A DNA stretch of 62,513 bases from an uncultured Collinsella sp. GTDB lineage: Bacteria > Actinomycetota > Coriobacteriia > Coriobacteriales > Coriobacteriaceae. The notes beneath the pieces are model-generated. The model saw only the letters and a list, made by a program, of their open reading frames with translations, was not told where the DNA came from and searched no databases. The position numbers and the translations under genes are program-made. Location: positions 1-62,513 of the forward strand of contig UREM01000008.1 in assembly GCA_900546775.1 (NCBI GenBank), read 5' to 3'. Shown here in pieces: positions 1 through 62,513 of the stretch (within the stretch, counting starts at the first letter, position 1; each line of letters starts with the position of its first letter).

Positions 1-141
1 TAACCTTTTTCACTCCGGCTGCAAGCAGAGTCGCTCAGTGGGAAACTCAGCCCCCTCCGCCCCGGCCTACGGTGACTCGGCTGCACCGTGTGCTGCCGAA
101 GGGGCTTTGCGCGATGACTAGGGCTGAAAAAGAAAGTGAGT

Positions 142-177
142 GTGGGCGCCGTCGTTCGTTTGAACGACGGCGCCCAC
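142..177 (-). terminator. Intrinsic terminator of the GntR gene
   Basis: Two perfect 16-nt arms (142-157 and 162-177) enclose a 4-nt loop. Read on the minus strand the hairpin follows the stop of the GntR gene and is followed by a T-rich run (ACTTTCTTTTT). Confidence 0.85.
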
Positions 178-186
178 GTTTTGGAT

Positions 187-969
187 TTATTGGGCTGTGG
201 CGGTGAAGGTTGTTTTGTCGGCGGCGATGTGCACGTGCAGCTTTGCCTGACCGTCGCAGCTGATGAGCACGCCTACCTCGAACGGGGTTCCCGTCTTGTC
301 GTAGGTCGAACGCACGATGCGCATCGCCGCCTTACCGGTGTTCTGTCCCAAAAGACGCGCCTCATGCTTGTCGAGGTTGACTGTCTCGTAGACGGCATCG
401 ACGCTTGCGGGCAGGATGCCGGTCTTTTCCGCGATGTAGGCGTAGAGCGAGCCATCCACGTCTTTGCGCGTGAGCTCGGGGCAAAGTGACACGGGGATAT
501 AGACGTAGTTGAGCTCCATGGGTTTGTCGTTGGCGAGACGCAGGCGGCGAATCTCCCAGACGGGTGTCCCTTCGGGCACTTTGAGCCCGGAGGCGATGCC
601 GCGGACGGCCGGTATGCTTGAAAAGGCGAGAATCTGCGAGCTCGGAACCCGTCCCGCTTCGCGCATCCGCGCGCTGAAATTCAGGGCCAGGTCGATGCCG
701 GGTGCTGAAGTTTGGGGCTTGATGAACGTGCCCTGGCCGCGCTTGCGCACCACGCGCCCCTCGATGACGAGATCTTGGAAGCAACGGCGCACGGTCGCGC
801 GCGATAACTCCAGCCGCTCACAGATTTCGAGCTCGCGTGGCAGCGGCGTCTTGGTGTCGAACGCCTGGCTGGCGATAAGCAGAGCGATTCGATGTTTAAG
901 CTGGACATAGAGCGGCGTATCACCGCTGCGGTCGAAGGGTTCGGAGGCGAGAAACGAGATCATATCCAT
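187..969 (-). CDS. GntR-family transcriptional regulator (UTRA domain)
   Basis: A 260-residue GntR/HutC-type repressor. The N-terminal winged helix contains PLYVQLKHRIALLI, PLPRELEICERLELSR and the wing motif RKRGQGTF. The C-terminal two-thirds is a UTRA effector domain (GTPVWEIRRLRLAND, YVYIPVSLCPEL). I start it at the ATG at 969 because GGAGG lies 6 nt upstream; an upstream in-frame ATG at 1002 has no such site. It is divergent from the PTS genes starting at 1278, so it probably controls them and itself in response to a sugar phosphate. The effector cannot be read from sequence. Family assignment is secure; the target is inference. Confidence 0.9.
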   Translation of the reverse strand: MDMISFLASEPFDRSGDTPLYVQLKHRIALLIASQAFDTKTPLPRELEICERLELSRATVRRCFQDLVIEGRVVRKRGQGTFIKPQTSAPGIDLALNFSARMREAGRVPSSQILAFSSIPAVRGIASGLKVPEGTPVWEIRRLRLANDKPMELNYVYIPVSLCPELTRKDVDGSLYAYIAEKTGILPASVDAVYETVNLDKHEARLLGQNTGKAAMRIVRSTYDKTGTPFEVGVLISCDGQAKLHVHIAADKTTFTATAQ

Positions 970-1145
970 GGGGTACCTCCATGTCGTGGGCGTACGTGAC
1001 ATGGTCTGACACTGCGGGGCAAACCGGAGATGCCAGGCCCGATTCTTGCTGGTATGTATGGTGCATAAGGAACATAAAACATTTATCAGGCAATCTACCT
1101 GCTATTTTAAAAATAATTAGAAGAAAAAATAATTTAGGCACAAAA

Positions 1146-1191
1146 ATAGTTGCTACCGTTAACCGATGAATAGTTGCCGTTCGCAGCTATT
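1146..1191. promoter_or_regulatory. Candidate operator repeats between GntR and PTS genes
   Basis: The AT-rich divergent intergenic region (970-1277) holds two direct copies of ATAGTTGC (1146-1153 and 1170-1177). The second copy also forms an inverted pair with GCAGCTATT (to 1191). GntR-family operators are typically short inverted repeats, so these are plausible binding sites for the adjacent regulator. This is inference. Confidence 0.4.
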
Positions 1192-1277
1192 TTCTTGTAC
1201 CGAACATGCCCCGGCGCAACAATAATCTCAGCAAAAAGCAAAGCCGTGCGACACACGGCAGGTCGAGAGGAGACCGC

Positions 1278-1712
1278 ATGCGGTATCTGGTAATGGTCAG
1301 TCACGGAACGCTCGCTCCCGGACTGCACAGTGTCCTCAAGATGCTCGGCAATGACGCCCCGAACATCTTGTCGACGAGTCTCGTGGACGGCATGGGCGCT
1401 GACGAGTATGTCGAGAACGTCAAGGCGATGCTCGCTCCCGTTACCGCCGATGACGAGGTTGTCCTGCTTGGTGACATCCTGGGCGGATCGCCGCTCACCA
1501 ATGCCATGAACACGCTGGCCGAGAAGGGTTTGCTCGCCCACACCATTGCCTTCGGCGGTATGAATCTGCCCATGGCTATGACCGCCATGATGGGGCTTGC
1601 CACCATGGACCTGGATTCCCTCAAGCAGATGATGCTGCAGGAGGGCAAGAACGGTATGTCCGAGCTCGTTGTCCCGACCGATGACGCCGACGACGAGGAC
1701 GACGACATCTAG
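1278..1712 (+). CDS. PTS mannose/fructose/sorbose-family EIIA component
   Basis: A 144-residue cytoplasmic EIIA of the mannose superfamily. It accepts phosphate from HPr on the His of VSHGTLAPG (His9) and passes it to EIIB. The fold motifs VVLLGDILGGSPLTNAM and TIAFGGMNLPMAM are clear. I start at the ATG at 1278, preceded by GAGAGGAG; a longer reading frame adds 24 residues with no family similarity. The protein ends in an unusual acidic tail (DDADDEDDDI) not needed for the fold. It is first in a four-gene PTS operon. Confidence 0.93.
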   Translation: MRYLVMVSHGTLAPGLHSVLKMLGNDAPNILSTSLVDGMGADEYVENVKAMLAPVTADDEVVLLGDILGGSPLTNAMNTLAEKGLLAHTIAFGGMNLPMAMTAMMGLATMDLDSLKQMMLQEGKNGMSELVVPTDDADDEDDDI

Positions 1713-1791
1713 GCAGCGCATCCGCCCAAATTTTCGTGATGGAGCGGGGGTTAAGAGGAAAGACCCCCGGTGATAAAGAAAGGGAGAACGC

Positions 1792-2280
1792 ATGATTTCG
1801 TTCATCCGTATTGATGACCGTATGATCCATGGACAGACCGTTACCCGTTGGGCCCTCGAGTATCCCTGCGACGGTCTTATCGCCGTCAACGACGCTGCAG
1901 CGTCCAACCCCGTGCTCAAGGAGGCCTACAAGAGTGCCTCGGGCAAGAAGACGTTCGTGTGGACCAAGGAGCACTTCAAGGAGGTCTCCGAGAAGGTTCT
2001 CAAGTCCAACACCAAGTACTTCCTGATCACCAAGAACCCGCTCGACATGAAGGAACTTCTCGTCGATTTTGGCTTTAAGCCCGGCATGGACCGCATCATC
2101 GTCGGCCCCTGCAACGACCGTCCCGGCGCCACCAAGCTCGGCAACAACCAGTCGATCACGCAGGAAGAGGCCCAGGCGCTCGAGGATCTCACCAACGCCG
2201 GCTACACGGTCGAGTTCGCCCTTATCAAGGAGAAATCCATTGGTGAGTGGCCCAAGTTCCGCGGTCAGTTTGGCTTCTAG
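1792..2280 (+). CDS. PTS mannose/fructose/sorbose-family EIIB component
   Basis: A 162-residue EIIB. The N-terminus IRIDDRMIHGQTVTRW carries the phospho-accepting His13 typical of the family, and the length matches family norms. It transfers phosphate from EIIA to the sugar as it enters through EIIC/EIID. A strong Shine-Dalgarno (AAAGGGAGAA) precedes the ATG. Substrate cannot be decided: mannose, fructose, sorbose, N-acetylgalactosamine and related sugars all use this fold. Confidence 0.95.
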   Translation: MISFIRIDDRMIHGQTVTRWALEYPCDGLIAVNDAAASNPVLKEAYKSASGKKTFVWTKEHFKEVSEKVLKSNTKYFLITKNPLDMKELLVDFGFKPGMDRIIVGPCNDRPGATKLGNNQSITQEEAQALEDLTNAGYTVEFALIKEKSIGEWPKFRGQFGF

Positions 2281-2351
2281 TTAGGCGCCAGCTGCATTTT
2301 GGTACCTACAGCCCTGGGGAAAGGGGCTGAGGAATAAAGAAAGGGGAAAGC

Positions 2352-3209
2352 ATGGCAATCAATGCATTCCAAGCCGCGCTGTTCGGCCTGTTCGCCTGCC
2401 TGGCATCACTGCCTGGCATGGGCGGCACGACGATCGGCAACTACACTCTGGGTCGTCCTCTGGTCGCCGGCCTCATCGTCGGCATCATCATGGGCGATAT
2501 GCAGACGGGCATCCTCGTCGGCGCTGCCATCCAGGTTGTCTACATCGCTCTCGTGACCCCCGGCGGAACCGTCTCCGCCGACGTCCGCGCCGTGTCCTAT
2601 ATCGGCATCCCGCTGGCGATCATCGCCATCAAGAACTCGGGCATCGATCCCGCCTCCGCTGAGGCTGCCGGCATGGCCGCATCCCTCGGTGCTGCCGTCG
2701 GCACGCTCGGCACTGTGCTCTTCTATGGCACCGCCACCATCAACCTGGTGTGGCAGGGCATGGGGTGGAAGTGGCTCGAGAAGGGCGATCTCCACAAGCT
2801 CTACCTGGTCAACAACGTTCTGCCTTGGATTGGTCACATCGTCTGCTCGTTCCTCCCGACGTTCATCATCACCATGGGCGGCACCGCCATGGTCGACCTC
2901 ATGAAGACCTACATGCCCATGGACGGCATCGCGATGAAGACGCTGTTCACCGTCGGCTCGCTGCTGCCTACCGTCGGTATCGCCATCCTGCTCAAGCAGG
3001 TCATCTCCAAGCCGACGGACTTCCTCACGTTCTTCTTCGGCTTCACCCTGTCCGCTGTCATGGGATGCAACCTGATTGCCGCTGCCGGCATCGGCTGCTT
3101 CTTCGCCCTGATCAACTATGAGATCGCTTCGCTCAAGATCGACCTCGCAAACGCTCCCAAGGCAGCTATCGCCTCGGGCTCCGATGATGAGGAAGAGGAG
3201 GACATATAA
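2352..3209 (+). CDS. PTS mannose/fructose/sorbose-family EIIC component
   Basis: A 285-residue integral membrane EIIC that forms the sugar channel with EIID. It has several hydrophobic segments and family motifs near the start (GMGGTTIGNYTLGRPLVAG, GDMQTGILVGAAIQVVYI). An acidic C-terminal tail (SDDEEEEDI) resembles the one on EIIA. Its stop overlaps the EIID start (TAATG), indicating translational coupling. AAAGGGGAAAGC precedes the ATG. Confidence 0.94.
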   Translation: MAINAFQAALFGLFACLASLPGMGGTTIGNYTLGRPLVAGLIVGIIMGDMQTGILVGAAIQVVYIALVTPGGTVSADVRAVSYIGIPLAIIAIKNSGIDPASAEAAGMAASLGAAVGTLGTVLFYGTATINLVWQGMGWKWLEKGDLHKLYLVNNVLPWIGHIVCSFLPTFIITMGGTAMVDLMKTYMPMDGIAMKTLFTVGSLLPTVGIAILLKQVISKPTDFLTFFFGFTLSAVMGCNLIAAAGIGCFFALINYEIASLKIDLANAPKAAIASGSDDEEEEDI

Positions 3210-4036
3210 TGGCAGAGAAGAAGAAACTCTCTAAGAAAACGCTTGCCAAGTCGTTCCGTAACTGGTCCTATGGCAACCTGACTTGCTTCTCGCAGGAGCA
3301 CATGCAGACCTTCGGTTACCTGTGCGCCATGCTTCCGATCGTCGAGGAGCTCTACGACACGCCCGAGGAGCAGAAACAGACCCTCCAGACCTACTCCGCG
3401 TTCTTCAACACCGAGCCGCAGATCGGCACCATGATTGTCGGCGTCACCGCCGGCCTCGAGGAGGCTCGCGCAAACGGCGAGGCCATCGATGACGACGCCA
3501 TCAACGGCATCCGCGCCGGCCTCATGGGCCCGCTCGCTGGCCTTGGCGACTCGCTGATCGTCGGTACCCTGATCCCGATTCTGCTCGGTATCGCCCTCGG
3601 TCTCTCGACCGGCGGCTCTCCGCTCGGTGCCATCTTCTATATTGTCGTGTGGAACCTGCTCATGTTCCTTGGCATGCGCTTTGCCTACAACCAGGGCTAT
3701 GAGCTCGGCGGCAAGGCGGTCGAGGCCCTCGTCGGCCCCAAGGCAAAGGCTCTTCGCGATTCCATCGTGATGGTTGGTACCATGGTCATCGGTGCAGTCG
3801 GTGCTACCTGGGTCTCCATCACCTGCAGCCCCAACCTGGTGCTGCCCGGCGGCGGTAAGTTCCAGGACACCCTCGATGGCATCTATCCGCACCTGCTGCC
3901 GATGGTCTTCATCATCTTCTGCTGGTACATGATGACCAAGAAGAAGGTCAACCCCATCGTTATGATGCTGATTCTCGTCGTGATCGCATTTGTGGGCGTT
4001 CTCATTGGCTTCTTCGATCCGGCGCTGAGCTACTAG
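3209..4036 (+). CDS. PTS mannose/fructose/sorbose-family EIID component
   Basis: A 275-residue EIID membrane component, unique to the mannose PTS superfamily. Family signatures include SYGNLTCFSQEHMQTFGYL near the N-terminus and GLMGPLAGLGDSLIVGTL in the middle, followed by C-terminal transmembrane segments. It overlaps EIIC by one base and is followed by a strong terminator, so it closes the PTS operon. Confidence 0.95.
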   Translation: MAEKKKLSKKTLAKSFRNWSYGNLTCFSQEHMQTFGYLCAMLPIVEELYDTPEEQKQTLQTYSAFFNTEPQIGTMIVGVTAGLEEARANGEAIDDDAINGIRAGLMGPLAGLGDSLIVGTLIPILLGIALGLSTGGSPLGAIFYIVVWNLLMFLGMRFAYNQGYELGGKAVEALVGPKAKALRDSIVMVGTMVIGAVGATWVSITCSPNLVLPGGGKFQDTLDGIYPHLLPMVFIIFCWYMMTKKKVNPIVMMLILVVIAFVGVLIGFFDPALSY

Positions 4037-4058
4037 TCATCATCCTTTGACCCCCTGC

Positions 4059-4088
4059 AAGGCCGTGCGGCCTCAACCGCACGGCCTT
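4059..4088 (+). terminator. Intrinsic terminator of the PTS operon
   Basis: A 12-bp perfect stem (AAGGCCGTGCGG with its complement) and a 6-nt loop, followed by CTGATTTT. Confidence 0.88.
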
Positions 4089-4231
4089 CTGATTTTACGC
4101 CGCCCTTCAAGGGCAATATGGCCAGCGACCTCCATCGCCTACACGACACCCGCTATATTGCTCTTGAAAGATGACGTATTCGATAAACGATGCACTTGCG
4201 CATGATGCACACTTTGCACGAGGAGGACCAT

Positions 4232-4558
4232 ATGCACGAGAAACATGGACACGACCTTTCGCGCGACGACTTGATTCGCGAGGCAAAGATGCAGACCGAT
4301 GCTATTCAGCGGCTCAATGTTTGGCTGCGCCTGGGCTATTCGCTCGTGGCGATTGGCTTTTTGATGGGGATGTGGGGTATGCAGGGCGGCCCCGGCTGGG
4401 GTGTCCCCGTGGGCATCGTGTGCCTGGTGGTGGGCACTCCGCTTTCGATCGTGCTTAAGGTCGGCACGACCAACGCCAAAAAGAATGTCGAGCGCATGCT
4501 CGAGGCCGCTGGTGTCGACGTTGAGGAGCTTATGCGACGCAAGAAGGACGAGCAATAG
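4232..4558 (+). CDS. Small two-TM membrane protein, function unknown
   Basis: A 108-residue protein with a His-rich N-terminus (MHEKHGHDLSRDDL), two hydrophobic segments (about residues 35-50 and 57-75, LGYSLVAIGFLMGMWGM and VPVGIVCLVVGTPLSIVL) and a basic/acidic cytoplasmic tail. The start at 4232 follows GAGGAGGAC; an upstream ATG at 4190 lacks a comparable site. I recognise no family. It sits between the PTS terminator and a MarR regulator. Confidence 0.7.
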   Translation: MHEKHGHDLSRDDLIREAKMQTDAIQRLNVWLRLGYSLVAIGFLMGMWGMQGGPGWGVPVGIVCLVVGTPLSIVLKVGTTNAKKNVERMLEAAGVDVEELMRRKKDEQ

Positions 4559-4626
4559 ACTTCCGCGTTGGGGTATCATAAATAATTGTTGCGAATGTTA
4601 ACTAATGTACGGCAAATGACGGTTTT

Positions 4627-5103
4627 ATGGCCCTTCTAGAGTTGCAAAGGACAATATCCCCAGTGGATTACGATGACGTCGCTCGAAAACTGATTGTGTA
4701 CTCACGTTCCCTTGCCAAGGGATCCTTGAGTGCTGCCGGCGGCGCCAGTGTGGGCGAGGCACCGGTTTTACAGTATCTATCGGGTATTGACGGTGATGTT
4801 ATTCCCTCCGAGATTGCCAAGAAGCTGAAATTCTCCCGTGCGCGCATGTCGCATATCTTGGATTCACTCGAGAGCAAGGGTTACGTTCAGCGCAGGACCG
4901 ATCCAAACGATCGTCGGCGTGTGCTGGTGAGCATTACCGAGGAAGGCCGTGATTTCGCGGCGAAAAAAAATGCCGAGAGTGTGGCATCGCTCTCGAAGCA
5001 GCTCTCAGCGCTCGGCGAACACGATGCCCAGGAGCTCGTGCGCATCCTGAATAAAGCCTACAGCCTTACCTATGATGCCGACGACTACCTGGACAATCTA
5101 TAA
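4627..5103 (+). CDS. MarR-family transcriptional regulator
   Basis: A 158-residue MarR-type winged-helix repressor. The recognition region is IPSEIAKKLKFSRARMSHILDSLESKGYVQR, given here as IPSEIAKKLKF through GYVQR, and the wing is DPNDRRRVLVSITEEG. The start is uncertain: ATG 4627 has no clear Shine-Dalgarno, while an in-frame GTG at 4663 lies about 12 nt after AAAGG. Upstream DNA is AT-rich. It is followed by the long GH31 gene in the same direction, which it might regulate; that link is inference. Confidence 0.85.
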   Translation: MALLELQRTISPVDYDDVARKLIVYSRSLAKGSLSAAGGASVGEAPVLQYLSGIDGDVIPSEIAKKLKFSRARMSHILDSLESKGYVQRRTDPNDRRRVLVSITEEGRDFAAKKNAESVASLSKQLSALGEHDAQELVRILNKAYSLTYDADDYLDNL

Positions 5104-5615
5104 GGATGAAGGCAGACATTTAGGTGCATCTTGAAATGCACCCGGGACAGTTGTGCCCATTGACTACCGTCAGCATCTCATTCCAAACCAAATCAGCCAA
5201 CGTACGGCATAGCAATCTCCGGTAGGTCGCAGGGCGGCGGTCGAGCTTTTCTCTCGGGAAACTTCGCGAAGCCCAGTTCCCGAGGGAAAGGTATGGTCTG
5301 TGTAATACCAGATAAACAGTACATTTTTGCTAGATTGGTATTTGACTGAAGAACCAATTGGTATGGCTTATTAAGCCCACCTTGCCGTTGACGCTCATTT
5401 TACTGCCGCTGGTGGACTTCCGAACTTGGTTGCGCAAGTGCTCCCATATATTGATATAACCTAGTAGGTGGCTATCTGGTTACTACCAGTTGGCCCCTTG
5501 GTAACGGGTGGCCCCATTGTGCGGAATGTACCGAACATCCCCGTTTGATACGTTTTCCCATGCTGCCGGGGGGGGCGTCCTCGGCACCTCAGCATCTCGG
5601 AAGAAAGGAGACCAG
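5104..5615 (+). promoter_or_regulatory. Regulatory intergenic region upstream of the GH31 gene
   Basis: About 510 bases without a convincing gene. It holds an imperfect hairpin (5246-5260 with 5277-5290, arm TCTCGGGAA/TTCCCGAG), then an AT-rich stretch with inverted AATACCA (5304-5310) and TGGTATT (5336-5342) and a perfect palindrome ACCAATTGGT (5353-5362). These look like operator half-sites for a dimeric regulator such as the upstream MarR. The GH31 frame is open to 5508, but that part has no signal-peptide character. Confidence 0.45.
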
Positions 5616-8600
5616 GTGCGCAGGAATTCCATTTTTACGAAACGGTGGGTGAAGGGAAGCGCGGTCCTCGTTGCCACTGCAGCGACGCTCGTGTTTGCCA
5701 ACCCCCAACAGGCGATTGCCACGCCACTCAAGGGCGTCGACTCAGCGACCGTGTCCCAGTCTGCCTCGAATGTCGTCGACATCGATTTCGCTGACGGCAT
5801 CAAGGGCCGTATTACGTTCCTCGAGGACGGTATTTTCCGTTATAACGTCGACCCCAAGGGTGAGTTTTCCGATTACGCCACACCGCGCAGTAAGTCCCAC
5901 ACGGCTAAAATCCAGGCTCAGCCCGATACCTCGGACACCTACAGCAAGCCGAGTGCGACGGTTGCCGACAAGGGCGACACTATCGAGATCACCGGCGGAA
6001 AGGCGACCGTGATCCTGGACAAGGCGACCGGCAAGATGAGTATCAAGTCAGGCGACCGTGTCGTGGTTTCCGAGTCCGCGTCCCTCGACCTTGATAAGAA
6101 GGGTACCGTCCAGACGCTCGCCAAGGAGAAGTCCGAGAACTTCTTTGGCGGCGGCACCCAGAACGGACGCTTCCTGCACACCAACCAGACCATCGCCATC
6201 TCCAACACGAACAACTGGACCGATGGCGGCGTTGCCTCGCCCAACCCGTTTTATTGGACGAGTGACGGCTACGGCGTACTCCGAAACACGTTTGCAGAGG
6301 GTTCCTACGACTTCGGTTCCACGGACTCATCGACGGTCACGACTTTGCACAGCGAGAATGAGTTTGATGCCTACTACTTCGTGGCGACCAACGAGGGCGC
6401 TTCGAACGTGGCAACCGAGATGCTGCAGGACTACTACAAGGTGACCGGTAACCCGGTACTGCTGCCCGAGTACGGGTTCTACCTTGGTCATCTTAATGCC
6501 TATAACCGTGATGGCTGGTCAACGACCTCGGGTCAAAAGAAGTGGGAGACCAAGGGCAGCAAGTCCTCGAGCGAGAAGGGCGACGTTAAGTACGAGTCTG
6601 GCATGTCGACGGGCTACAAGCTCGACGGCACACTTGCGGCCGAGACGCTCAACGGTGAGGGCCCTACGGTTGATACCGAGAACATGAAAGCGACCGATTT
6701 CGACCGCCAGTTCTCTGCTCGTCAGGTTATCGATGACTACGAGGACAACGACATGCCGCTCGGCTGGTTCCTGCCGAACGACGGTTACGGCGCCGGCTAT
6801 GGCCAGAACGGTTACTACAAGACCGGCGGCGTCAACTCCGACGGAGCGAGCTCGGCCGACCGTCTTAACGCTGTGCGTGCCAATGTCGACAACCTTAAGA
6901 AGTTCACCGAGTATGCCAACTCCAAGGGTGTGAGCACGGGCTTGTGGACCCAGTCCAACCTTGAGCCCGACAGCAACCCTGAGACCCCGTGGCATCTGCT
7001 TCGCGACTTCGACGCCGAGGTCAAGACGGGAGGCATCACTACCCTTAAGACCGACGTTGCCTGGGTTGGATCTGGCTACTCCTTTGGTCTTAATGGCATC
7101 AAGACAGCTTATGACACGGTGACGACCGGCGCTAACAAGCGCCCCAACATCATCACGCTCGATGGTTGGGCCGGCACGCAGCGCTTTGGTGGCATTTGGA
7201 CCGGCGACCAGTATGGCGGTAACTGGGAGTACATTCGCTTCCATATCCCCACGTATATCGGTCAGAGTCTTTCGGGCAACCCCAACATCGGCTCCGACAT
7301 GGATGGCATCTTTGGCGGCGACCCCATCATCTCTGCGCGTGACTACCAGTGGAAGACGTTCACGCCCTCTATGCTTGACATGGACGGTTGGGGCACCTAC
7401 CGTAAATCGCCCATGACGCACGGCGATCCCTACACAGGCATCTCGCGCTTCTACCTCAAGCTCAAGGCGCAGCTCATGCCCTATATCTACACGAGCGCGG
7501 CCTCGGCGGCCAACATCGACACGGGTAACGGCGATGCCGGCCTGCCCATGATCCGCGCCATGCTGCTTTCCGACAACTCCGAGTACGCCGCAAGCACTTC
7601 GACGCAGTACCAGTATATGTTCGGTGAGAACTTCCTAGTGGCACCGGTGTATCAGGATACCCAGGCAGACGAGAACGGCAACGACATTCGCAATGGGATT
7701 TACCTCCCCAACTACGGCACCGACGAGAATCCCACCATCTGGATCGATTACTTCTCGGGTAAGCAGTATCGCGGCGGCCAGGTTCTCAACAACTACGAGG
7801 CTCCGCTTTGGAAGCTGCCGCTGTTTGTGAAGGCCAACGCTATCGTGCCGATGTACGCCGAGAACAACAACCCCGAGGCCGTGAGCGACACCAACACCAA
7901 GGGTACCGACCGCAGCCAGCGTATCGTCGAGTTCTTCGCCACCGAGGGCGACGGCACCTTTACGCAGTACGAGGACGACGGCTCCTCCATCGAGAACAAC
8001 ACGACTGAGGACGATTCCTACGGCACGATCGACAATATCTCCTACGGTGAGCATGTGAGCACCGTCTACAGCTCCAAGGCCGCAGGCGGCACCGCGACCT
8101 TTACCGCCGAGGCCTCGCAGGGCGGCTACAACGGCTACGACTCCAACCGCACCACGACCTTCGTGGCCAATGTGTCCGCCAAGCCCACGAGCGTTGTCGC
8201 CAAGAACGGCGGATCCGCACTCAACGTGGTTGAGGTCGACTCGCAGGAGACCTTTGACGCCGCGACCCCCGAGGCCGGCCAGGCGGTCTACTTCTACAGC
8301 GAGACCCCCAACCTCAACCACTACGGCAGCGATGCGGACGGCACCGAGGCCGAGCAGGGCGAGAGCTTCAACAACACCAAGATCACCACGAACCCCAAGG
8401 TCTACGTCAAGTTCGCGAAGACCGATGTTGCTGCAGCGGCGCAGACGCTTGAGCTGGGCGGTTTCGTGAACGCCGACGCCACGCTCACAGCCGATCGCCT
8501 CAACGAGAACCTCTCCGCACCCACGAACCTTGCTGCCCCCGAGGACGCCACGACCCCAACGAGCATCAAGCTCACCTGGGGAAAGGTCGATGGTGCTACC

Positions 8601-11600
8601 TCCTACGACCTTAAGGTCGACGGCACTGTGTTTGCCGTGGGTGATGCGGCCGAGTTCACGCACACCGACCTCGCCTACAATAGCAAGCACACCTACCAGA
8701 TTCGTTCGCGCAACGCCGAAGGTTACTCCGCCTGGAGCGATGTGCTCGAGGCGAACTCCGCACTCGATCCGTGGCGGAACGTCCCCGACGCCGAGGAAAT
8801 CACCTGGGAGGGCTCACTTTACGGCAGCCATAAGGCCGAGCTCGCCTTCGACCATGAGTTCCAGTCGGGCGACGGTGGTTTCCACTCCGGTGGCAACGAT
8901 CTGGGCAAGGCGCTTACCGTTGACTATGGACGCGCTTACAAGCTCGATAAGCTCGAGTACTATCCGCGCGATGACGCCGGCAACGGCACCGTGACCAAGA
9001 TGCGTGTTGAGACGAGTCTCGATGGCGTCCACTGGACGAGCCAGGAGGTCGATTGGGCACGTTCCGCTGATTGTAAGACGGTAGCGTTTGACGGCACCGT
9101 GGCCGCCCGTTACGTGCGCATGACACCGCTCGCCTCGGTCGGCAATTTCTTCTCCGCGTCCGAGATTGCCATCTACAAGACCGACGGCACGGATGGCTTC
9201 GCCGTGGGCTCCAACCTCAACAAGGCCACGATCTCCGACGGAGACTACTCCAACATGAAGAACTATCTGGGCCTCGAGAATCGCGAGCCCGATACCCCGA
9301 CGTTCGGTTCGCAGATCCGCGACCACTTCGCCGACCTCAACGATAACGGCGTTTACGACGTCTACGATTACTCGTTCACCATGGCGGGTCTTGACGGCGG
9401 CACTAAACAAAAGGGCAAGGTCGCAGGTTCGCTCGCGGTGATTCCGAGCAAGACCGAGGTCGAGGCCGGTGATGAGATCACCGTTGATGTCTATGCGGCC
9501 GACGCCAAGAACGTCAACGCCCTGGGCGCCCTCGTCAACTTCAAGAGCGACCAGTTCGAGTTTGTGTCCGAGAGCATCGCGCAGGACGGCTCGACTGCCG
9601 GCATGGAGAACCTGTCTCGCGAGAAGGTCCAGTTCGTGGACGGAACGCAGACTATCAATCTCGCCTTTGCCAACCGCGGCGATGGCAAGCTCTACAACGG
9701 TACTGGCGCGGTGGCGAGTTTCAAGCTCAAGGCCAAGACCGCCGGAAAGGTCGAACTGCCCTCGACATCTTGGCTTATCGGCCCGGCATGCGACGCACTT
9801 GAGTTTGCGAGCGACGGCACGGTGACGATGCCGGACGTTCCTCAGCCAACGGTCGCCGAGTACGCCCAGGATGCCTTCAACATCACGATGACCAACGATG
9901 AGCTCACGACCGACGACGGGACCAACGTCGAGAAACTTATCCAGCAGAAGAGCTATAACGCGCTGTTCGATAATAACGAGGGCGACAACGGCTTTGAGTT
10001 CCTGTGGAACTGGAGTGGCAACTGGGACAGCGAGGGTAAGCTACCGAGTTACGTGAAGCTTCCCACCACGATGACATTCGCATTTAAGACGCCGTCGAAA
10101 CTCGATAGCGTCGAGGTCGTTAACCGCAACGGCGGCAACGGAACCGTACAGAAGATCAAGGCCGTCGTGACGTTCGAGGATGGCTCGATCCAAGAGTTCG
10201 CGGGCGGGGAGTACGATTCCTTCCTGGCTCGCTACGCCTTTGACCTCTCTGCCGAGAACAAGGGCAAGAAGGCGACCAAGGTCGAGGTCACGCCGCTTGA
10301 GGCATCGGGTGACCAGATGCTCACACTGCGTGAGGTCAACTTCAACTACACGCAGGGTGTCGAGGCCATCGAGGGTGTCGAGCTAGGCAAGAACCAGACC
10401 GAGTTCTTTGAAGGCGACATTACGCCCGTCGACGCCAAGGCTACGCCTGAGAGCGCTGGCTACCCCTATGTGACGGTCGAGAGCTCCGACCCCTCTGTGG
10501 TAAGCGTCTCCGCTGTTCAGGCTGGCGATAGCGTGAGCTACTACCTGCGTGCCAACAAGGCCGGCAAGGCAAAGATCACGGTGGCGTCGGTACTCGACCC
10601 CTCCAAGACCGCATCCTATGAGGTCGAGGTCAAGGCTGGTGTCGATACCTCTGCGCTCGTGGCAGCGCTTTCCAAGGCCGCGGGCTACAGCGAGTCCGTC
10701 TACACCAAGGATTCCTATGCAGCTCTCACCACTGCGGTCGAGGCGGCTCGGAAGCTCCTCGACAGCGGCCAGGGCAGCTATAGCAAGAAGGATGTCGCAG
10801 ACGCCACTGCCAAGATCGAGAAGGCAATCGACGGCCTCAAGATGCGCCCTGTCGATGAGAAGATCCTCATCAACACGCCCGAGAACCGCAAGAACGTCAA
10901 GGTGGCCGACTTCTCGAGTGAGGCCGACTACGAGGGCAGCAACGCCGTCAACGCTCTCGACGGCGACGAGCGGACGCTTTGGCACAGCGACTGGGCCCAT
11001 GGGACCGGTATGCCCCAGTATCTGAGTGTCGACCTGGGCCGCGACTACGATCTCACCGACGTTACATTCCTGCCGCGCCAGGACGGCGGCACTAACGGCG
11101 ATATCTTCGAGGCCGAGATACTGGTCTCCGACACTGCCGACGGTTATGAGATGGGCACCGCCGCGTCGATGGGTACGTTCGCCTTCGACAACGACGGCCG
11201 CGTGCTCACCGACCGTGGCGACTGGAAGCAGATGAGCTTTGGCGCCGCGCGCGGTCGCTACGTGACCGTCAAGGTGATTCACGCCGGCGGTGGCGACGTT
11301 GATGCCTACTGCAGCATGGCGGAGCTCAAGTTCTACGGTACGGCCGTCCCCGATCCGGTGGCGAAGGATGATCTCGCTACCGCGATCGAAAAGGTTGATG
11401 CCGAGGTTGCTGCCGGCGACCTCAAGGCCGGTGACTACACCGAGGCCTCCTGGACGGCGCTCGAGAACGCCCTGGCGAGCGCCCGCGCCATCTTGAGTGA
11501 CGAGAACGCCACGCAGGACGAGGTCGACCAGGCGCTCAGGGCGCTCGAGAGCGCCCGCGGCGCGCTCGAGAAGACCCCGGTGGCCCCGGTCGAGAATCCG

Positions 11601-12029
11601 ACTAAGAAGCAGCTCAAGGCTCTGGTCAAGCAGGCGAAGGAGACTGACACCAGGGGCAAGACGGCCGAGTCTGTCAAGGCCCTGACGGATGCCATTACCT
11701 ACGCCGAGGACGTCTTGGGTGATGAGGATGCTTCCGACACCCAGATCCAGGCGGCCTATGGCCAGCTCAAGCTGGCCATTGAGAGCCTCAAGGATGCCGA
11801 TTCCGGCAACCAGGGCGGCTCGGGCAACCAGGGTTCCGGCAATGGCTCGAACGGCGGCAACCAGGCGGGCAAGCCCGCAGGCGACAAGGCCCAGGGCAGC
11901 AAGAAGAACGGTTCGGCGATTCCCAATACCGGAGACCAGACGGCGGCGACCGTCGCGACCGTCGGTGGTCTTGGCGCCATCATCGCCGCGATCGGCGCTT
12001 TCTTCCATCGTCGCAGCAAGGCTAAGTAG
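5616..12029 (+). CDS. Secreted, wall-anchored GH31 glycosidase with CBM32, dockerin, cohesin and FIVAR modules
   Basis: A 2137-residue surface enzyme, started at GTG 5616 because AAAGGAG lies 5 nt upstream and a signal peptide begins there (cleavage near residue 35). Approximate domain order: mutarotase-like N-domain and GH31 barrel (36-700), DUF5110-type beta domain (735-930), fibronectin III (967-1048), F5/8 type C/CBM32 (1055-1192), dockerin-like calcium loop DLNDNGVYDVYDY (about 1233), cohesin-like domain (1266-1405), a second F5/8-like domain (1410-1590), Ig-like (1592-1675), FIVAR (1677-1745), CBM32 (1747-1908), two FIVAR repeats (1912-2061), Gly/Asn linker, sorting signal IPNTG (2102-2106), membrane anchor and HRRSKAK tail. 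Candidate nucleophile is Asp480 in TLKTDVAW and acid/base is Asp531 in GIWTGDQ. The motifs and architecture recall GH31 alpha-N-acetylgalactosaminidases acting on mucin-type glycans, but the exact substrate is inference. Confidence 0.92.
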   Translation: MRRNSIFTKRWVKGSAVLVATAATLVFANPQQAIATPLKGVDSATVSQSASNVVDIDFADGIKGRITFLEDGIFRYNVDPKGEFSDYATPRSKSHTAKIQAQPDTSDTYSKPSATVADKGDTIEITGGKATVILDKATGKMSIKSGDRVVVSESASLDLDKKGTVQTLAKEKSENFFGGGTQNGRFLHTNQTIAISNTNNWTDGGVASPNPFYWTSDGYGVLRNTFAEGSYDFGSTDSSTVTTLHSENEFDAYYFVATNEGASNVATEMLQDYYKVTGNPVLLPEYGFYLGHLNAYNRDGWSTTSGQKKWETKGSKSSSEKGDVKYESGMSTGYKLDGTLAAETLNGEGPTVDTENMKATDFDRQFSARQVIDDYEDNDMPLGWFLPNDGYGAGYGQNGYYKTGGVNSDGASSADRLNAVRANVDNLKKFTEYANSKGVSTGLWTQSNLEPDSNPETPWHLLRDFDAEVKTGGITTLKTDVAWVGSGYSFGLNGIKTAYDTVTTGANKRPNIITLDGWAGTQRFGGIWTGDQYGGNWEYIRFHIPTYIGQSLSGNPNIGSDMDGIFGGDPIISARDYQWKTFTPSMLDMDGWGTYRKSPMTHGDPYTGISRFYLKLKAQLMPYIYTSAASAANIDTGNGDAGLPMIRAMLLSDNSEYAASTSTQYQYMFGENFLVAPVYQDTQADENGNDIRNGIYLPNYGTDENPTIWIDYFSGKQYRGGQVLNNYEAPLWKLPLFVKANAIVPMYAENNNPEAVSDTNTKGTDRSQRIVEFFATEGDGTFTQYEDDGSSIENNTTEDDSYGTIDNISYGEHVSTVYSSKAAGGTATFTAEASQGGYNGYDSNRTTTFVANVSAKPTSVVAKNGGSALNVVEVDSQETFDAATPEAGQAVYFYSETPNLNHYGSDADGTEAEQGESFNNTKITTNPKVYVKFAKTDVAAAAQTLELGGFVNADATLTADRLNENLSAPTNLAAPEDATTPTSIKLTWGKVDGATSYDLKVDGTVFAVGDAAEFTHTDLAYNSKHTYQIRSRNAEGYSAWSDVLEANSALDPWRNVPDAEEITWEGSLYGSHKAELAFDHEFQSGDGGFHSGGNDLGKALTVDYGRAYKLDKLEYYPRDDAGNGTVTKMRVETSLDGVHWTSQEVDWARSADCKTVAFDGTVAARYVRMTPLASVGNFFSASEIAIYKTDGTDGFAVGSNLNKATISDGDYSNMKNYLGLENREPDTPTFGSQIRDHFADLNDNGVYDVYDYSFTMAGLDGGTKQKGKVAGSLAVIPSKTEVEAGDEITVDVYAADAKNVNALGALVNFKSDQFEFVSESIAQDGSTAGMENLSREKVQFVDGTQTINLAFANRGDGKLYNGTGAVASFKLKAKTAGKVELPSTSWLIGPACDALEFASDGTVTMPDVPQPTVAEYAQDAFNITMTNDELTTDDGTNVEKLIQQKSYNALFDNNEGDNGFEFLWNWSGNWDSEGKLPSYVKLPTTMTFAFKTPSKLDSVEVVNRNGGNGTVQKIKAVVTFEDGSIQEFAGGEYDSFLARYAFDLSAENKGKKATKVEVTPLEASGDQMLTLREVNFNYTQGVEAIEGVELGKNQTEFFEGDITPVDAKATPESAGYPYVTVESSDPSVVSVSAVQAGDSVSYYLRANKAGKAKITVASVLDPSKTASYEVEVKAGVDTSALVAALSKAAGYSESVYTKDSYAALTTAVEAARKLLDSGQGSYSKKDVADATAKIEKAIDGLKMRPVDEKILINTPENRKNVKVADFSSEADYEGSNAVNALDGDERTLWHSDWAHGTGMPQYLSVDLGRDYDLTDVTFLPRQDGGTNGDIFEAEILVSDTADGYEMGTAASMGTFAFDNDGRVLTDRGDWKQMSFGAARGRYVTVKVIHAGGGDVDAYCSMAELKFYGTAVPDPVAKDDLATAIEKVDAEVAAGDLKAGDYTEASWTALENALASARAILSDENATQDEVDQALRALESARGALEKTPVAPVENPTKKQLKALVKQAKETDTRGKTAESVKALTDAITYAEDVLGDEDASDTQIQAAYGQLKLAIESLKDADSGNQGGSGNQGSGNGSNGGNQAGKPAGDKAQGSKKNGSAIPNTGDQTAATVATVGGLGAIIAAIGAFFHRRSKAK

Positions 12030-12048
12030 CCCCAGCAACAGCTAAGCA

Positions 12049-12087
12049 AGCGTGCCCGCCGCCCCACCCAAGGACGGTGGGCACGCT
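12049..12087 (+). terminator. Intrinsic terminator of the GH31 gene
   Basis: A 13-bp stem (12049-12061 with 12075-12087, one G-T pair) followed by TTTTTG. Confidence 0.88.
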
Positions 12088-12174
12088 TTTTGAATGTAGG
12101 CAGAAAGCTCCGACCCTTCGGCCCTAATCTCGCAAAGCGTTCCGTCTCCCGCCGAACACATCAGCATCGGCGGC

Positions 12175-12180
12175 TATACT
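12175..12180 (+). promoter_or_regulatory. Candidate -10 box for purE
   Basis: TATACT about 67 nt upstream of the purE start, just downstream of the GH31 terminator. No convincing -35 box is visible. Confidence 0.35.
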
Positions 12181-12246
12181 TGATTTATTTGCAGTTAAGG
12201 GTCGCGGATCCGCCGCGTCGCCGCTCTCAACAGGAGGTCTTTGTTT

Positions 12247-12711
12247 ATGGCAGATCAAAAGCCGGTTGTCGGGATCATCATGGGTTCCAAGTCCGATCTG
12301 GGCGTTATGGAAGGTTGCACCGCCGAGCTCGAGGCGCTGGGCGTGCCCTATGAGCTTGTCATTGCGAGCGCACACCGCACACCGGCGAAGGTCCACGAGT
12401 GGGCTTCGACTGCCGCCGATCGCGGTATCAAAGTGATTATCGCCGCTGCCGGCAAGGCCGCCCACTTGGGTGGTGTCGTGGCTGCCTTTACGCCGCTGCC
12501 GGTTATCGGCGTGCCTATGAAGACGAGTGACCTGGGCGGCATGGATTCGCTGCTGTCGATGGTGCAGATGCCTTCGGGCGTGCCCGTGGCCTGCGTTGCC
12601 ATCAACGGTGCCAAGAACGCCGCCATCTATGCCACACAGATTCTGGGTGCTTGCGACCCCGAGTACCGCAAGGTTATCGAGAAGATGAAGCAGGAGATGG
12701 CTGACGCCTAA
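12247..12711 (+). CDS. purE: N5-carboxyaminoimidazole ribonucleotide mutase PurE
   Basis: A 154-residue class I PurE, interconverting N5-CAIR and CAIR in purine synthesis. The signature GSKSDLGVMEGC near the N-terminus and IASAHRTP (catalytic His) are present, along with the AAGKAAHLGGVVAA segment. ATG 12247 is chosen because AGGAGG is 9 nt upstream; an in-frame TTG at 12241 is too close to it. The other pur genes of the window lie 3.5 kb further on. Confidence 0.95.
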   Translation: MADQKPVVGIIMGSKSDLGVMEGCTAELEALGVPYELVIASAHRTPAKVHEWASTAADRGIKVIIAAAGKAAHLGGVVAAFTPLPVIGVPMKTSDLGGMDSLLSMVQMPSGVPVACVAINGAKNAAIYATQILGACDPEYRKVIEKMKQEMADA

Positions 12712-12746
12712 GCGTTCCGCCGTTTCACCGCAGTATAAGGAGAGCC

Positions 12747-13745
12747 ATGTCCGATTATCAGGGAAAACGATTCAAGGCTTCTCAGATTCCCGATCCGTCG
12801 AAGCCGGGTGCTGCCCGTGCGGCACAGCAGGGTCGGACATCCTCTCCTCAGCAGCCGCGCGCGCCGCGCCCCGTGACACCGGCGACGCATCGTCGACAGG
12901 ACGCGCCGGCCGCATATCGTCCTTCGTCTTATAGCTCCGCTAAGAAGCCGCCCCGGTCTTCATCGCATGCCGCGCCGTCGGATTGCACCGAGCCGCCGCG
13001 CAAAAAGCGCCGCTCCATTATTCCCATTCTGCTCATCATCATCGGTATCGGTCTGATTGTCGCCGCCGCCGCTATTTTTATTAATGCCCAGATTGGCTAT
13101 AAGCAGGCGAGCGATTCGTATCAGAAAATCGAGAAGCAATATGTAAGCGATAAGGACGCCAGCGGCGTGCCGATTATCGACTTTGATGCGCTTGCTCAGA
13201 CGAACCCCGAGATTGTGGGTTGGGTTTACGTGCCGGGAACCAACATCAACTATCCCGTGGTGCAGACCAACAACAACTCCAAATACCTCAACACGCTGTT
13301 CGACGGAACGGCTAACGCGTCCGGTGCCATTTTCCTGGATAGCGATGACACCGCGCCGGGAATGGTCGACCAGCAGACCACGATCTACGGCCACCATATG
13401 AACGACGGATCGATGTTCAACGTGATTTCGGACACCACTGATCAGGCGACGTTCGATAGCATCGAGTTTGTGTACTACATCACGCGCGATGCGACGTATA
13501 AGCTGCGTCCGCTGGCGACCAAGGTGGTCGAGGACACGTATGCCAAGGCGCGCACGACCAATTTTGAGGGCGACGACGGACTCAAGAACTACCTGTCCGA
13601 GATGCTCGACGGCGCTTCCGCCGTGGCGAGTGATGCTACCGATCGTGCCGCTTCGGCAACTAAGGTTGTAACGCTTGTGACCTGTCGTTCGCTGTCGCTG
13701 AGCAACACACGCGCCGTCATGGTGCTCACGCCGGTCGAGGAATAA
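12747..13745 (+). CDS. srtB: Class B sortase
   Basis: A 332-residue membrane transpeptidase that links secreted proteins to the cell wall at a sorting motif. The N-terminus is a long Pro/Ser/Arg-rich cytoplasmic tail (about 1-90), then one TM segment (IIPILLIIIGIGLIVAAAA), then the sortase B fold. The catalytic triad is His216 (TIYGHHMNDGSMF), Cys313 (LVTCRSLS) and Arg322 (SNTRAVMV). The start follows AAGGAGAGCC. It is encoded near a wall-anchored GH31 protein and 15 kb from three more sortase substrates, which are plausible clients. Confidence 0.92.
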   Translation: MSDYQGKRFKASQIPDPSKPGAARAAQQGRTSSPQQPRAPRPVTPATHRRQDAPAAYRPSSYSSAKKPPRSSSHAAPSDCTEPPRKKRRSIIPILLIIIGIGLIVAAAAIFINAQIGYKQASDSYQKIEKQYVSDKDASGVPIIDFDALAQTNPEIVGWVYVPGTNINYPVVQTNNNSKYLNTLFDGTANASGAIFLDSDDTAPGMVDQQTTIYGHHMNDGSMFNVISDTTDQATFDSIEFVYYITRDATYKLRPLATKVVEDTYAKARTTNFEGDDGLKNYLSEMLDGASAVASDATDRAASATKVVTLVTCRSLSLSNTRAVMVLTPVEE

Positions 13746-13812
13746 GTTGTTCGAGAGTAGCTAAAAAGGCCCCGTCCCAAATTGGCTACTCGACGACGGT
13801 AAGGGAGAAATG

Positions 13813-14229
13813 ATGCTCGAGAGTGGCAAATTGATGCCTTCGATTGATGCTTGGCTGCGCGAGGCCAAGGCCGATGCTTCGGCGGCAGGCTGTGGGATGT
13901 ATCTGACGCATAACGGTGTGGTGCGCGCGACGCCCAAGGCCGAGGTGCGCGGAGTCGAGACCGATGGCGTGGCGCCAGGCCACAGGGTGGGCGGCATGGT
14001 CTTTGACTACGACGCCGAAAAGGTACGGTCTGCTATCGAGGCCACGCGCGCGATGCCGGGTATCGGCTATGTGCGTGTGTGGCTGGCAAGCGGCGAGCTT
14101 GCCGTAGGTGACGACATCATGCTCGTGCTTATCGGCGGGGACATTCGCCCGCACGTGGTCGATGCGCTGCAGGCGCTCGTTGGCACCATCAAGAACGAAT
14201 GCGTGAGTGAGGTCGAGCGCGAGGCGTAG
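13813..14229 (+). CDS. MoaE-like protein (molybdopterin synthase large-subunit family)
   Basis: A 138-residue protein whose middle and C-terminus fit the MoaE fold (GHRVGGMVFDYDAEKVRSAI, GELAVGDDIMLVLIGGDIRP, ALVGTIKNECVSEVE). MoaE converts precursor Z to molybdopterin with MoaD. One Lys of the expected active-site region is present, but the usual C-terminal W-K-K-E stretch is not obvious, so activity is uncertain. No other Moco gene is nearby. ATG 13813 has better spacing from GGGAG than ATG 13810. Confidence 0.65.
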   Translation: MLESGKLMPSIDAWLREAKADASAAGCGMYLTHNGVVRATPKAEVRGVETDGVAPGHRVGGMVFDYDAEKVRSAIEATRAMPGIGYVRVWLASGELAVGDDIMLVLIGGDIRPHVVDALQALVGTIKNECVSEVEREA

Positions 14230-14260
14230 AGGCTTGCGTCGATAGAGGGATCGTTTATAA

Positions 14261-14297
14261 AAATGCCCACCGGTACGTGTGATACCGGCGGGCATTT
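14261..14297. terminator. Bidirectional terminator between convergent genes
   Basis: A 15-nt arm pair (AAATGCCCACCGGTA with its near-complement, one mismatch) between the MoaE-like gene and the convergent CmpB-type gene. T-runs lie on both sides. Confidence 0.85.
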
Positions 14298-14319
14298 TGC
14301 GTTTTGGGCGCGGTGAGCG

Positions 14320-15549
14320 CTACACGCGCGTCGCATCCTTGGGGCTCATGGTCATGCTCTGGAAGCGGTTTTCCATGTACTCGTTATCGAAGTGCTCTCC
14401 GTAGAACTGTGCGACGGGAATGTCCGGCTCCGTGCCGTTAACGCGCTGGTACCAGTAGTCGAGCGACTGCAGCGTCATGACGCCGTCGACCAGCATGATA
14501 ACGGTAAAGATGACGGTGGCCGAGTAGCGGCTCTTCCAGGGGATCTTGTTGATAAGCTTAAGCAGCCTCGGCAGCAGCAGCTTGATCCAGATGAGGCCGC
14601 CCAGGCCCCACAGGCAGGCGAAGCCCGTGCAGGTGCGTCCGCCCGTGAGGACCACGAGCGGATCGGGCAAACCGAACAGCGTTATGTGCGAGTAGCTCCA
14701 CGAGACCACGCCAAACGCGGTCTGCATAAACCAGCCCACGAACACCTCAAAGCTGGCGCCGAGCAGGGCGCTCACCAGGAAAATGATGATGGGGTTCTTT
14801 TTGTAGAAGCGGTTAAGCACCATGGTCATGAGCACGGCGCCAAATCCGTAGATGGGGCTGAAGGGGCCAAACAGCATGCCGGCGCGGTTCTGATAGACGC
14901 CCGGGTCGTCGACTGTCATGTGCCAGATGTCCTCGGCGATCAGGCCGAGTATGCAGCAGACAAAGAACACCCAGAACAGGTTGAAGTAGTTGAGCTTGAT
15001 GTAGCCCTCGCCGGTTTCATCGCGGCCGAGCATGCCCTCGGCGGCGGCGTCGCGGTCGAGCATCTCCTGCAGGCGGCGCTGCAGTTCGCGCTCCTGACGA
15101 AGCGTGGGGTCGACGGTTGCCGAAAGTGCAACGAGGATGCCGAGCTGGATCGCGGGACGCAGCAGGAAGGGCCCGATGCCCTGGAGCATCACGTCGACCA
15201 AAAGCTCGACGACGGTGAATGCAATAAGGATGTAGGACAGGCGGGCGGCGTTGCGGCGCTGGTTTTTGATAAGGTCCAGGCCAAAGATGATTAGGATGAC
15301 GGCACTTGCCGCAGAGAGCATGATGCCGGCGACGATAAGGCCGACTGCGACGAGCGTGTTGTCGCCGAGCTTTTCGGTGGCGTTGCCGTTAACAAGTGCC
15401 GTGATGACCTGCCACATAAAGGCAGCGACCGACGGGAGCGTGCCCACGCCGGAAAGGATGCACAGGACGGCGTACACCTTAATGATGAGGGGGATCTTCT
15501 TGACCTCCGTGGCGCTGGGGACGCTGGGGTCGAGTTCGTTTCGATCCAT
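14320..15549 (-). CDS. Polytopic membrane protein, CmpB-type putative ABC permease (PF06541-like)
   Basis: A 409-residue protein with about nine hydrophobic segments. The C-terminal half resembles the family called putative ABC-transporter type IV (CmpB): YFNLFWVFFVCCILGLIAED, GPFSPIYGFGAVLMTMV, LLGASFEVFVGWFMQ. The N-terminal half is a separate four-TM unit with a charged loop (RQERELQRRLQEMLDRD). The start at 15549 follows AGAAAGG. No ATPase gene accompanies it, so a transport role is doubtful; family membership is the safer claim. Confidence 0.75.
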   Translation of the reverse strand: MDRNELDPSVPSATEVKKIPLIIKVYAVLCILSGVGTLPSVAAFMWQVITALVNGNATEKLGDNTLVAVGLIVAGIMLSAASAVILIIFGLDLIKNQRRNAARLSYILIAFTVVELLVDVMLQGIGPFLLRPAIQLGILVALSATVDPTLRQERELQRRLQEMLDRDAAAEGMLGRDETGEGYIKLNYFNLFWVFFVCCILGLIAEDIWHMTVDDPGVYQNRAGMLFGPFSPIYGFGAVLMTMVLNRFYKKNPIIIFLVSALLGASFEVFVGWFMQTAFGVVSWSYSHITLFGLPDPLVVLTGGRTCTGFACLWGLGGLIWIKLLLPRLLKLINKIPWKSRYSATVIFTVIMLVDGVMTLQSLDYWYQRVNGTEPDIPVAQFYGEHFDNEYMENRFQSMTMSPKDATRV

Positions 15550-15797
15550 ACAGAACCTTTCTCGCTTTGTTGTAGGTTACAAGGATACGCCGCCGACCTG
15601 CCAAAAGACAGGACGAACGTCCCAATTGCAACAATGCAAGCCCCAACGGCGGGCGAGACGCGTCGTAACGGAAGTATGCGGGATCGTCGGCCCCGAGGCG
15701 GTTGCCCAATAAAATGTTTGGCTGCAAAACGGATTATAAGCTCGGTGGGCTTTTAAAAAGCGCTGTTCATGCGCGGGAGTGCTTGTCTTGCCGTGCG

Positions 15798-15803
15798 TAT
15801 AAT
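15798..15803 (+). promoter_or_regulatory. Candidate -10 box for purF
   Basis: A consensus TATAAT 41 nt upstream of the purF start. No clear -35 hexamer is found at 17 nt spacing. No riboswitch-like fold is evident in the 295-base gap. Confidence 0.45.
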
Positions 15804-15844
15804 AGGGCAGGTAACGCCAAATAACGAGGCTCTGAGGGGATGCC

Positions 15845-17515
15845 ATGTCTCAAGAAACCATCCACGCGGCCGAGCGCGCCGCGGGACAGGTGAAGACCAT
15901 GTCGACGTATGATCCGGACTCCGACCAGCTGCATGAGGAATGCGGCATTTTTGGTGTGTGGGCACCCGATCGCGATGTGGCTCGACTGACGTACTTTGGT
16001 CTGCGCGCGCTGCAGCATCGCGGCCAGGAATCGGCGGGAATCGCCGTGGGCGACGGCGGCACGGTTATGGTCCGCAAAGATCTGGGACTGCTCGATCGCG
16101 TGTTCTCCAACGCCGACCTGTCGACGCTCTCCGGCCAGCTGGCCGTGGGCCACGTGCGCTATGGCACCGCCGGCGCCAAGAGCTGGGAAGCCTCGCAGCC
16201 GCATCTTTCCACCATCAACAGCGTCATTATCGCGCTTGCTCACAACGGCACTCTGGTCAACACCGACGAGTTGCGCCGTCAGCTGATCGAGCTGGGCGTG
16301 CCGTTCCTCTCCAATTCGGATTCCGAGGTCGCGACTAAGCTTATCGGCTACTTTACTCAGCGTACGGGCCATCTGCGTGAGGGCATTCGCAAGACCATGG
16401 AGCTCGTGCGCGGCGGCTACGCCATGACGCTCATCAACGAGCAGGCGCTCTACGCATTTCGCGATCCGCACGGCATTCGCCCGCTCGTGCTGGGCAAGCT
16501 GGTGGACGAGGGCCTGGACCAGGCCGATGCCGCATCCGTTTCGCAGCTGCCGTCGCAGGACGGCGCCGCGACGGTCGACTCCGCCGTCCGTGTCACGCGC
16601 GCCGGCGGCTGGGTCGTTGCCTCCGAGACCTGCGCACTCGACATCGTGGGTGCCGAGTACGTCCGTGACGTCCGTCCCGGCGAGATTTTGCGCATCAGCG
16701 CCGAGGGCCTTGTGTCCGAGCAGGGCGTGCCTGCCGCCGAAGAGCCTGCTAACTGCATCTTTGAGCAGGTCTACTTTGCCCGCCCCGATTCCATCATGAA
16801 CGGCAAGAGCGTCTATGCCTGCCGTTACGACATGGGTCGTCAGCTGGCACACGAGGAGCCCGTCGAGGCCGACCTGGTCATCGGCGTGCCCGACTCCGGC
16901 TTGCCGCCCGCGGAGGGGTATTCGCACGAGAGCGGTATTCCCTTTGGCGAGGGCCTCATCAAGAACCGCTACGTGGGCCGTACGTTTATCGAGCCCACGC
17001 AGGAGCTGCGCGCCATGGGCGTGCGCATGAAGCTCAACCCGCTGCGCGACAACATCGAGGGCAAGCGCCTGGTCGTCATCGACGACTCCATCGTGCGCGG
17101 CACCACCATGGTGCAGCTCGTCAAGATGCTGCGCAACGCCGGCGCCAAGGAGATTCATATCCGCATCAACTCGCCCGAGGTCATCTGGCCGTGTTTCTAC
17201 GGTATCGATACCGACGTGCAGTCGCAGCTTATCAGCGCCAACAAGACGGTCGACGAGATTTGCGAGTATATCGGCGCCGATTCGCTGGCCTTCCTTTCGG
17301 TCGAGGGCCTGCTTAAGGTCATGCCCAAGGGCGGCTACTGCGATGCGTGCTTTACTGGACGCTACCCCGTGGCGATTCCCGAGAGCTTTGGCCGCGACAA
17401 GTTCATGGAGGGCTTTAAGCCCCGCAACCTGGACAAGCCGCTTCACTTTGACGACGACGCCGTGGTCGAGAAATACGACGACCGCAGTTGGGAAGAGGAA
17501 CACGGCGAGGCCTAA
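15845..17515 (+). CDS. purF: Amidophosphoribosyltransferase PurF
   Basis: A 556-residue enzyme of the first step of purine synthesis (PRPP plus glutamine to phosphoribosylamine). Cys33 in LHEECGIFGVW is the expected N-terminal nucleophile after removal of a 32-residue propeptide, as in the Bacillus-type enzyme. Cysteines in NCIFEQVYFARPDS, WPCFYGIDT and CDACFTGRYP match the iron-sulfur ligands of that subtype. The PRPP loop is VVIDDSIVRGTTM. GAGGGGATGCC precedes the start. A small palindromic repeat follows the stop, then purM. Confidence 0.96.
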   Translation: MSQETIHAAERAAGQVKTMSTYDPDSDQLHEECGIFGVWAPDRDVARLTYFGLRALQHRGQESAGIAVGDGGTVMVRKDLGLLDRVFSNADLSTLSGQLAVGHVRYGTAGAKSWEASQPHLSTINSVIIALAHNGTLVNTDELRRQLIELGVPFLSNSDSEVATKLIGYFTQRTGHLREGIRKTMELVRGGYAMTLINEQALYAFRDPHGIRPLVLGKLVDEGLDQADAASVSQLPSQDGAATVDSAVRVTRAGGWVVASETCALDIVGAEYVRDVRPGEILRISAEGLVSEQGVPAAEEPANCIFEQVYFARPDSIMNGKSVYACRYDMGRQLAHEEPVEADLVIGVPDSGLPPAEGYSHESGIPFGEGLIKNRYVGRTFIEPTQELRAMGVRMKLNPLRDNIEGKRLVVIDDSIVRGTTMVQLVKMLRNAGAKEIHIRINSPEVIWPCFYGIDTDVQSQLISANKTVDEICEYIGADSLAFLSVEGLLKVMPKGGYCDACFTGRYPVAIPESFGRDKFMEGFKPRNLDKPLHFDDDAVVEKYDDRSWEEEHGEA

Positions 17516-17553
17516 AACCTGCCATTTAGGGACAGGTTTATTTTGGTAGGTTT
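17515..17553. repeat. Palindromic repeat with GGGACAG core (purF-purM gap)
   Basis: Arms AAACCTGCCA and TGGTAGGTTT flank TTTAGGGACAGGTTTATTT. Related copies lie at 42618-42654 and 42784-42820. It is immediately downstream of purF and could act as an attenuating hairpin as well as a REP-type repeat. Confidence 0.7.
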
Positions 17554-17672
17554 CACCTGCTGTTTTGTTGATATGACGGCGCGTGCTGTTATGGCGCGCG
17601 CCGAAATGAACGCAACTATGAGCACCGCTTGGCGCCCGCGCGGCGCCACGGTAATGGGAGAGGAAGGCTCAG

Positions 17673-18776
17673 ATGAGCGACAGCAAGCATGTGACGTATG
17701 AGGACGCCGGCGTCGATACCGCCGAGGGCGGCCGCGCCGTCGACGCTATTAAGCGGATGGTCAAGGACACCAACCGCCCCGAGGTTATCGGCGGCATCGG
17801 TGGCTTTGGTGGCCTGTTCTCGGCCGCCGCGCTCAAGGATATGGAAGACCCGATCCTGATCAGCGGTACCGACGGCGTCGGCACCAAGCTCGTGCTCGCC
17901 CAGATCATGGACCGTCACGAGACGGTGGGCCAGGACCTGGTCGCCATGTGCGTCAACGACATTTTGGCTTCGGGCGCCGAGCCGCTGTTCTTCCTGGACT
18001 ACGTTGCCATCGGTCATATCGAGGCCGAGCACATGGCAAAGATCATCAAGGGCGTGGCCGACGGCTGCAAGCTCGCGGGCTGCGCGCTCGTGGGCGGCGA
18101 GATGGCCGAGCACCCCGGCGTCATGGCTCCGGCCGACTACGACCTTGCCGGATTTACCGTGGGCGTCGTCGACCGTCCCAAGATGCTCGACCCCGCAAAC
18201 GTCCGCCCGGGCGATGTGATCCTGGGTCTGCCTTCCACCGGCGTGCACTCCAACGGCTACTCGCTCGTGCGCAAGGTCATCGGCGTCGACGGCATTAAGC
18301 CGGGCACGCCCGAGGCCGCCGCTAAGGCCGAGGAGCTGAGCCGTCCGCTCGAGGAACTCGGCGGCGCATCGCTGGCAGACGCCCTGCTGGCTCCCACGCG
18401 CATCTACGTCAAGCCGATTCTGGAGCTGCTGCGCGGCGGCGCCAACGTGCACGCTATTGCCCACATCACTGGCGGCGGTATTACCGAGAACCTCAACCGC
18501 GCGCTCGCCGACGACGTCGACGCTGTGGTCACCCGCAACGGTGCCGAGATGGGCTGGGACGTTCCGCCCGCCATCACCTACGTGTCGCGCCAGGCCGAGC
18601 TCGCGCCCAACGAGGCATGCAAGACCTTCAACATGGGCGTTGGCCTGTGCCTGATCGTCGCCCCCGAGGACGAGGCCGCGGTGACCGAGGCCCTGGTCGC
18701 GCTGGGCGAGAAGCCGTTCCGCGTGGGCGAGTGCGTTGAGGGTTCCGGTAAGGTCGTGTACTCCGATGAGCGCTAA
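17673..18776 (+). CDS. purM: Phosphoribosylformylglycinamidine cyclo-ligase PurM
   Basis: A 367-residue AIR synthetase making aminoimidazole ribonucleotide from FGAM and ATP. Motifs: YEDAGVDTAEG near the start, ISGTDGVGTKL, LVGGEMAEHPGVM, and GLPSTGVHSNGYSL. GAGAGGAAGG precedes the ATG. It overlaps purN by 11 bases, indicating coupled translation. Confidence 0.96.
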   Translation: MSDSKHVTYEDAGVDTAEGGRAVDAIKRMVKDTNRPEVIGGIGGFGGLFSAAALKDMEDPILISGTDGVGTKLVLAQIMDRHETVGQDLVAMCVNDILASGAEPLFFLDYVAIGHIEAEHMAKIIKGVADGCKLAGCALVGGEMAEHPGVMAPADYDLAGFTVGVVDRPKMLDPANVRPGDVILGLPSTGVHSNGYSLVRKVIGVDGIKPGTPEAAAKAEELSRPLEELGGASLADALLAPTRIYVKPILELLRGGANVHAIAHITGGGITENLNRALADDVDAVVTRNGAEMGWDVPPAITYVSRQAELAPNEACKTFNMGVGLCLIVAPEDEAAVTEALVALGEKPFRVGECVEGSGKVVYSDER

Positions 18777-19464
18777 CGAGCAGATGGCTGCCGCCGAGGG
18801 CCTGGGCTTTGTGCCCTATACCCGTCCGACCGGCACCGATACGGCCGAGCCGCTCAAGATCGGTGTACTCATCAGCGGTTCGGGTACCAACTTGCAGGCG
18901 CTGATCGATCTGATCGCCGCCGGCAAGCTCAACGCTTCGATTGAGCTTGTGGTGTCGAGCCGTCCCTCGGCTAAGGGTCTGCAGCGCGCTGAGCGCGCGG
19001 GCATCCAGACGCTCACGCTGTCCAAGGATGTCTACGCCGACCCCATCGCCGCTGACGAGATCATCGCGCACGAGCTTCTCGAGCGCGGCTGCGAGTATGT
19101 GGTCATGGCCGGCTACATGCGCATGGTGCACACGCCTTTGCTGGCGGCGTTTCCCAACCGCGTGGTCAATCTGCATCCGGCGCTGCTGCCGAGCTTTACC
19201 GGTGCGCATGCGATTGACGATGCCTTTGCGCGCGGCGTCAAGGTAACTGGCGTGACCGTGCATTTTGCCAACGAGATCTACGACAACGGTCCCATCATCG
19301 CCCAGCGTGCGCTGGCTGTTGAGGAGGGCTGGGATGTCGACACGCTCGAGGAGCACATCCACGCGATTGAGCATGTGCTGTATCCCGAGGTCGTGCAAAT
19401 GCTCGCCGACGGTCGCATCCACGTGCTGGAGAACGGCAAGGTGGCAGTTGACCCGGCGCGCTAG
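18766..19464 (+). CDS. purN: Phosphoribosylglycinamide formyltransferase PurN
   Basis: A 232-residue GAR transformylase using 10-formyl-THF. Signature residues: LISGSGTNLQALID, YMRMVHTPLL, and NLHPALLPSFTGAHAIDDA with the conserved Asn-x-His. About 30 N-terminal residues precede the usual start of the fold. ATG 18766 inside the purM end is chosen; the longer frame from 18736 overlaps purM with no added similarity. Confidence 0.95.
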   Translation: MSANEQMAAAEGLGFVPYTRPTGTDTAEPLKIGVLISGSGTNLQALIDLIAAGKLNASIELVVSSRPSAKGLQRAERAGIQTLTLSKDVYADPIAADEIIAHELLERGCEYVVMAGYMRMVHTPLLAAFPNRVVNLHPALLPSFTGAHAIDDAFARGVKVTGVTVHFANEIYDNGPIIAQRALAVEEGWDVDTLEEHIHAIEHVLYPEVVQMLADGRIHVLENGKVAVDPAR

Positions 19465-19532
19465 TCGCTTGAAAAAGGGTCTCCTTGGTTTCCTTGAGAT
19501 GTAAAAGCTTCATCAGAACCAAGAAATCTGAT

Positions 19533-19562
19533 AGGGCCTCGTCCGTGTGTGGGCGGGGCCCT
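19533..19562 (+). terminator. Intrinsic terminator of the purF-M-N unit
   Basis: AGGGCCTCGTCC pairs with GGGCGGGGCCCT (two G-T pairs), loop GTGTGT, followed by TTTTG. Confidence 0.8.
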
Positions 19563-19582
19563 TTTGCGTGGCCTTTCATGTT

Positions 19583-19598
19583 TGCTATACTGCTAGCA
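19583..19598 (+). promoter_or_regulatory. Promoter with overlapping palindromic operator for the toxin-antitoxin pair
   Basis: TATACT (19586-19591) is embedded in the palindrome TGCTA-TACTGC-TAGCA, 18 nt before the antitoxin ATG. A palindrome over the -10 box fits autoregulation by a RelB/DinJ-type antitoxin. Confidence 0.55.
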
Positions 19599-19615
19599 GA
19601 TAGAGAGGAGCCGCT

Positions 19616-19960
19616 ATGGGTACAGCAACGGTGCAGCTCAACACGCGAATCGATCCTATGCTCAAGGCTGGTGGCGACGCGGTCCTAACTCGCAATGGAT
19701 TGGGGGCGAGCGATGCTATTCGTGCGCTTTGGGTCTATCTTGTCGAGCATCAAACGTTGCCGGGATTTATGGTGGCGGATAAGCGCGAGGCGCCCCGTGC
19801 GGAGAGCCTGGCCGAGCAGGGGTGTGGCCTAGCTTTTTCCTCGTTGGGGCTAAGCGCTTCGGATTTTGCGCCAGGTGGATCATCTGCGGAAGACTGGGAT
19901 GCCGTACGAGATGATATGTATGACGCGATGATTGCCGACATCGAGGCGAATTGCCGATGA
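19616..19960 (+). CDS. RelB/DinJ-family antitoxin
   Basis: A 114-residue protein with an N-terminal ribbon-helix-helix (TATVQLNTRIDPMLKAGGDAV, shown as TATVQLNTRIDPMLK, then GASDAIRALWVYLVEH) typical of RelB/DinJ antitoxins. The acidic C-terminus would neutralise the toxin. GAGAGGAGCC precedes the ATG. Its stop overlaps the toxin start (ATGA), the usual coupled arrangement. Confidence 0.85.
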   Translation: MGTATVQLNTRIDPMLKAGGDAVLTRNGLGASDAIRALWVYLVEHQTLPGFMVADKREAPRAESLAEQGCGLAFSSLGLSASDFAPGGSSAEDWDAVRDDMYDAMIADIEANCR

Positions 19961-20424
19961 TCGAGGCAAAGCGGCTCTTGGTGGACACGAATGTTTGGCT
20001 TGATTACTACCTGCAAGAGGGCGCATTCGACAACGTGAGAAGATTGGTTGAACTGGCCGAAGCGGGAAAGATCGACCTTCTGTACGCGCCAACGACGGCA
20101 AAGGACGTGTTCTACATCTTGCCTCGGCGTCTAGCTCGACGGAATGTGAATGGGATTAACGCTTCGTTCGGTCCGGCTGCATGGGCATGCGTCGAGCATA
20201 TGATGCAGGTGGCAACGGCTTCCCCGCTTTCGATGGCGGAGTGCGAGATGGCGCGCATGCTTGGCAAGCGCATGCCGGACCTCGAGGACAATCTCATTAT
20301 CGCCTCGGGCGATACGGCGGATGTTGACTACGTAGTCACGAGCGACCGACGCATGTTGGAGACGATGCCCGAGGTATGCTTGACGCCCGCGCGCGCACTC
20401 GAGCTCATCGGGATCCTCGGCTGA
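19957..20424 (+). CDS. PIN-domain toxin (VapC-like ribonuclease)
   Basis: A 155-residue PIN nuclease. Conserved acidic residues appear at Asp10 (LLVDTNVWLDYY), in LSMAECEMA, and in DLEDNLIIASGDTADVDYVV with TSDRRML. PIN toxins cleave tRNA or rRNA. ATG 19957 overlaps the antitoxin stop by four bases. A PIN toxin with a RelB/DinJ-type antitoxin is less common than with VapB. Family assignment firm; the RNA target unknown. Confidence 0.87.
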   Translation: MIEAKRLLVDTNVWLDYYLQEGAFDNVRRLVELAEAGKIDLLYAPTTAKDVFYILPRRLARRNVNGINASFGPAAWACVEHMMQVATASPLSMAECEMARMLGKRMPDLEDNLIIASGDTADVDYVVTSDRRMLETMPEVCLTPARALELIGILG

Positions 20425-20489
20425 CCTTGCATACCCCGTTTCGCTATCATATTGAGCATTGTGGCCCTCATGCAACTTTGGAGGACGGT

Positions 20490-20954
20490 ATGGCGGATAA
20501 TGAAGCACTGTTTACGCCTGAGCTGGTGTTTTTTGATTGGGAGTGCGCGACGCCCGCCGAGGTGTTTGCGCGACTCGAAGGCGAACTTGCCCCACGCGGC
20601 TACATTGGCACCGGTTGGCTCGACGCCGTCCGCACGCGCGAGGATGCCTATCCCACGGGGCTTGCCATGCCGGCGGCCAACATTGCCATCCCGCATACCG
20701 ATCCGGGGTTTGTGGCTAAGCCCTACATCGCGGTGGTGAAGCCGGCCACGCCCGTGACATTCAATGCTATGGCGGGCATGGGTGCCCCTGTGCCGGCGCA
20801 GATCGTCATCAATTTGGGCATTGCCGAGCCGGGCGGCCAGGTCGAGGCCCTGCAAGCGCTCATGAATATCTTTATGGACGCGGACGTCGCAGCCGATGTG
20901 CTCGGCCAGACCACGCCCCAAGGCATGGTCGACGCCATCCGCCGCCACTTTTAA
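20490..20954 (+). CDS. Stand-alone PTS EIIA (fructose/galactitol type)
   Basis: A 154-residue EIIA of the PTS_EIIA_2 family, with phospho-acceptor His69 in ANIAIPHTDPG. It lacks EIIB and EIIC partners nearby, so it may serve a distant permease or have a regulatory role. GGAGGACGGT precedes ATG 20490; the frame is open further upstream but without similarity. Confidence 0.88.
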   Translation: MADNEALFTPELVFFDWECATPAEVFARLEGELAPRGYIGTGWLDAVRTREDAYPTGLAMPAANIAIPHTDPGFVAKPYIAVVKPATPVTFNAMAGMGAPVPAQIVINLGIAEPGGQVEALQALMNIFMDADVAADVLGQTTPQGMVDAIRRHF

Positions 20955-20958
20955 AGCC

Positions 20959-21012
20959 GGCACTTGGGGACTGTCCCTAACTGCCGGCAGAAAAGGAACG
21001 TCCCCAAGTGCC
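20959..21012. repeat. Palindromic repeat with GGGGACTGTCCC core
   Basis: Outer arms GGCACTTGGGGA and TCCCCAAGTGCC (12 bp perfect) enclose CTGTCCCTAACTGCCGGC and an A-rich segment. It belongs to the GGGACAG palindrome group. Confidence 0.7.
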
Positions 21013-21088
21013 AGGGTTGCCCCTTTGTCGCGGGGGCTGCGTTGTGACACAATGGCGTTTGTTCGATTCGTGATGCGAAAGGCCAACT

Positions 21089-22309
21089 ATGGCAAACAAG
21101 AAAAAGAACTCCGAGGCCGTACCGACGCCCGAGCAGCAGGCCCGCGCCGCGTCGAGCTCTCGCAAGAAGCAGCGCAAGACCCGCGTGTCCAAGACCGTCA
21201 AGATCGTTCTGGTGGTCATCGGCGTGCTGGCAATGCTACTTTCCGTCTCGGCCATGGCGTGCTCCGGCCTGATGTCGCAGGCCGAGGACACCTCGGGCTA
21301 CAAGCTTACCGGCGGTGTAGCTGCCACTATCAACGGCACCAACCTCACCGAGGACACCGTGACCAAGCAGATCATGAGCATGCGCACGTCCTACGGCTAC
21401 ACCAAGGACAAGGACTGGGCACAGTATCTGGTCGACAACGACCTCACGCCCAAGAAGTACCGCAAGCAACTCATCGACTCCTACACGCAGCAGATTCTGC
21501 TTCAACAGGCACAGAAGGAGAACGGCGTGACGGTGTCGGACGAGGAGGTCGAGAAGGCTTGGAAGGACGCGTGCAAGAGCGCGGGCGGTGCCAAGGCCTT
21601 TAAGAAGACCCTTAAGACCTACGGCTACACCGAGGACACCTACAAGGACTCGCTCAAGGAGAGCCTGGCGCAGCAAAAGCTTAAGGATGCTGTGGCGCCC
21701 ACCAGCAAGCCCAAGGACAGCGAGATTGTCGATTACATCAACGAGAACCTGTCCAACTACAATGACGCCCGCCGTTCGTCGAATATTCTGATCAAGGTCG
21801 ATTCCGACGCTTCCGATGAGGACAAGGCCGCCGCCAAGGCCAAGGCGCAGGAGTGCCTGGACAAGATCAACTCCGGCGAGCTGAGCTTTGAGGACGCCGT
21901 AAAGCAGTACTCCGACGATACCGGCTCCAAGGATAAGAAGGGCGATGTGGGCTGGGACAAGCTCACCACCTTCGTCGACAGCTACCAGGCGGCGCTCGAG
22001 GGGCTCAACAAGGGCGATGTGAGCGACGTCGTCGAGTCGACCTATGGTTACCACATCATCAAGTGCACCGACTACTTCCATGTCGATAATCAGGTCGATG
22101 ACATTAAGCAGGTACCCAAGGACATCAAGAAGTACGTCTCCAACGTGGTGAAGACGCAGACGGCAAGCACCGCGTACGGCGAGTGGCTGGAGCAGTACAA
22201 GAAGGACGCCGACATCACCGTTAACCCCATGCCTAAGGACGTGCCCTATAACGTGAGCCTGAAGGGCGTCACCAAGAGTTCGACCGACGACGCGTCGACG
22301 ACTGAGTAA
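21089..22309 (+). CDS. Membrane-anchored peptidyl-prolyl isomerase (SurA/PrsA-like, PpiC domain)
   Basis: A 406-residue extracytoplasmic foldase. A basic cytoplasmic N-terminus is followed by one TM segment (KIVLVVIGVLAMLLSVSAMA, about residues 38-57), a SurA-like chaperone region (TINGTNLTEDTVTKQIM) and a parvulin domain (SNILIKVDSDASDEDKAAAK, ELSFEDAVKQYSDD, GYHIIKCTDY, about 230-335). The Cys after SAMA is not in a canonical lipobox, so I favour a TM anchor. Likely assists folding of exported proteins, such as the large surface proteins of this window. Confidence 0.88.
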   Translation: MANKKKNSEAVPTPEQQARAASSSRKKQRKTRVSKTVKIVLVVIGVLAMLLSVSAMACSGLMSQAEDTSGYKLTGGVAATINGTNLTEDTVTKQIMSMRTSYGYTKDKDWAQYLVDNDLTPKKYRKQLIDSYTQQILLQQAQKENGVTVSDEEVEKAWKDACKSAGGAKAFKKTLKTYGYTEDTYKDSLKESLAQQKLKDAVAPTSKPKDSEIVDYINENLSNYNDARRSSNILIKVDSDASDEDKAAAKAKAQECLDKINSGELSFEDAVKQYSDDTGSKDKKGDVGWDKLTTFVDSYQAALEGLNKGDVSDVVESTYGYHIIKCTDYFHVDNQVDDIKQVPKDIKKYVSNVVKTQTASTAYGEWLEQYKKDADITVNPMPKDVPYNVSLKGVTKSSTDDASTTE

Positions 22310-22363
22310 TCATGGGGCGGCGCCCGCGTGAGTGCCGCCCACGCTATTGAGGAGGATTTGCAG

Positions 22364-22807
22364 ATGACCAACGAAGAGCTGCAGAAGGAAATGATCGCGG
22401 CCATGAAGGCTAAGGACAAGGTTCGCCTGTCCATCATTCGCCAGGTCAAGGCCGAGGTGAAGAATATCGAGGTCAACGAGCGCCGCGATGTGACCGAGGA
22501 AGACGTCAACAGCATGATCAAGCGTCTGATTAAGCAGACGAGCGAGACGCTGGAGATGTCCATCAAGGCCGGCACCGACCAAGAGCGTACCGATAACCTG
22601 AGCGAGCAGGTCAAGATTCTGGAGAGCCTGCTGCCCGCGCAGGTTTCGGGCGAGGAGCTCGAGGCTCTGATCGAGCAGGTTATTGCCGAGCTGGGCGCCA
22701 CGTCCAAGAAGCAGATGGGCCAGGTCATGGGCGCTCTGGGCAAGGCCACCGGTGGCAACTTCGACAAGCCGGCAGCAGCAAAGATCGTTGGCGCGAAATT
22801 GGCGTAA
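22364..22807 (+). CDS. GatB/YqeY domain protein
   Basis: A 147-residue YqeY-family protein: N-terminal helical part (EMIAAMKAKDKVRLSIIRQV) and a C-terminal domain shared with the GatB tail (GATSKKQMGQVMGALGKATG). The family is linked to tRNA-dependent amidotransferase domains, but its function is not settled. GAGGAGG precedes ATG 22364. Confidence 0.9.
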   Translation: MTNEELQKEMIAAMKAKDKVRLSIIRQVKAEVKNIEVNERRDVTEEDVNSMIKRLIKQTSETLEMSIKAGTDQERTDNLSEQVKILESLLPAQVSGEELEALIEQVIAELGATSKKQMGQVMGALGKATGGNFDKPAAAKIVGAKLA

Positions 22808-22810
22808 TTT

Positions 22811-22838
22811 GTTACGCGGTTTTACCAAACCGCGTAAC
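22811..22838. other. Perfect hairpin downstream of yqeY
   Basis: GTTACGCGGTTT pairs perfectly with AAACCGCGTAAC around a TACC loop, starting 4 nt after the yqeY stop. There is no T-tract, so it may be a 3'-end stabilising structure. Confidence 0.6.
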
Positions 22839-22886
22839 GGCTCGACGCTGCAAACCCGTACACACGGCAATCTGACGTTCAATTTC

Positions 22887-22915
22887 AAGGGCGCAACCAT
22901 AAGGTCTGCGCCCTT
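22887..22915 (+). terminator. Intrinsic terminator downstream of yqeY
   Basis: AAGGGCGCA pairs with TGCGCCCTT, followed by TCATTTC. Confidence 0.7.
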
Positions 22916-22994
22916 TCATTTCACGTCACCTTGCTCGCGTGTACGGGTTTTCGCTGACTTATGCTCAACAAGGGCGGTTGTATTATTTTCGGTG

Positions 22995-23059
22995 CTCATT
23001 GGGGACAGACTTAAATGAGTACCCACGGGGGGTACTCATTTAAGTCTGTCCCCAATGAG
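22995..23059. repeat. Perfect 30-bp inverted repeat with GGGGACAGAC core
   Basis: Arms 22995-23024 and 23030-23059 are exact reverse complements around a 5-nt centre (ACGGG). The arms contain GGGGACAGAC and TTAAATGAGTACCC. This is the strongest palindrome of the window and a member of the GGGACAG group. Confidence 0.9.
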
Positions 23060-23165
23060 TGGGTGGAAGGTTGCGGGTTCTTTACGGGAATGTAGTGTGG
23101 GCTGCGGAAACGTGGTTCTTTCCGTACAATAGTTCAACTCGTGTAAACGCAGGGAAGGGACATTC

Positions 23166-23897
23166 ATGGCAGACATGATCGAGATTAAGCATCTCAACAA
23201 GTACTTTGGCGACCTGCATGTGCTCAAAGATATCAATCTCACCGTCAAGCGCGGCGAGAAGCTCGTAATGATCGGGCCTTCCGGCTCGGGCAAGTCGACG
23301 CTCATCCGTTGCGTCGATTATCTGGAGGAGCCCACGTCGGGCGAGGTCGTCATCGACGGTACGCCGCTTACCAAGAAGAATCACCTGGAGATGGCTCGCA
23401 AGTATAGCTCCATGGTGTTTCAGCAGTTCAACCTGTATCCCAACATGACGGTGCTGGGCAATCTGACGCTTGCGCCCATCAAGCTGCAAAAGAAGAGCAA
23501 GGAGGAGGCGACCGAGATCGCCATCGCCGCGCTCAAGCGCGTTGGCATGGCTCATAAGGCCGGCGAGTATCCGCAGAACCTCTCGGGCGGTCAGCAGCAG
23601 CGCATCGCTATCGCCCGTGCCCTGTGCACTAAGCAGCCCATCATCCTGTTTGACGAACCGACCTCGGCGCTCGACCCCGAGATGGTCCAGGAAGTCCTGG
23701 ACGTTATGATTGAGCTCGCGCAGGAGGATATCACCATGATCTGCGTGACGCATGAGATGGGCTTTGCGCGCCAGGTGGCCGACCGCGTCATCTTTATGGA
23801 GGACGGCCGCATTCTGGAGGAGGGTACGCCCGAGCACTTCTTCGATAATCCCGAGAACCCGCGCTGCCGCGAGTTCCTGTCCAAGATTCTGCACTAG
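23166..23897 (+). CDS. Polar amino-acid ABC transporter ATP-binding protein (GlnQ-like)
   Basis: A 243-residue ATPase with Walker [10 protein letters not shown], signature [15 protein letters not shown], Walker [15 protein letters not shown] and the H-loop VTHEMG. Closest in pattern to GlnQ/HisP proteins that energise polar amino-acid uptake. First gene of an ATPase - binding protein - permease - permease operon. Confidence 0.95.
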
Positions 23898-23905
23898 GCG
23901 CGGTG

Positions 23906-24781
23906 ATGGACATGACGGATATGACGAGGGCGGCCGTGTCGCGCCGTCACTTTTTGCAGCTGGCTGGCGCCGGCATGCTTGCGCTGACGGGGACCGCGCT
24001 TACCGGTTGCGGCAACTCCACCAGCGGCGAGGGCTCCGACAAGGGGTCCAAGCTCGCGGCCATCAAGTCGCGTGGCCATCTGAATGCCGGCGTTAAGAAA
24101 GACGTTCCCGGCTATGGCTATTACGACACCGCCAAGGGTCGCTTTGAGGGCATGGAAGTCGATTTGTGCTACCAAATCGCCGCTGCCGTCTTTGGCGTGA
24201 GCTACAAGGATGCCCGCGCCCAGGAGCTGGTCGAGTTTACCGACGTAACGCCCAAGACGCGCGGCCCGCTGATCGATAACGGCCAGCTCGACGTGGTCGC
24301 GGCGACCTACACCATCACCGACGAGCGTAAGAAGAGCTGGGATTTCTCAACGCCGTATCGCACCGACTACGTGGGACTCATGGTCAAGAAGCGTTCGGGC
24401 TTTACCTCGATTGAGGACCTGGACGGCAAGGTCATTGGCGTGAGCCAAGGTGCCACCACGCAGGGCCTGATCGAGCAGATGATCAAGGACAACGGTTTTA
24501 GCTGCAAGCCCGAGTTTAGGGCCTTTAGCGGCTACCCCATCATCAAGAGTTCGCTCGACGCCGGCAATATCGACGTCTTTGCCATGGACCGCTCTACGCT
24601 GGCAGGCTACATGAACGAGACCGTCGAGCTGCTGCAGCCCGAGGTCAAGTTTGGCGAGCAGGGCTACGGCGTGGCGACTAAGAAGGGCTGCGACCTTTCG
24701 GCCGTGGTCGATCAGGTTGTCTGCGATCGCCTGGCCGACGGCTGGCTCGACCAAGAGGTCAAGACCTGGGGTCTTGTGTAG
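23906..24781 (+). CDS. Amino-acid ABC transporter substrate-binding lipoprotein
   Basis: A 291-residue SBP of family 3. The N-terminus combines a twin-arginine-like SRRHFLQLAG with a lipobox (LTGC), suggesting export and lipidation, possibly by the Tat route. The mature protein has the family pattern (GHLNAGVKKDVPGYGYYD, FEGMEVDLCYQIAAAVFG, RTDYVGLMVKK, DLDGKVIGVSQGATTQ). The ligand is probably a polar amino acid such as glutamine or glutamate; this is inference. ATG 23906 is preferred to the adjacent GTG 23903. Confidence 0.92.
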   Translation: MDMTDMTRAAVSRRHFLQLAGAGMLALTGTALTGCGNSTSGEGSDKGSKLAAIKSRGHLNAGVKKDVPGYGYYDTAKGRFEGMEVDLCYQIAAAVFGVSYKDARAQELVEFTDVTPKTRGPLIDNGQLDVVAATYTITDERKKSWDFSTPYRTDYVGLMVKKRSGFTSIEDLDGKVIGVSQGATTQGLIEQMIKDNGFSCKPEFRAFSGYPIIKSSLDAGNIDVFAMDRSTLAGYMNETVELLQPEVKFGEQGYGVATKKGCDLSAVVDQVVCDRLADGWLDQEVKTWGLV

Positions 24782-24805
24782 GCGCTCGGCGTAGGAAGGA
24801 ATCAA

Positions 24806-25552
24806 ATGCTCGAAGGATTGTTTGACGCCGACCGCTGGTCGACGACATTTCAAAACATGGGGCCCTTCTGGGAGGGCTTTGGCGTGACGCTGCAGGTGGT
24901 TGTTGCCGGTCTGCTGTTGTCGCTGGCGTTGGGCACGCTGCTGGGCGTGTTCTCTACCACCCGTTCGCGCGTGCTGCGCGCCATTAGCCGCGTGTACGTG
25001 GAGTTTTACCAGAACACTCCGCTGCCCGTGCAGGTGCTCTTTATGTATATGGCCGGCCCGCAGTTCTTGCAGGCCATAACCGGTGCCGACCAGCCGGTGC
25101 GTATTGCGCCGTTCGTGCTGGGCTTTTTGGGTGTGGGCCTGTATCACGCGGCCTACATTTCGGAGGTCATCCGTACCGGCATCGAGGCCGTTCCGCGCGG
25201 TCAGATGGAGGCGGCTCAGAGCCAGGGCTTCACCCGCGTGCAGTCCTACTGGTACATCGTGCTGCCCCAGACATTCAAGATCATTCTGCCGCCGCTGTGC
25301 AACCAGGCGCTCAACCTGGTCAAGAACACGTCGGTGCTGGCGCTCGTGGCCGGTGGCGACCTTATGTATCGTTCCGACAACTTTGTGAGTCTGTACGGGT
25401 ACCTGCAGGGATACATCGTCTGCTGCCTTATGTACTTCATCATCTGCTTTCCGCTCGCCATGCTGGTGCAGTGGCTCGAGCGCCGCTCCAAGGAGCGTCC
25501 GCGCGGCGTGAGCCTGGCCGAGCTGGGGCTCGACAACGTAGAGGAGGCCTAG
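24806..25552 (+). CDS. Amino-acid ABC transporter permease (first)
   Basis: A 248-residue inner-membrane permease of the HisMQ/GlnP family, with the EAA loop region EAAQSQGFTRVQSYWYIVLP and N-terminal GFGVTLQVVVAGLLLSLALG. It ends 3 nt before the second permease. Confidence 0.93.
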   Translation: MLEGLFDADRWSTTFQNMGPFWEGFGVTLQVVVAGLLLSLALGTLLGVFSTTRSRVLRAISRVYVEFYQNTPLPVQVLFMYMAGPQFLQAITGADQPVRIAPFVLGFLGVGLYHAAYISEVIRTGIEAVPRGQMEAAQSQGFTRVQSYWYIVLPQTFKIILPPLCNQALNLVKNTSVLALVAGGDLMYRSDNFVSLYGYLQGYIVCCLMYFIICFPLAMLVQWLERRSKERPRGVSLAELGLDNVEEA

Positions 25553-25555
25553 CGC

Positions 25556-26194
25556 ATGGAAATCTTCAACGCGACCAACCTGCTCTACATTTGGGGCGGC
25601 TTTGTTAAGACCATCGAGATCTCGGCGCTGTCGATCTTTTTCTCGCTCATCTTTGGCACGGTGCTGGCGCTCGTTAAGAGCTATGCGCCCCGCCCATTCC
25701 GTATTTTGGTGAGCGCCTATATCGAGCTGTTCCGCTGCACGCCGAACCTGCTGTGGATCCTGTTTATCTACTTTACGGTGCAGGGTCTGGACATTGTGAT
25801 TTCGACCATCGCCTTTACGCTGTTTACCAGCGCTGTTATGGCCGAGATTGTGCGCGGCGGCCTCAACTCGATTCCGCGCGGCCAGTTTGAGGCGGCGCAG
25901 AGCCAGGGCTTTGGCTTCTTTGCCACCATGCGCTACATCATTCTGCCGCAGACGTTTAAGACGATTATTCCGGCGCTGTTTAGCCAGTGCACGACCGTCA
26001 TTAAGGACAGCTCGTATCTTTCGGGCATTAACGTGGCCGAACTCATGTACACGGCAAACGTCGTGATGGCCCACGCGATCGATCTGTCGCAGGTGCTTAT
26101 GCTCTACGGTCTGGTGTTTGCGATGTACTTTGTGCTCAACTTTGGTATCTCGCTGCTGGTCCGAGCATATCAGCGCCGCATCGTAGCCGCATAG
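25556..26194 (+). CDS. Amino-acid ABC transporter permease (second)
   Basis: A 212-residue HisMQ-type permease. EAA motif: FEAAQSQGFGFFATMRYIIL. It pairs with the preceding permease to form the heterodimeric channel. A long imperfect palindrome (26196-26299) begins right after the stop. Confidence 0.93.
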   Translation: MEIFNATNLLYIWGGFVKTIEISALSIFFSLIFGTVLALVKSYAPRPFRILVSAYIELFRCTPNLLWILFIYFTVQGLDIVISTIAFTLFTSAVMAEIVRGGLNSIPRGQFEAAQSQGFGFFATMRYIILPQTFKTIIPALFSQCTTVIKDSSYLSGINVAELMYTANVVMAHAIDLSQVLMLYGLVFAMYFVLNFGISLLVRAYQRRIVAA

Positions 26195-26195
26195 T

Positions 26196-26299
26196 CCTGC
26201 TTCCCCAAGCACGGCACCTTGCCCCTCAATCGTCGCTTGCGTACATTTAGTACGCGGCGCTCCTCTTTCGGGGCAATCTGCCGCACTTGGGAAACCAGG
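26196..26299. repeat. Long imperfect palindrome (possible structured RNA or repeat)
   Basis: About 30-nt arms beginning CCTGCTTCCCCAAG and ending CTTGGGAAACCAGG match at roughly four-fifths of positions. A nested hairpin GCGTAC-ATTTA-GTACGC lies in the centre. It could be a terminator-like structure for the ABC operon or a dispersed repeat. Confidence 0.6.
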
Positions 26300-26365
26300 A
26301 CGGTCGTAAGTGACAAAATGGGAATCAGGAATCGCCTATTTCTCATTTGTTAGAAAGGAATCGCG

Positions 26366-26989
26366 ATGAGCGATCTGGAGAACAAGAAGAGTCCCGTGGT
26401 CATTACCATCGCGCGCGACTTTGGTGCCGAGGGCCACGAGATTGGACGCATCCTCGCCAACGAGTTGGGGATTCCTCTGTACGATAACGAGCTGCTAGTG
26501 CGTGCGTCGCTGCGTGCGGGTGAGTCGCTCGACAAGATGGCCGCCTATGACGAACGTCTGGCCGTGGAGAACATGGCGTTTCTGCCCGACCGCTACGATG
26601 CACGTTCGTACTCGGATAAGTTGTTCCAAAAGATGAGCCAGGTGATTTTGGATCTGGGCGAGACCGAGAGCTGCATTATCGAGGGTCGCCTGTCCGACTA
26701 CCTGCTGCGTAACAACCCCAATCACATTGCCGTATTGGTGACCGCTCCCTTTGAGGACCGCGTCGAGATTGTGCGCAAGAAGCGTGGCCTTAATAAAAAG
26801 AAGGGTGCCAAGCTGGTCAAGCAGCAGCAGAAGGCGCGTGAGGCATTCTACAAGCGTTACAGCGCCGGAAAGTGGAAGATGACGAGCGGTAAGGATATCG
26901 TCGTCAACCGCGCCAAGCTGGGCCGCGAAGGCTGCAAAGACGTTATCGCCGCTGCCTACCGCTACAAAGTAGCGCAGCTCGAAGACTAA
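26366..26989 (+). CDS. Cytidylate-kinase-like family protein
   Basis: A 207-residue P-loop-fold protein of the Cytidylate_kin2 type (VVITIARDFGAEGHEIGRIL, LGIPLYDNELL, SCIIEGRLSDYLLR). The nucleotide-binding loop is non-canonical, as is usual for this family; substrate unknown. AGAAAGGAAT precedes the ATG. The stop is followed by a repeat that also functions as a terminator. Confidence 0.85.
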   Translation: MSDLENKKSPVVITIARDFGAEGHEIGRILANELGIPLYDNELLVRASLRAGESLDKMAAYDERLAVENMAFLPDRYDARSYSDKLFQKMSQVILDLGETESCIIEGRLSDYLLRNNPNHIAVLVTAPFEDRVEIVRKKRGLNKKKGAKLVKQQQKAREAFYKRYSAGKWKMTSGKDIVVNRAKLGREGCKDVIAAAYRYKVAQLED

Positions 26990-26995
26990 CCGACC

Positions 26996-27040
26996 AAAAC
27001 CACCACAAGGGGGACACACAGGCACCTTTGTGGTGGTTTT
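26996..27040 (+). terminator. Terminator formed by a GGGACA-core palindrome
   Basis: AAAACCACCACAA pairs with TTGTGGTGGTTTT, loop containing GGGGGACACACAGGCACC, followed by TTGTTTT. It is a member of the CCACAAAG/CTTTGTGG repeat subgroup co-opted as a terminator. Confidence 0.8.
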
Positions 27041-27044
27041 TGTT

Positions 27045-28451
27045 TTAGGCCGAGGGGAAGGCCTTGGTGAGACCAGCGCGCGTTTGCGTGTCGGTCTTTT
27101 GGTAGATGGAGCTCAGGTGACGCTGCACCATGCGCATCGAGATGCCGAGCTCCTCGGCGATCTGGTTGAGCGGGCGCTCGTCCTGGGTAACGGCTACCAG
27201 CACGTCGACTTCGCGCGGGGTGAGAGCGTGGTTGGCGATGAAGGCTTGGCGCTGCTCCTCGATACTTGGTGCTGCCAGCGCCTCCTCGGCAAGCTGTTGA
27301 TGTTCGCGCTCCTGCTCGGTTTGGGGCAGGCGGAACAAGCCGGCTGCCACGAATGCTGCGCAGGCGGCGACGAGCAAAATGAGCGCGCCGATCATAATGA
27401 GGGCAACGTTATCCGAGGTCACGAGAGCAAGCGAGATGCCTGATGTGGTGAAAGCGCATACATTGTTGGCGGCGCGGCCCATGCCAGCCCAAAGAGCGGG
27501 CGCATGCATGCGCGGTGCCAGCTGTGTAAAGGTGGCAGTGAAGAACGTGACGAAAAAGCCCGAGCTCAGGTAAAAGACGACAAGGCCCAGGTTGGGATCG
27601 GCGCCGGCCTCCACGGCCAGGATGGAAATGGTCGAGAGCACGGCGATGCCGAGCATGACAAGTCCCATGTAGCGGCGCTCGGCAAGATCAAAGATAAGAC
27701 CGGCGGCAAGGCCGCTTGCTGCCAAAAAGAGGCGCGGCCAGGTCTGCACGGCAATGGTGCCGTGGGCGTTGGAGAGCGTGACCACGTTGTCGAGGGTCGA
27801 GAACAAGCAGGCGAGAATCATGACGAGCGCGATGCTCCAACACGCCTGCTTGGCGAGGGCGTGAGAGGGCTCAACAAAGGGATTGATGGCGGGGTTCGCG
27901 GCTGTGTCTGTGTTTTGAGGAACAGCGCTGAGGGCAGAGATGGCGATCGTCGCTGTGCCGAGAACGATAAGCTCTGCGATACCGCCGCAATTGAGCAGGT
28001 TGACGGCGAACTGCATCAGGATGCCCGCGGCATAGGCCGCTCCCGCGCCGGTGGCGAGTTTGGGGTCATCCTGGAATGCCAACGAAAAGGCGTGGTGAGC
28101 AGCGGCGCCCAGCAGACCGAGCCCAAAGAATGCCACGCAGCCCAGAATCTCGAGCACAAGCGGGGCCGTAGGGAACTGAATTTGCGTCAGGCCCATGATG
28201 ACGATAGGGACGGCGGCGGCGTTGACGGCTGCTAGTGAGTGGCCTTTGCGCTGTGCGAGCCCGAACAGCGGCGCGTACCCGATAAAGCCGAGCACGCTCG
28301 CACCCAGAATAACGCCCTGTGCGATTACAACGCGTTCGGCACCGGAGAGCAGCCCGACATTGATATCGAAGCGAAACTCGGCGGAAAGAAAGGCGAAGGT
28401 AAAAAGAGCGAGTGCCAGAAGCGCGTTGATTTTAGGCTTACTTAGGTTCAA
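27045..28451 (-). CDS. LuxR-type regulator with multi-TM (MFS-like) sensor domain
   Basis: A 468-residue membrane-integrated regulator: about 12 hydrophobic segments in the first 390 residues and a C-terminal LuxR helix-turn-helix (ALTPREVDVLVAVTQDERPL, QIAEELGISMRMVQRHLSSI). This architecture is abundant in Coriobacteriia. I start it at TTG 28451 because AAAGGA lies 6 nt upstream and the TM region follows; the frame is open to 28583 but the extra 44 residues lack a ribosome site. Ligand and targets are unknown. Confidence 0.88.
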   Translation of the reverse strand: MNLSKPKINALLALALFTFAFLSAEFRFDINVGLLSGAERVVIAQGVILGASVLGFIGYAPLFGLAQRKGHSLAAVNAAAVPIVIMGLTQIQFPTAPLVLEILGCVAFFGLGLLGAAAHHAFSLAFQDDPKLATGAGAAYAAGILMQFAVNLLNCGGIAELIVLGTATIAISALSAVPQNTDTAANPAINPFVEPSHALAKQACWSIALVMILACLFSTLDNVVTLSNAHGTIAVQTWPRLFLAASGLAAGLIFDLAERRYMGLVMLGIAVLSTISILAVEAGADPNLGLVVFYLSSGFFVTFFTATFTQLAPRMHAPALWAGMGRAANNVCAFTTSGISLALVTSDNVALIMIGALILLVAACAAFVAAGLFRLPQTEQEREHQQLAEEALAAPSIEEQRQAFIANHALTPREVDVLVAVTQDERPLNQIAEELGISMRMVQRHLSSIYQKTDTQTRAGLTKAFPSA

Positions 28452-28662
28452 GGACGGTCCTTTGGATGGACGAATAATCGTGTCCTCGATTGTAGACCAT
28501 GACGGTAGGGGGTGGGCCTTTCGGGGGGGGCGCGCTTGGCAATAGCGTGCTCGTTGCCTTTTGCGCTGGCAGGTGCGCCACATGAGAATTTGTGCCCCAG
28601 GATCCGGATATCTTCCCGTAACATGGTGTTATAGAAGCACCCCTTACGACAAGGAGGCTCAC

Positions 28663-30264
28663 ATGCGAACGCAAATCCATGACAACCCAATCGACCACGG
28701 CCGCGCGTGCTCGCTCTCCCACGGAACATGGCGCCGCGTGGGCGCAAAACTCGCCTGCGCGGGGGCCCGCGCGCTCATGGCCGGCCAGCTGCTGCTGCCG
28801 AGCGTGGCGCTCGCCGCCGACTGGGTCAACGTGGGCGGCACGCAGTACGACGCGGGCACCGCTGCCGGCGACGAGGCAGGAACCTGGTCCTGGGACGGCG
28901 CCGACGACATGAAGCTTAACGGCTACGACGGCGGCTCCATCGGCGCCAAGGGCAACCTCACCATCGGCGTGACGGGCACCAACACCGTCACGGCCGACGC
29001 CGGGCAGAGCGCCATCGCTGTTAAGAACGGTAACCTTGCCATTACCGGCGACGGCACCCTGAATGCGACGGCCCAGAACGATGTGATTACGGCGATAGGC
29101 GACGGCAGGACCGGCGGCGATGTGACCATCAGCGGCGTCAGCGTCAACGCGACGGCTTCGGGTGCAGCGGAAAATGTGGCGGGCATTCGCGCGACGGCCG
29201 GCAGCGTGACAATCGATAAGGGCGCTGATGTCAAAATCGAGGCGAAATCGGCTGAAGGATCTTGGCGTCCAATGGAGGTCATCTGCGGTCTCCATGCTGA
29301 TAACATTCCAAACAGACACGCTGCCCAGGAAGGCGAGCAGGAAGAGTCGGATTCCGCTTATGAGCACGGCGGCGATGTCACCGTCGATGGCGCCAGTCTG
29401 TCGATTAAGACTGGCGATGCCTCGTGGGCTTCCATGTGCATCAATACGTTTGGTATCAAGAAGAATACCCTCATGAAAATCGTCAACGGAGCCGATGTCA
29501 CGCTTTCGGCTGGTAGTGCGGCTTCGCTCTCGGCTGGTATCAGCGCGCGCTCGCAAGACGGTGCGGTGTGGATGCTTGTCGAGAAGTCGAACCTCACGTC
29601 TCGAAGCCTGTCTGCCGCAAGCGGCATCGACGCCGATCGCAATCAAAGTTTTGGAATCATGGCAGAGGCAAATACCAGGTTTGAAACGCCTCGTATCCAG
29701 ATTTTCAAATCGAAGATTGAGGCTTCGGGCGCGACTGCGGGGATTTATGCGATCAACCGCAACGTCGTGAATACGACCATGTACCATGCCGCGATGATCG
29801 ATTTACGAGGGAACGCGACGATTACGATTCCGATGGACGGCGCCGTGCGCGATGTGAAAAAGGATGTCGATACGGGGCAATGGCCTAGTTCCCAGAGCGG
29901 GCAGGTCATCGGTGTTGCCGGTTCGTCTACGATTTCGGATATCGTCGGTTCTGCTGAGGTCGCCCATGATGTGGTGATTGATTTTGGAGACGGGCAGGAG
30001 CCGGACCCAACGCCGGACCCCGAGCCGGCTCCGGAGCCCGATCCCATGCCCAATCCCGAGCAGAAGCCTGACCTCAAGCCCGTAGACAAGGATGCAAAGA
30101 CCACCAAGACCGTTACGACCAAGACTGCAGCTGGGGCCAAAAACGCTTCCGGCGCCCTGGCCGCCACGGGCGATAGCGCCGCGATGGCGGCGGCAGCCCT
30201 CGGCATCGCCGGTGCGTCCGTCATCGGCGCCGGTTTCGTTGCGTCCAAGCGCCGCAACCGCTAG
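28663..30264 (+). CDS. Sortase-anchored surface protein with beta-helix-like repeats
   Basis: A 533-residue wall protein. ATG 28663 follows AAGGAGG. The signal region SLSHGTWRRVGAKLACAGAR...LLPSVALAA is nearly the same as in the next gene. The middle has Gly/Ala/Thr-rich imperfect repeats (GNLTIGVTGTNTVTADAG, GDVTISGVSVNATASG) typical of a right-handed beta-helix or a carbohydrate-binding repeat fold. A Pro/Asp/Glu linker (PDPTPDPEPAPEPDP) leads to the sorting signal LAATGD, a TM anchor and KRRNR. Function not recognised; adhesion or glycan contact is inference. Confidence 0.85.
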   Translation: MRTQIHDNPIDHGRACSLSHGTWRRVGAKLACAGARALMAGQLLLPSVALAADWVNVGGTQYDAGTAAGDEAGTWSWDGADDMKLNGYDGGSIGAKGNLTIGVTGTNTVTADAGQSAIAVKNGNLAITGDGTLNATAQNDVITAIGDGRTGGDVTISGVSVNATASGAAENVAGIRATAGSVTIDKGADVKIEAKSAEGSWRPMEVICGLHADNIPNRHAAQEGEQEESDSAYEHGGDVTVDGASLSIKTGDASWASMCINTFGIKKNTLMKIVNGADVTLSAGSAASLSAGISARSQDGAVWMLVEKSNLTSRSLSAASGIDADRNQSFGIMAEANTRFETPRIQIFKSKIEASGATAGIYAINRNVVNTTMYHAAMIDLRGNATITIPMDGAVRDVKKDVDTGQWPSSQSGQVIGVAGSSTISDIVGSAEVAHDVVIDFGDGQEPDPTPDPEPAPEPDPMPNPEQKPDLKPVDKDAKTTKTVTTKTAAGAKNASGALAATGDSAAMAAAALGIAGASVIGAGFVASKRRNR

Positions 30265-30287
30265 CGTAATCTTTCATAGCCATTTTC

Positions 30288-30323
30288 AGCCGCCGCGCGG
30301 GCATAAATGCTCTTGCGGCGGCT
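30288..30323 (+). terminator. Intrinsic terminator of the first surface-protein gene
   Basis: AGCCGCCGC pairs with GCGGCGGCT, followed by CTTTG; 23 nt after the stop codon. Confidence 0.75.
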
Positions 30324-30345
30324 CTTTGTATTTCCGCAGGTAGAT

Positions 30346-30373
30346 GCCTAGGTTCGCATCTACGAACCTAGGC
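30346..30373. repeat. Palindrome GCCTAGGTTCG/CGAACCTAGGC preceded by CAGGTAGA
   Basis: An 11-bp perfect inverted repeat with a 6-nt loop. A related element with the same leading CAGGTAGA and TAGGTTCG core lies at 33094-33127, on the other side of the second surface-protein gene. Confidence 0.7.
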
Positions 30374-30408
30374 GTACGGAGTCATTTGACACATCTTGGT
30401 GGTACAGG

Positions 30409-30443
30409 ACCACCACAAAGGGGACAGGCACCTTTGTGGTGGT
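30409..30443. repeat. Palindromic repeat ACCACCACAAAG with GGGACAGGCAC core
   Basis: Perfect 12-bp arms around GGGACAGGCAC. The same core occurs inverted at 33047-33083. It lies 26 nt upstream of the second surface-protein start. Confidence 0.8.
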
Positions 30444-30469
30444 ATGCCCCTACGACCAAGGAGGCCGTT

Positions 30470-32851
30470 ATGTGCGGAAGCCACTTTGGAAAGCAAACCC
30501 AGCGCGAGCGTACCTGCTCGCTGGTTCACGGTACCTGGCGTTGTGTGGGTGCCAAAATAGCTTGCGCCGGCGCGTGCGCGCTTATGGTCGGTCAGCTGCT
30601 GCTGCCGAGCGTGGCGCTGGCGACGGAATGCGCCGATCCCGCCGCTGGGACGGATGAGGTTGCCGCAGCTCCGGTGACGCCGACGGTTGCGGGGGATACG
30701 GCTGCAACGACCGCACCAGCTGCTTCGACCGCGCCTGCAACCGATGCTGCTCCGGCGGCGCAAGCCACCGTTGAGCCTCAGCAGACGGCCCCGACTGGCG
30801 CCACCGATGAATCCAACGATGCGGCACCCGCTGAACAAAATACTCCCAGCGACAACGCCGCCATGCCGGCGAGTAACGCCATCATGCCCTGCGGTGTGAC
30901 CGATGTTGTTGGCGGCAGCGGCGTTAGGGTCAATATTACGGTGCGGAACAATTACACCGACATCAAGAAAGAAGAAACGATTGAGTATGTGAAGGGGATT
31001 GCCCTTGTAGATGGAGACCAGTCTGCTCTCGATGGTAGCGCTTTGACTTTTATCGGCCTGGGGGACTTGATCGTCCATGCGGCGTATGACAGTGCGAGCA
31101 ATAAAACAACGCTTACCCTGGATATCAGCAAGATTCAGAGACAGAAGGAGGAGCAGAAGTACTTTACGGAGTACAAGGAGAATAAGTCCAAGATGACGAC
31201 CACCTATGATGGATCCAAGCTTACGTATACGGGTACAGAGCCCGGGAATATCATCATCGGTGATCCGGACGACGCCTTTAAAGGAGACACCGAGGCGACC
31301 GGGAAACCCACTATTAACGAGATCCGGGATGACTACTACACCCGCACCCATGTCTACGAGAGGGCGTGCCTTGTTATCCCGGCAGCGGAATCAGAATCGG
31401 AATCCATCTCCTTTGCCAATGTTCAGAATACGAACTTCAATTGGCAGCTGGATACTGGTCCGCAGGCGACGGCAGGTGTCCCTAACTACGATGCAGATAA
31501 ATACGAAATCGCTTATGAATGCTGGCAGGAATTTGAAAACAACGAACCCGTTGCTGCCTGGTATTCCGATAACGGCTCACATGGTTCCCTGCCGACTATT
31601 ACAAAGTTTAAAAGCGGGAAAGAGTACGTGTATTCTCTTATGCTGAAGCCAAAAGACGGATATTCCTTCAGCGGTGAAACCGTTGTTACCGTAAACGGGG
31701 AAACAGTAAAGTCGAGTCTAAGCGGAGAATTCCTGTATGTCCCTGCTATTAAAACAATTACGATGCCTGCTTCGTCGGAAAACGAAGCCCTCCATAACCT
31801 GAACGTCAACGACGTGAAGACCGACTACGCGCCCGGCGAGGCGCCGCGTGCGACCGCGACGATTCCTGCCGCCGATGCCGATAAGTATGAGATCGCCTAT
31901 GAGTGCTGGGGAGAGATGGATGGCAGCGACCCTGCGGAGCTCAAGCCCGTTGCCTTCTGGTATTCCGATCCCGCAAAGTACACGCCGGGCATGAAGAAGA
32001 TTGACCACTTCGAAGAGGGCAAGTTCTACATGTACTCCGTTGAGCTGAGGCTCAAGGGCGACAATACCGTGGCCGATGACTGCAATATGAACGTCAACGG
32101 TCATTGGGTGCACCACACAAAGACCGCCAACCGCGTCTTCGCGCCAAACGCTGACAATATGCTGTGCGAGCAGCCGATCGACGAATGGCGGGCCATCGAC
32201 GTTATCGAGATCAACGGCGCCACGACCACCTTCAAGGCGGGCGATAGGCCGGTCTTTACGGCGAATGTTCCGACGGGTTCCAACTCCCTTCCTCAGTGTG
32301 AGTTCTGGACGGGCAACGACGGCAGCGAAGTGAACTCCCAGAAGTTCTGGGATCAGAACATTACAAACCACATCGATGCTTTTAAGCCTGGCGTGACCTA
32401 TCGCTACGGCATCTACCTCAAGTCCGCGCGCGGCTTCTACTTCACGCCCGACACCAAGCTGGTGATCAACGGCCAGGAGTGCGGCTACCAGGTCGCGGAT
32501 AGCGTATCCGATGAGGACAGCGGCTGGATCTACACCCTGTGGCTCAACACCGATTTGACGTTTACGCCCGAAGCCACGCCGACCCCCGATCCGCAGCCTA
32601 CGCCGGATCCCAAGCCGACGCCGCAGCCTGAGGTTAAGCCTGAGACCAAGCCCGAGGTGAAGCCCGCGGCCAAGCCGGCCACGACAACCGCCACGACCAA
32701 GACGGTTGAGAAAACCACGCAGGCCAAGAAGAGCGATGCTGTCCTGGCTGCCACGGGGGATACCACCGCGATGACGGTCGCCGCCCTAGGCATCGCCGGC
32801 GCGACCGTAGCCGCCGCCGGCCTCGCCGCGACCAAGCGCCGCAAGCATTAG
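30470..32851 (+). CDS. Sortase-anchored surface protein with two repeated beta domains
   Basis: A 793-residue wall protein. ATG 30470 follows CAAGGAGGCC. The signal region (SLVHGTWRCVGAKIACAGAC, LLLPSVALA) closely matches the previous gene. A low-complexity Ala/Pro/Thr stretch (about 45-135) follows. Two tandem related domains share KYEIAYECW, PVAxWYSD and the KFxSGKxYxYSLML-like segment (about 330-480 and 490-630), and a third more divergent copy begins near FTANVPTGSNSLPQCEFW. A PTPDPQPTPDPKPTPQPEVK linker precedes sorting signal LAATGD, TM anchor and KRRKH. No known fold recognised for the repeats. Confidence 0.85.
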   Translation: MCGSHFGKQTQRERTCSLVHGTWRCVGAKIACAGACALMVGQLLLPSVALATECADPAAGTDEVAAAPVTPTVAGDTAATTAPAASTAPATDAAPAAQATVEPQQTAPTGATDESNDAAPAEQNTPSDNAAMPASNAIMPCGVTDVVGGSGVRVNITVRNNYTDIKKEETIEYVKGIALVDGDQSALDGSALTFIGLGDLIVHAAYDSASNKTTLTLDISKIQRQKEEQKYFTEYKENKSKMTTTYDGSKLTYTGTEPGNIIIGDPDDAFKGDTEATGKPTINEIRDDYYTRTHVYERACLVIPAAESESESISFANVQNTNFNWQLDTGPQATAGVPNYDADKYEIAYECWQEFENNEPVAAWYSDNGSHGSLPTITKFKSGKEYVYSLMLKPKDGYSFSGETVVTVNGETVKSSLSGEFLYVPAIKTITMPASSENEALHNLNVNDVKTDYAPGEAPRATATIPAADADKYEIAYECWGEMDGSDPAELKPVAFWYSDPAKYTPGMKKIDHFEEGKFYMYSVELRLKGDNTVADDCNMNVNGHWVHHTKTANRVFAPNADNMLCEQPIDEWRAIDVIEINGATTTFKAGDRPVFTANVPTGSNSLPQCEFWTGNDGSEVNSQKFWDQNITNHIDAFKPGVTYRYGIYLKSARGFYFTPDTKLVINGQECGYQVADSVSDEDSGWIYTLWLNTDLTFTPEATPTPDPQPTPDPKPTPQPEVKPETKPEVKPAAKPATTTATTKTVEKTTQAKKSDAVLAATGDTTAMTVAALGIAGATVAAAGLAATKRRKH

Positions 32852-32887
32852 AGCTGGGTGACGGCTCTCGTTCTCGGCCTCAGCAAA

Positions 32888-33025
32888 ATCTCAATCTGTA
32901 ACACCAAACTGCCCAAAACGGCTCTAGATGTTACAGATTGAGATGAACCAAATGGCCGCCAATCTAATGTCTCGATCTGTAACACCAAGCGGGGAATTTG
33001 ACCTCTAACTGTTACAGATCGAGAC
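32888..33025. repeat. Two-unit array of alternately inverted 16-nt repeats
   Basis: Units 32888-32944 and 32969-33025 each have 16-bp perfect arms (ATCTCAATCTGTAACA and GTCTCGATCTGTAACA with their complements) around 25-nt loops, and the units are 24 nt apart. The arms differ between units by paired substitutions. It starts 37 nt after the stop of the second surface-protein gene. A sister array is at 39836-40052. Confidence 0.85.
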
Positions 33026-33046
33026 AAACTGGCCGGCCAAGTCCAG

Positions 33047-33083
33047 AACCGCCACAAAGGTGCCTGTCCCCTTTGTGGCGGTT
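33047..33083. repeat. Palindromic repeat AACCGCCACAAAG, inverted GTGCCTGTCCC core
   Basis: Perfect 13-bp arms around GTGCCTGTCCC, the reverse complement of the core at 30409-30443. Confidence 0.8.
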
Positions 33084-33093
33084 TGCACAGGTA

Positions 33094-33127
33094 GAACGGT
33101 AGGTTCGTATATATGAACCTACCGTTC
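33094..33127. repeat. Palindrome GAACGGTAGGTTC/GAACCTACCGTTC preceded by CAGGTAGA
   Basis: A 13-bp perfect inverted repeat with an 8-nt AT loop, 61 nt before the third surface-protein start. It may serve as a terminator for the gene upstream or an operator for the gene downstream. Confidence 0.7.
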
Positions 33128-33187
33128 GCTTTGTTTTTGGACGACGATTACGCTGGATGACTTTTGGTTTGCAGGAAAGGAACGACC

Positions 33188-36100
33188 ATGAGGTGGACCA
33201 CTGTTCGAGCGCTTTGCCGCCGCCTGACCGTTGCCGCGGTGACCCTCACCATGGTGACGGGCTCGTTGCCTGTGGGCGCGTTTGCCGAGGCCCTCACCAC
33301 CGATAGCACCTTTGTGCAGACGGATAACGGCCAAGCAGGCGACGCCGCTTCCGCCGATTCGGCTGACGCCCAAACGTCAGACTCTGCTTCCGCCGACTCC
33401 ATGCCCGATGCCGGCGCTGCCGACCCCACAGTGCTCGATGCCGGTGACACCCCTACGCCCCCGGCCTCCGAGATTGCATCGGCGGCGGGCCTGACGGGCG
33501 CCGGGCAGACCGAGAGCACACCTGCGGGTACGCTCGCCACCGATCTTGTCGAGGGTAAGGAGCTCGCCGAACAGCAGAAGCAGGAGGAGGCTTCCGGTGC
33601 CGAGGCAACCTGGAACGAGGAACTTGAACTCTGGGCAACCTCGAAGGGCGCCACAGGCGTAAAGGACGAATACGACGATGGCTACGTGGCCGGCGAGCAG
33701 ACCCCCGCGCAGTACTACTTCTCGATCGATAGCCTCACCAACGAAATTTCTATCGAGTATGGCGACGCGGGCATTACCACGTTGGAGGTGCCCTCGACCA
33801 TCGACGACAAAAATGTCGTAAGCCTTACGGGTATGGGAAGCGCTGCGCTCACATCGATCACCTTCGCCCCTAATTCGCATGTCCGCTCTGTGGGCGGTTT
33901 GGGCGGCAGCAGCATCAAAGAGATCGCACTGCCCGATTCGGTCGAGGAGCTCAAGAGCTATGCATTCTACAAAAGCAAGACGCTCCAAACGGTAACCTGG
34001 CCCAACAACGCGGCCTTTACCACGATTCCCGAGCAGGCCTTTAAGGAATGTGAACAACTTGACGACAATGTGGTGGCAACGCTGCCGCCTTCGGTCAAAA
34101 CTATCGCCTATCTTGCATTCGCCTATTGCGGCGTGCCACAGTTCTATGTCTCGGACACAACAGTGCTCACCTTTACGCAGATCAATGTGCCGGGCACGGT
34201 GGAGCGGATTGAGCAACATGCCTTTGACGGGTGCTCCTTTGTGTCGTCGGTGACGATTGGCGATGGTGTCAAATCTATCGGGGCGCTCGCGTTCGCCTCT
34301 CTTGATCCTGCGATTGCCGGCAAAGAGATTGTGCTACCCAAAAGCGTGGAAATGATAGAGTGGGGAGCTTTTGAGAACACGAGATACGGAAACGAGACGA
34401 ACCATAATGCCGTTGCCCTGCGCGTGATGAACCCCGATCTTCAGTTTGGTGAGGCGGGCTATTCGGGCGACTATAATGAGCGCGTGACAATCGATGGCGT
34501 AACGTATGCGATTCCCTTTAGTGAAGGCCAGACCATCTATGCCTATGCGACCGATTCGACTGGCAACCCCTCGATGGTCAAAAAGCTTGCCGATGCCGTG
34601 GCCGATCGCAAGGACTCCGTCGATTCCTCGAAGCCTGCCTATACCTTTGAGTGGATGGGCGAGGCGGCCCAGGTGACGGGCAAACTTCCCCAGAGCGCGA
34701 CGGCTACACTCGTGCAGGCGGGGCAGTCCACGCCGCTGGCGGTTGGCGATGACGGCAGCTTTACAGCGGACGCTCTCTCCAAGACAGCAGCCACCCTGCG
34801 CATTTCGCTCAGCGGTTACTATGATATGGTGCTGGCGCGCCCGGGCGACCAGATGACGGGCACATGGAATATCGGAGAGATTAAGGCGGAGGACTTTACC
34901 AAGATTCCGGCCTCGCGCGCGATTGAACTCAACGTGGGCTATCTTGAACCGATTGTGGGCCAGGATAAGACCGAACGCATTGAGCTCGATAGTCTCGATA
35001 ACATCGATCTGACGGTGAAGAGCGGCGGCAAGACGCTTAAGCCTGCCAAGGGTGACAAAGAAAACGACTTCCGTATCCAGGGCACAGCACTCGTGGTGTC
35101 GCAGGCCATTGCCGACGCGGACCAGGATCTGGAGATAACGCTCGAGCCCAAAGACAGCCTCAGGCTGGGTGGGGCGACGGCGACGGTGAAGCCCTCGGCC
35201 GGCAAGCTCGATATCGACTTGAAGCCTTGGGGCACGGCGACGGTCACGACCAAGGGCGACTACCAGGGCGCCAACCGCGTGCTGGTGTTCCGTACGTCCG
35301 ACGGCAAGCTCGTCGCCGACGGTGTCACCTATTTGATGGGTTACGAAGACGATGGCACCACGCCTATCATGAAGGCCGAGACGCCGCGCCTTAAGGCCGG
35401 TTCGTACACCATCGTCGCCTTTAACAAGACGAGCTACGACATCCAAGCGACGAGCTATTCCACGTTTAGCCGCCTAGGGCTGACCGTGGGTAAGCATATC
35501 GCGCAAAAGCAGGTGAAGATTGAGGACGGCAAACAGCTCGACGTGACGCTCGACGTCCCCACGTTTGACGTGGAGACGTATCGTGCCGAGCGTGGGCTGA
35601 CGGCGGGCTCGGTTATCGCTGATTCGTCCGCGGTCGTTGGCGTGGAGACCGAGCTGCGCATTCATTACGAGCTCAAGGACAGCCAGGCTGCCAAGATTGA
35701 GATTCCGCTGGCCAAGGATGCCGTCGAGGATGTGTCCGCAGGCGCTCGCGAAGCCGGCGCCAGCTCCGATGCCATGTGGGCTGGCACAACTTGGGAGGGC
35801 GATAACCTCGTTCTCAATATGAAGAAGGGCATGGGCGCCGATGTGTTTGTGCGCTTTAAGCCTAAAGCCGCGGGCACCTATGCCATCTCGCCGCTCATTA
35901 CGCTGGGCGAGGTGACATTGCCGCTGGGAAGCACCACACTCGAGGTTAGAGGATCGCGCATCGAGGTCGACAACACCGACGTTCACAGCCTGCTGGGCAA
36001 TGTGGCCTACGTATACGCAGCGCCGGGCAAGAGCGTGCAGCTCACCGTGGGCATGGGCGCCTCGGCCGCAAAGTACACTGGCAAGACCAATAAACTCGGC

Positions 36101-39100
36101 CGTGCCAAGATTGAATACGACCTGCCGCAGGATACGCTTGCCGCCGAGCGCGTGATGCTCGAGGCACGCGTGGGGTCGACCGACGTCGCCGCGGCTACCG
36201 CAGAGGTGACGGCTCGCAATTATGTGCGCTATGTTCCGGGCGCTTCGGTCTGGAACTTTGATGTGACGTATCGTGGCGGTACGCAAAACCTGGTCAAGGA
36301 CGGCAAGGACACCGGCAAGAGCCTGTGGACCTTCCATCATCTGCCGCAAAAGAAGAACGCCTACTGGACGTTCGATATCACGCTCGAGGTGGGAAACGAA
36401 GAGGCCGCCGACACGCTCGACCTGTACGTGGACTGCGTGGATGGCAAGACGGTGACGATTCCTCTGACTCAAAAGTCGCGCGAGAGCACCCATGTGCGCT
36501 ATGTGGCGGAGTATGTGGACGAGGGTTACCTTAAGCTGCTCGACGAGTTTAACAAAGCGAATGACTCGACCTATGTGAACTGCGGCAACTTTGAGCAAAT
36601 CTTTATGCCGCAGACCTACCGCATCTCCAATGCCCAGCTTATGACCATGCTGAGTTTTGACGCCAAAGCTTCGGCCAAAAAGCATTCCGCCGCGGCCGAG
36701 GAGCGCCAGCAGGAGTTCTCGAATGCCGTGCAGCAGTGGCACGAGTATATGATGGATAACTCTTTTAACGACGTGGACCAGGCCTTTAACGATGCGATTG
36801 ACCAGATGGTCGCCGATGCGTTTGCTGAGGAGGACAAGGACGGCAAGGACGAGGGCGGCAACGCGCGTAAGGCTCGTCGCGCCCCTGCTGCCAGCGACGG
36901 CGAGGGTGATGATGCTGGCAACGACGAGGCCGCGCAGTTTGCCGCCGAGCTTAAGGTTGCGGTTGGCGGCTCGTCGGCGCTGCTGACCAAGCGGGGCGAC
37001 AGCTATGGCGTCAATGTGGACAAGATGATCTTTGAGGACGCGTACGGCACCGGCGAGGATTGGTACCAGGAACTCGCGTCGGCCCAGGGTGCAAGCGCGG
37101 CGGACGCGGCGGCGCTCAAGGAGCTTGTTGACCATGCATCGCGAGCGGAGTTTATTGCCCAGCAGGCCGAGGATCTGGTGGGCCAGTCGATGGGTATCGG
37201 CCAGCTCAACCAATACGGAAGCTGGAATGACGCAACCGCTGCGGCGCTCAACAAGTGTGCGGGCATTAAGGCCAGCGAGTACAGCGGCCAGTCGACGAGC
37301 GGGTTTAACGATTTGGGCCAGGCGCTCGGCAGCTCGCTGAGCTACAAGGCGGCTGACGACGATACCGTCAAGGGCTTTAAAGTCGCCGCGCCCGATGGCG
37401 AGCAGACGGCCTATATCGAGTCGGAATTTATCGAGAACTCCAATAACAACAAGAACCAGGCGCTTCTGTTTAACTCGATCGCCATGCAGTGCGACATTCT
37501 GGACAACCTGTACGATAACTGGAACGTGGTCCATAGCCTCAATAACTCTACGATTCGCGGCTGGCTTATGGCTTGGAAGCGCAACGGCGACGTGAGCGCC
37601 CATATGAAGCTCATCCGCACGATTCGCTCACTCAAGAGCTATAAGATCGAGTGCGAGATGTTCGGCCAGGTCTTTAAGACCGATGCGTGGAAGGCGGCCG
37701 GCCAGGCGTTTCCCGCGGCGACCCAGGGCATCGGCATCTTTACCGGCATTTACGGCGTGAACGATGCCAGCAAGAACTGGGAGAACGTGAACGTCCGTAT
37801 GCAGAAGGTGAAGGGCGAGCGCGAGGGCTATGAGCTTCAGCATACGCGCTTGCTTGCCAAGCCCGAGAAGACCGAGGATGACTGGAAGTGCATTTACGCG
37901 CTGCGTGATGCCATGGAGAAGGCGCGTGCGTTTGAGGATCTGCTGTATCGCCAGCTCTGCCACGACAGCACCGATGTGGCGGTGGGCTCCATTATGACAA
38001 TCGCCGGCGTGCTGACGGCCGGTTCGGCGGGTACTGTGGTGGGCGCTGCCTATGACGCGGCTTCGACCAGCGTAGGTTCGGAGCGCGCGATTAAGCTGAC
38101 CAATGCCGAATGCGCCTACGATGTTGCCTGCGAGCAGGTGGAGCGCGCATGCCAGAATCGTATTACGGTCAACTGGGGCGAGCTGACCGATGCCGAGGTC
38201 TATAACGCCAACAAGGACGGCTTGATCTCGGACGAGAAGATGCAGTCGATCTTCGAGGCACGTTATCGCAATGTGGCCGCCAAGGCCGCACCCGATCCTG
38301 CGGGCGTGGTGTACGAGGGCCTGCTGTCCAATACGGTCGAGGGCGCGACGGTTGAGCTGTGGAGCGCCGACGATGCGGCCGGTACCAATGCAGTGCGTTG
38401 GGATGCCGAGGAGTATGAGCAGGACAATCCGCTTGCGACGGGTGCGGACGGTGCTTACAACTGGAATACGCCGACCGGCTGGTATCAGGTGCGCGTGACC
38501 AAGGACGGGTATGAGGAGGCGCGTTCGGCTTGGCTGCGTGTGCCGCCGATTCAGACTGAGGTGAACATTGGCTTGGTGTCGACGGCGGCGCCCGAGGTGG
38601 CTTCGGCCCATGCCTATACCGATTGCATCGAGGTTGAGTTTGCGCAGTATATGGATGCGAGCGACGATGCCCTGGCCGCATTGTACGCGCGGGGCTTGGG
38701 CGACGTGACGTATGCGTGGCTCGACAAGCAGGACGATCCCAATGGCAAGCCGTTGTCGCGCGTGCTGCGTATTCGCTATGCCGATGCGCGTGAGGCGGGC
38801 TCGACGGTGGCGTTTGAGCTCGACGGTGCTCGCAACTACGCCGGCACGGCCATGGCGCGCTGGGCAAGTGGCGAGCTTGTCGTGGGCGTTCGCGCCGACA
38901 AGCTCAAGCTCAACGTGGAGCAGGCCGTGACCATGCTTGAGGGCAGTGATTTTGAGCTGGTGGCGCATGTGACCGATAGGGCGGGCAAGCCGTTTGCGGG
39001 CGCCAAGGTTAGTGTTGGGCTGGAGTCCTCGGCTATCTGCTCTGTCGATGCCACCCAGGCCGTGACGGGCGAGGACGGCGCGGCGACGTTTGTGCTACAT

Positions 39101-39799
39101 GGTGCTCTGCCCGGTTTGACGACGCTGACGGCGGCGGTGGACGGCACAGCGCTGTCCAAGCAGGTCGACGTTCGCGTGTCTGCCGAGGCAGTGCGACCGG
39201 CGCGACCGGTGGCGACGATTGGTGCGACGACGTTTGGTGCATGGTCGCCCAAGGAGAACTACATTACGGTGCCCAAGGGCACGAAGCTGGAGCTTTCGGC
39301 CGAGGATGGCACGACGATTTGGTACACCACCAACGACACCTGCCCCTGCCGCGACGAAGGCCGCGTAAAGTACACCGAGCCTATTGCGCTCGATAGCAAT
39401 ATGCATGTGCGCATTGCGGCACAGCGCCCTGGCATGTCGTACAGCGAGTATTCCGAGCGTCTGAACATTACGATTACGGTGACCGATGAGGCGGCGCCTG
39501 AGCCCAAGCCGGAGCCCGAGCCCAAGCCGGAACCCAAGCCGACGCCTGGCAGCGGTGAGCAGGGTGGCGGTGCGGATGGCTCTGGCGGTACCGGGGCTCC
39601 TGCGGGCGGTTCGACTTCGACGACGACCACGGTGACGACGGACAAGTCCAAGGGTAAGGGCGAGAACGGCAAGAAGACCGGCGGCACGGAGCTCGCCAGC
39701 ACGGGTGACTCCGCCGCGATGACGGTCGCCGCTCTGGGCATCGCCGGCGCAACTGTCGCCGCTGCCGGCATTGCCGCGACCAAGCGCCGCAAGCGCTAG
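33188..39799 (+). CDS. Giant sortase-anchored surface protein with BspA-like leucine-rich repeats
   Basis: A 2203-residue wall protein, the largest in the window. ATG 33188 follows AGGAAAGGAACG. Signal peptide about 1-33 (ending GAFAEAL). Residues about 198-400 are BspA/LRR_5-type repeats (IKEIALPDSVEELKSYAF, VERIEQHAFDGCSFVSSVTI). Then beta-rich domains to about 1100, a long mostly helical region (about 1110-1700) with a glycine-rich hydrophobic stretch VGSIMTIAGVLTAGSAGTVV, a carboxypeptidase-regulatory-like domain (about 1705-1790), an SbsA-like domain, a Big_1-type Ig domain (about 1905-1998), a chitobiase-like C-domain (TIWYTTNDTCPC, about 2005-2098), a PEPKPEP linker, sorting signal LASTG (2169-2173), TM anchor and KRRKR. 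Probably an adhesin; the helical region is not recognised. Confidence 0.88.
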   Translation: MRWTTVRALCRRLTVAAVTLTMVTGSLPVGAFAEALTTDSTFVQTDNGQAGDAASADSADAQTSDSASADSMPDAGAADPTVLDAGDTPTPPASEIASAAGLTGAGQTESTPAGTLATDLVEGKELAEQQKQEEASGAEATWNEELELWATSKGATGVKDEYDDGYVAGEQTPAQYYFSIDSLTNEISIEYGDAGITTLEVPSTIDDKNVVSLTGMGSAALTSITFAPNSHVRSVGGLGGSSIKEIALPDSVEELKSYAFYKSKTLQTVTWPNNAAFTTIPEQAFKECEQLDDNVVATLPPSVKTIAYLAFAYCGVPQFYVSDTTVLTFTQINVPGTVERIEQHAFDGCSFVSSVTIGDGVKSIGALAFASLDPAIAGKEIVLPKSVEMIEWGAFENTRYGNETNHNAVALRVMNPDLQFGEAGYSGDYNERVTIDGVTYAIPFSEGQTIYAYATDSTGNPSMVKKLADAVADRKDSVDSSKPAYTFEWMGEAAQVTGKLPQSATATLVQAGQSTPLAVGDDGSFTADALSKTAATLRISLSGYYDMVLARPGDQMTGTWNIGEIKAEDFTKIPASRAIELNVGYLEPIVGQDKTERIELDSLDNIDLTVKSGGKTLKPAKGDKENDFRIQGTALVVSQAIADADQDLEITLEPKDSLRLGGATATVKPSAGKLDIDLKPWGTATVTTKGDYQGANRVLVFRTSDGKLVADGVTYLMGYEDDGTTPIMKAETPRLKAGSYTIVAFNKTSYDIQATSYSTFSRLGLTVGKHIAQKQVKIEDGKQLDVTLDVPTFDVETYRAERGLTAGSVIADSSAVVGVETELRIHYELKDSQAAKIEIPLAKDAVEDVSAGAREAGASSDAMWAGTTWEGDNLVLNMKKGMGADVFVRFKPKAAGTYAISPLITLGEVTLPLGSTTLEVRGSRIEVDNTDVHSLLGNVAYVYAAPGKSVQLTVGMGASAAKYTGKTNKLGRAKIEYDLPQDTLAAERVMLEARVGSTDVAAATAEVTARNYVRYVPGASVWNFDVTYRGGTQNLVKDGKDTGKSLWTFHHLPQKKNAYWTFDITLEVGNEEAADTLDLYVDCVDGKTVTIPLTQKSRESTHVRYVAEYVDEGYLKLLDEFNKANDSTYVNCGNFEQIFMPQTYRISNAQLMTMLSFDAKASAKKHSAAAEERQQEFSNAVQQWHEYMMDNSFNDVDQAFNDAIDQMVADAFAEEDKDGKDEGGNARKARRAPAASDGEGDDAGNDEAAQFAAELKVAVGGSSALLTKRGDSYGVNVDKMIFEDAYGTGEDWYQELASAQGASAADAAALKELVDHASRAEFIAQQAEDLVGQSMGIGQLNQYGSWNDATAAALNKCAGIKASEYSGQSTSGFNDLGQALGSSLSYKAADDDTVKGFKVAAPDGEQTAYIESEFIENSNNNKNQALLFNSIAMQCDILDNLYDNWNVVHSLNNSTIRGWLMAWKRNGDVSAHMKLIRTIRSLKSYKIECEMFGQVFKTDAWKAAGQAFPAATQGIGIFTGIYGVNDASKNWENVNVRMQKVKGEREGYELQHTRLLAKPEKTEDDWKCIYALRDAMEKARAFEDLLYRQLCHDSTDVAVGSIMTIAGVLTAGSAGTVVGAAYDAASTSVGSERAIKLTNAECAYDVACEQVERACQNRITVNWGELTDAEVYNANKDGLISDEKMQSIFEARYRNVAAKAAPDPAGVVYEGLLSNTVEGATVELWSADDAAGTNAVRWDAEEYEQDNPLATGADGAYNWNTPTGWYQVRVTKDGYEEARSAWLRVPPIQTEVNIGLVSTAAPEVASAHAYTDCIEVEFAQYMDASDDALAALYARGLGDVTYAWLDKQDDPNGKPLSRVLRIRYADAREAGSTVAFELDGARNYAGTAMARWASGELVVGVRADKLKLNVEQAVTMLEGSDFELVAHVTDRAGKPFAGAKVSVGLESSAICSVDATQAVTGEDGAATFVLHGALPGLTTLTAAVDGTALSKQVDVRVSAEAVRPARPVATIGATTFGAWSPKENYITVPKGTKLELSAEDGTTIWYTTNDTCPCRDEGRVKYTEPIALDSNMHVRIAAQRPGMSYSEYSERLNITITVTDEAAPEPKPEPEPKPEPKPTPGSGEQGGGADGSGGTGAPAGGSTSTTTTVTTDKSKGKGENGKKTGGTELASTGDSAAMTVAALGIAGATVAAAGIAATKRRKR

Positions 39800-39835
39800 G
39801 TTTTGGCGACGGCGCCCATCCTCGGCTTCGTCAAA

Positions 39836-40052
39836 ATCTAAATCTGTAACACCAGGCCAGTAAAAATGGCTCTAGGTGTTACAGATTTAGATGAACGGTC
39901 CGGCCGTCAGCCTAATGTCTCGATTTGTAACACCAAGCGGGATATTTGGCCTCTAACTGTTACAGATCGAGATGAACAGGCGGATGTTCGCACAATATCT
40001 TGATCTGTAACAACTACGAAGCTCAACGGGGTCTAACTGTTACAGATTGAGA
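39836..40052. repeat. Three-unit array of alternately inverted TCTGTAACA/TGTTACAGA repeats
   Basis: Hairpin units at 39836-39892 (18-bp arms), 39918-39972 and 39998-40052 (15-bp arms, some G-T pairs). Loops and inter-unit gaps are all about 25 nt, giving a period near 80 nt. The array starts 37 nt after the stop of the giant surface protein. Changes in one arm are matched or kept as G-U pairs in the other, which favours an RNA hairpin. Confidence 0.85.
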
Positions 40053-40086
40053 CAAACGCCGGAATTGGTTTGCCGACCAGACCCCA

Positions 40087-40123
40087 GATCACCACAAAGG
40101 CACCTGCCCCCTTTGTGGTGGTC
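40087..40123. repeat. Palindromic repeat CACCACAAAG/CTTTGTGGTG
   Basis: Ten-bp perfect arms plus flanking G-T pairs around GCACCTGCCCC, a variant of the GGGACAGGCAC core in inverted orientation. Confidence 0.75.
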
Positions 40124-40143
40124 GGGCGGCCGGCATAGAAAAA

Positions 40144-40175
40144 AGCCCCCGCCGGACGTGTGCTCGACGGGGACT
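40144..40175 (-). terminator. Intrinsic terminator of the nfn operon
   Basis: On the minus strand AGTCCCCGTC pairs with GGCGGGGGCT, followed by TTTTTTC. Confidence 0.85.
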
Positions 40176-40205
40176 TTGCCGTTTGATGGCGAGCGCTGTA
40201 GGTGA

Positions 40206-41615
40206 TTACTCGCCCAGCAGGCTCTTGGTGATCGAAGCGGCGGCCTTCTTGCCGGCGCCCATCGCCAGAATGACCGTAGCGGCACCGGTGACGATGTCGC
40301 CGCCGGCCCAGATGCGGGGATCGGTGGTCTGGCCGGTCTCCTCGTCGGCAACGATGTAGCCCCACTTGTTGAGCTCCATCTTGCCGCCGATCTTGGCAGC
40401 GAAGGGGTTGGCGTTGGTGCCGATGGCCGAGATCGCGACGTCGCAGGGAATCTCCTCGATGGCACCCTCGATGGGCACCGGGCGACGACGGCCGGACTCG
40501 TCAGGCTCGCCGAGCTCCATCTTCTGGACCTTGACGGCGCACACGGAGCCATCCTCGCCAGCGACAAACTCGAGCGGGGAAACGAGCGGCAGAACCTCGA
40601 CGCCCTCGGCCTTGGCGTGGTGCAGCTCGGCGCGACGGCAGGGCATCTCGTCCTCGGTACGACGGTAGGCGATGATGGCGTGCTCGGCGCCCAGACGCTT
40701 GGCGGTACGGACGGCGTCCATAGCCACGTTGCCGCCACCAAAGACGACGACGTTCTTGCCGTGCTTGGTGGGGGTGTCGTACTCGGGGAACTTGTTGGCC
40801 TTCATCAGGTTCACGCGGGTGAGGTACTCGTTAGCGAAGAAGACGTTGGGCAGGTTCTCGCCGGGGACGTTGAGGAACTTGGGCAGGCCAGCGCCGGTCG
40901 CCACGTAGATGGCGTCGAAGCCCTGCTCGAACAGCTCCTCGGCCGTGGCCATGTTACCCACGACGGAGTTGTACTCAAACTTGACGCCCATGTCCTCCAG
41001 GCCGTCAATCTCGCGCTTGACGACTGCCTTGGGCAGGCGGAACTCGGGGATGCCGTAGACCAGCACGCCGCCGCCGGTGAAGAAGGCCTCAAAGACGGTG
41101 ACGTCAAAGCCGTTGCGGGCGAGCTCGCCGGCGCAGGTGATGCCGGACGGGCCGGAGCCGACGACGGCGACCTTCTTGCCGTTCTTGGGGGCCATCTTGG
41201 GCGTGGAGGCGAGCTCGGGGCGGTCACCCAGGAAGCGCTCGAGCTGGCCGATGGCCACGGGCTCGGACTTCTTGCCACGGATGCACTTACCCTCGCACTG
41301 GTTCTCCTGCGGGCAGACGCGGCCGCAGATGGCGGGAAGCATGGAGTCCTCGCGGATGGTATCGAGAGCGCCGCCGAAGTCCTTCGCGCGGATCTGCTCG
41401 ATAAAGCGGGGAATGTTGATGTTGACGGGGCAGCCCTCAACACAGAACGGCTTCTTGCAGTTGAGGCAGCGCTCGGCCTCGGCCAGCGCCATCTCCTCGG
41501 TGAAGCCCTTGTCGACGGGGCGGAAGTCGCAGGCGCGCTCGGCAGCCGGCTCCTCGTTATCGGGGGTGCGGGGCGACTTCATATCGGCAACGAAACGACC
41601 GTTAACTAGTGGCAT
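40206..41615 (-). CDS. NfnB-type (GltA-like) NADPH oxidoreductase subunit
   Basis: A 469-residue iron-sulfur flavoprotein. The N-terminal domain has cluster cysteines CLNCKKPFCVEGCP and CGRVCPQENQCEGKC. Two dinucleotide-binding motifs follow (VAVVGSGPSGITCAGELA for FAD, VVVFGGGNVAMDAVRTA for NADPH). Alone this family is called glutamate synthase small subunit, but the overlap with an NfnA/PyrK-like gene makes an electron-bifurcating NADH-dependent ferredoxin:NADP oxidoreductase (NfnAB) the better call. No large GltB-type subunit is present. Confidence 0.85.
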   Translation of the reverse strand: MPLVNGRFVADMKSPRTPDNEEPAAERACDFRPVDKGFTEEMALAEAERCLNCKKPFCVEGCPVNINIPRFIEQIRAKDFGGALDTIREDSMLPAICGRVCPQENQCEGKCIRGKKSEPVAIGQLERFLGDRPELASTPKMAPKNGKKVAVVGSGPSGITCAGELARNGFDVTVFEAFFTGGGVLVYGIPEFRLPKAVVKREIDGLEDMGVKFEYNSVVGNMATAEELFEQGFDAIYVATGAGLPKFLNVPGENLPNVFFANEYLTRVNLMKANKFPEYDTPTKHGKNVVVFGGGNVAMDAVRTAKRLGAEHAIIAYRRTEDEMPCRRAELHHAKAEGVEVLPLVSPLEFVAGEDGSVCAVKVQKMELGEPDESGRRRPVPIEGAIEEIPCDVAISAIGTNANPFAAKIGGKMELNKWGYIVADEETGQTTDPRIWAGGDIVTGAATVILAMGAGKKAAASITKSLLGE

Positions 41616-42445
41616 GCGCAGCTCTTTTCCTCATAGGCCTTGAGGGACTCGCCCTCTTCGGAACGGTAAGCGGCCTGGCGGGCACGAAGGTCATCCCAGT
41701 CGACCAGGGTGGCATCGAAGTCGGGGCCGTCGACGCAAGCGAACTTGGTCACGCCGCCCACCTCGACGCGGCAGCAGCCGCACATGCCGGTGCCGTCAAC
41801 CATGATGGGGTTGAGCGACGCGGTGATGGGGGTGTCGTACTTCTGGGCGGTGAGGGTCGAGAACTTCATCATCGGAACGGGGCCGACGCAGAAGACCTGG
41901 CTCACGGCCTTGTCCTGCAGCAGGCGCTCCAGCGGAGCGGTGACAACGCCCTGCTCGCCGTAGGAGCCGTCATCGGTGGTGATGTGGATGTGGTCCTCGT
42001 CGAGGAGCTCGCGGAACTGGTCCTCCATGAGCAGGAGGTCCTTGGTGCGGGCGCCCATGATGGCGTGGACCTCGTGGCCGGTCTCGACCAGGTGCTTGGC
42101 GACCGGGAAGGCAATTGCCAGGCCGACGCCGCCGCCAATGACGGCGCAGGGGCCCTCGGCCATCTCGGTGGGAACGCCCAGCGGGCCCACGACGTCGCGC
42201 AGTGACTCGCCGGCCTCATAGGTGGAAAGCATCTCGGTGGTCTTGCCGATCACCATGAAGATGAACTCGACCCAGCCCTCGTCACCGTTCCAACCAGCTA
42301 GGGTAAACGGGACGCGCTCGCCCGTCTCGTTGGCGCGAACCATGAGGAACTGTCCAGCGTGCGCATGCTTGGCGATCGCGGGCGCCTCGATGCGGAACTT
42401 GAACACCTTCTCCGAGAACTGCGTCTTCTCCAGGATCTTATACAT
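41606..42445 (-). CDS. NfnA-type ferredoxin:NADP oxidoreductase subunit (PyrK/SudB-like)
   Basis: A 279-residue FAD/NAD-binding reductase with a ferredoxin-reductase fold (GERVPFTLAGW, CAVIGGGVGLAIAFPVA) and a C-terminal [2Fe-2S] site (GTGMCGCCRVEV, FACVDGPDFD). It overlaps nfnB by 10 bases. Together they would balance NADH, NADPH and reduced ferredoxin in an anaerobe. AAGAGAGGGG precedes the ATG. Confidence 0.85.
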   Translation of the reverse strand: MYKILEKTQFSEKVFKFRIEAPAIAKHAHAGQFLMVRANETGERVPFTLAGWNGDEGWVEFIFMVIGKTTEMLSTYEAGESLRDVVGPLGVPTEMAEGPCAVIGGGVGLAIAFPVAKHLVETGHEVHAIMGARTKDLLLMEDQFRELLDEDHIHITTDDGSYGEQGVVTAPLERLLQDKAVSQVFCVGPVPMMKFSTLTAQKYDTPITASLNPIMVDGTGMCGCCRVEVGGVTKFACVDGPDFDATLVDWDDLRARQAAYRSEEGESLKAYEEKSCACH

Positions 42446-42617
42446 AGAACCCCTCTCTTGTTAGGGCCGCCGAACCGTGCCTCCACGGAAATGGACGGTA
42501 GCCCGAGTAAAACCGTACGCGCACAGGCGTTGTGCAGACATACGGTGCAAATTATACCCTCATGGACATGCTGTTTACGTGTGTCTTCGGCGGTTGGGAA
42601 AAGGGTTTATCCACTTC

Positions 42618-42654
42618 GACCTACCAAATAGGGATAGGTTTATTTTGGTCGGTT
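42618..42654. repeat. Palindromic repeat with AGGGATAGG core
   Basis: GACCTACCAAAT pairs with ATTTTGGTCGGTT around AGGGATAGGTTT. Paralog of 17515-17553. Confidence 0.65.
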
Positions 42655-42671
42655 TTATCAGGCAAAACGGC

Positions 42672-42713
42672 AAAGGGGGCCGGCCTCGCGCTTTGGTGAG
42701 GCCGGCCCCCTTT
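42672..42713 (-). terminator. Intrinsic terminator of pth
   Basis: Perfect 16-bp stem (AAAGGGGGCCGGCCTC with its complement), 10-nt loop. On the minus strand it is followed by GCCGTTTTGCC. It separates pth from the downstream nfn promoter. Confidence 0.85.
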
Positions 42714-42783
42714 GGAGCGTTATGCATGTATGGTGGCAGCGTGTTTATTGCGATGCGGCCACCGCGGCGTTTCCGCAGATAAA

Positions 42784-42820
42784 AGCCGCCAAAATAAACA
42801 TCCCTAAATGGTAGGTTTTA
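42784..42820. repeat. Degenerate copy of the ACCTACCATTTAGGGA repeat
   Basis: CCAAAATAAACATCCC and TAAATGGTAGGTTTT form an inverted-orientation copy of the element at 17515-17553 with one decayed arm. It overlaps the last codons of pth. Confidence 0.6.
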
Positions 42821-43447
42821 GTGCTTGCCGTTGGCGGAGGCGGCGCCGTTGACGTGGTCGCGGGCATAGATCACGCCGTGCACGATGGCGAGACCTGCGG
42901 CATCTGCGGCGCGGGCGCAGGTGTCCTGGAAGTCCTCGGCCTCGCGGGCGCGCAGCTGCTTGAGCACATAGTCTGCCACGGCCATCTTGCCGGGAGGGTT
43001 GCCGATGCCGGTGCGGATGCGACTGAAGTCGCGGCTGCCCATCTTGTCGATGATGGAGCGCAGGCCGTTGTGGCCGGCGTGGCCGCCGCCCACCTTGACG
43101 CGTACGTCGCCGGCGGGAATGTCGAGCTCGTCGTGGATTACAAGCAGCTCCTCGGCCTTGATCTTGTACTCGCGGCAGAGCTTGGAGATGGGGCCACCCG
43201 AGGTATTCATATACGACTGCGGCTTGACCAGCACGATCTGGCGCTTGCCGCCCTCTTCCTCGGCATCGTTGATGTTGATGAGCGCGACCTCGGCGCCGGC
43301 CTGGTTTTTCCAGTACGTGACGCCGGCCTGACGGGCCAACTCGTCGATCGCCTTAAAGCCGGCGTTGTGGCGGGTTTCGGCATATTCCTCGCCCGGGTTG
43401 CCAAGCCCGGCAACCATGCGAATCTTAAGCGGCTGTGCGGCTGCCAT
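42818..43447 (-). CDS. pth: Peptidyl-tRNA hydrolase
   Basis: A 209-residue Pth that releases peptides from drop-off peptidyl-tRNA. Motifs: VAGLGNPGEEYAETRHNAGF with the catalytic His, KPQSYMNTSG, ELLVIHDELDIPAGDVRVK, GGGHAGHNGLRSI. ATG 43447 follows GGAAGGAC. It lies downstream of prs on the same strand. Confidence 0.96.
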   Translation of the reverse strand: MAAAQPLKIRMVAGLGNPGEEYAETRHNAGFKAIDELARQAGVTYWKNQAGAEVALININDAEEEGGKRQIVLVKPQSYMNTSGGPISKLCREYKIKAEELLVIHDELDIPAGDVRVKVGGGHAGHNGLRSIIDKMGSRDFSRIRTGIGNPPGKMAVADYVLKQLRAREAEDFQDTCARAADAAGLAIVHGVIYARDHVNGAASANGKH

Positions 43448-43567
43448 ATTTGTCCTTCCGTTACACATAAAAGTTTAATCAACGACAAAGGCTACCACGC
43501 CCGCCGAAGGCGAGACTTCGTTTCAGCGAAATCCCACCAGACAAAAGCGCGGCCGCGGCAGAGCGAG

Positions 43568-43643
43568 CCGTCGGAACAGAAGAACCCCCCGCGCGACCTT
43601 TGCGAAGCAAGGGGGAGCGCGGGGGTTTCTTCTGTTCCGACGG
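43568..43643. repeat. Long palindrome between prs and pth
   Basis: Arms of 27 nt (43568-43594 and 43617-43643) complementary except one position, with CGGAACAGAAGAA and CGCGGGGG segments and a 22-nt loop. It may end prs transcripts or be a mobile palindrome. Confidence 0.75.
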
Positions 43644-43672
43644 CGATGCGCCGGGTTGCAAGGACGATGCGA

Positions 43673-44659
43673 TTACAGCGCGAAGTCGCCGCCGACGAGC
43701 GTGGAGACGGGCTCCTCGTGGTAAACGGCGGAGATGGCCTGAGCGAACTCCTCGGCGACCGAGATGGTCTTGATCTTGCCGCCGACCTTGACGGGGATGG
43801 CGTCGGTGACGACGCACTCGACGATGGGGGCATCGTTCAGGCGCTCGATGGCCGGACCGGAGAAGATGCCGTGGGTGGCGCAGACGTAGATGTCGCCGGC
43901 GCCCATAGCCTTGAGCTCCTTGACGTTGGCGCACAGGGTGCCAGCGGTGTCGATCATGTCGTCGTTGATGATGCAGGTCTTGCCCTTGATGTCACCGATG
44001 ATGCCCATGACCTCGGCGGCGTTGTGGCGCGGACGGCCCTTGTGGGCGATGGCCAGGTCGCAGCCGAGCATGTCGGACAGCTTCTTGGCGGCCTTGGCGC
44101 GACCCACGTCGGGGGAGACGACAACCAGGTTGTCGGTGTCGAAGTGCATGTCGTTGTAGTACTGGCCAAACAGCGGCAGTGCGGACAGGTGGTTAACCGG
44201 GATATCGAAGAAGCCCTGGATCTGGCCCTGGTGCAGGTCGAGGGTGATGATGCGGTTGACGCCTGCGCGCTCGAGCAGGTTGGCGACGAGGCGGGCGGTG
44301 ATGGGCTCGCGCGGGCCGGCCTTGCGGTCCTGGCGGGCATAGCCGTAGTGGGTGATAACGGCGGTGATGGAGCGGGCGGATGCGCGCTTGGCAGCGTCGG
44401 TGGCGATGAGCAGCTCCATGAGCATGTCGTTGACGTTGCCGCCGGCCACGGACTGAATCAGGAAGACGTCGGCGCCGCGGACGGTCTCGTCGTAGCGGGC
44501 GTAAATCTCACCATTGGCGAACTGCTTTAGCGTAAGGCCCGAAAGCTCGACCCCAAGGTACTCAGCGATCTTCTGAGCGAGGGGACGGTTGGAGGAACCG
44601 GAATACACGCGGATGGACTTGCGCATATTCTCCGACTTCTCGGGATCATTAATCGGCAT
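43673..44659 (-). CDS. prs: Ribose-phosphate pyrophosphokinase (PRPP synthase)
   Basis: A 328-residue PRPP synthase (class I) supplying PurF and other PRPP users. Signatures: KQFANGEIYARYDETVRGAD, YGYARQDRKAGPREPITARL, NRIITLDLHQGQIQGFFDIP, VVVSPDVGRAKAAKKL and KTCIINDDMIDTAGTL. GGAGAAGGG precedes the ATG. Confidence 0.96.
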   Translation of the reverse strand: MPINDPEKSENMRKSIRVYSGSSNRPLAQKIAEYLGVELSGLTLKQFANGEIYARYDETVRGADVFLIQSVAGGNVNDMLMELLIATDAAKRASARSITAVITHYGYARQDRKAGPREPITARLVANLLERAGVNRIITLDLHQGQIQGFFDIPVNHLSALPLFGQYYNDMHFDTDNLVVVSPDVGRAKAAKKLSDMLGCDLAIAHKGRPRHNAAEVMGIIGDIKGKTCIINDDMIDTAGTLCANVKELKAMGAGDIYVCATHGIFSGPAIERLNDAPIVECVVTDAIPVKVGGKIKTISVAEEFAQAISAVYHEEPVSTLVGGDFAL

Positions 44660-44802
44660 TACCCTTCTCCTTTATATCGAATGCCATATAGATGCCTTGT
44701 TGCATTGTAACCGCGCGGCGGGGTTTATCGGGTCTTGATAACGTCTTTACCGTCAACGGACACGAACCGACCACTCATCCGGTCGCGCAGGTCACGATAG
44801 AA

Positions 44803-44835
44803 AAAAGGAGCCGTCCCCATGGAACAGCTCCTTTT
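44803..44835 (-). terminator. Intrinsic terminator of glmU
   Basis: On the minus strand AAAAGGAGC pairs with GCTCCTTTT, followed by TTC. Confidence 0.85.
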
Positions 44836-44850
44836 GTGCTTGGTAAAACG

Positions 44851-46263
44851 TTATACCTCGTCGTCCTCGTGCAGACGGCGGCGATAATCGGCGGCCCAGC
44901 CCTCAATATTTACCTGACGGGCGCGGCCCAGACCAAGTGCGTCGGCCGGGACCGGCTCGGTGATGACGGAGCCTGCGGCCACGAGCGCGCCGTCGCCGAT
45001 CTGGGCGGGCGCGACCATCATGGTGTCGGAGCCGATGAAGGCGTCCTTGCCGATGACGGTCTTGTGCTTGTGCACGCCGTCGTAGTTGCAGGTGATGGAG
45101 CCCGCGCCCACGTTGACGCCGGAGCCCATGGTGGTGTCGCCGATGTAGGACAGATGCGGCACCTTGGAGCCCTCGCCGATCGTGGACTTCTTGATCTCCA
45201 CGTGCGTGCCGGCTTTGGAACCGTCGAGCATGTGAGTGCCCGGGCGCAGGTAGGCGCGCGGGCCGCAGTCGACGCCGTTCTCGATGACGGCCTCGATGGC
45301 GATGGTCTCATCGATGGTGCAGCCGCTGCCGACGGTGGTGTCGGTGAGGCGGCTGTTGGGGCCGAGCTGGCACTCCTCGCCCACGGTGACGTGGCCGATC
45401 AGGTGCGTCTGCGGCCACACGACGGTGTCGCGGCCGATGACGGCGTCGGGGCCGATCCAAGCCTGCGTGGGGTCGATGAAGGTGACGCCCTCGGCCATCC
45501 AGTGCTCGTTGATGCGGTCGCGAGCGATGGCAGTGAGCTGCGCGAGCTGGATGCGGCTGTTGACGCCCAGGCCATCGCGGTAGTCGTCGCAGTGGAAGAT
45601 GGAGACTGCCTGGCCGTGGCCTTTGAGGATCTCGAGCATGTCGGGCAGGTAGTACTCGGATTGCGCGTTGTCGTTGCCGATCTCGTTAATGTGGGCGGCG
45701 AGCTGCGCGCCGTCAAAGGCGTAGCAGCCGGCGTTGCACTCCAGCAGCGTGGCGGCCTGCTCGGGCGTGCAGTCCTTCTGCTCGATGATGCGCTCGATCT
45801 GACCGTCGGCACCCAGCTTGATGCGGCCGTAGCCAAAGGGATCGGGCGGGGTCATGGTCATGACGGTGCAGGCGAGCTCGCCGGTAGCGACGGTCTGCGC
45901 GAACTTGGCGACGGTGTCGGCAGTGATGAGCGGCAGGTCACCGTTGAGCACGACGACGGGGCCTTGCGTGATGCCGCAGGCCTCGAGCGCGACCTTTACG
46001 GCGTGGCCGGTGCCCAGGCGCTCGGTCTGCTCGACGCACTCGACTTTGGTGGCGCTGTTGGCGTAGGCGCCGTCGATGAGGGCGCGCATCTCGTCGGCGT
46101 GGCTGCCGATGACGACCACGACGCGGCTGCAGCCGGCCTTGATGGTGGCGTCGACGATCCACTGGACCATGGGCTTACCCAGGATCTTGTGCGAAACCTT
46201 GCAGTGGTTCGACTTCATGCGGGTGCCCTCGCCGGCAGCGAGGATAATTGCGGTTGCGTCCAT
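44851..46263 (-). CDS. glmU: Bifunctional GlcNAc-1-phosphate uridyltransferase / GlcN-1-phosphate acetyltransferase
   Basis: A 470-residue GlmU making UDP-GlcNAc for peptidoglycan. N-terminal uridyltransferase: IILAAGEGTRMKS, VLNGDLPLIT, GYGRIKL. C-terminal left-handed beta-helix with hexapeptide repeats (TVGSGCTIDETIAIEAVIEN, VGAGSITCNYDGVHKHKT). ATG 46263 follows AGGAGATC; the frame is open far upstream but only noise precedes it. Confidence 0.95.
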   Translation of the reverse strand: MDATAIILAAGEGTRMKSNHCKVSHKILGKPMVQWIVDATIKAGCSRVVVVIGSHADEMRALIDGAYANSATKVECVEQTERLGTGHAVKVALEACGITQGPVVVLNGDLPLITADTVAKFAQTVATGELACTVMTMTPPDPFGYGRIKLGADGQIERIIEQKDCTPEQAATLLECNAGCYAFDGAQLAAHINEIGNDNAQSEYYLPDMLEILKGHGQAVSIFHCDDYRDGLGVNSRIQLAQLTAIARDRINEHWMAEGVTFIDPTQAWIGPDAVIGRDTVVWPQTHLIGHVTVGEECQLGPNSRLTDTTVGSGCTIDETIAIEAVIENGVDCGPRAYLRPGTHMLDGSKAGTHVEIKKSTIGEGSKVPHLSYIGDTTMGSGVNVGAGSITCNYDGVHKHKTVIGKDAFIGSDTMMVAPAQIGDGALVAAGSVITEPVPADALGLGRARQVNIEGWAADYRRRLHEDDEV

Positions 46264-46461
46264 GTGATCTCCTGTTACGTTATAGAGACGTGTGTTTGGA
46301 AACGATACACGGCGCAATATGATACCGCAGGCATATGATGAGCGCGTAACGATTGGTTTGCGGCGGTTGAGGCTTGCGCCGCCGTCGTGGCGTTTGCGCT
46401 GGTTGTGCATGGCGGCGGCGCTGCGGCGTTGGCGTTTTGCGCAAGGGGATGGGAGGTGCCC

Positions 46462-47349
46462 GTGGATATCATGCGGGAGGAATCGGGCAACGAACCCGTC
46501 GCGGCATTTTCGATGTCGCATCCGGCGGTGCCGGCACTCTACATGGTGCTGACGTTGGGGCTCACCATGTTCTCGATGCAACCGGTGCTGATTGCGCTGT
46601 CGCTCGCGGGTGGGCTGGCGTACGGGCTTGCGACGCGCGGCGCCGCGCGTACGTTGGGGGCGCTTCGCTGGCAGCTGCCGGTGATTTTGATCATTGCACT
46701 GGTCAACCCGCTGTTTAGTGCATCGGGCTCGACGGGGCTGTTTCATATTGGCATGCGCGTGGTGTATTTGGAGAGCATGATGTACGGCCTGTGCATGGGT
46801 GGGCTGTTTGTGGCGAGCGTGCTGTGGTTTGAGGCCGCGGCGTCGATGCTCGAATACGACAAGGTGCTTGCGCTTTTGGGCAACGCCGCGCCGGTGATCG
46901 CGCTCATGATCTCGATGTGCATGCGGCTTATCCCACAGTTTTTGCGCCGCGGCCGCACGGTGCTGGCGGTGCAGGATGCGATTGATGTACCGGGACGCGC
47001 GCCGGCTGACCCCGTGCGCTCGCGCCTGCGGGCGTCGAGCGTGTTGATGGGCTGGGGCATGGAAGATTCGCTTGAGCGCGCGGATGCCATGCGCTCGCGC
47101 GGGTGGGGTGCTGCGTCGCGCCGTACGACGTATGCGCGGTATCGGCTGGCGCGCGGCGATGCTGCCGCGCTGGTTGGACTTGCGGTGTTTGGTGCCGCCG
47201 CGGTGGCGGTGGCGTGGACCGCGACGACGCAGTATTCGTTTTATCCGCAGCTCTCGATGCCCGCGCCGTGGCTGGGCTATGTCGTGTATGCTGCCTGGAT
47301 GGTGCTGCCCTGCGTGTTGCATGCGATTGACGAGAAGAGGTTTGGCTGA
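46462..47349 (+). CDS. ECF transporter T component (EcfT)
   Basis: A 295-residue CbiQ/EcfT-type membrane protein coupling the ATPases to the S component. Coupling-helix-like motifs: SMCMRLIPQFLRRGRTVL and ADAMRSRGWG. The start is uncertain: GTG 46462 lies 5 nt after GGGAGG and is preferred over ATG 46471. It overlaps the next gene by one base (TGATG). Confidence 0.85.
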   Translation: MDIMREESGNEPVAAFSMSHPAVPALYMVLTLGLTMFSMQPVLIALSLAGGLAYGLATRGAARTLGALRWQLPVILIIALVNPLFSASGSTGLFHIGMRVVYLESMMYGLCMGGLFVASVLWFEAAASMLEYDKVLALLGNAAPVIALMISMCMRLIPQFLRRGRTVLAVQDAIDVPGRAPADPVRSRLRASSVLMGWGMEDSLERADAMRSRGWGAASRRTTYARYRLARGDAAALVGLAVFGAAAVAVAWTATTQYSFYPQLSMPAPWLGYVVYAAWMVLPCVLHAIDEKRFG

Positions 47350-48992
47350 TGGCTCGGTTGGATAGGGGCCCGGTGTCGGGTGCGGCGTGCGGCCCGGATA
47401 TGCCGGCGATTGAGGTGCGGAGCCTGAGCTTTGCCTACCCCGGGGCTGATGCTGCGGTGCTCGAGGGGCTCGACTGGTCTGTTCCCCAAGGTGCATTTGC
47501 GCTGCTTGTTGGCGGTACCGGATCGGGTAAGTCGACGCTGCTGTCGCTGCTCAAGCCCGAGATCGCTCCGGCGGGCGAGCGCACCGGCGATGCGCGCGTG
47601 CTGGGCGAGAACGTTGCCGACATGGACGTGCGCGCGTCTGCGGAGTGCGTGGGCTACGTGTTCCAGGATCCCGAGAACCAGATTGTGTGCGAGACCGTGT
47701 GGCACGAGATGGCGTTTGGCCTGGAAAACTTGGGGCTAGCGCGTGACGAGATGCGTCGTCGTGTGGCCGAGACCAGCTATTTCTTTGGTCTGGAGGACTG
47801 GCTTCATCGCGATACCGATACGCTTTCGGGTGGTCGCAAACAGCTGCTGTCGCTTGCCGCCGTCCTGGCACTGCGCCCGTGCGTGCTGTTGCTCGATGAG
47901 CCCACGTCTCAGCTCGATCCCGTTGCCGAGAAGAATTTTCTGCACGCGCTGTTTCGCGTGAACCGTGAGCTGGGCTGCACGGTTGTTGTGGCTACGCATC
48001 AACCGCGGCCGATGCTCGAGTATGCGACGTGTGCGTACCGGATTGAGGGCGGTCGCGTGCGCGAAGTGGCGGATATGGCTTCTTTGGGACGCCGAGAATC
48101 GCTGTTTTCCGATGACATGTTGGGGTGGGGTACCATCCGATGTGCAAAAAACGGAGTATTCAGCAGGCGTGAGGACAATTTGGGCTCTCTGGAGCCGCCC
48201 GGGGACGTATCGAGCGCGAAAAAAAGTTTGGAATTGGACAAATCGTCCGAATTTGTGGCACAAACGTCGCTCGAGAACGGCTCGGAAGCCTTCCCGAGTA
48301 CGGATGGAAGCAGAATACTCCAAAAAATGCACGACGGGTCGGCTACCACCCTGTCGGAAGGCTGGTTTCGCTACGATCGCGTTGGCGGCTGGGTGCTGCG
48401 CGGGCTCGATGTGACGTTTTCAGCCGGCGCGGTGCATGCGGTCGTGGGCGGAAACGGCTGCGGCAAGTCGACGATGCTCTCGGTGCTGGCCAAGACGGCT
48501 AAGCTGCAGCGTGGCCGCATGGTGCGCGGGGCGGCCTCGGCTGCGCTGCTGCCACAGAATCCCAAGGCATTGCTGGTCGCCGAAACGGTGCGCGACGAGC
48601 TGATGGAATGGGCTTCGGCCTGCGGATACAACGAGGCCGCAGCACGGGAGCAGACAGCGCGCCTGGGCCTGGCGGGCTTGGAGGCGCGTCACCCGTACGA
48701 TCTTTCGGGCGGTCAGCGCCAGCTGCTTGCGTTGGCAAAGCTGCTGTTGATTGGTCCGGAGCTGCTACTGCTTGATGAGCCCACCAAGGGTTTGGACTTG
48801 GCCAGCCGCCGCATCATCGCTCGCGCCCTGCGTGACCATGCAAATGCCGGCGGTACCGTCATCATGGCCACGCACGACTTAGACTTTGCTGAGCAGGTGT
48901 CCGACGACGTCGCCATGATGTTCGACGGCGAGATCGCCTGCATGGAGCCTCCGGCGGATTTCTTTGCCGACAACGTGTTTTACAGGGCGTGA
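47349..48992 (+). CDS. Fused ECF transporter ATPase (EcfA-EcfA')
   Basis: A 547-residue protein with two ABC ATPase domains. First: Walker A GGTGSGKSTLL (about residue 55), signature LSGGRKQLLSL, Walker B LLLDEPTSQLDP. Second: Walker A GGNGCGKSTML (about 367), signature LSGGQRQLLAL, LLLDEPTKGLDL. The halves are joined by a polar linker of about 65 residues (265-330) whose DNA is a MITE-like element (48142-48332). Energises vitamin or metal uptake with the flanking T and S components. Confidence 0.92.
   Translation: MARLDRGPVSGAACGPDMPAIEVRSLSFAYPGADAAVLEGLDWSVPQGAFALLVGGTGSGKSTLLSLLKPEIAPAGERTGDARVLGENVADMDVRASAECVGYVFQDPENQIVCETVWHEMAFGLENLGLARDEMRRRVAETSYFFGLEDWLHRDTDTLSGGRKQLLSLAAVLALRPCVLLLDEPTSQLDPVAEKNFLHALFRVNRELGCTVVVATHQPRPMLEYATCAYRIEGGRVREVADMASLGRRESLFSDDMLGWGTIRCAKNGVFSRREDNLGSLEPPGDVSSAKKSLELDKSSEFVAQTSLENGSEAFPSTDGSRILQKMHDGSATTLSEGWFRYDRVGGWVLRGLDVTFSAGAVHAVVGGNGCGKSTMLSVLAKTAKLQRGRMVRGAASAALLPQNPKALLVAETVRDELMEWASACGYNEAAAREQTARLGLAGLEARHPYDLSGGQRQLLALAKLLLIGPELLLLDEPTKGLDLASRRIIARALRDHANAGGTVIMATHDLDFAEQVSDDVAMMFDGEIACMEPPADFFADNVFYRA
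48142..48332. mobile_element. MITE-like element inside the EcfA fusion gene
   Basis: Terminal inverted repeats at 48142-48161 and 48313-48332 share GTGCA and GGAGTATTC / GAATACTCC and TGCAC; the A/T tract between them is not complementary. The 191-bp segment is AT-richer than its surroundings, stays open in frame and supplies the inter-domain linker. No transposase is encoded. Confidence 0.55.
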
Positions 48993-48996
48993 TGGG

Positions 48997-49710
48997 ATGA
49001 CGGATCATCGCGCCTCGCGCCTACTCACAAAAATGGAGATTCCGCTGTTGTTGGCGGTGCCGGCAGTGATGACTGCGGCGTTGTTGGCGGGCATTGAGCA
49101 GGCGGCGCTTGCCATGCTGGTTGTAGTGGCGCTCGTGCTCGCACTGTTCTTTGCGGGCTATGAGACATCACGTCCAGGCCTGCGCCAGATCATGCCCACG
49201 CTAGTGCTGGCGGCGCTGGCCGCGGCGGGACGCATCCTGTTTGGGCCCATTCCCGATTTTAAGCCCGTGAGCGCTATCGCCATTATCGCGGGTGCGACAC
49301 TTGGCCGTCGCAATGGTTTTATGGTCGGCGCGTTGGCAGCGCTGACCAGCAATTTCTTTTTTGGGCAGGGCATGTGGACGCCGTGGCAGATGTATGCCTG
49401 GGGTCTGGTGGGCTATATCGGTGGCGCGCTGGCGCATGCGGGCGCGTTTGACCGCGCCGATGGAACCGCGCGAATGCCGGCGCTGTTGGCGTATGGCTTT
49501 GCCTCGGGCTTGCTGTATGGTGTCGTAATCAACGCGTATGACATCATCGGTTTTGTGCAGCCGCTCACCTGGGCAGGCGCCATAGCGCGTCTTGCCACCG
49601 CCGTACCGTTCGATATCACGCACGGACTCGCGACCTGCGTGTTTTTGGCCGCTCTGTACAAGCCCTGGTGTCGCCGCATCAACCGCGTCGTCGTGAAGTA
49701 CGGGCTGTAG
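48997..49710 (+). CDS. ECF transporter S component
   Basis: A 237-residue membrane protein with about six TM segments, in place and size for the substrate-binding S component. Patterns such as GRILFGPIPDFKPVSAIAII and SNFFFGQGMWTPWQMYAWGL resemble S components grouped with cobalamin-type transporters, but the ligand cannot be fixed from sequence and no riboswitch is evident upstream of the operon. ATG 48997 follows the ATPase stop by 4 nt. Confidence 0.85.
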   Translation: MTDHRASRLLTKMEIPLLLAVPAVMTAALLAGIEQAALAMLVVVALVLALFFAGYETSRPGLRQIMPTLVLAALAAAGRILFGPIPDFKPVSAIAIIAGATLGRRNGFMVGALAALTSNFFFGQGMWTPWQMYAWGLVGYIGGALAHAGAFDRADGTARMPALLAYGFASGLLYGVVINAYDIIGFVQPLTWAGAIARLATAVPFDITHGLATCVFLAALYKPWCRRINRVVVKYGL

Positions 49711-49756
49711 TGGTGGTTGCGCCGAGGCAAGAACCAATACTGTCTTGGTGTTATAT

Positions 49757-49910
49757 CAAAACTATGCCGGTTTACGGGGCTAGATTGGCACAGACAGACC
49801 ATACCGGCTTTTTTCGAAATGGAGTAAGCCGTTTGCCTGCGGTTTTATTATTTCGGAATTGCGTATGGTTGGGGGTTTGCGATTTAGCCCCGTAAACCGG
49901 CATAGTTTTG
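49757..49910. mobile_element. MITE-like element with 26-bp perfect terminal inverted repeats
   Basis: Arms 49757-49782 and 49885-49910 are exact reverse complements, containing ACTATGCCGGTTTACGGGGC. The 102-bp interior has no gene. No clear target-site duplication is seen. It occupies the otherwise empty gap between ecfS and xth. Confidence 0.75.
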
Positions 49911-50014
49911 AAATGGCAGGTTGATATGACGGGCTTCGTGGCGGGCGGGCCGCGTGGATGCCCCCGCGAGGTGAAGATGACCCCTTTTTCTCCGTCCCCA
50001 GGGGATCAGTTGGG

Positions 50015-50833
50015 CTAGAACTCCAGGGCGAGGGTGACGGGGCAGTGGTCGCTGCCGAAGATGTCGCCGCGGATGCCGGTGTCGCGTACGTTGCCGGCGA
50101 TTGCGTCGCTCACCAGGAAGTAGTCGATGCGCCAGCCTGCGTTGTTCTTGCGAGCATTAAAACGGTAGCTCCACCAGCTGTAGACGCCCTCGACGTTCGG
50201 ATTTGCCGCGCGCCAGGTATCGGTAAAACCGGCGTCGAGCAGCTCGGTAAACTTGCCGCGCTCCTCGTCCGAAAAGCCTGCGTTGCCGCGGTTGGACTTG
50301 GGGTTCTTAAGGTCGATCTCCTCGTGTGCCACGTTAAAGTCGCCGCAGGTTACCACGGGTTTGCCGGTCTCGCGCTCGAGCGCGTTCAAAAAGCCGCGGT
50401 AGGCATCGTCCCAGGCCATGCGCACGTCGATGCGGGCGAGTTCGTTTTGCGCGTTGGGCGTGTAGACATCCACAAACCAAAACTTGTCGAACTCGAGCGC
50501 GCAGACGCGGCCCTCGGTTGCGGCTTGGGCGACGAGCTCGCCCGCCTCGCCCTCGCCGGCGTAGGGCAGCAGTGCATCGGCGTGCAGCACGCGCAGCGGT
50601 TCCTGGCGGCTAAAGACCGCGGTGCCCGAGTAGCCCTTGCGCTCGGCGTAGCTCCAGGTTTGGTGATAGCCGGCCAGGTCGATATCGACCTGGCCCTCCT
50701 GCAGCTTTGTCTCCTGCAGTGCCAAGATATCAACGTCAAGTTCTTGCGCAATTTGGATAAAGCTCGGGTCTTTTTTGAGCACAGCGCGCAGGCCGTTGAC
50801 GTTCCACGAGGCGAAAGTGTAAGTCTGAGGCAT
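50015..50833 (-). CDS. xth: Exodeoxyribonuclease III (AP endonuclease)
   Basis: A 272-residue ExoIII-family repair nuclease cleaving at abasic sites. Catalytic motifs: SWNVNGLRAV, LALQETKLQ, VDVYTPNAQN, VTCGDFNVAHEEIDL, GWRIDYFLVSD and GSDHCPVTL. AAAGGACACC precedes the ATG. Confidence 0.96.
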   Translation of the reverse strand: MPQTYTFASWNVNGLRAVLKKDPSFIQIAQELDVDILALQETKLQEGQVDIDLAGYHQTWSYAERKGYSGTAVFSRQEPLRVLHADALLPYAGEGEAGELVAQAATEGRVCALEFDKFWFVDVYTPNAQNELARIDVRMAWDDAYRGFLNALERETGKPVVTCGDFNVAHEEIDLKNPKSNRGNAGFSDEERGKFTELLDAGFTDTWRAANPNVEGVYSWWSYRFNARKNNAGWRIDYFLVSDAIAGNVRDTGIRGDIFGSDHCPVTLALEF

Positions 50834-50946
50834 GGTGTCCTTTCGACGGGGTTGGCAGGCTTAAGATTAACGCAACTAGAGCGGGGCGGAGTCCGCGAGT
50901 GATAGTGCGAACGCCGCCGTCCCGGAGACACGGACGGAGGACATAT

Positions 50947-51699
50947 ATGACGCAGGCAATATCGGATCCCAAGCAGGCCTCCGCTGCGCTGGCGGAGCTG
51001 TTCGAAACCCATAGCCACGTGGTCTTCTTTGGCGGCGCGGGTGTTTCCACAGCGAGCGGCATCCCCGATTTCCGCAGCGTGGACGGCCTGTATCACCAGC
51101 AGTTTGCCTATCCGCCCGAAACCATGCTCTCGCACAGCTTTTACGAGACACATCCGGCGGAGTTCTTCGACTTTTACCGCACCAAGATGATCGCGCTTAA
51201 CGCTAAGCCCAACCGCTGCCACACCAAGCTGGCCGAGCTGGAGCGTGCCGGCAAGCTCGACGCCGTGGTGACGCAAAACATCGACGGCTTGCATCAGATG
51301 GCGGGCTCGCAGCGTGTGTTTGAGCTGCACGGATCGGTCCATCGCAACATTTGCCAGTCGTGCGGTGCGGTCTACAGCGCCGAATGGAATTGCGCGCGCG
51401 AGCACGAGGATGCCGCGGGCATGCCCGTGTGCCCTACGTGCGGCGGTCGCATCAAGCCCGATGTGGTGCTCTACGAAGAGCCGCTCGACGAGCACGTGTT
51501 GACCGGTGCCGTTGCTGCCATCGCCGCGGCCGATGCCCTCATTGTGGGCGGAACCTCGCTCGTGGTGTATCCGGCGGCAGGCCTTACGCGATACTTTACC
51601 GGCGATACGCTGGCCATATGCAACCTTGCTCCCACCGATCAGGATGCAAATGCCGACCTGCTGATTTCTTGCGACATCGCGGCCGCGTTTGCGTTCTAG
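50947..51699 (+). CDS. Sir2-family NAD-dependent protein deacylase
   Basis: A 250-residue sirtuin. NAD-binding GGAGVSTASGIPDFRS, catalytic VTQNIDGLHQ and LHGSVHRN, zinc cysteines in ICQSCGAVYS and VCPTCGGRIKPDVVLYEE. It removes acyl groups from lysines. ATG 50947 follows CGGAGGAC. Confidence 0.95.
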   Translation: MTQAISDPKQASAALAELFETHSHVVFFGGAGVSTASGIPDFRSVDGLYHQQFAYPPETMLSHSFYETHPAEFFDFYRTKMIALNAKPNRCHTKLAELERAGKLDAVVTQNIDGLHQMAGSQRVFELHGSVHRNICQSCGAVYSAEWNCAREHEDAAGMPVCPTCGGRIKPDVVLYEEPLDEHVLTGAVAAIAAADALIVGGTSLVVYPAAGLTRYFTGDTLAICNLAPTDQDANADLLISCDIAAAFAF

Positions 51700-51794
51700 C
51701 CCGCGCGCGCGGATACAATAGAAAGACTGATTGCAAAGCGACCCCGCCGCCAGCTCCCCAAGCTCGGCGGCGTGGGCATTTTAGGAGGATGTTC

Positions 51795-53522
51795 ATGGCG
51801 AACGACAGCAAGACATGGCGGTGCGGAAAGTACGAGCTCAGCTTTGACCGTCCGCGCATCATGGGCGTCCTCAACGTGACGCCCGATTCGTTTAGCGACG
51901 GCGGGGAGCACTTCGACCCGGATGCCGCCATCGAGTACGGCCTGGCGATGCTTGACGCCGGCGCCGACATCATCGACGTGGGCGGTGAGTCCACGCGCCC
52001 TGGCTTTACCCCGGTTAATCCCGACGAGGAGGCTCGCCGCGTGCTGCCCGTGGTGCGCGCGCTGGCCAAAGAGGGCGCCATCGTCTCGATCGATACGCGT
52101 CATGTGGCGGTTGCCAAGGCGGCCGTGCGCTGCGGCGCCTCGATCGTCAACGACGTGACCGGCTTCACCGACCCCAAGATGGTCGAGTTCGTTAAGACGA
52201 GCACCTGCGGCGTCATCGTGATGCACGCCGGCGAGGTCGCCACACCAGCACGCACGCACGCGACGGTGCAGCTCGATACCTCAGCTGCGGCGTTTGTTGC
52301 CGAGAAGGCACGCGAAGCGGCTGCCGAGGCCGCGCGCGAGGCCGAGAAGCCGGCCCGTCGCCGTCGCGGCAAGTTGCTGGGCGAGTCCAAGGTTGAGGCC
52401 AAGCTTCCGGGCGGTGTGGTACAGCCCTCGCTGCCGTTTGGCGAACCGGAGCCCGCGCCTGTTGACGAGCCAGAGACGCCGACTGCCGAGCAGGCTGCCC
52501 CTGCCGCCGCTGCGCCCGAGACCGTGCCCGCCGCTACCGAAGCCGCACCAGAGCCCAGCGACCACCTGGCCGCCATGATGCGCCGCAGTGCCCGCCGTGA
52601 GGAAGCCTACGTGCCCACCTCGCAGCTCCGCCGCTTTACCCTGCCCGATTCTGCGCCCATCATGCGCCGCGTCATGGGCTTTCTGTCCGACCAGGCCCGC
52701 ACGCTCATCCATGCCGGCGTGTCGCGCGACCGTATCTGCATCGATCCCGGCCCGGGCTTTGGCAAGACGGCCAACGAGGATGTCGTCATCCAGCGCGAGA
52801 CCGCCAAGATGGCGTCACTGGGCTATCCGCTCATGTGCGCCGTGTCGCGCAAACGTTTTGTGGGAGCCGTTTCGGGCGTGACCGAAGCCGCCGCGCGCGA
52901 TGCCGCCACGTTTGGCGTGTGCCTGGGCGCCATCCAGGCCGGCGCCAACATCGTGCGTGTGCATGACGTTGCGGGCTTTGCGCAGTTCCTGAACGGTTAC
53001 TGGGCCGTTGCCAAGCCGCAGCCGCGCCGCGCGTTTGTGGCCGTGGGTTCCAACCTGGGGCATCGCTGCGACAACATCCGTGCTGCGCGCGACATGATTG
53101 CCGAGATCCCGCTTACCTGCGTGTCCAACTGCTCGCGCATCTACGAGAGCGAGCCGGCCTACGAGACGCGCCAGGACGCATTTGCCAACGCCGTCATAGA
53201 GATCAAGACCGAGCTGGCGCCGTTGGTGCTGCTCGACGAGCTCATGAAGATCGAGGCCGAGCTGGGGCGCGACCGCTCCAAGAAGGCCAAGGTCAACGGC
53301 CCGCGCACCATCGACCTGGACCTGCTGTGGATGGACGGCGAGACCCACGGCGGCAAAAAGCTGCGCCTGCCGCATCCGCTCATTGGTGAGCGCGACTTTG
53401 TGCTGGTGCCGCTCGAGGACCTGATGCACGACCCGGCGCGGTTCTTCCGCTATAACGGTGTCGAGGTCAAGGAACCCGAGGATCGCGTGGGCCATATCGT
53501 GGGCGAATTGGGGCGTATGTAG
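51795..53522 (+). CDS. folP: Fused dihydropteroate synthase / HPPK with an internal low-complexity insertion
   Basis: A 575-residue bifunctional folate enzyme. DHPS part: GVLNVTPDSFSDGGEHF, IDVGGESTRPGFTPV, IVNDVTGF, then after an insertion ICIDPGPGFGKT and AVSRKRFVG. HPPK part from about residue 409: RAFVAVGSNLGHRCDNIRAA, YESEPAYETRQDAF, GPRTIDLDLLWMDG, LPHPLIGERDFVLVPL. Residues about 147-275 are a polar Ala/Pro/Glu/Arg-rich stretch inserted within the DHPS barrel, absent from usual DHPS. ATG 51795 is 6 nt after AGGAGG. Confidence 0.92.
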   Translation: MANDSKTWRCGKYELSFDRPRIMGVLNVTPDSFSDGGEHFDPDAAIEYGLAMLDAGADIIDVGGESTRPGFTPVNPDEEARRVLPVVRALAKEGAIVSIDTRHVAVAKAAVRCGASIVNDVTGFTDPKMVEFVKTSTCGVIVMHAGEVATPARTHATVQLDTSAAAFVAEKAREAAAEAAREAEKPARRRRGKLLGESKVEAKLPGGVVQPSLPFGEPEPAPVDEPETPTAEQAAPAAAAPETVPAATEAAPEPSDHLAAMMRRSARREEAYVPTSQLRRFTLPDSAPIMRRVMGFLSDQARTLIHAGVSRDRICIDPGPGFGKTANEDVVIQRETAKMASLGYPLMCAVSRKRFVGAVSGVTEAAARDAATFGVCLGAIQAGANIVRVHDVAGFAQFLNGYWAVAKPQPRRAFVAVGSNLGHRCDNIRAARDMIAEIPLTCVSNCSRIYESEPAYETRQDAFANAVIEIKTELAPLVLLDELMKIEAELGRDRSKKAKVNGPRTIDLDLLWMDGETHGGKKLRLPHPLIGERDFVLVPLEDLMHDPARFFRYNGVEVKEPEDRVGHIVGELGRM

Positions 53523-54224
53523 ATGATCGAGATGAATGCTGTTGTCGCCGGTACCGAGCTCGACGCGGCGCGTGACGCGGGCCGCGAGGGCGTGTCCGCG
53601 GGCTGGTGCGCGTGGAGCGTGGGCGATGCTTCGCTGACGTTTTCGCTGGTTGTGCGCCCCGATGTGAACATGCATGCCTTCCACGGCCTGCCGTTTGTGG
53701 CCGCGATGGGCATGATGGACGCGCTCGTGGGCACGGCTTCGACGCCGGGGTTGGGCCTTGCCGGTAAAGTGGGTATCCAGTGGCCGAGCGATATCGTGTG
53801 CGGTGCGCCTGCGTTTGAGGCGTCGCTCGCGCGTGTTGCCGTGAACGGCGGTGCCGGTGCTGCGGGCATGTTTGCCGCGGTGACGGTTGATATTGAGCGT
53901 GCGGCGCTGGGTGAGCTTGGCGTGGATATGGCAGATGAGGCGCTGATCGAGGCATTGGCCGCCGCTGTGCTGACCCGCGTTGACGCCTGGGCGGTTGCCG
54001 CCAACACGCCGCAGGGCGCTGCCGGCCCGCTGGCTCCGGTGCTGGGCGAGTACTTTGACATGGTGCCACTGCTGGGTCGTCAGGTCGCGGCGGTGTCGCC
54101 CAACGGCTTGCCGCTCGCAGTCGGTGTGTTTGCGGGCCTGGACATCTGGGGCCGCGCGACCATCAAGACCGATGCCGGCGAGCAGGAGTTTCCGCCCGAG
54201 GCCGTACGGATTCGCGGACTGTAA
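53523..54224 (+). CDS. BirA-like biotin/lipoate ligase-family protein, probably degenerate
   Basis: A 233-residue protein starting directly after the folP-folK stop. The order of motifs follows a biotin protein ligase: GKVGIQWPSDIVCG in place of the usual K-W-P-N-D, and a C-terminal SH3-like domain (LGRQVAAVSPNG, AGLDIWGRATIKTDAGEQEF). The N-terminal G-R-G-R-x-G motif and the key Lys are missing, so ligase activity is doubtful. No DNA-binding domain. Confidence 0.6.
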   Translation: MIEMNAVVAGTELDAARDAGREGVSAGWCAWSVGDASLTFSLVVRPDVNMHAFHGLPFVAAMGMMDALVGTASTPGLGLAGKVGIQWPSDIVCGAPAFEASLARVAVNGGAGAAGMFAAVTVDIERAALGELGVDMADEALIEALAAAVLTRVDAWAVAANTPQGAAGPLAPVLGEYFDMVPLLGRQVAAVSPNGLPLAVGVFAGLDIWGRATIKTDAGEQEFPPEAVRIRGL

Positions 54225-54322
54225 CGCGAGGCGCCCGCGCTCAAAGATAACGATGACAACGAAGCCCTCTTCGGCCTGTGCCGGGGAGGGTTTCGCCTAT
54301 CTGGTGAATGGGTTGCCAGCGC

Positions 54323-54365
54323 CCTATTCCTCAAAATTGAAAATTTTTCAGTTTTGAGGAATAGG
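54323..54365. terminator. Bidirectional terminator between BirA-like gene and coaX
   Basis: CCTATTCCTCAAAA pairs perfectly with TTTTGAGGAATAGG around an A/T loop. It overlaps the end of coaX and follows the BirA-like gene. Confidence 0.75.
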
Positions 54366-55196
54366 CTTGGCGAACGTTTGCGGGGCTGTGACATCGGGCG
54401 TGCTCGACTTATGTCCCTGTTTTACCCCCAGCTTCTGCATGCGGCGGTAGATTTCGCAGATGCCTTTGATGGTGAGCTGGCCGTCGACTATGTCGAAGGC
54501 ATCAGTCGAATCGGCGACGATGCTGGCGAGGCCGCCCGTGGCGATAACGGTGGCGTCCTCGCGCCCCAGCTCGCGCTTCATGCGCGCGACCAGGCCCTCG
54601 GCCATGGCGGCGGCGCCCGTTACGGCGCCGACCTTGATGCACTCCTCGGTATCGCGGCCGATGGCGTGCTCGGGCGCCTCGAGTGGAACGCTAGCGAGCT
54701 TGGCGGCTCGGGCGGCGAGCGCGTCCATCGAAATGCGGATGCCCGGCGCAATCGCTCCGCCAATGTAATAGCCGTCCTCGTCGATAACGTCGATATTGGT
54801 TGCGGTGCCAAAGTCCACCACGATCGCCGGAGCGCCGTAGAAGGTCTCGGCAGCGACGGCGTTGGCGATGCGGTCGGCACCAACGGCCTGGGGACGCGCC
54901 GCCCGCAGCTTGGTCACGGCCGCCGTCTGCGGGCCGATGACGATGGCGTCTGCCGCGATGCGGTTGGCCACGGCGTGCCACTCGCGCGAGAGCTGTGGCA
55001 CCACGCCGGCAAAGGCGATCGCGTCGACCGCGCCGAGCGAGAGGTCGTACATCTTAAAGAAGCCCATCAGGCGCACGTGGATTTCGTCGGCGGTATAGGA
55101 GCGGTCGGTGGGCATGCGCCACGACTGCACCAGCTCGTCTCCGTCAAACAGGCCCATGGCCGTCTGCGTATTTCCCATATCGATAGCGAGCAGCAT
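54348..55196 (-). CDS. coaX: Type III pantothenate kinase
   Basis: A 282-residue CoaX, first step of CoA synthesis. MLLAIDMGNTQTAMGLFDG phosphate motif, VGADRIANAVAA, IVVDFGTATNIDVI, GAIAPGI and ATGGLASIV are typical. ATG 55196 follows CGGGAG by 6 nt; the 7 extra residues from 55217 are not expected in the family. A 31-residue C-terminal extension beyond the fold is unremarkable low complexity. Confidence 0.94.
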   Translation of the reverse strand: MLLAIDMGNTQTAMGLFDGDELVQSWRMPTDRSYTADEIHVRLMGFFKMYDLSLGAVDAIAFAGVVPQLSREWHAVANRIAADAIVIGPQTAAVTKLRAARPQAVGADRIANAVAAETFYGAPAIVVDFGTATNIDVIDEDGYYIGGAIAPGIRISMDALAARAAKLASVPLEAPEHAIGRDTEECIKVGAVTGAAAMAEGLVARMKRELGREDATVIATGGLASIVADSTDAFDIVDGQLTIKGICEIYRRMQKLGVKQGHKSSTPDVTAPQTFAKPIPQN

Positions 55197-55393
55197 GTCT
55201 ACTCCCGGTGTTGGCATAAAAGGACGCGCACCATTGTATACGTGCCGTCGACGGCGCTCGGCCGCGATTCGTTTACGGTGATAGGGGCTGAGGGGTTTTA
55301 AATATGAAGGAATTATGCTCTACGAGATTTTCCTTGCCGTTTACCGAACTCCCGCGTAATATTCTTTCTTGCGCACATGAGGCGCCCAGACAT

Positions 55394-55470
55394 TGCGGGG
55401 TGGAGCAGTCTGGTAGCTCGCCGGGCTCATAACCCGGAGGTCGTAGGTTCAAATCCTGCCCCCGCGACCA
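55394..55470 (+). tRNA. Initiator tRNA-Met (CAU)
   Basis: A 77-nt cloverleaf with encoded CCA. Anticodon loop CTCATAA on a CCGGG/CCCGG stem with the three G-C pairs diagnostic of initiators; D stem GAGC/GCTC has A11-T24; T arm GTAGG-TTCAAAT-CCTGC. The first pair is T1-G72, a weak wobble in place of the usual C1-A72 mismatch. Confidence 0.95.
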
Positions 55471-55480
55471 AGAACTTGCA

Positions 55481-55506
55481 GCTCGGAAGCAAAATTGCTT
55501 CCGAGC
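55481..55506 (+). terminator. Terminator of the tRNA-Met gene
   Basis: GCTCGGAAGCAA pairs with TTGCTTCCGAGC, then TTTTTCTTT. Confidence 0.9.
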
Positions 55507-55526
55507 TTTTTCTTTATCGGTTTACC

Positions 55527-55548
55527 TTGCGGGTGAATTGCGGGTGAA
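55527..55548. repeat. 11-bp tandem duplication TTGCGGGTGAA
   Basis: Two exact adjacent copies (55527-55537 and 55538-55548) at the border between the tRNA and the accessory region. This could be arm-type integrase sites or integration debris. The rest of 55507-55700 shows only weak inverted repeats and no gene. Confidence 0.5.
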
Positions 55549-55700
55549 TCCTGAGTCAATTTATTATGTGAAGCAGATAAACCATTGATAATCGCGGACC
55601 GGTCGGCTTGACTTATCGACCGATAAACTCCAATTGGGAGGAGTCCCGGCGGTCCTTAGCTAAAATAGTGACGTCTGAATAACAACAAGGGAGTCGCTAT

Positions 55701-55883
55701 ATGAAGACCGTCTACGATGCCCTTGACCCTATCGTCAACGGGTCGGCAACGACCAAGGAGAAGGGCGACAAGTACGAGGCGGCCTGCGTTTACTATCTCA
55801 AGAACGACCCCTTCTACGCGCTGTTCCTTTCCCGTGTCGGGACGATAACCCAGGCACCCGAATGGGATAACAGTTTGTTTTAA
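55701..55883 (+). pseudogene. N-terminal remnant of a restriction-type helicase
   Basis: A 60-codon frame after AAGGGAG. TKEKGDKYEAACVYYLKNDP and the segment ending in a Trp resemble the start of large DEAD/DEAH helicase-nucleases of restriction or defence systems, which begin with a KGxxYE-type motif. The frame stops at residue 60, whereas such proteins run beyond 1000 residues. I read it as a truncated leftover; a genuine small protein is possible. Confidence 0.55.
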
Positions 55884-55898
55884 GGGAAAGGAAGCCGT

Positions 55899-56822
55899 AT
55901 GGCGAAAAAGGGATATATCTTCTGGGACAGCGAGACGGCGAATCCCCAGCAGAGGATATGCCAGGTCGCTTATATCCTCACGGATCTTGAGGGAAACTGC
56001 CTGGGCGACCCGGTTTGCCGGGTGATCAATCCTGAGAGCGAGATTGGTTGGTGGAGTAGGTCTCATCTGGAAATCGATTGGGACTCACTGGACGACATGC
56101 CGACCTTTGTCCGCTTCTGGGAGGATGCCGGTCTGGCGGATTTGCTGCGAGACTACATCCTGGTCGCGCATAACGCCAACGGCGCCGACATCCACCACAT
56201 CAAGAAGAGTCTGGCTGCCTACGACATCGAAATGCCCGAGATCGAAGTAATCGATACGATGCTGGTGGCGAAGCAGAAGGGTCTGCCCGGAGCGCTTGTC
56301 GACCTCTGCGAGCATTACGGCGTGCATCTTGATAGCCACCACGATGCCATGAGCGACGCCGAGGCGTGCCTTGGGGTTTTCCGTGGGCTGGCCGGCGAGT
56401 TCGGTGCGCTCGAGCCCGCCGTTTGGGCTCCGAATGCCTCCTCCCATCATGGCCGCAAGCGTGTTTTCACGGGCTTGGGACTGGTGAACGGGTCGCAGGA
56501 AACCATCGAAGAGGTTTTGGCGAAAGCCGAGGAGGCGGGCCACAGGGGCGATCCGGGCGAAATCACTGATCCGGTCGGACTCAAGGTGAAGGTATCCGGC
56601 GTTACTCCGGGCTACAATCGCGATGAGATCCTTGCCGCACTTAAGGAATGCGGGATGAAAGCGACCGATGGCAAGCCCGCGCAGAGCACGAAGTACCTCG
56701 CAATAGGCGACAACGTGGGACGAAGCAAGCTCGACGCAGTTTTCAGCGGCAACTCGCAGGCAAAAATCGTCACGACGGGCGAGTTGCTTGAGGTCATGAA
56801 CCGATTTGGCAAGGCGGAATAG
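55899..56822 (+). CDS. DnaQ-like 3'-5' exonuclease with C-terminal BRCT domain
   Basis: A 307-residue protein. Exonuclease motifs: I FWDSETANP (D-x-E), II ILVAHNANGADIHH, III HHDAMSDAEAC. After a linker, residues about 225-305 form a BRCT-like domain (VKVSGVTPGYNRDEILAALK, KYLAIGDNVGRSKLDAV). Such fusions act on DNA ends in repair or defence. AAAGGAAGCC precedes the ATG. It begins an operon with the next two genes. Confidence 0.85.
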   Translation: MAKKGYIFWDSETANPQQRICQVAYILTDLEGNCLGDPVCRVINPESEIGWWSRSHLEIDWDSLDDMPTFVRFWEDAGLADLLRDYILVAHNANGADIHHIKKSLAAYDIEMPEIEVIDTMLVAKQKGLPGALVDLCEHYGVHLDSHHDAMSDAEACLGVFRGLAGEFGALEPAVWAPNASSHHGRKRVFTGLGLVNGSQETIEEVLAKAEEAGHRGDPGEITDPVGLKVKVSGVTPGYNRDEILAALKECGMKATDGKPAQSTKYLAIGDNVGRSKLDAVFSGNSQAKIVTTGELLEVMNRFGKAE

Positions 56823-56837
56823 AAGGGAAGGCTCGAT

Positions 56838-57545
56838 ATGGCCGTCAATTTGAAAACCGTAAAAGACACGGTGAATCTTGCAGCGGGGGTTTTAGCCGCC
56901 GCCGCCGGGGTTGTCGATGGGGCAAAGCAGCTCGGTTTCGATGTCGATGGAGCCGTGAAAAGCGCTGCCGACGGGGCAACCAACGGCGCGCGTGCTGTTG
57001 CCGACGGCATCGGCAAGGGATTTGGTGCGGCGGCGGAAGGCGTCGGCGCGGCAGCCGGCGCGTTGGGGGATGCCACGAAGGCGTTCCAGGACTCAAGGGC
57101 CGCCGCGGAGGCTCGCAAGAAGATCGATGCCGCCAGGCAATCAATATTTGAAGGCGCGTCGACGGTGATGCCCCTGCACGAGTTCATCTGCCAGCAGGTC
57201 AAAGCCTCCGAAGCTGCGTTCAACGGCTACGATATGCCCGGCTGCTATCTCATCGCGACATACCGCAGGCATGACCACGATAAGAACTTCAGCGACTATC
57301 TCGGAATATACGTGGGGTCAAGTGAGCGTATGGCGGACGATATCGCGTCCATACCTACGCGATTGGGCGATCCGGATGTCTACGCTGACTACAAGTACCG
57401 ACAAAACATTTTGCTATTCGTGTATCCGTGCGAGCTGAAGGACGTCGACGAACGTCGTGGGCTCCTGCTGCGTTCGTTTGACGGCGAGAGGCTCTACAAC
57501 GGCACTGGATTATCGGTCGAGAGGGCGGCGGATGAAGACCTATAA
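56838..57545 (+). CDS. GIY-YIG-like protein with Gly/Ala-rich amphipathic N-terminus
   Basis: A 235-residue protein. Residues 1-95 are Gly/Ala-rich helices (GVLAAAAGVVDGAKQLGFDV, GIGKGFGAAAEGVGAAAG), possibly membrane-active or coiled. Residues about 130-225 look like a GIY-YIG nuclease: PGCYLIATYRR, YLGIYVGSSERMADDI, and ERRGLLLRSFDGERLYN with the expected Glu and Asn. The match is by motif reading only. AAGGGAAGGC precedes the ATG. It overlaps the next gene by 14 bases. Confidence 0.6.
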   Translation: MAVNLKTVKDTVNLAAGVLAAAAGVVDGAKQLGFDVDGAVKSAADGATNGARAVADGIGKGFGAAAEGVGAAAGALGDATKAFQDSRAAAEARKKIDAARQSIFEGASTVMPLHEFICQQVKASEAAFNGYDMPGCYLIATYRRHDHDKNFSDYLGIYVGSSERMADDIASIPTRLGDPDVYADYKYRQNILLFVYPCELKDVDERRGLLLRSFDGERLYNGTGLSVERAADEDL

Positions 57546-58464
57546 CCTGGACACCATCCATAAGGTCCCCCTGCGCGAGGTGTGGCCGCATGAGGCCCAC
57601 GACTTCACCAAGTGGCTGGCCGAGGAGCAGAACCTCGCAACCCTCGGGACGGCGGTCGGAATCGAGCTCGAGCTCATAGAGACGGAGTCCTCGGTCGGAT
57701 CGTTCAACGTGGACATCTACGCGCAGGAGTCCGGTACGGGCCGCAAGGTGATCATCGAGAACCAGCTCGAGGACACCAACCACGACCATCTCGGCAAGGT
57801 GATCACGTACGCCGCCGGCAAGGGCGCCGAGGTCGTCATCTGGGTCGTGGCGCGCGCCCGCGACGAGCACCGCCAGGCCATCGAGTGGCTCAACCAGCAC
57901 ACCGACAGCGACTTCGGGTTCTTCCTGGTCGAGGTCGAGCTCTGGAAGATCGGGGACTCCCTGCCCGCCCCGCGCTTCGGCGTGGTCGAGCAGCCGAACG
58001 AGTGGACCAAGACCGTGAAGCTCTCCGAGGGGCTCAGCGAGACCGAGAAGGTCAAGCTGGCGTACTGGACGGCCTACCGCGATGTGGCGGGCGGCCATCC
58101 GGAGTTCCTCGAGGAGTTCAGCCCGCAGAAGCCCAGCAAGGACCATTGGTCGACGCTTCGCCTGGGGGTCTCGGCATACCATCTCGCCCTGCTCATCGAC
58201 ACGCAAAGGGGCCGCACGGGCATCGAGCTGTACGTGGACGACGACAAGGAGATCGGGCACCGCGCCATCGCCAACAGCGGGGTCTTCGAGGAGCGCCTCG
58301 GGCTGACGGCGGCACCCTTCGATGCGAAAAAGGCATCGGGGCTGCGCTTCTACAAGGCGGGCCACCCCATCAAGGGCCACCAGGACGCATGGCCGGGGTA
58401 CATCGAGGAGCAGCTCGGATGGGCCCTCGAGATGAAAAAAATAATCGCGGAGATCGAGCTCTAA
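57532..58464 (+). CDS. PD-(D/E)XK nuclease-fold protein with DUF4268
   Basis: A 310-residue protein. The N-terminal half has a nuclease-type core: SFNVDIYAQESGTGRKVIIE then NQLEDTNHDHLGKVITYAAG, i.e. D...E-x-Q as in DUF91/Mrr-like enzymes. The C-terminal half is DUF4268 (YWTAYRDV, GIELYVDDDKEIGHRAI, LRFYKAGHPI). These proteins occur near restriction and phage-defence genes. ATG 57532 lies within the end of the previous gene after GAGAGGG, implying coupled translation. Confidence 0.85.
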   Translation: MKTYNLDTIHKVPLREVWPHEAHDFTKWLAEEQNLATLGTAVGIELELIETESSVGSFNVDIYAQESGTGRKVIIENQLEDTNHDHLGKVITYAAGKGAEVVIWVVARARDEHRQAIEWLNQHTDSDFGFFLVEVELWKIGDSLPAPRFGVVEQPNEWTKTVKLSEGLSETEKVKLAYWTAYRDVAGGHPEFLEEFSPQKPSKDHWSTLRLGVSAYHLALLIDTQRGRTGIELYVDDDKEIGHRAIANSGVFEERLGLTAAPFDAKKASGLRFYKAGHPIKGHQDAWPGYIEEQLGWALEMKKIIAEIEL

Positions 58465-58465
58465 A

Positions 58466-58497
58466 AAACGCCCCGGCAGTAAATTGCCGGGGCGTTT
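58466..58497. terminator. Bidirectional terminator
   Basis: AAACGCCCCGGCA pairs with TGCCGGGGCGTTT, with A-run upstream and TCTTATT downstream; it ends the nuclease operon and the convergent small gene. Confidence 0.88.
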
Positions 58498-58498
58498 C

Positions 58499-58693
58499 TT
58501 ATTGACGTGATTTAGCACTGGCCGTTTCGGTCCGAATGCGCCGCTCGGTTTCTTCGAGGTCCCTGACGATCCTCCCCAGCGCCATGCAGTAATGCGCGAA
58601 GACCGGGTCCTCCTTACCGAATCGGTCCTCGCAGCAGAAAAGCATCGACTCATGAAGGCAAGTGAGCTCGTAAATGATGTCTTCGAGTTCCAT
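58499..58693 (-). CDS. Small helical protein, function unknown
   Basis: A 64-residue acidic protein (MELEDIIYELTCLHESMLFC, then RTETASAKSRQ at the end) that reads as two helices. ATG 58693 follows AAAGGAG. Typical of small accessory genes on conjugative elements; no family recognised. Confidence 0.65.
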   Translation of the reverse strand: MELEDIIYELTCLHESMLFCCEDRFGKEDPVFAHYCMALGRIVRDLEETERRIRTETASAKSRQ

Positions 58694-59011
58694 GCGACTC
58701 CTTTCAAAAAGTAAATAGGGCCTTAAATGGTATCGATGTTGGACGCGGGCTGCCGGCGTCCGCCGTGAATCGGCCACGGCTCCGCGGCCGGGTGGCACCT
58801 CCGCTACGCCGCGTCAAGGGGGCCCATGAGACCCCGCACAAACCTCCGCTCCGCTCCGGTTGGTGGAGGTCGTCATGGACCTCCCTTGACCCGTCTTCAC
58901 TCCGGTGCGGCTTTGCAGGGAGCAAAGCCGACGACGACGCGCGGCGTCGCCATTCGGCTTTGCCCGCAGGGGCGAGATGTTGAGGGCCACGTGCCCGGAA
59001 CGGAGGAAGAC
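58694..59011. other. Hairpin-dense intergenic region
   Basis: A 318-base gap without a convincing gene. It holds an imperfect inverted repeat of about 23 nt arms (58811-58833 with about 58869-58893, GTCAAGGGGGCCCATGA against TCATGGACCTCCCTTGAC) and a hairpin CGGCTTTGC...GCAAAGCCG (near 58910-58932). It could be an origin-of-transfer-like or repeat-derived region. Confidence 0.45.
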
Positions 59012-59311
59012 ATGCAGCAGCTGATGACCGTGGAAATCGCCAAGACGGTGCCGGGGCTCTATGGGCAGGACGGGGCGGAGGACCCCACGGTCTACGCCCA
59101 CTACTTCTCGTGCGTGAACGGATGGGACTGGTGGCTGCTCGAGTTCGACGGAACGGACGAGGCGTTCGGCCTCGTCGAGGGCTACGACGACGAGCTCGGC
59201 TACTTCAGCATCAAGGAGATGGCCGAGCTGAACCGCCAGATGGGGTTCGCCGCCGTCGAGCGCGACGAGCACTTCTCCCCGAGGCCGCTCAGCGCCGTCA
59301 GGAGGAGGTAG
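59012..59311 (+). CDS. DUF2958 domain protein
   Basis: A 99-residue protein fitting DUF2958 (KTVPGLYGQDG, WWLLEFDGTDEAFGLVEG, ELGYFSIKEMAELNRQMGF). The family is common on plasmids and conjugative elements, of unknown function. ATG 59012 follows GGAGGAAGAC. It is 4 nt upstream of the next gene. Confidence 0.85.
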   Translation: MQQLMTVEIAKTVPGLYGQDGAEDPTVYAHYFSCVNGWDWWLLEFDGTDEAFGLVEGYDDELGYFSIKEMAELNRQMGFAAVERDEHFSPRPLSAVRRR

Positions 59312-59315
59312 CCGC

Positions 59316-59912
59316 ATGGTCACGGTCGAGTTCGACTCCATGGGCGAGGCGGTCCGCCTCGCCCTCGTGGCCGGTGAGTATGTGGGCGGCGGCCTGGCCG
59401 TCCTCCTCCTCGACGCCACGGACCCGCGCTCCGAGGGCTACATGGCCGGGTGGGGCGCGCTCACGGCGAACGTGCCGGCGGCGGCCGAGTGGTGCCGCGG
59501 GCGCGGCGACATCGCCATCGACGCCGACGTGCCCGCGTCGCTCCTCGAGGCGCTCGAGGCCGCCGGCTTGCTCCGCATGGCCGGCCGCTCGGCGGCGTCC
59601 GGGATGGCCCGCTACCCGCTGGCCACGGTCGCCGGGCGCGCCCTCGACGGCATGGGCGGCCTGAGCGAGACCCTCGAGGAGGCCCTCGGCTCGACGGTCG
59701 TCGTCGAGTACGAGTCGGGAGGCGACGGCGGGGCGTTTGAGGTTGGGACCGCGCCGGCGCGCTCGGCCGAGCTCGGGCGCCTCATCGCCGCCGCGAGGTC
59801 CGAGGTCGACGCGTTGGCGGGCGCCGGCGGATGGGCTGCCGTCCGGGTCGGTTTCGGGGATGCCGGGACCATCGACTGCGAGACGGGCCGGACGGTCTAC
59901 GTCGCGGGGTGA
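59316..59912 (+). CDS. Hypothetical accessory-element protein
   Basis: A 198-residue Ala/Gly-rich acidic protein, very high GC. AGGAGGTAGCCGC precedes the ATG. No family recognised. It is coupled to the DUF2958 gene, so likely part of the same element module. Confidence 0.7.
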   Translation: MVTVEFDSMGEAVRLALVAGEYVGGGLAVLLLDATDPRSEGYMAGWGALTANVPAAAEWCRGRGDIAIDADVPASLLEALEAAGLLRMAGRSAASGMARYPLATVAGRALDGMGGLSETLEEALGSTVVVEYESGGDGGAFEVGTAPARSAELGRLIAAARSEVDALAGAGGWAAVRVGFGDAGTIDCETGRTVYVAG

Positions 59913-60268
59913 AATGGGAGGAGGGCGCGGGCGCGGTCCGGATGGGCCGCGCTTTTCCTTTCCCGGGGATGCGGGACTCCCACCGTCCAAGTGCCTTGGA
60001 CGGTGGGAGCTGGATACGACGATATACTGCGCGTGCAACGGGGACACGCGCCTCCTTTTCGGTTGACTCCACCAGTTCGTACAGAGACTTTTCGATTTCC
60101 CGCTTTGATTTGGAGGTCTGTAATTCCATATTTCTGGAATACGGCACGAGGCTGAGCTTCGAAATCGCGTCTTGCGTCGGTAGATTGTTCCGCGTCCGCG
60201 ACCAGTTTTTCAAGGGTGCTAAGCTGGGACTGTATTGAGAGTTCGTTTAGGTGGTTCACATTGTCCAT
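59897..60268 (-). CDS. Small ORF with RiPP-leader-like N-terminus, uncertain
   Basis: A 123-codon frame starting at ATG 60268 (GGTGG about 8 nt upstream). The segment RRDFEAQPRAVFQKYGITDL resembles the conserved end of nitrile-hydratase-type RiPP leaders (A-D-P-x-A-V-L-x-x-x-G-I). It is followed by VSVRTGG and a Cys-containing stretch (GGACPRCTRSISS). The C-terminal third is Arg/Pro-rich and runs through a hairpin, so the real stop may be wrong or the tail not meaningful. It overlaps the end of the preceding convergent gene. Confidence 0.35.
   Translation of the reverse strand: MDNVNHLNELSIQSQLSTLEKLVADAEQSTDARRDFEAQPRAVFQKYGITDLQIKAGNRKVSVRTGGVNRKGGACPRCTRSISSYPAPTVQGTWTVGVPHPRERKSAAHPDRARALLPFHPAT
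59977..60009. repeat. Perfect 15-bp hairpin CTCCCACCGTCCAAG
   Basis: Arms 59977-59991 and 59995-60009 around TGC. No T-tract on either side, and it sits within the uncertain small ORF. Confidence 0.6.
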
Positions 60269-60335
60269 AGCGGTGACCACCAATGTTGAATAGCTGTCTT
60301 GAAAGACTGTGTATTTATACTTGATTTAAGGCGGA

Positions 60336-60995
60336 GTGGAATGTGAGCGCGCAAGGAGATGCGGAATCGATGAGAGCCTCAAAAAAATTACCGCAGTGTT
60401 ATCATCTTCCATCCTATCTATTCTTCCATTTCTGATTCTATGGGCGGCTTGGTCAGCCCTCCCTGATACAATTCCCGCTCATTGGAGTGGGGGTGTGGTT
60501 GATCGATGGGGTAATAAGCTTGAATTGCTGGTTGTTCCGCTGTTTTCCCTGATTGGTTCTATTGCAATTTCTGTGTACCTTATTGTTTCCACGCGGCGAA
60601 GAGAGTTCGCGGATTTCTCTGCTCGAATGCGACGGGACTTTGTTGCGTGCTATATTTCTAGCCTTCTTTTATCGACAACCTGCTCAGTGATAATTGCCGT
60701 TTGGGTTCAGTTGATTCTTGCGCAAAACACTGCGGTTGATGGGGGACTTGGACTATCGATCCTGTATTCCCTTCCCGGGCTATATGTGATCTTGTGCGCC
60801 TTGCCGCCTTTTTATGCGAGCGGCGAGAGCAAAAAGGCAGAGCGCCTGATAACAGTTCTTATTGGCGGCGCGGAGATTGTTCTTTGTGGAATAGTGCTTG
60901 AAGGTTCGGCTGCCTCTTATGCGATGATTGGACTGATGATTCTGTTCTGTGCGTTTGAGATTGTGTCACAGGTAAGGGATAGCCGGTCCTTATGA
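60336..60995 (+). CDS. SdpI/DUF1648-type membrane protein
   Basis: A protein of up to 219 residues with about five TM segments. The DUF1648 signature is clear: SALPDTIPAHWSGGVVDRWG. SdpI members of this family are immunity proteins against the SdpC toxin. The start is unsure: GTG 60336 is very close to AAGGCGG, and an in-frame GTG at 60396 is possible. Lower GC than its neighbours, suggesting separate acquisition. Confidence 0.75.
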   Translation: MECERARRCGIDESLKKITAVLSSSILSILPFLILWAAWSALPDTIPAHWSGGVVDRWGNKLELLVVPLFSLIGSIAISVYLIVSTRRREFADFSARMRRDFVACYISSLLLSTTCSVIIAVWVQLILAQNTAVDGGLGLSILYSLPGLYVILCALPPFYASGESKKAERLITVLIGGAEIVLCGIVLEGSAASYAMIGLMILFCAFEIVSQVRDSRSL

Positions 60996-61098
60996 GCAGG
61001 ATAAGGGCGCACTACGGGCGCCCGGGATTTTGCGGGGCAACTCGGCGTGCCGAGTTCGTTTCCGCTGGTAGCGTAGCCGGTTAAACCGGAAGGCGGTC

Positions 61099-61146
61099 AC
61101 GGCCCGCCGTCATACGCGCCCCGCGCGCCGTATGACGGCGGGCCGT
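61099..61146 (+). terminator. Strong intrinsic terminator
   Basis: Perfect 18-bp stem (ACGGCCCGCCGTCATACG with its complement) followed by TTTCG; between the SdpI-like gene and the convergent coupling-protein gene. Confidence 0.8.
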
Positions 61147-61172
61147 TTTCGCAGGCAGGGCCGTACGACGCG

Positions 61173-62513
61173 TCAGAACCCGTCGGGCGCGGCGGGCGCC
61201 TTGCGCTTCCTGCCGCCGGACGGCGACCCCTTGGGCTTTTTCGGCTTCTCCGGGATGCGCCACACCGGTGCCGGGGAGGTGTTGCGGGCCTCCCCCTCGA
61301 GCGCCCGCGCGAGCAGCGCGCCCTCGGCCTCCGGCGACGTCAGGCCCAGCAGCGGTCCCAGGAACGTCTCGGTGATGTCGCGGCTGGCGAGTGCCATCGG
61401 GCCCTCCGCGTCGATCACGAGCGCGCCGTTCTCGCGCGCGCTCCAGGCCATGAGCTCTGACGGGGTGATCAGCGGCCGGCGCGCCACGGAGAACGACTTG
61501 CCGGACGAGGAGCTCTGCGTCCCCTTGGTGGAGCTCTGCCCGGTCGTCTTGACGCTGTAGTCGCCGAGACGCTTGCTGATCTCCTCCGCCTCGCCGACGG
61601 ACTCCACCGAGAGGACGACCTGGGTGCCGAGCAGCGCCAGCAGCGCGTCCGACTCCGCCCTGGAGTAACCGCACCGCGCCTCGAGCAGATGGGTGTTCTG
61701 GAGCACGAAGACGACGTGCAGCCCGATGCTGCGGACCTCCGCGAGGTCGCCGAGGAGGCGGGGGATCTTGGGGATCCCGGACCCCTCGTCGATGGCGAGC
61801 AGGGTCTCCGCCGGCAGCCTGCCGCCGGACAGGCGCGCGATCTCGCGCAGCGCCGACAGCGCCTGGGAGAAGATGCACGAGACGAGCGCGCCGCGGTCGC
61901 CGTGGTCCGTCGCGCTGGCGATGTAGAGGATGGTCGGCTTGCGCCCGACCGATGCGAGGTCGACCTCGCCGCCCCAGAGCATGCGGCTGACGTCGTCGTC
62001 GCAGAAGGACATGAGGTAGTTGCGCGCGGTGGAGACGAGGGCCTCGCCCCCGCCGCCGTTCGACGAGGCGACGAGGAGGAACTGGCGCGCCGGGTTTCCC
62101 GCCGGCAGGTCCGCGGCGAGCTCCTCCAGCGACTTTACCGCGCTCTTCCCGTCGCGGGGCTCCAGGAGCGCGAGCACGGTCGATAGGTTCCGGGCGCCGT
62201 CGGGGATCCGCCCGTCCGTTATCGCGAGCAGGCAGAGGCCGGTCAGCAGGTTGCGGCTGGCGTCCGTGAAGAACCTCTGGCCGGAGGAGAAGGCGTCGGG
62301 CACGATGGCCGCCGACAGCTCGCGGAGCTCGGCCACAGCACCTGCGACGCCCTCGGTCCCGAGTGCCGCGATGGCGCGGTCGAGGGGGTTGAACCTCGCC
62401 GACTTGACGGGCTCGTCGAGCCGGATGGCGGCGACCTCCATCCCGGCCCTCCTGGCGAGTGTTAGCGTCAATATATTTTTCACCATTTTCACCAACGTAT
62501 TTTCGCCAATCGC
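61173..62513 (-). CDS. Type IV secretion coupling protein (VirD4/TraG family), N-terminally incomplete
   Basis: The C-terminal part of a conjugative coupling ATPase. Present: ARFNPLDRAIAALG, FFTDASRNLLTGLCLLAI, LLAIDEGSGIPKIPRLLGDL (Walker B), GLHVVFVLQNTHLLEARCGY, and the TraG-type GTQVVLSVESVGEAEEI. The Walker A half is absent. The frame is open to the window edge, but an in-frame ATG at 62441 sits 6 nt after AGGAGG, so a 423-residue product lacking Walker A is also possible. The last 50 bases are AT-rich, unlike the rest of the gene. Confidence 0.85.
   Translation of the reverse strand, partial: AIGENTLVKMVKNILTLTLARRAGMEVAAIRLDEPVKSARFNPLDRAIAALGTEGVAGAVAELRELSAAIVPDAFSSGQRFFTDASRNLLTGLCLLAITDGRIPDGARNLSTVLALLEPRDGKSAVKSLEELAADLPAGNPARQFLLVASSNGGGGEALVSTARNYLMSFCDDDVSRMLWGGEVDLASVGRKPTILYIASATDHGDRGALVSCIFSQALSALREIARLSGGRLPAETLLAIDEGSGIPKIPRLLGDLAEVRSIGLHVVFVLQNTHLLEARCGYSRAESDALLALLGTQVVLSVESVGEAEEISKRLGDYSVKTTGQSSTKGTQSSSSGKSFSVARRPLITPSELMAWSARENGALVIDAEGPMALASRDITETFLGPLLGLTSPEAEGALLARALEGEARNTSPAPVWRIPEKPKKPKGSPSGGRKRKAPAAPDGF

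What the first reader, a model, noticed from the sequence alone, without database searches (positions are those of the whole stretch)
32888..33025. Regular array of alternately inverted repeats downstream of a surface-protein gene
Seen directly: a 16-nt repeat (core TCTGTAACA) alternates with its reverse complement, separated by 25, 24 and 25 nt. Arms differ between the two units by paired changes (CTCAATC/GATTGAG against CTCGATC/GATCGAG). Loops start CC and end near TCTA. This is neither an ordinary terminator nor a CRISPR array, because the repeats alternate orientation and lack long spacers. Inference: a family of structured RNAs or protein-binding arrays tied to surface-protein genes.
Basis: seen in the sequence. 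Interest (0 to 1): 0.75.

Follow-up and report, generated by a model that had tools for sequence, protein, structure and literature searches.

The report
Phased inverted-repeat arrays in Collinsella
One group of gut Collinsella bacteria carries, between its genes, short runs of a rigidly spaced inverted DNA motif that appears to be kept by selection and looks like a landing platform for an unidentified DNA-binding protein.

Summary
The array is real, and a second one (three units, 39833-40056) follows the next surface-protein gene. The unit is two inverted 24-nt half-sites (WWTRTCTCRATCTGTAACANNTAG) around a spacer of 25 nt between cores with an A/T centre, repeated every 80-81 bp. The exact unit occurs 18-47 times in 22 of 43 genomes of the genus, once in one, never in 20, and in 0 of 259 sampled genomes of other genera of the class.

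Arrays are intergenic beside ordinary genes, so the tie to surface proteins is local. Arm changes do not covary across 182 diverged units, so the paired changes are independent R/Y degeneracy, not a conserved RNA stem. Core, outer TCT and A/T centre vary little between presumed orthologues; linkers vary freely. Recent copying is not seen, although whole arrays are present or absent at one site between species.

Best reading: vertically inherited duplex-DNA binding arrays for an unidentified clade-specific protein, probably architectural. BIMEs and REPINs are laid out alike, but the REP palindrome, compensatory changes and an adjacent RAYT gene were not found. Partner protein and function remain unknown.

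The parts
32885..32947 (.). Array 1, unit 1: half-sites 32885-32908 (+) and 32924-32947 (-), A/T-type centre 32914-32918
   Evidence: PWM 33.0 / 40.1
32966..33028 (.). Array 1, unit 2: half-sites 32966-32989 (+) and 33005-33028 (-)
   Evidence: PWM 37.7 / 40.6; 81 bp from unit 1
39833..39895 (.). Array 2, unit 1 (arms TCTAAATCTGTAACA / TGTTACAGATTTAGA)
39914..39976 (.). Array 2, unit 2 (left core ATTTGTAACA, one mismatch)
   Evidence: 81 bp from unit 1
39994..40056 (.). Array 2, unit 3
   Evidence: 80 bp from unit 2
30344..32851 (+). Surface-type protein (835 aa; surface assignment from its C-terminal hydrophobic stretch and basic tail, by eye); array 1 starts about 33 bp downstream
   Evidence: only a weak low-complexity Pfam match, below cut-off
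33164..39799 (+). Large surface protein (2211 aa) with BspA-type LRR, Big_1 and Fn3-associated domains; lies between arrays 1 and 2
40206..41615 (-). Fer4_20 + pyridine nucleotide-disulphide oxidoreductase (glutamate-synthase small-subunit type; name by inference); convergent with array 2

Best explanation
The feature belongs to a dispersed intergenic family found in one Collinsella clade. Shown here: the unit is a dyad of two 24-nt half-sites WWTRTCTCRATCTGTAACANNTAG facing each other across 25 nt (between the 9-mer cores) with an A/T-rich centre; units are stacked every 80-81 bp, mostly 2-4 units; cores and centre vary little between presumed orthologous copies; whole arrays and single units are present or absent between species; and no evidence for a maintained base-paired stem was found. 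Inferred: the conserved object is duplex DNA, and each half-site is read as a bipartite motif (outer TCT, then TGTAACA and TAG along the helix) by one subunit of a sequence-specific protein. Two subunits and a bendable A/T centre would make one unit, and neighbouring units would bind cooperatively because their spacing is fixed. Arrays would thus nucleate a compact nucleoprotein structure in gene-free DNA. A chromosome-architecture role (looping, domain boundary, segregation or supercoil anchoring) is likelier than control of the next gene, because the neighbours are unrelated and convergent intervals are over-represented. The protein is not identified.
For: Spacing: 301 of 305 units allowed a 20-30 nt gap have exactly 25, in 10 genomes (my sums). 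Half-sites found independently by PWM in 121 sources: +/- step 42 in 366 cases against 43 in 3; unit-to-unit step 37/38/39 in 8/133/96. No arm covariation. Constraint in 65 similarity groups taken as orthologous: mean pairwise difference 0.021 in the core, 0.010 at TCT, 0.021 and 0.019 at centre positions 20 and 21, against 0.166 in linkers and 0.171 at -3/-2; the centre was not in the search matrix and was treated like the linkers in the grouping. Centre positions 20-22 all A/T in 162 of 182 units. Placement: 47 of 48 distinct arrays avoid called genes (60-bp tolerance), the other overlaps a 63-base call; convergent 15, divergent 11, tandem 21 against 51/72/206 for array-free gaps, p=0.014. 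Neighbours unrelated.
Against: No binding protein was found; these tools hold no binding, expression or ChIP data. The low half-site variation is partly built in, since units were collected with the half-site. Steps of 34 and 46-47 bp between core centres are not whole helical turns at 10.5 bp. Array positions differ between species, which fits a nearly neutral repeat as well as a functional one. An origin-proximal trend is not significant (KS p 0.10-0.40 in G022 and G023). Spacers and linkers of different arrays are slightly more alike than shuffled columns (mean 0.347-0.349 vs 0.335-0.338), so some common descent remains visible.
Confidence: 0.55

Rival explanations
1. BIME/REPIN-like mobile repeat: inverted doublets spread by a REP-associated tyrosine transposase (RAYT) and clustered by recombination.
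For: Same layout: inverted pairs, spacer of conserved length, extragenic, tandem clusters (REPIN passages). Arrays are present or absent at one site: prfC site without array in 10 of 21 carrier genomes, 2-4 units in 11. A Y1 transposase of RAYT type (about 270 aa, one hit per genome at this identity) is at >=71% identity in 21 of 22 carriers and at most 41% in the 21 other Collinsella genomes. A few unit pairs in one genome (up to 0.69 in spacer and linker, shuffled maximum about 0.52) suggest old copying.
Against: In the neighbourhoods of 18 of the 33 Y1_Tnp hits (16 of the 20 in carriers), 3.5-4 kb on each side (2.1 kb on one side of L271), 17 have no half-site scoring >=14 and one (L281) has a single weak one (18.2), never a unit. 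Half-units do not fold (mean z 0.24) and show no GTAG head. No compensatory changes. Mean spacer and linker likeness is close to shuffled, so no recent copying. The 21-of-22 match is confounded: 21 carriers share 95-100% prfC DNA identity with G022, the non-carrier G029 84%; carrier G006 has 26 units without that gene.
Confidence: 0.22
2. Operator arrays of a transcription factor that controls the flanking genes.
For: Dyad motif with a purine/pyrimidine-tolerant consensus; 11 of 47 arrays lie between divergent genes, and arrays lie a median 142 bp from start codons; 6 of 30 flanking proteins in G022 are regulator-type (LacI, DeoR, GntR; two each) and one more has a transposase-type HTH.
Against: 15 of 47 arrays lie between convergent genes; neighbours share no pathway; array presence changes between species at sites where the genes stay. 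Five of the 6 flanking regulator genes face the array with their 3' end.
Confidence: 0.1
3. Structured RNA family or 3'-UTR/terminator element.
For: The window array folds far better than shuffles (z -9.49), as any perfect inverted repeat must; it lies close to a stop codon here. Of five measures on the 57-row alignment, further pair types comes nearest to support (38 of 500 shuffles).
Against: No covariation; strand-symmetric; 25-nt loop; the only terminator-like site in 32700-33200 is a separate hairpin at 33094-33127, and shuffles give 0.8 on average; divergent intervals hold arrays as often as array-free gaps (23% vs 22%); no Rfam match there at the gathering threshold.
Confidence: 0.06
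4. Decaying relics of an old mobile element, without present function.
For: Intergenic, variable presence between species, one Collinsella clade.
Against: Low variation at core, TCT and centre compared with linkers and a spacing kept in over 98% of units are hard to explain under neutral decay, though part of the first is a search effect.
Confidence: 0.07

Closest known systems
BIME (bacterial interspersed mosaic element)
   Same: Regularly spaced intergenic repeats in alternating orientation (abstract and passages of PMC2817692)
   Different: The half-site is not itself an imperfect palindrome and shows no GT(A/G)G head; fewer copies than the >100 usual for REPs; spacing here is nearly invariant
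REPIN (REP doublets forming hairpins) with RAYT
   Same: Inverted doublet of a conserved short sequence, spacer conserved in length, tandem clusters (PMC3116915 passages)
   Different: No compensatory changes in the arms, no unit beside the 18 Y1 transposase genes examined, no near-identical copies within the two genomes tested
Dispersed binding sites of chromosome-organising proteins (parS-, matS- and Noc-site-like; recalled, no call)
   Same: Tens of conserved dyad sites dispersed over one chromosome, largely indifferent to neighbouring genes
   Different: As recalled, known sites are single short palindromes; here long bipartite half-sites, a 25-nt spacer and 80-81 bp stacking; no protein known; no significant ori bias

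Membership tests
REP/REPIN | Two inverted copies separated by a spacer of conserved length | tested here: met
   25-nt spacer in 301 of 305
REP/REPIN | Each REP holds an imperfect palindrome behind a GT(A/G)G (or CGTC) head | tested here: not met
   Half-units fold no better than shuffles (mean z 0.24, 3.3% below -2; 120 half-units of 60 sampled units out of 182); no such head in the consensus (by eye)
REP/REPIN | Compensatory changes keep the hairpin | tested here: not met
   182 units; 57 units
REP/REPIN | Cognate RAYT gene flanked by the repeat | tested here: not met
   18 of 33 Y1_Tnp hits examined (16 of 20 in carriers): no unit within the fetched 2.1-4 kb flanks; one (L281) with a single weak half-site
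REP/REPIN | Single-copy RAYT shared by all carriers | tested here: inconclusive
   21 of 22 carriers, 0 of 21 non-carriers at >=71% identity, but confounded with ancestry
MITE | Near-identical dispersed copies within a genome | tested here: not met
   Copies in G022 and G023 differ in all but the half-sites; best pair 0.69 in spacer and linker
MITE | Target-site duplication at insertion | tested here: inconclusive
   None seen by eye at filled and empty prfC sites, which differ by more than a clean insertion
Intrinsic terminator | Short-loop stem followed by a T tract | tested here: not met
   loop 25 nt
Structured RNA family | Covarying base pairs | tested here: not met
   no Rfam match at gathering threshold
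Protein-binding site array | Specific protein binds the duplex motif | not testable with these tools
   needs pull-down, EMSA or ChIP
Protein-binding site array | Motif, spacing and centre under constraint | tested here: met
   (half-site part biased by the search; centre not part of the matrix)

The most novel reading that the evidence does not exclude
A clade-specific, so far undescribed DNA-binding protein assembles on dyad arrays with an 80-81 bp repeat and forms wrapped or filamentous nucleoprotein nodes at about 15-18 intergenic loci per chromosome (G022, G023). It would be a sequence-addressed chromosome-organising system unlike ParB/parS, MatP/matS or BIME-gyrase, in which the number of exact units stays within 25-47 in the 21 carrier genomes that are at least 95% complete while positions turn over.
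Probability: 0.3. Interest if true: 0.78.

Novelty: new variant of a known kind. Interest (0 to 1): 0.55.

Why it matters
Collinsella is a common human gut genus whose nucleoid biology is, as far as I recall, little described. A motif this long, this rigidly spaced and this clade-limited should have one cognate protein, which a single DNA pull-down could reveal. The family also shows that a BIME-like layout can exist without the REP palindrome and without a transposase gene beside it in the cases examined, and it offers between-species presence/absence at defined sites, a natural experiment on what dispersed intergenic arrays do.

Tried and rejected
RNA stem and covariation: tested three ways and rejected. 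In one search mutual information in the arms was raised (z up to 14) by a few chance non-family rows, on matrix-selected units, shows none. One such row (L104, no unit with matrix support) remains in alignment A1, model R1. Surface-protein link: rejected. RAYT: phyletic match, but no adjacency and confounded. Ori/ter bias: not significant. Phosphorylase gene as an empty-site probe: failed, because a close relative (96-100%) exists only in the 4 carriers among the 19 genomes searched. Viral contigs: two with the unit pattern (L140, a true array; L141, no matrix support) and two with the half-site pattern (L140 and L283, the latter a single half-site). One search used a wrongly designed gap (40-50 instead of about 71) and found nothing even in carriers, so it is void; one search replaced it. 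In one search the scored candidates were capped near 79 per genome, so its counts are not copy numbers. The first context de-duplication was too strict (28 arrays, p=0.089) and was redone on variable positions (48 arrays, p=0.014); the choice affects the p value. Literature: searches showed nothing on this family in the titles and abstracts listed; most listings were truncated (10-15 papers listed of 128, 2,131, 93, 160 and 50 held; 10 of 10; none) and hits to the core letters were not opened, so absence from print is not shown. I read find-passages of PMC3116915, PMC2817692 and PMC3733652; PMC8049555 was seen as a listing only.

Full report
What is there. A second array of three units follows the next surface-protein gene (39833-40056). 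A half-site matrix built from diverged units finds ten half-sites in the window, with steps +/- 42 and, between units, 39, 39 and 38.

Range. The unit pattern TCTGTAACA-N25-TGTTACAGA occurs in 23 of 43 genomes of the window's nearest genus: 18-47 copies in 22 of them (25-47 if the 72%-complete G043 is left aside), one copy in G013, none in 20; the reversed control pattern has none. In a class-level sample 21 of 296 genomes match, all among the 37 of this genus, so 0 of 259 others; one genus of 125. A sequence model of the unit finds nothing in 22 genomes of other genera of the family, and one or two units each in G013, G031, G041 and G046 (stricter filters). The window's own assembly is not held.

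Anatomy. From 139 diverged units both halves give the same consensus WWTRTCTCRATCTGTAACANNTAG, with A/T at the centre (centre all A/T in 162 of 182 units). When gaps of 20-30 nt are allowed, 301 of 305 units in ten genomes have exactly 25 (my sums). Half-sites found independently in 121 sources give 366 steps of 42 against 3 of 43, and unit-to-unit steps of 37, 38 and 39 in 8, 133 and 96 cases. Arrays mostly have two to four units (1: 22, 2: 62, 3: 59, 4: 22, 5: 3, 8: 1 of 169, orthologues included).

Not a conserved stem. The variable arm positions -10, -9, -8, -7, -3 and -2 pair no more often than their own composition predicts in 182 units less than 80% alike; position -10 pairs less than expected (67 against 84.7). 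In 57 aligned units the share of paired cells is 87.8% against 87.4% shuffled (138 of 500 shuffles reach it), the covariation score is reached by 83 of 500, and further pair types by 38 of 500. Slid versions pair far less, as they must for a palindromic core. The array folds strongly as RNA (z -9.49), but any perfect inverted repeat does.

Constraint. In 65 similarity groups taken as orthologous the mean pairwise difference is 0.021 in the core, 0.010 at the outer TCT and 0.021 and 0.019 at centre positions 20 and 21, against 0.166 in linkers, 0.111 in the inner spacer and 0.171 at -3/-2. Units were found through the half-site, so low rates there are partly built in. The centre was not part of the matrix, and the free positions -3/-2 were, so the pattern is not only a search effect. 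Within one genome, spacers and linkers of different arrays share 34.7-34.9% of letters, against 33.5-33.8% after column shuffling (39 units in G022, 43 in G023). A few pairs (up to 0.69) exceed the shuffled maximum of about 0.52 and suggest old duplications.

Place. In G022, G023 and the window, 39 array places (four of them single half-sites, one of these weak) lie between called genes, with up to 26 bp of overlap. In a larger set, 47 of 48 distinct arrays avoid called genes and the other overlaps a 63-base call; 15 are convergent, 11 divergent and 21 tandem, against 51, 72 and 206 for array-free gaps (p=0.014; gene calls are my own hexamer-based ones, and a stricter de-duplication to 28 arrays gave p=0.089). 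The flanking proteins of the 15 G022 arrays are unrelated. Distance to dnaA shows a weak origin-ward trend that is not significant.

Turnover. At the prfC site 10 of 21 carriers have a 54-55 bp interval without an array, and 11 have two to four units, with differences that by eye fit recombination between equal arms (the twenty-second carrier, draft G043, gave no prfC match). At the site of window array 2, 12 of 22 carriers have the array within 480 bp, 8 do not, and 2 could not be judged (contig end or changed sequence). Of the 12, five show the surface gene's end before the array, six do not and one view is too short (by eye). Of the 15 G022 arrays, 10 have strongly matching flanks at a G023 array, 2 weaker ones and 3 none (L150, L153, L161, which compares array-bearing regions only). 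In G023 one unit is split by a 1353-bp insertion element with 25-bp inverted ends and an 8-bp repeat of the target, so units can also be broken.

Mechanism. Rigid spacing, dyad symmetry, a bipartite half-site, an A/T centre and the absence of covariation point to duplex DNA read by a protein that binds cooperatively over several units. That step is inference. Indifference to neighbouring genes makes an architectural role likelier than a regulatory one. The partner is unknown. A Y1 transposase of RAYT type is found at >=71% identity in 21 of 22 carriers and 0 of 21 others, but carriers form one close group, carrier G006 lacks it, and no unit stands in the neighbourhoods of the 18 Y1 genes examined out of 33 hits, so it is only a lead.

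Known kinds. BIMEs and REPINs share the layout (passages) but fail here on head and palindrome, compensatory change and transposase adjacency. I therefore do not file the family as REPINs. It works like a binding-site array; membership in any named class is open.

Noticed in passing
window 33047-33083 and about 40089-40125: Both arrays are followed by a second hairpin family, CCACAAAGGTGCCTGTCCCCTTTGTGG; at the array-2 site several genomes have it on both sides of the array and array-free genomes have one copy (by eye). The GACAGGCACC-type core lies within 200 bp of 10 of 39 array places.
   Followed up: partly
L173 (G023), 3592-4944: A 1353-bp insertion element with 25-bp perfect inverted ends sits inside the spacer of one unit, with the 8-bp repeat GCAGCTAG on both sides.
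   Followed up: partly
window 33094-33127: Separate hairpin with a T-rich tail, the only terminator-like site at 32700-33200; shuffles give 0.8 on average.
   Followed up: no
L265-L271 and L277, central gene: RAYT-type Y1 transposase of about 270 aa with a C-terminal HTH-like end (by eye), without flanking repeats of this family, at >=71% identity in 21 of 22 carrier genomes.
   Followed up: partly
L282 (G007) and L281 (G011): A different, short Y1 transposase (about 157 aa, IS200-like by my reading) with four equal-scoring copies in G007.
   Followed up: no
L156 (G022) and L169 (G023): Three and two arrays within 10 kb around GH1, PTS and LacI-type genes.
   Followed up: no
L159, 3253-4425: IS110-family transposase about 560 bp from a four-unit array.
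   Followed up: no
L010 (G013:C21, near contig end): A single, high-scoring unit in a genome otherwise without exact units: transfer or assembly contamination.
   Followed up: partly
L283, 1768: A lone high-scoring half-site in a 13.5-kb viral contig, without a partner half-site.
   Followed up: no
window 28561-39799: Three consecutive surface-type protein genes; the last two have similar 3' ends, each followed by an array, as if duplicated together (by eye).
   Followed up: partly
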